A stretch of DNA of 11,399 bases from contig JAFAPF010000344.1 of NCBI GenBank assembly GCA_019247245.1, forward strand, positions 1 to 11,399, in the 5' to 3' direction. Positions 1-11,399 of this stretch are shown in pieces. A model generated the notes under the pieces. It had not been told where the DNA came from. It searched no databases and was given only the letters and a program-made list of their open reading frames with translations. Both the position numbers and the translations under genes were made by a program. This stretch comes from Rubrobacter sp. GTDB taxonomy: Bacteria > Actinomycetota > Rubrobacteria > Rubrobacterales > Rubrobacteraceae. How positions within the stretch are numbered: the stretch's first letter is position 1; every line of letters starts with the position of its first letter.

Positions 1-1425
1 ATCTTCGTGCTGGAATCCGGCCAGCCGGTACTCGATGAGGACCTGAAGTTCATCGAGCAAATCCTGACCATAACGAGCAACATCATCTTTGTCCAAACAA
101 AGATCGACCAGTACAACAAGGAGGATTGGCAGGACATCCAGCGCCGCAACCAGGAGATCCTCAACGAAAGGTTCAAAGATCGGCTGGTCGACACCCGCGT
201 CTGGCCGGTATCGAGCACGAACCTCCGCAAGGCGGCTTCCGCCGACAAGAAGACCGAGGAGGCTTACCTGATGGTTAGCCGACACCAGGAGTTGATGGCC
301 GCGTTGCAGGCGTTTCTGGCCCGGGTGTCCGGGTGGGGGCGGACCACAGAGGCGATAGTCGTGGCTACCAAGTACCACGATACCAGCCGAAAGGCACTGG
401 CCGGACGGCTGGCCGGGCTGACCGCGGAGTCCGAGCAGAAGCAAGCAGAGCTGCAGAAAGCCGCTATGGAAGCCAAGCGGCGCTTCGACGCCGAGTGGGG
501 TATACAAGGTCAGAAATACAAGGAGTTGAGGGACGGGCTGCAGCGTGCTATCTCGGTCGGCAAGCAAAGCTTCTCCAACACGATGCAACCGGGCAGCGAC
601 CTCGAGCTGACCCAGAAAGCGAAGATAGACGCGGCCTCCTCCTTGAAGAAAGCCAACAAGGTCGCCGAGGAGATGCCCGGCGAGATAGTCACGGCGGCCA
701 TGAACAACTGGGCGCGGATCTGCGATGAGGTACAACAGCGGTGCATAGCGTTGCTGGGACCCTTCACCGAAGCCCTCGATGATATAGGTGCGCCGGTCGA
801 GCCAGAGCTGTCCGCTCTCCCCGAGGACGGCGACACCCAAAACAAGTTCAAGCGCGACTACTTCGGAATGTTCAGGAGCTCGGCTGGCTCGGGGATGATG
901 GTGATGAGTATGACCGGGATAGCGCAAATCGTGGGGGGGGTCTCGCTTATAGGAGCCCTTGGAGCGGCGGCGCCATTCGTAGCCGTCCCGGTGCTAGCGG
1001 TGTTGGTAGGTGGCGGCCTCAAGGGGGCCTTGAGCGGGCAGGTCAAGACCTCGCAGCAGCAGTTGAGGGTGCAGCTCGCGGAGCAACTCCAGAAGGTGCG
1101 ACGGTATTTCTTCGATGTGGACCTGGCGGCCGGAAACTTTAGCCGGGTCGACGAATACTTCGCGACCCTGGAGCGCACGGTGAACGAGCAGGTGCGAGAG
1201 CTGGTCGAGAAGAATTCTACGGAGTCCCAAGCAGAGATCGCCCGCCTCAAGGAGGCGATGCAACTCGATGCCCGCGAGCGCGAAGCGCGAACCAAGCAAG
1301 CCCAAGAGCAGCTGGCCAAATGGGATAACATAGGCAAGTCCCTCGGAGCCGTGACGGCTCGCATCAGAATACTGCAAAGACCCGCGGCACCAGCTCCGGC
1401 GCCAGCCACGCTGGAGAGAGGTTAG
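1..1425 (+). CDS. Dynamin-like GTPase, C-terminal part (5' end outside window)
   Basis: The frame is already open at base 1, so the gene begins upstream; about 474 codons are visible. The reading frame enters in the last third of a GTPase domain: a beta strand (IFVLESG), then the G4 motif TKID at bases 97-108, preceded by the hydrophobic strand IIFVQ, then a G5-like VWPVSS segment. P-loop and DTPG motifs must lie upstream. The rest is long charged helices, typical of the dynamin stalk, interrupted by a Gly/Ala/Val-rich hydrophobic stretch at bases 892-1035 long enough for one or two membrane-inserted helices, then more coiled coil and a Pro/Ala-rich tail. This layout fits bacterial dynamin-like proteins that insert into and remodel membranes. 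It is followed after 4 bases by an Hsp70-like gene and further on by a second dynamin-like gene. Which bacterial dynamin subfamily it belongs to cannot be settled without the N-terminus. Confidence 0.85.
   Translation: MFVLESGQPVLDEDLKFIEQILTITSNIIFVQTKIDQYNKEDWQDIQRRNQEILNERFKDRLVDTRVWPVSSTNLRKAASADKKTEEAYLMVSRHQELMAALQAFLARVSGWGRTTEAIVVATKYHDTSRKALAGRLAGLTAESEQKQAELQKAAMEAKRRFDAEWGIQGQKYKELRDGLQRAISVGKQSFSNTMQPGSDLELTQKAKIDAASSLKKANKVAEEMPGEIVTAAMNNWARICDEVQQRCIALLGPFTEALDDIGAPVEPELSALPEDGDTQNKFKRDYFGMFRSSAGSGMMVMSMTGIAQIVGGVSLIGALGAAAPFVAVPVLAVLVGGGLKGALSGQVKTSQQQLRVQLAEQLQKVRRYFFDVDLAAGNFSRVDEYFATLERTVNEQVRELVEKNSTESQAEIARLKEAMQLDAREREARTKQAQEQLAKWDNIGKSLGAVTARIRILQRPAAPAPAPATLERG
1413..1421 (+). 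promoter_or_regulatory. Shine-Dalgarno sequence for the Hsp70-like gene
   Basis: A purine run GGAGAGAGG lies at the end of the upstream dynamin gene, overlapping its last codons. Its 3' end is 8 bases before the codon ATA at 1430. There is no ATG, GTG or TTG in the Hsp70 frame between the upstream in-frame stop (TGA, 1352-1354) and the ATG at 1484, which lies beyond the conserved nucleotide-binding motif. The site therefore points to ATA 1430 as the start. Confidence 0.5.
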
Positions 1426-1429
1426 CACC

Positions 1430-3475
1430 ATAACCGAGCAAGCTCCGGCGATCGGCATAGACTTCGGTACTAGCAACTCTAGCATGGCATGGTACGACCC
1501 CCGAATCGGAGATGCCGAAGTCCTCCTGAACGCCGAGGGACAGACCAAGACCCCTTCGCTAGCGTATTTCGGTGAAAACGAGACCCTGGTCGGCGAGACC
1601 GTCGAGAACCTGATCGAAGACGTCTCAACAGACAGGGCGCGGCGCGATGAGATCCTCGGCCGCACCATCGCGAGCATCAAGCGTAATTTGCTCTCCCCGC
1701 CCAGGATAGCGCTCCCCGGCGGCCGCTACGTCCGTCCAGTGGAGGTTGTAGCAGAGATACTAAAAAAGCTCAAGCACGACGCCGAAGACGGCCATTTCCA
1801 CCAAGAGGTCGGGCGAGTGGTCATCACCTGTCCGGCTGAATTTAACGTGTTGCAGCGCCAAAAGATCGAGGAAGCGAGCCACCTGGCTGGCTTCAGCGAG
1901 GTGGTATTGCTGGAAGAGCCGGCAGCTGGAGCTTTGGCCTACACGCGGGCAGGGCTCAACGTGGGCGAGCACGTGCTGGTCTACGACCTGGGCGGAGGAA
2001 CGTTCGACCTGGCGGTGCTGGACAACGAGGGCGAATCGTTCCAGGTGGCGATGGAGCCGAAGGGTATGGAACGTTGCGGGGGAGACGACTTCGATCTATC
2101 TCTCTACCACCATTGCGACGAGGTTGCCCGCGAGAAGCTGGGGCGCTCCATAAGCCTGACGGGTGCCGTGGATCTGAGCTTCCTGCGGGCGTGTCGGCGG
2201 CGCAAGGAGAATCTCAGCTTTCAGGAGCGGAGCAGGTTCAACAACTACCTGTCCTCGGACGATGGTCCGGTGCTTTTCGAGCACGAGGTGGATCGCCAAA
2301 CGTTCGAAGAGCTGATAGGTGAATATGTCAAGATCACCACGCGGTTGACGAAGGAGATCCTCAGCCAAGCCAATGCCGCGGGCTATGAAATAGATACGGT
2401 GGTGCTGATTGGGGGCTCAGTCCGCGTGCCGCTGGTGATACACACGCTCGAAGAGACCCTGCCGGTAAACCCACTAGGGTTCAACAAAAGAGACGTGGCC
2501 GTTGCCCTCGGCGCGGCACATTACACGAACGTTTGGTGGCCGGCGCCGCAAGAACCGAAAACGGGGCCCGGTACTGAAGCTCAGAGTACGACGACAGATT
2601 CAAGCCCTCCGGCCCAACGCCAAACAGCGGTCGAGGAAGCGGCTTCGGACAGGAAACCGAAGAGGCCAGAAGTAGATCATCGGCTCGATAGCGCTCCAGC
2701 GGGTGACGAGCCGCCTCGTACGCTGCTGCCCGTGGAGAGCACGCCCGACCGCCCATCGCAGCGCAACCAAGACGAACGGTTCCCACCCTCACAAACGACC
2801 GTCCTGCGTGGTGCGCCAGTTCAAGATCAGAGCAGGCAGAAGCAGCGTCGAGTAGTACTTCCTTGGATCAAAAGGCTGGTCGTGGTCGTGGTGATAGTGG
2901 GACTCGCAGGGTTAGGAGGTACTATTTGGTTCGGAGGTGGTAAAGGGGCTAGCCCAGCGCCCGGCTACGACCTGCTGGAGTACCCCTCTGGAAAACTATC
3001 AGTAGAAGTCCCCACCGCCTGGAAGGAGCATGTCACCACTAACGCAACGGGGGAAAATGGAAAGGGGTGGGACTCCTTCGCGGGCGAGAGCGTTATAGGA
3101 ATGACAGCCGGCAACGACCTCCACTCCTGGAGTAGCGGCTCTAAAGGATCCCAGGGGATGTACATAGCGGCCTCAAAGAAGCTAGCGCAAAGCTATACCG
3201 ACGATCAGCTCGTCACCTCGGGCCCTCACGACTACTCCTCTTCCTGCCAGACAGGTCCCCGCCGGGACTTCGATCGAGCCCCCTACTCGGGGAAGATTCA
3301 AGAGTGGGATAACTGCGGCGGCACTGCTGGCCACACCGTCCTCACGCTAGCCGCAGCACCAAAGGGCCGCGGATGCGAGGTCTTATTGCAGATCGGGGGC
3401 TACCTTGAGGGCGAGGAGGAGAACATTCAGCACATCTTGGATACCTTTGAGGCTGACTGCGGGGGTATCAGCTAG
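1430..3475 (+). CDS. Membrane-anchored Hsp70-like ATPase with extracytoplasmic domain; probable AUA start
   Basis: Product of about 681 residues. The N-terminal Hsp70/actin-fold ATPase domain is complete: phosphate-1 motif GIDFGTSNSS (9-18), the catalytic-Lys segment SIKR (Lys about 84), LLEEPAAGA (about 160-168), phosphate-2 motif DLGGGTFD (186-193), adenosine motif VVLIGGS (about 324-330) and the VALGAA connector (about 358-363). After this there is no Hsp70 substrate-binding beta-sandwich or lid. Instead there is a Pro/Ser/Thr/charged linker (about 367-478), one transmembrane helix (482-501, after a basic cluster, which suggests cytoplasmic ATPase and outer C-terminus), and a domain of about 180 residues with four cysteines (606, 629, 649, 677). 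The segment SVEVPTAW recalls PsbP/Mog1-like folds, but this is only a resemblance. ATG 1484 would cut the ATP-binding motif; the frame has no standard start upstream, so ATA 1430 after a good ribosome site is chosen. It sits between two dynamin genes, probably in one operon. Confidence 0.85.
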   Translation: MTEQAPAIGIDFGTSNSSMAWYDPRIGDAEVLLNAEGQTKTPSLAYFGENETLVGETVENLIEDVSTDRARRDEILGRTIASIKRNLLSPPRIALPGGRYVRPVEVVAEILKKLKHDAEDGHFHQEVGRVVITCPAEFNVLQRQKIEEASHLAGFSEVVLLEEPAAGALAYTRAGLNVGEHVLVYDLGGGTFDLAVLDNEGESFQVAMEPKGMERCGGDDFDLSLYHHCDEVAREKLGRSISLTGAVDLSFLRACRRRKENLSFQERSRFNNYLSSDDGPVLFEHEVDRQTFEELIGEYVKITTRLTKEILSQANAAGYEIDTVVLIGGSVRVPLVIHTLEETLPVNPLGFNKRDVAVALGAAHYTNVWWPAPQEPKTGPGTEAQSTTTDSSPPAQRQTAVEEAASDRKPKRPEVDHRLDSAPAGDEPPRTLLPVESTPDRPSQRNQDERFPPSQTTVLRGAPVQDQSRQKQRRVVLPWIKRLVVVVVIVGLAGLGGTIWFGGGKGASPAPGYDLLEYPSGKLSVEVPTAWKEHVTTNATGENGKGWDSFAGESVIGMTAGNDLHSWSSGSKGSQGMYIAASKKLAQSYTDDQLVTSGPHDYSSSCQTGPRRDFDRAPYSGKIQEWDNCGGTAGHTVLTLAAAPKGRGCEVLLQIGGYLEGEEENIQHILDTFEADCGGIS

Positions 3476-3526
3476 CTTCCAACTCAAAAGACCCAAAGCA
3501 GATATCCTACGTGCACGGTAGTACGA

Positions 3527-3532
3527 TAGTAT
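3527..3532 (+). promoter_or_regulatory. Possible -10 element for the second dynamin gene (leaderless start)
   Basis: TAGTAT (fits TAnnnT) ends 8 bases before the GTG start at 3541. No Shine-Dalgarno sequence is seen before this GTG, and no convincing -35 is present. Transcription from here would begin about at the GTG, giving a leaderless message. The same geometry is seen at murI with a perfect TATAAT. The gene may equally be read from the upstream promoter of the operon. Confidence 0.25.
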
Positions 3533-3540
3533 GTTGAGCT

Positions 3541-5232
3541 GTGAGAGATGTACAGGAAAAACTCGCCTCAACCTTAGGCCAAGCGGGACAGCGACTGCGG
3601 GGGGCAGGGCTACCGGTGGAGCTGGGGGAGCGGATGGAAGGCCTAGCAAAGCAGGTGTACCAGCCCTGCGTGGTCGCCGTGGTAGGGCGGGTCAAGGTGG
3701 GCAAGAGCACGTTTGTAAACGCTTTGCTTGGTGAGGATCTGGCCAAGGTCGGGACTACCGAGACGACCGCTACCATCAACTACTTTAGTTATGGAGATTC
3801 AGACCCCGAATGGCCCGTCCGGTGTCACTGGCGTGGCGGCAAGGTTACCACCGAAAACCGGGAGTTCCTGGACAGCTTACAGGGTAACGATATGGAGACC
3901 CTACAGCGGGCGGATGGCATCGAACATCTGGAGTACTTCTTGCCTAACCCTTTGCTGAAGCAGATTACGCTGGTAGATACACCGGGCACCGGGACGGTGG
4001 TTGAGGAGCACAGCGAGCGAACGGCGGAGTTCATGCGCCTTAACAGCCAGTTGCGCGAGCGCCACGATCGGGACACCCGGCGCTTGAGCGATACAGCGGA
4101 CGCCGTGATCTACCTGGTGGGTCAGGTAGCGAAGGTTACGGACCAGGCTTTCCTCCAAGAGTTCGCCCAGACGACCGAAGGACAGGCGAGCATGCTCAAC
4201 GCTATCGGGGTTCTCTCCAAGATCGAGCTGCAACCAGAGGTCATGGCCCGCCGCCACGAGCTGTCCAGGAAGATCGCCGGCCAGCTCAAAGAAAGCCTGA
4301 ACACCGTGCTCCCCGTCGCTGCCGGGGTCCGTCGGGCGCTGGACCGGCTGCTGCAAGACGACAGGGCACCCCTCCAGCAGGTGGTAAGCACGCTGCGACG
4401 CATCCCGTCCGAGACGCTCGAGATACTCCTCGATTCTCAGGAGTTTTTCTGCGACCTTGACTTTCCCGATAGTCCGATCGGCCCGGCCGAGCGCCGCGAG
4501 TTGCTGGGAGACATGAGGTGGGCAGTGTTTACTACCATAGCCCGCATCACGGCGGATACTAGCTTAGATCTCGACGAGGTCGTCAAACGGCTGGAAGAAA
4601 TCTCCGGCTTTAAGCCACTGTGGGAGGTTTTGAACAGGCATTTCATCCAGCGGGGTCACATTTTGCGATGCTACAGGATCGCGGGGGACGCCCAGGAGAC
4701 GCTAAACGAGATCCGCTACACCCATCTACCGAACCACAGGAGGAAGATACGAGGGGAAAAGGACCGCTTGGACAGGTTTCTTCGCTTTATCCGCTGCTCC
4801 GGCGGAGATCCCGAGACCGCCGCAGAGCTCGAGGACTTCGTGCGGGGTCACCTCGACGCAAACCGCCAGGCGAGCGAGCTGGAAGCGCTGTACCGCGACC
4901 TGGACGCCGAGCTTAGCGCGCTGTTCCACCAGCTTCTGGAGTACAACGAGGACTTCGAGGTTTTGCAAAAACTCGACACCGCCGACGGCGACTTCTCCGA
5001 AGCCGAACTAGCCGAGCTACGACCGTTGCTGGGTCTGTACGGCGCTGAGGCCCAAACGCGGCTGCCGCCGGGGGCAGCAAACGCCGAGTACGTGGGCTGG
5101 CGGCAGATGTACTGGGGGCGCCGGAGAGGCGAGGCGTCGTACGGAACGGTTCAACACGCCGTGGCCGATAGGGCATTTACCCGGTATGGTTTGATCCTCG
5201 ATGAGATCCTGGTTGGCTCGGATAATTTTTAG
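3541..5232 (+). CDS. Dynamin-like GTPase, soluble partner type
   Basis: Product of 563 residues with a full GTPase domain: a short N-terminal helix (1-40) typical of dynamin-like proteins, P-loop GRVKVGKST (49-57), switch-1 threonines around TTETTAT (72-78), G3 motif DTPG (146-149), and a degenerate G4, SKIE (226-229), where TKxD or NKxD is usual. The rest is charged helix without any membrane-inserting hydrophobic stretch, unlike the other dynamin two genes upstream. GTG 3541 is the first possible start after an in-frame TGA at 3535; ATG 3634, preceded by GGGGGAG, is an alternative but would remove the N-terminal helix. The gene lies 65 bases after the Hsp70-like gene on the same strand. Unlike dynamin pairs (one membrane-binding, one soluble) are known in bacteria, so heteromeric action with the upstream dynamin is a reasonable inference. 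The exact function is unknown. Confidence 0.85.
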   Translation: MRDVQEKLASTLGQAGQRLRGAGLPVELGERMEGLAKQVYQPCVVAVVGRVKVGKSTFVNALLGEDLAKVGTTETTATINYFSYGDSDPEWPVRCHWRGGKVTTENREFLDSLQGNDMETLQRADGIEHLEYFLPNPLLKQITLVDTPGTGTVVEEHSERTAEFMRLNSQLRERHDRDTRRLSDTADAVIYLVGQVAKVTDQAFLQEFAQTTEGQASMLNAIGVLSKIELQPEVMARRHELSRKIAGQLKESLNTVLPVAAGVRRALDRLLQDDRAPLQQVVSTLRRIPSETLEILLDSQEFFCDLDFPDSPIGPAERRELLGDMRWAVFTTIARITADTSLDLDEVVKRLEEISGFKPLWEVLNRHFIQRGHILRCYRIAGDAQETLNEIRYTHLPNHRRKIRGEKDRLDRFLRFIRCSGGDPETAAELEDFVRGHLDANRQASELEALYRDLDAELSALFHQLLEYNEDFEVLQKLDTADGDFSEAELAELRPLLGLYGAEAQTRLPPGAANAEYVGWRQMYWGRRRGEASYGTVQHAVADRAFTRYGLILDEILVGSDNF

Positions 5233-5485
5233 TGCTCAGCCGCCAGCAAAGTTCGTAGCAAAGACGCCACTAATCCTATCCGATGTCATACCCTCATAGA
5301 CGCTGGGTGCGCGGCTGATATGCCTCCGTAAGAAACACAGCTCAAACCAACAAGAGTGCCTAAGGGAGGGGTAGTGGCGTTTCGTAGAACTTTGTAGAAG
5401 GCCGCAACCGCTTGCGAAAATCGCTATAGTCTCTCTGGGAGTTTGAATAGGTGCGGAGACTTCTCTACCAAGATTAAGGATTCTC

Positions 5486-5512
5486 TAAAAGCCGGGCTCC
5501 GGAACGAAGCCC
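5486..5512 (-). terminator. Rho-independent terminator of the sortase unit
   Basis: Read on the minus strand, the arms GGGCTTCG and CGGAGCCC (5505-5512 and 5494-5501) form an 8-base-pair stem with one G-U pair and a TTC loop. GGC and then four T's follow (5487-5490). On the plus strand the same stem has an internal C-A mismatch and no T-run, so the minus strand fits better. It lies about 107 bases after the sortase stop codon. Confidence 0.6.
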
Positions 5513-5523
5513 CCTTCTATACA

Positions 5524-5556
5524 TAGCTTGGAGAATAGCTTGGAGAATCCTCCGAG
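5524..5556. repeat. 12-base tandem repeat with overlapping hairpin
   Basis: The unit TAGCTTGGAGAA occurs twice in direct succession (5524-5535, 5536-5547). The second copy also forms a 7-base-pair stem with the following bases (5539-5545 with 5550-5556, loop AATC, one G-U pair on the plus strand). It could be part of a plus-strand transcript end or a binding site; there is no T-run, so no role is assigned. Confidence 0.6.
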
Positions 5557-5618
5557 AGCATTTGTCGACGTGTTGTATATAGTACAGAGCAGGCTTTGAT
5601 GGCTCATCGACAAGCTCC

Positions 5619-6215
5619 TTAGCTCACCAGTTCCCCTTGTACGATGAGGCGGTTAGAGAAGTCCGGGAACGTGCAGGTCTGCAGCGATACGATGCTTTTA
5701 CCCGCTACGGGGTTTATAACCTCAACGTCTTGAGGCGTGACAACCTTTGCTCCCGTCACTCGGTAGAGATACTGCTTGCCCGTTGAATCCTTCAGAAGTA
5801 TCTGGTCGCCGCTCTGCAGCTCGTTGAGCTTCAAGAACACCAGGAAAGAGCCGGTTCCGACGAAGCCTAAGCGATGACCGGCGATGTAGGTGTTGGACCC
5901 TGGCTGCCAGGGGAAACCCGTCTCGGGTACGTGCACGGCTGACTCTGAGAGCTTCTCTTCGGAGAGCGAATTGTAGATTGGTATGTTCTGGAGCCCGAGC
6001 TTGGGTATAGTCAGGTAGAGTGTTTTGTCCGCAGGGCCCTGAACATTCGTTGGGAAGGTCGATCCGCTCTCGGTCGGGATGTTCCCTGCCGTATTATTGC
6101 TCATGCCGACAAAAATCAGAGCTATACATCCCAACGCTGCCACGACCATCGCTATTCCTAGCTGTACTAGTAATCGTCTCCACCACGTCTTCTTTTTTTG
6201 GCTAGCCATTGCCAT
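5619..6215 (-). CDS. Sortase (cysteine transpeptidase, class D/E-like)
   Basis: Product of 198 residues. A basic N-terminus (QKKKTWWRR) leads into one membrane helix (about 17-37), then an extracytoplasmic sortase barrel begins at LYLTIPKLG (about 66-74). The catalytic triad is visible: His114 in YIAGHRLG, Cys181 in LQTC, Arg189 in SNRLIV. Sortases cut LPxTG-like signals between Thr and Gly and join the protein to the cell wall. The length and single N-terminal membrane helix suit small class D/E housekeeping-type sortases of Gram-positives; the class cannot be fixed by eye. ATG 6215 is the first start; ATG 6209 is two codons further in. No strong ribosome site is seen. The gene follows, on the same strand and 175 bases later, a gene for an LPNTG protein, so the two form a likely enzyme-substrate pair. 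Confidence 0.92.
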   Translation of the reverse strand: MAMASQKKKTWWRRLLVQLGIAMVVAALGCIALIFVGMSNNTAGNIPTESGSTFPTNVQGPADKTLYLTIPKLGLQNIPIYNSLSEEKLSESAVHVPETGFPWQPGSNTYIAGHRLGFVGTGSFLVFLKLNELQSGDQILLKDSTGKQYLYRVTGAKVVTPQDVEVINPVAGKSIVSLQTCTFPDFSNRLIVQGELVS

Positions 6216-6323
6216 AAGTCTATTTTCCGTTCTCTGTATAGCCCCGTATTGAGAAGACTCGTGTTCGACCTATAGGAACAATAGGTGACTTGTTGAGAGG
6301 CCCTTCTTAGAAAGCTGCTCGCA

Positions 6324-6360
6324 ATGCAGATAGGGACGCGGAGGTCACCCCTATCCGCAT
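6324..6360 (-). other. Hairpin between surface-protein and sortase genes
   Basis: Two 12-base arms (6324-6335 and 6349-6360) are complementary at 11 of 12 positions around a 13-base loop. No T-run follows on the minus strand. It may lower read-through into the sortase gene or mark an RNA-processing or stabilising structure at the 3' end of the surface-protein message, which would let substrate and enzyme be made in different amounts. Confidence 0.45.
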
Positions 6361-6390
6361 CTCTATCGACTCAGAGCAGAGGAGTGGCTC

Positions 6391-8055
6391 TTACCGGGAG
6401 AAGCGCCGTATAAGGAACCATCCCGCAAGGAACAGCCCGCCTGCCGCCAGCGCCAGTGGGGCCCATCCCCCGCCGCCAGTATTCGGGAGGCTCTTGGTCC
6501 TGAGGGAGTCTAGGAGGTTCTTGGCCCCGGAAGCAGGAAGATTGCTCTTGAGGGAGTTTCCAGCGTTGGCTATCCCGTTCGTAACGTTGGGTGGGAGGAT
6601 GTTGCTTATGGACACACCCTCGTGTCCCATGCCACTGACGGGGCCTGCGCCGCTGCTATGGAAGCCGCCACTAGAGCCACTACCGTAGCTACTGCTGTCG
6701 TAGCCACCACTTGAGCCACCACCGTAGCTGCTGCTGTCGTAGCCACCACTTGAGCCGCCACCGTAGTAACTACTGCCAGAGTCATCACTGGTGCCAGAGC
6801 TATCTGCGGGGCCAAAGATACCACCGGGGCCGAAGATCCCACCAGCGCCAAAGATAGGGACACCAGAGAAGATTCCACCGGGCCCAAAGATAGGGACACC
6901 GGAGAAGGGACCCCCGGGGCCGAAGATCCCACCGGCGCCAAAGATAGGGACACCCCACAAGAGACCATCAGGGCCGAAGATCCCACCAGGGCCGAAGATA
7001 GGACCACCCCGGAAGGGACCCCCAGGGCCGAAGATCCCACCGGGTCCAAAGACAACGCCTCCGGTATTATTCTCTCCGGCGTTAGTGGTATCTCCGGTCT
7101 TAGTAGCGTCTCCAGCCTTAGCTGTGTCTCCGGTCTTAGCGGTGTCCCCAGCCTTAGCGGTATCCCCAGCCTTAGCGGTATCTCCAGCCTTAGTGACGTC
7201 TGCGGTCTTAGTGATATCTCCACTCTTAGTGACGTCTGCGGTCTTAGCGGTATCTCCACTCTTAGCGGTATCTCCAGCCTTAGTGACGTCTGCGGTCTTA
7301 GTGATATCTCCGCTCTTAGTGACGTCTACAGTCTTAGTGATATCTCCAGCCTTAGTGGCATCTCCGGTCTTAGCGATGTCTCCTATCTTGGTGGTATCTC
7401 CGGTCTTAGCAGTGTCTTCGATCCTAGTAGGATCTTGCTTAGTGGAATCTCCAGTCTTTCCCAGGACCACGTCGTCCGGCGCCTTTTCTTTTACCACCAC
7501 GCCTGTGTCCTGCGCGTACTGATTGCTCCCGGTGTTGCCAAAGGCGCCATCCTGCGGAGCAGCAATGGCCGGGGCGGCAATAGCGCCTTGCATCATCACC
7601 ATTACCGCAGCGACTCCTAGGTAATGGCGTGGATCCTTGAAATTTATGTGGCCGAGGACTTCGTCTTCTGCTTCCTGAGAGAGTAGCGCGCTTTGGAGTA
7701 TCTCATCGAACGTCTGGGCCTCCGGGAAGTTGGCCGTCCACAAAGCGGCATCCGGGTCATCGAGTAGCTGCTGCTTCCACTGGGGATCGCTCGCGGCTCG
7801 ATCCAGCATCTTCTCCGCTAGGCCCTGCTGCAGCTGCAGATATTCCTCACGAGCAGAGGACATGGTCGCTACCTGCGTCTGAACGGTGGGTCCGGCGCTT
7901 TCGAGCATCTCCAGGAGCTGACGGCCCTCTGGGATACCGCCTATAGCCGTTTTCGGGTCCTCGATAAACTGCCGCCTCCACCGAAGGTCTGCCTCAGCTC
8001 GTTGCAGGACCTGCTCGTCTAGCCTACGCTGTAGCTGCTGGCTGTCTATCATCAT
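6391..8055 (-). CDS. LPNTG cell-wall-anchored repeat protein with two N-terminal NHLP-leader-like domains
   Basis: Product of 554 residues from ATG 8055, chosen because GGGGAGGAAGG lies 9 bases upstream; the frame also has a TTG at 8085. Order (residue numbers from ATG 8055): two similar helical modules (about 10-50 and 78-120) sharing the pattern L-x-R-A-x-x-D-x-x-W-K/R, then D/E-D-P-x-x-A, which resembles NHLP-type leader peptides of RiPP precursors; a hydrophobic segment (about 145-167) ending in AIAAPAIAAP, like a signal peptide with signal-peptidase sites but placed far from the N-terminus; 19 hexapeptides of type T-A-K-T-G-D; a Gly/Pro/Phe region built on FGPGGIF; three 13-residue Ser/Gly/Tyr units; then the sorting signal LPNTG (523-527), a membrane helix and a basic tail (RRFSR). 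It is probably a surface stalk anchored by the downstream sortase. The role of the N-terminal modules is unknown. Confidence 0.88.
   Translation of the reverse strand: MMIDSQQLQRRLDEQVLQRAEADLRWRRQFIEDPKTAIGGIPEGRQLLEMLESAGPTVQTQVATMSSAREEYLQLQQGLAEKMLDRAASDPQWKQQLLDDPDAALWTANFPEAQTFDEILQSALLSQEAEDEVLGHINFKDPRHYLGVAAVMVMMQGAIAAPAIAAPQDGAFGNTGSNQYAQDTGVVVKEKAPDDVVLGKTGDSTKQDPTRIEDTAKTGDTTKIGDIAKTGDATKAGDITKTVDVTKSGDITKTADVTKAGDTAKSGDTAKTADVTKSGDITKTADVTKAGDTAKAGDTAKAGDTAKTGDTAKAGDATKTGDTTNAGENNTGGVVFGPGGIFGPGGPFRGGPIFGPGGIFGPDGLLWGVPIFGAGGIFGPGGPFSGVPIFGPGGIFSGVPIFGAGGIFGPGGIFGPADSSGTSDDSGSSYYGGGSSGGYDSSSYGGGSSGGYDSSSYGSGSSGGFHSSGAGPVSGMGHEGVSISNILPPNVTNGIANAGNSLKSNLPASGAKNLLDSLRTKSLPNTGGGGWAPLALAAGGLFLAGWFLIRRFSR
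6655..6771 (-). repeat. 39-base tandem repeat, 3 copies, within the LPNTG gene
   Basis: Three head-to-tail units encode 13-residue blocks of the form SSYGGGSSGGYDS. The last is diverged (Gly to Ser, Tyr-Asp to Phe-His). Such Gly/Ser/Tyr segments are usually flexible linkers. The near identity of the first two units in DNA suggests recent duplication. Confidence 0.85.
6805..7056 (-). repeat. Gly/Pro/Phe-rich degenerate repeat region of the LPNTG gene
   Basis: The encoded segment is built from recurring FGPGGIF and GVPIFG blocks in variable order, about 84 residues, with hardly any charged residues. The DNA repeats GGGCCGAAGATCCCACC-like words on the plus strand. The composition recalls elastic or self-associating structural proteins; this is resemblance only. 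Confidence 0.8.
7072..7413 (-). repeat. 18-base tandem repeat, 19 copies, encoding hexapeptides
   Basis: Nineteen consecutive 18-base units encode hexapeptides of the pattern x-T/A-K-x-G/A-D (for example TAKTGD, TAKAGD, VTKSGD). Lys and Asp alternate every three residues with no hydrophobic position of the kind seen in left-handed beta-helix hexapeptides. The pattern KSGD-ITKTAD-VTKAGD occurs twice, which shows duplication of longer blocks. Copy number is probably variable between strains through slippage. Confidence 0.88.
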
Positions 8056-8117
8056 ATTCTTGAACCTTCCTCCCCTGTGTCTCAAGCTACTCAGGGGTGT
8101 CTACTCGTATTTAGAGT

Positions 8118-8123
8118 ACCATA
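8118..8123 (-). promoter_or_regulatory. Possible extended -10 promoter of the LPNTG gene
   Basis: On the minus strand TGGTATGGT is an extended -10 (TGn) with TATGGT as hexamer, 62 bases before ATG 8055. It resembles the better TGGTATACT before tRNA-Pro. No good -35 is present. Confidence 0.3.
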
Positions 8124-8314
8124 CCAGGTTCTAAGAGAGCGCACTATTAAATATGTGACACTCTACTACTGTTGCCCCGTTGCCGTCATAGCCACCTTAT
8201 TACCTAATAGTAACGTCTAAGGGACGTATCGCCAAAAAGGAAGGATGAGACAAAGCACTCTTCCTACGATCGAGCAGCCAGAGAGGTAAACCAGGCCCCG
8301 ATGACCCTCCTAGC

Positions 8315-8734
8315 TCAAGACTGACCGTCTTCTAACCACACACGTGCCTTGCAGTGAAGGATATCAACAAAGTCAAAGTGATTGAATCTTGATCCCCTAA
8401 TGATACTCAGCGAAACAAAGATCTTCTGAGAGAAGAGAGAATTAAGCCTATTTATGCAGTATACAGTTAAACGTAGCTTACTGTGGTTGAAGTACCACAA
8501 CTCTCTAGATAGAGAGGACTTACCTACCGGCTTGTTATCAAATACCCCGTGATGTAGTGCTAGCTCGATTGATTTGATAAACACCGTAACTGATCCATTT
8601 ATCGACCGCTACCACAGTCGATAAACGCCATAATTTTGAGTAGCAGTAGCGATGACATCTAACCACATTGAGCAACATTTAGCGAACAGCTCAAAACCCC
8701 AGAGTAGCTGCAAATCCAGAACTTTTTCCGATAC
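8315..8734 (-). pseudogene. Possible decayed coding sequence, unidentified
   Basis: One minus-strand frame runs 140 codons with a single TAG at 8609-8611. The uninterrupted part starts at ATG 8584 and ends at TGA 8315. The translation, with segments such as LSRELWYFNH and ILHCKARVWLEDG, has a protein-like look rich in aromatic residues, and the base composition is foreign to the neighbours. I do not recognise a family. It overlaps the inverted repeats, so chance openness of AT-richer DNA is an equal alternative. Confidence 0.2.
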
Positions 8735-8761
8735 TTATACGGCTTTGAGTACTATACTTTA

Positions 8762-8805
8762 GCGGATTAGAAGTCCGCTTCTCTATCCCGATGAGCTACG
8801 TGTGC
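8762..8805 (-). pseudogene. tRNA-Arg(TCT) gene fragment, 5' half only
   Basis: The minus strand shows a 7-base acceptor arm (GCACACG), TA, a D-arm (GCTC, loop, GAG) and a perfect 5-base-pair anticodon stem GCGGA/TCCGC with loop CTTCTAA, anticodon TCT (plus-strand 8769-8771). After the stem the variable loop, T-arm and matching 3' acceptor (expected CGTGTGC) are missing; AT-rich sequence follows instead. It cannot make a functional tRNA. It lies directly after tRNA-Gly, at the end of the tRNA cluster, and marks a junction with unrelated DNA. Confidence 0.7.
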
Positions 8806-8834
8806 TCTTTCAGACTCTAGATAGGGACTGAAAG

Positions 8835-8837
<3 letters not shown>
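8804..8837. repeat. 10-base perfect inverted repeat between tRNA-Gly and the tRNA-Arg fragment
   Basis: GCTCTTTCAG (8804-8813) and CTGAAAGAGC (8828-8837) are perfectly complementary around a 14-base loop. The arms reach into the last bases of tRNA-Gly and the first two bases of the tRNA-Arg fragment. There is no T-run for a terminator. A processing signal or a recombination trace are possible. Confidence 0.6.
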
Positions 8838-8905
<68 letters not shown>

Positions 8906-8921
8906 TCGTCGGTGGCCTTTG

Positions 8922-8999
<78 letters not shown>

Positions 9000-9014
9000 T
9001 CCGAAGCCTGTGAG

Positions 9015-9020
9015 AGTATA
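9015..9020 (-). promoter_or_regulatory. Promoter (-10) of the tRNA-Pro/tRNA-Gly unit
   Basis: The minus strand reads TGGTATACT, an extended -10 with TATACT as hexamer, ending 15 bases before the tRNA-Pro 5' end, which leaves a leader of about 8 bases. It starts right after the murI stop. No good -35 is seen, as expected for extended -10 promoters. Confidence 0.5.
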
Positions 9021-9039
9021 CCAGAGCGTGGAAGATGAC

Positions 9040-9840
9040 CTATAGGGCAGCAACCTGTATTTTTTCTTCGAGGAAACGGCTTCCTAGAGCAGCAAATTCT
9101 TCGGGGTCGGCGCTGCACAGGTAAGCCGAATGGCCCTTGTCCTCTGGGTGTTTGGGGCGCCTGAGGTAGCCGCGGCGGGAGAGTATACGTCCTACCTCAA
9201 GGGCGATCTGTCCGGCAGAGGAGATCAAACGAACCTCGGGGCCGAGGATACGGTTGATGGGCGCGGAGATCAAAGGGTAATGCGTGCACCCAAGGATGAC
9301 CGCGTCTACTAATTGCTCTTTGAGGGGAGTGAGATACTCCTGGGCGGTCTTTTCGAGCTCGGGGCCGTCTACGATGCCGCGCTCTATAAGCGGAACGAAA
9401 CGGGGTGCGGCCTGCTCGTGCACCTCTATGCCCGCGTCGAGGTTATGCACGACCCGCCGGTACGCTCCGCTCTGGACCGTGCTCTTGGTCGCCAGCACCC
9501 CGATGTGTCGGTTGCGTGTTTCCAGGACGGCAGCCCGCGCTCCCGGGACTATGACCCCGACTATGGGCACCTCGAACTCGGCCTGGGCTGCCTCCAGGGC
9601 CGCCGCAGTCGCTGTGTTGCACGCTACGACGACGATCTTGACGTTCAAGCTGATGAGGTATCGGATGATCTCGAACGCGAACCCCCGTACCTCGTCGAGG
9701 TCTCGGACGCCGTAAGGTACCCTCGCCGTGTCCCCGAAGTAGATGGTGTGCTCGTAGGGAAGACGGTCCCGGATCTCCGAGAGCACCGTCAGCCCGCCGA
9801 CCCCCGAGTCGAAGACGCCTATGGGACGTGGATCGCTCAC
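9040..9840 (-). CDS. murI: Glutamate racemase
   Basis: Product of 266 residues, normal for the family. It interconverts L- and D-glutamate in the cytoplasm and so supplies D-Glu for the peptidoglycan stem peptide. The two-thiol racemase signature is intact: PIGVFDSGVGGL (7-17, Asp11), YFGDTARVPYG (34-44), the first catalytic Cys74 in VVACNTATA, and the second Cys185 in LGCTHYPL. The start is GTG 9840, which gives the usual short N-terminus before the FDSG motif; a perfect TATAAT ends 8 bases before it and no Shine-Dalgarno is seen, which suggests a leaderless message. On the minus strand it lies after ssrA and before tRNA-Pro. Confidence 0.96.
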   Translation of the reverse strand: MSDPRPIGVFDSGVGGLTVLSEIRDRLPYEHTIYFGDTARVPYGVRDLDEVRGFAFEIIRYLISLNVKIVVVACNTATAAALEAAQAEFEVPIVGVIVPGARAAVLETRNRHIGVLATKSTVQSGAYRRVVHNLDAGIEVHEQAAPRFVPLIERGIVDGPELEKTAQEYLTPLKEQLVDAVILGCTHYPLISAPINRILGPEVRLISSAGQIALEVGRILSRRGYLRRPKHPEDKGHSAYLCSADPEEFAALGSRFLEEKIQVAAL

Positions 9841-9848
9841 GGAGTCGC

Positions 9849-9854
9849 ATTATA
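9849..9854 (-). promoter_or_regulatory. -10 element of murI
   Basis: A perfect TATAAT on the minus strand, 8 bases before GTG 9840. Transcription would start about at the first base of the start codon. The -35 position shows no good match. The 95 bases between tmRNA and this element carry no clear terminator; a short (TAG)n run follows the tmRNA end. Confidence 0.5.
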
Positions 9855-9943
9855 TACGTATCTACGCCGAGCACATACCCATAAGAACTCATACCAAGGC
9901 TTAACAAGGCCCACCGTTCTTAGCGGACCGGTAGTAGTAGTAG

Positions 9944-10294
9944 TGGAGGCGGCGGGATTCGAACCCGCGTCCGCGAACGCGCCGTCCGTGAGATTTTACG
10001 AGCGTCGCACCCGGTTTAGCTTCACCTTATCCTACGAACCGGGGCTCCGTAGGAAGGCTAGCCCGTTGAATGTCCCCTAAGAGCCCCGGGCCAGGACCCA
10101 AAGGGTGATCCCACTAGATGACACCGGTACCCGGGTCGTGGGCCTCCCGGACCGATGAGCCGCTTTTATTTAAGCAGCTACAGCCAGATTATCGTTGGCG
10201 TGTATGTTTTAGTTGCCGGCGTTTAGCGAGTCTCCAGCAAACTCGGCTCGTCTCACGGGACGCTGACCGCTCACGTCGAAGCCGGTACGCCCCC
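9944..10294 (-). ncRNA. ssrA: Transfer-messenger RNA (tmRNA)
   Basis: A 351-base RNA with a tRNA-like ends domain: 5' GGGGGCGTACCGGCTTCGAC, whose first seven bases pair with CGCCTCC at the 3' end (one G-U), discriminator A, and a T-arm GCGGGTTCGAATCCCGC. CCA is not encoded. The internal tag frame begins at GCC (10197-10199) and ends with TAA (10170-10172), encoding ANDNLAVAA, a protease tag of the usual A-N-D...A-A form. tmRNA with SmpB frees stalled ribosomes and tags the unfinished protein for degradation. The gene lies directly after smpB on the same strand with its own promoter. Long self-complementary stretches between the tag and the 3' end suit the pseudoknots. The exact 5' end could be one G earlier (10295). 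Confidence 0.95.
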
Positions 10295-10302
10295 CTCAAA
10301 GT

Positions 10303-10308
10303 ATTATA
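10303..10308 (-). promoter_or_regulatory. Promoter (-10) of ssrA
   Basis: The minus strand reads TGATATAAT, an extended -10 with perfect TATAAT, ending 8 bases before the tmRNA 5' G. The -35 position (CCTTAG at 17-base spacing) is poor. It gives tmRNA expression independent of smpB. Confidence 0.7.
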
Positions 10309-10337
10309 TCACGTCTAGGTAGCATCTAAGGGTTACT

Positions 10338-10799
10338 CTAGCGCTGTCGGAGACGCTCTTTCATAGCGCGTTCGATCTCGCGCTCGGCGGTTTTGCGGGC
10401 GATCTCACGTCTTTTGTCATACTGCCTTTTGCGCCTAGCGACGGCGATCTCGAGCTTTATGTTGCCGTTTTTAGCGTAGAGTCTCAAGGGGATGAGCGTC
10501 TTGCCCTCCTCTTGGCTCTTGCCGACGAGCCGGGCTATCTCCTCTTTGTGCAACAGGAGCTTTCGGTCACGGGTGGGGAGCTGCTCGAGGTGGGTAGCGT
10601 TGGCGTATGGGGAGATATGGGCGCCGATGAGGAAGACCTCTCCGTCCCTCACGCGCGCGTAGCTTTCCTTGAGGTTCGCCCGTCCCTCTCGGACAGACTT
10701 TACCTCGGGGCCCTTCAGTACTATCCCAGCCTCGTAAGTCTCTTCGATGTCGAAGTCGTGCAAAGCCTTTTTGTTCCGGGCGAAGGTCTTGCCGTTCAA
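10338..10799 (-). CDS. smpB: SsrA-binding protein SmpB
   Basis: Product of 153 residues, normal length. SmpB binds the tRNA-like part of tmRNA, fills the role of the missing anticodon arm in the ribosomal A site and is needed for trans-translation. Visible family blocks: ARNKKALHDFDIEETYEAGI near the N-terminus, LKGPEVKSVREGRANLKESY, the middle block ISPYANATH, and a basic C-terminal tail (KRQYDKRREIARKTAEREI and onward) that enters the mRNA channel. The start is TTG 10799, which shares bases with the TGA stop of rnr (TTGA), so translation is probably coupled. ssrA follows on the same strand, which matches its role. Confidence 0.95.
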   Translation of the reverse strand: MNGKTFARNKKALHDFDIEETYEAGIVLKGPEVKSVREGRANLKESYARVRDGEVFLIGAHISPYANATHLEQLPTRDRKLLLHKEEIARLVGKSQEEGKTLIPLRLYAKNGNIKLEIAVARRKRQYDKRREIARKTAEREIERAMKERLRQR

Positions 10800-11399
10800 A
10801 GACGCTTTACCACCCTGAGCTCGGCCCGCTGCAGGAGCGGTGAGACGTTCAGGAGCTCGACGACCACCCTATCGCCGACTCTGTAGGAAGCGCCGATGGC
10901 GTCGTTCGAGAGGACGACGCCGTTGGGTTCCAGATTCCACCAGCCGGGGAGCTTGCTGACGTGCACGAGGCCCGTAGCACCCGTCTCGAGCTCGACGAAG
11001 AGCCCGAACGCAGCGGTGCTAACGACTACGCCTTCCAAAGTGTCTTCCACGCGGTCTTGCATGAGCCACATCAATGTGTACTCATCGCCCGTGCGCTCGC
11101 AGATCATACTCTGCCACTCGCGCTGCGAGATGTGCCCGGCGACCGCTACCAGATCGTCTGGGGGCTCGTCGCCGAGAAGCGCGCGGTGAACGAGGACGTC
11201 AGAGTAACGCCGGATCGGGGAGGTGAAGTGGGTATAGTCAGCGAGCGCCAACCCATAGTGGCCTAGAGGCGAAGATGAGTAAAAGGCCCATGGGATGGAG
11301 CGTAGGATGAGGTAGTTGATCGCATCGGACTTCGCCTTTTGAGAGATTAGACCGAGGTTCTCAGGGGTAGGCTCGATATGCATCCCCACCGCCGCGAGT
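10796..11399 (-). CDS. rnr: Ribonuclease R, C-terminal part (5' end outside window)
   Basis: About 200 C-terminal residues are present; the frame is open to the window edge, so the gene starts beyond it. The C-terminal part of the RNB catalytic domain shows HFTSPIRRYSDVLVHRAL, the family hallmark, and is followed by an S1 RNA-binding domain (EGVVVSTAAFGLFVEL, then GLVHVSKL) and a short end. RNase R is a 3'-5' exoribonuclease that degrades structured RNA and, in E. coli, non-stop mRNA in partnership with SmpB and tmRNA, both encoded just downstream here. There is no long Lys-rich tail after S1, unlike E. coli RNase R. An RNase II-like name is possible, but the smpB neighbour favours rnr. Confidence 0.92.
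   Translation of the reverse strand, partial: LAAVGMHIEPTPENLGLISQKAKSDAINYLILRSIPWAFYSSSPLGHYGLALADYTHFTSPIRRYSDVLVHRALLGDEPPDDLVAVAGHISQREWQSMICERTGDEYTLMWLMQDRVEDTLEGVVVSTAAFGLFVELETGATGLVHVSKLPGWWNLEPNGVVLSNDAIGASYRVGDRVVVELLNVSPLLQRAELRVVKRL

Follow-up and report, generated by a model that had tools for sequence, protein, structure and literature searches.

An Hsp70-type ATPase encoded with two unlike dynamins in Rubrobacter may belong to a membrane alarm or defence system not described before

Introduction

The nearest known systems to the gene set described here are the DO-GTPase/HSP70 conflict systems and IniA/IniC. The former, the GTPase-centric systems of the DO-GTPase/GAP1 type that Kaur et al. 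(2020, PMC7159879) describe together with HSP70, resemble the gene set in several respects: one GTPase gene, often two, is found with HSP70 proteins, some of these HSP70s lack the peptide-binding domain, the domains serving as effector or sensor (FGS, caspase, beta-propellers) are exchangeable, and complex bacteria are preferred. However, the GTPases of our gene set are dynamins, a word that PMC7159879 never uses, and the HSP70 theme described there involves GrpE and GAP1, where our set has two dynamins and a C39-like peptidase. As for IniBAC of mycobacteria, what was seen of the gene set includes neither IniB nor the isoniazid response nor a described Hsp70 partner, and the ATPase is degenerate in several IniA/IniC-like loci (32-54 bits). 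The Cj-DLP1/Cj-DLP2 genes (PMC6104087) likewise form one operon with an unlike dynamin pair but without an Hsp70, a term that appears in that article only in the title of a reference.

A search limited to open-access literature other than preprints returned no description of a bacterial dynamin-Hsp70 system. Bacterial dynamins are known mostly in the form of pairs with no known regulator. An ATPase conserved beside them and fitted with an exchangeable sensor would supply them with one, the exchange of sensors would make the question of what triggers bacterial dynamins directly testable, and Hsp70 ATPase domains would join the NTPase switches of bacterial surveillance.

Gene layout and the two dynamins

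The window analysed is a whole contig (G000:C437) of 11,399 nucleotides from Rubrobacter sp. Its first part holds three open frames, all on the plus strand, at positions 1-1425 (dyn1), 1430-3475 (an Hsp70-like ATPase, counted from an ATA codon) and 3541-5232 (dyn2). A reading made earlier from the sequence only had reported three same-strand genes separated by 4 and 65 bases, and the frames confirm this. A search of positions 1200-6300 for sigma-70-like sites found 0, compared with 1.3 expected in shuffles; a single transcript is neither shown nor excluded by this absence.

The dyn1 frame (1-1425, plus strand) is open at the contig start and encodes the last 474 residues of a dynamin of the BDLP/IniA type, the 5' part including the P-loop being cut off by the contig end. 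Since the window is the whole contig and the first dyn1 residue corresponds to model position 184 of 653, the P-loop and switch regions lie outside it. We call this protein a dynamin because of its full-length relatives (about 650 aa, Dynamin_N), which carry the GTPase motifs G-x-A-K-R-G-K-S, DTPG and TKID. The sequences closest to a profile built from 30 relatives of the dyn1 family are BDLP (2j68, 1.6e-26) and IniA (6j72, 8.1e-22). Hydropathy identified a hydrophobic stretch at positions 895-1002 (plus strand, residues 299-334) as a candidate membrane-inserting paddle.

The second dynamin, dyn2 (3541-5232, plus strand, 563 aa), has no hydrophobic paddle. Its GTPase domain (3673-4131, plus strand, residues 45-197) matches Dynamin_N at 4.4e-16 and has the G1 and G3 motifs of the dynamin superfamily (GRVKVGKS, DTPG), and the protein has a helical neck/trunk as in bacterial dynamins. 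The best alignments of its predicted model, after re-ranking with VIA-align, were to IniA, SynDLP, mitofusins and BDLP, and its best PDB match by sequence profile was 5owv (7.1e-14), from the Cj-DLP1/Cj-DLP2 pair. An IniA-like dynamin is indicated by the dyn1-family profile and by the predicted dyn2 fold. The likeness to the LeoA/LeoBC systems of PADLOC is limited to weak dyn2 matches (LeoA 1.9e-10, LeoBC 5.4e-9). Separate profile matches and the hydropathy of the two proteins support the earlier view that they are unlike dynamins, one with a hydrophobic stretch and one with none. A Pfam scan of both gave no match to the DO-GTPase family, to which, on this measure, they do not belong, and neither GAP1 nor FNIII was found among the scanned window proteins, the contig being cut upstream.

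An Hsp70-type ATPase with an exchangeable C-terminal region

A start at ATA 1430 would give the Hsp70-like gene (1430-3475, plus strand) a product of 681 aa. Its frame has no ATG, GTG or TTG before 1484, a position already past the conserved phosphate-1 loop GIDFGTSNS. ATA 1430 is the likely start despite being a non-standard codon; a Shine-Dalgarno-like GGAGAGAGG, a putative ribosome-binding site read from the sequence, is located at 1413-1421 on the plus strand, 8 bases before it.

The nucleotide-binding domain (1448-2542, plus strand, residues 7-371) matches Pfam HSP70 at 1.7e-58, and an alignment with DnaK structures showed the GIDFGT, SIKR, DLGGGTFD and GGS.R.P motifs to be present. This match covers only profile positions 1-377 of 599, and the protein therefore has no substrate-binding half, on which ground a canonical chaperone was rejected. 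The genome's own DnaK is encoded elsewhere and covers positions 2-598 of the 599. Neither DnaJ nor GrpE was among the scanned window proteins.

The ATPase half is followed by a linker, a single transmembrane helix (2876-2932, plus strand, residues 483-501, from hydropathy) and a C-terminal domain (2945-3472, plus strand) with two Cys invariant in 11 sequences. The predicted fold of the latter, also compared with VIA-align re-ranking, is Mog1/PsbP-like, similar to that of Apa, MTC28, LpqN and other envelope proteins, and the same domain family is found on lipoprotein-like and HtrA-like exported proteins. This domain probably lies outside the membrane, and the membrane helix, the exported relatives and the envelope-like fold support the suggestion of the sequence-only reading that it faces outward.

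We scanned 56 Hsp70-like proteins, chosen mostly from types without WD40. The HSP70 match was found in all 56, followed by FGE-sulfatase (7), RDD (5), Beta_helix (3), Sel1, PASTA, beta-propeller or TPR (2 each), or AIG1, caspase or AIM24 (1 each) tails. WD40-tailed relatives are frequent; one of them, P0243, has an ATPase 82% identical to that of the window and bears WD40 instead of the window's C-terminal domain. Multiple sensor copies occur in tandem at L041 and L054, and Azospirillum has three tandem copies with beta-helix or FGE-type tails. Judging by these sequences, the region behind the ATPase is freely exchanged among relatives, and many of the exchanged domains have no obvious membrane anchor. 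A diversity-generating retroelement was considered for the FGE-type tails; at L037, the frames between the two Hsp70 copies encode transposases/integrase, not reverse transcriptase. A TerB-like helical linker module, a candidate in relatives, reached just 0.036, in one protein.

Conservation of the gene set

The gene set spans seven phyla, that of the window included. An Hsp70-ATPase gene was present in 15 of the 15 evaluable loci whose dyn1 relative scored at least 140 bits, compared with 5 of 35 loci with weaker dynamins. Among the nine evaluable loci with dyn1 at 350 bits or more, the ATPase gene lies directly downstream in all nine, and dyn2 comes next on the same strand in six. Because the neighbourhood is conserved, the association of the genes goes beyond chance, and the proposed three-gene unit holds in related genomes, where the genes are again neighbours. 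The pairwise distances of the three proteins correlated over 20 systems (r 0.966-0.985; 0 of 5000 permutations as high), values that are inflated by one close and one distant group and that simple co-inheritance would also give.

A gene for a C39-like cysteine peptidase was found at 13 of the 19 loci with dyn1 at 140 bits or more; it was not found at the other six, including L042, which starts inside dyn1. All 18 peptidase proteins match Peptidase_C39_2, with Q28, C34, H131 and D152 invariant. This fourth gene, which is not visible in the cut contig, the domain swapping and the cut-off start of dyn1 are additions to the earlier reading.

The order is dyn1-dyn2-ATPase instead at L045, L046, L050 and L091, and at L043 both matches, 57 bits for the ATPase and 130 bits for dyn2, are weak. 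A clean split of gene order between two dyn1 clades was considered and did not hold; the four dyn1-dyn2-ATPase loci share one clade with L054 (dyn1-ATPases-dyn2) and L048 (dyn1-ATPase). The dyn1 tree is no proof of transfer: by well-supported branches the Planctomycetota require at least two changes, a single origin is enough for the other groups, and long branches meet in it. The presence of the gene set is patchy, and the window's own genome contains pieces of up to three more copies.

A possible sensor-gated switch

We somewhat favour the view that the window carries one copy of a multi-gene system whose Hsp70-type ATPase serves as the switch linking an exchangeable C-terminal sensor to the two unlike dynamins. 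On this best reading, the dynamins, presumably under Hsp70 control, would be switched by the sensor in response to envelope damage or in defence against invaders. The sensor would detect envelope damage or an invader signal and alter the nucleotide state of the ATPase; the changed state would permit assembly of dyn1 and dyn2 at the inner membrane, which the assembled proteins might seal, tether or disrupt. The C39-like peptidase could be a processing enzyme or an effector. Whether the purpose is invader defence or a general response to envelope damage is about evenly balanced, and the set resembles a membrane alarm or defence system of a kind not described so far. In other immunity systems, STAND/NLR ATPases are the common nucleotide switch with interchangeable sensors. 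Somewhat short of an even chance, the set may represent a class of bacterial innate immunity not described before: an Hsp70 ATPase would take the STAND/NLR role and, with WD40, FGE/lectin-like, beta-helix, PASTA or extracytoplasmic domains as interchangeable sensors, fire a two-dynamin membrane machine together with a C39-like protease.

The set could also serve housekeeping of the envelope, all without a role in defence; the Hsp70-like protein would be an envelope-stress receptor, and the dynamins would stabilise the membrane or repair it, a role already proposed for DynA and IniA. We regard this as unlikely, if a serious contender. In its favour, the nearest sequences to dyn1 are BDLP and IniA, an Hsp70-ATPase protein is encoded close to actinobacterial IniA/IniC-like pairs at 10 of 11 loci (in 9 of those 10 with a membrane helix behind the ATPase), and the envelope-like fold and exported relatives of the C-terminal domain point the same way. 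However, the patchy presence, the pieces of further copies, the tandem sensors at L041 and L054, the caspase fusion and the cytoplasmic-looking sensors (WD40, Sel1, TPR, FGE) better suit a dispensable, fast-changing system.

In favour of a chaperone that takes dynamin coats apart as Hsc70 does with clathrin, much as the sequence-only reading had suggested, the protein has the Hsp70 ATPase fold and its conserved motifs, and its gene stands between those of two coat-forming GTPases. As stated, that idea is unsupported and in our estimate improbable, because the substrate-binding half required for Hsc70-type uncoating is missing and swappable domains stand behind the ATPase, many of them with no obvious anchor and with no common fold among them. 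Even less probable, to the point of being hardly credible, is an actin-like scaffold, with an ATPase that forms polymers as MreB or other relatives of actin do and so places the dynamins; 53 of the 56 Hsp70-like members do match MreB_Mbl, of the same superfamily, but for the window protein the HSP70 match is far stronger (1.7e-58 versus 4e-11), and filament formation is not known for Hsp70 ATPase domains.

Defence context

No relative was found in viral contigs. A plasmid search with a dyn1 relative returned 43 records, all below 60% identity and each spanning less than 80% of the query, and one with the Hsp70 returned generic Hsp70s; carriage as phage- or plasmid-borne cargo was thus rejected as the main route. 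PADLOC gave no match for the one neighbour protein submitted from each of L037, L042, L046 and L091. The patchy presence and the pieces of further copies hint at defence, and in B. subtilis a single dynamin, DynA, reportedly delays lysis by phage (PMC8844932). A known defence system adjoins only one of the loci, L043, where the DISARM genes stop some 0.5 kb upstream of dyn1, and a DO-GTPase2 gene is located near the set at L051.

Conservation of the gene set

A scan of named genomes with the alignment of dyn1, the dynamin with a candidate membrane-inserting paddle, yielded 58 loci. Local profiles built for dyn1, for the second, paddle-less dynamin (dyn2), for the Hsp70 ATPase and for a C39-like cysteine peptidase were run on all frames of these loci. 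Among the 19 loci with a dyn1 score of at least 140 bits, 15 extended at least 1 kb beyond dyn1 and were evaluable, and all 15 carried an Hsp70-ATPase gene, compared with 5 of the 35 evaluable loci among the 39 scoring below 140 bits (Fisher p 6.9e-9, loci of the same lineage not being independent). The 15 loci include representatives of Planctomycetota, Pseudomonadota, Chloroflexota, Armatimonadota, Verrucomicrobiota and Bacillota, which makes seven phyla once the window is added.

The ATPase gene lies directly downstream of dyn1 in all nine evaluable loci with dyn1 at 350 bits or more, and dyn2 comes next on the same strand in six of the nine (L036, L039, L041, L042, L043 and L044). Locus L038 has dyn2 pieces on the opposite strand, L040 has a partial dyn2 upstream, also on the opposite strand, and the profile found no dyn2 in any frame within 21.9 kb in L037. 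The order dyn1-dyn2-ATPase occurs in four loci (L045, L046, L050 and L091), and two to three ATPase genes or domains per locus are present in L036, L037, L041, L044 and L054. Pairwise distances between the dyn1, ATPase and dyn2 proteins of 20 systems were correlated (r 0.966-0.985, inflated by the mixing of near and far systems, and with the grouping of the proteins inferred for 9 of the 20).

A further association was seen around 11 IniA/IniC-like pairs of actinobacteria, picked from a 296-genome sample by dyn2 score and not by Hsp70. In ten of these 11 loci, the fetched stretch encodes an Hsp70-ATPase protein that does not look like a DnaK; nine of the ten have a membrane helix behind the ATPase, and WD40-like repeats take its place in L094. 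Only a DnaK-like gene is present in the fetched stretch of L099. L097 and L100-L102 gave weak ATPase matches, of 32-54 bits. In these four loci, a degenerate Hsp70-ATPase with a membrane helix and a Thr/Pro-rich tail adjoins the pair; these proteins may be the same as the mycobacterial DUF7159 proteins.

Of the 19 loci with dyn1 at 140 bits or more, 13 have the C39-like gene just upstream of dyn1. It is also found in 4 of the 39 weaker ones (L054, L067, L070 and L073) and in 4 of the 296 genomes sampled from the phylum of the window. All 18 aligned members matched Peptidase_C39_2 at an E limit of 0.01, some of them below the Pfam cut-off, and share invariant Gln, Cys, His and Asp residues (Q28, C34, H131 and D152 in L002).

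Exchange of the domains behind the ATPase

WD40-type domains follow the ATPase in many of the 120 relatives listed. A domain scan of 56 proteins, picked mostly from non-WD40 types and all matching HSP70, found tails of the FGE-sulfatase (7), RDD (5), Beta_helix (3), Sel1 (2), PASTA (2), beta-propeller (2) and TPR (2) types, with AIG1, caspase and AIM24 occurring once each. Relative P0242 is 94% identical to the window protein in the ATPase domain and has the same tail (88%); relative P0243 is 82% identical in the ATPase domain and has WD40 in place of this tail. In L037 (14334-19002), two Hsp70-ATPase copies begin almost identically and differ in their tails. They are separated by transposase and integrase genes, an arrangement that is a likely route of tail exchange.

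Turnover in the family and in the host genome

Long dyn2 matches were found in 2 of the 39 genomes of the taxonomic family of the host, namely that of the host itself and G270, in which the contig breaks off. Short dyn2 tails in G076 and G130 look like remnants, and the matches in the other 10 matching genomes cover the beginning of the GTPase or further short segments.

The genome of the host also contains fragments of as many as three additional copies. Contig C427 (L133, 1182-4740) carries, in this order, a dyn1 remnant containing a TGA, the second Hsp70-ATPase gene of this genome, which is of the WD40 type, and a small SHOCT-like membrane protein. The outer domain of the latter is 83% identical to that of the window Hsp70; this domain is separate from the ATPase on C427 and fused to it in the window. 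On C482 (L143, 2630-4864, minus strand), one open frame runs from part of dyn1 through a brief match to the ATPase tail (22.9 bits) to PASTA domains, such a product as a deletion would leave behind. On C236 (L134, 2052-4018), a C39-like gene with a DPBB (lytic transglycosylase-like) domain lies just before an N-terminal dyn1 fragment of ~144 residues, after which the frame is lost. The C236 and C482 pieces could be one copy, or assembly faults.

Possible function and genomic setting

The gene set, its domain make-up and the domain exchange are established at the level of sequence. We infer that the exchanged domain would act as a sensor, the ATPase as a switch and the dynamin pair as the output at the membrane, with the C39-like peptidase as a putative processing enzyme or effector. 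A plain envelope-repair system is a less probable reading, to which we give perhaps one chance in a few. That the Hsp70-like protein is an uncoating chaperone appears improbable, and an actin-like scaffold is more doubtful still.

In locus L043 (Anaerolineae), the DISARM genes drmMI, drmA, drmB and drmC (2-9505) lie upstream of the dyn1-ATPase-dyn2 set, on the same strand, and end ~0.5 kb before dyn1. A DO-GTPase2 gene lies upstream in L051, and a kinase-like neighbour in L044 matched several kinase-bearing models. One neighbour protein each from L037, L042, L046 and L091 gave no PADLOC match. Since the support comes from one or two loci, a defence setting is only hinted at.

DO-GTPase conflict systems with HSP70 have been described, and in a subset of them there is a second HSP70 that has no peptide-binding domain (Kaur et al. 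2020, PMC7159879); the word 'dynamin' does not occur in that article. The dynamin-Hsp70 set is likewise not described in the available parts of PMC8195603, PMC6104087, PMC10104851 and PMC8844932, and a literature search covering mainly open-access journal papers found no description of it.

Start of the Hsp70-like gene and other genes of the window

In the stretch 1413-1484, the Hsp70-like gene has no ATG, GTG or TTG start ahead of its conserved phosphate-1 loop, and its start is likely the ATA at 1430, behind a good Shine-Dalgarno-like stretch. The 89% identical P0242 is also predicted from the inner ATG only, which makes a sequencing error less likely.

The other genes described here are on the minus strand. 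A sortase gene (5619-6215) adjoins that of a low-complexity protein with an LPNTG-like sorting end (6391-8085), near whose N-terminus weak NHLP-leader-like matches were seen. The region 9040-11398 holds ordinary neighbours, namely genes for a MurI-like Asp/Glu racemase and for SmpB, together with the terminal part of an RNase R-like gene.
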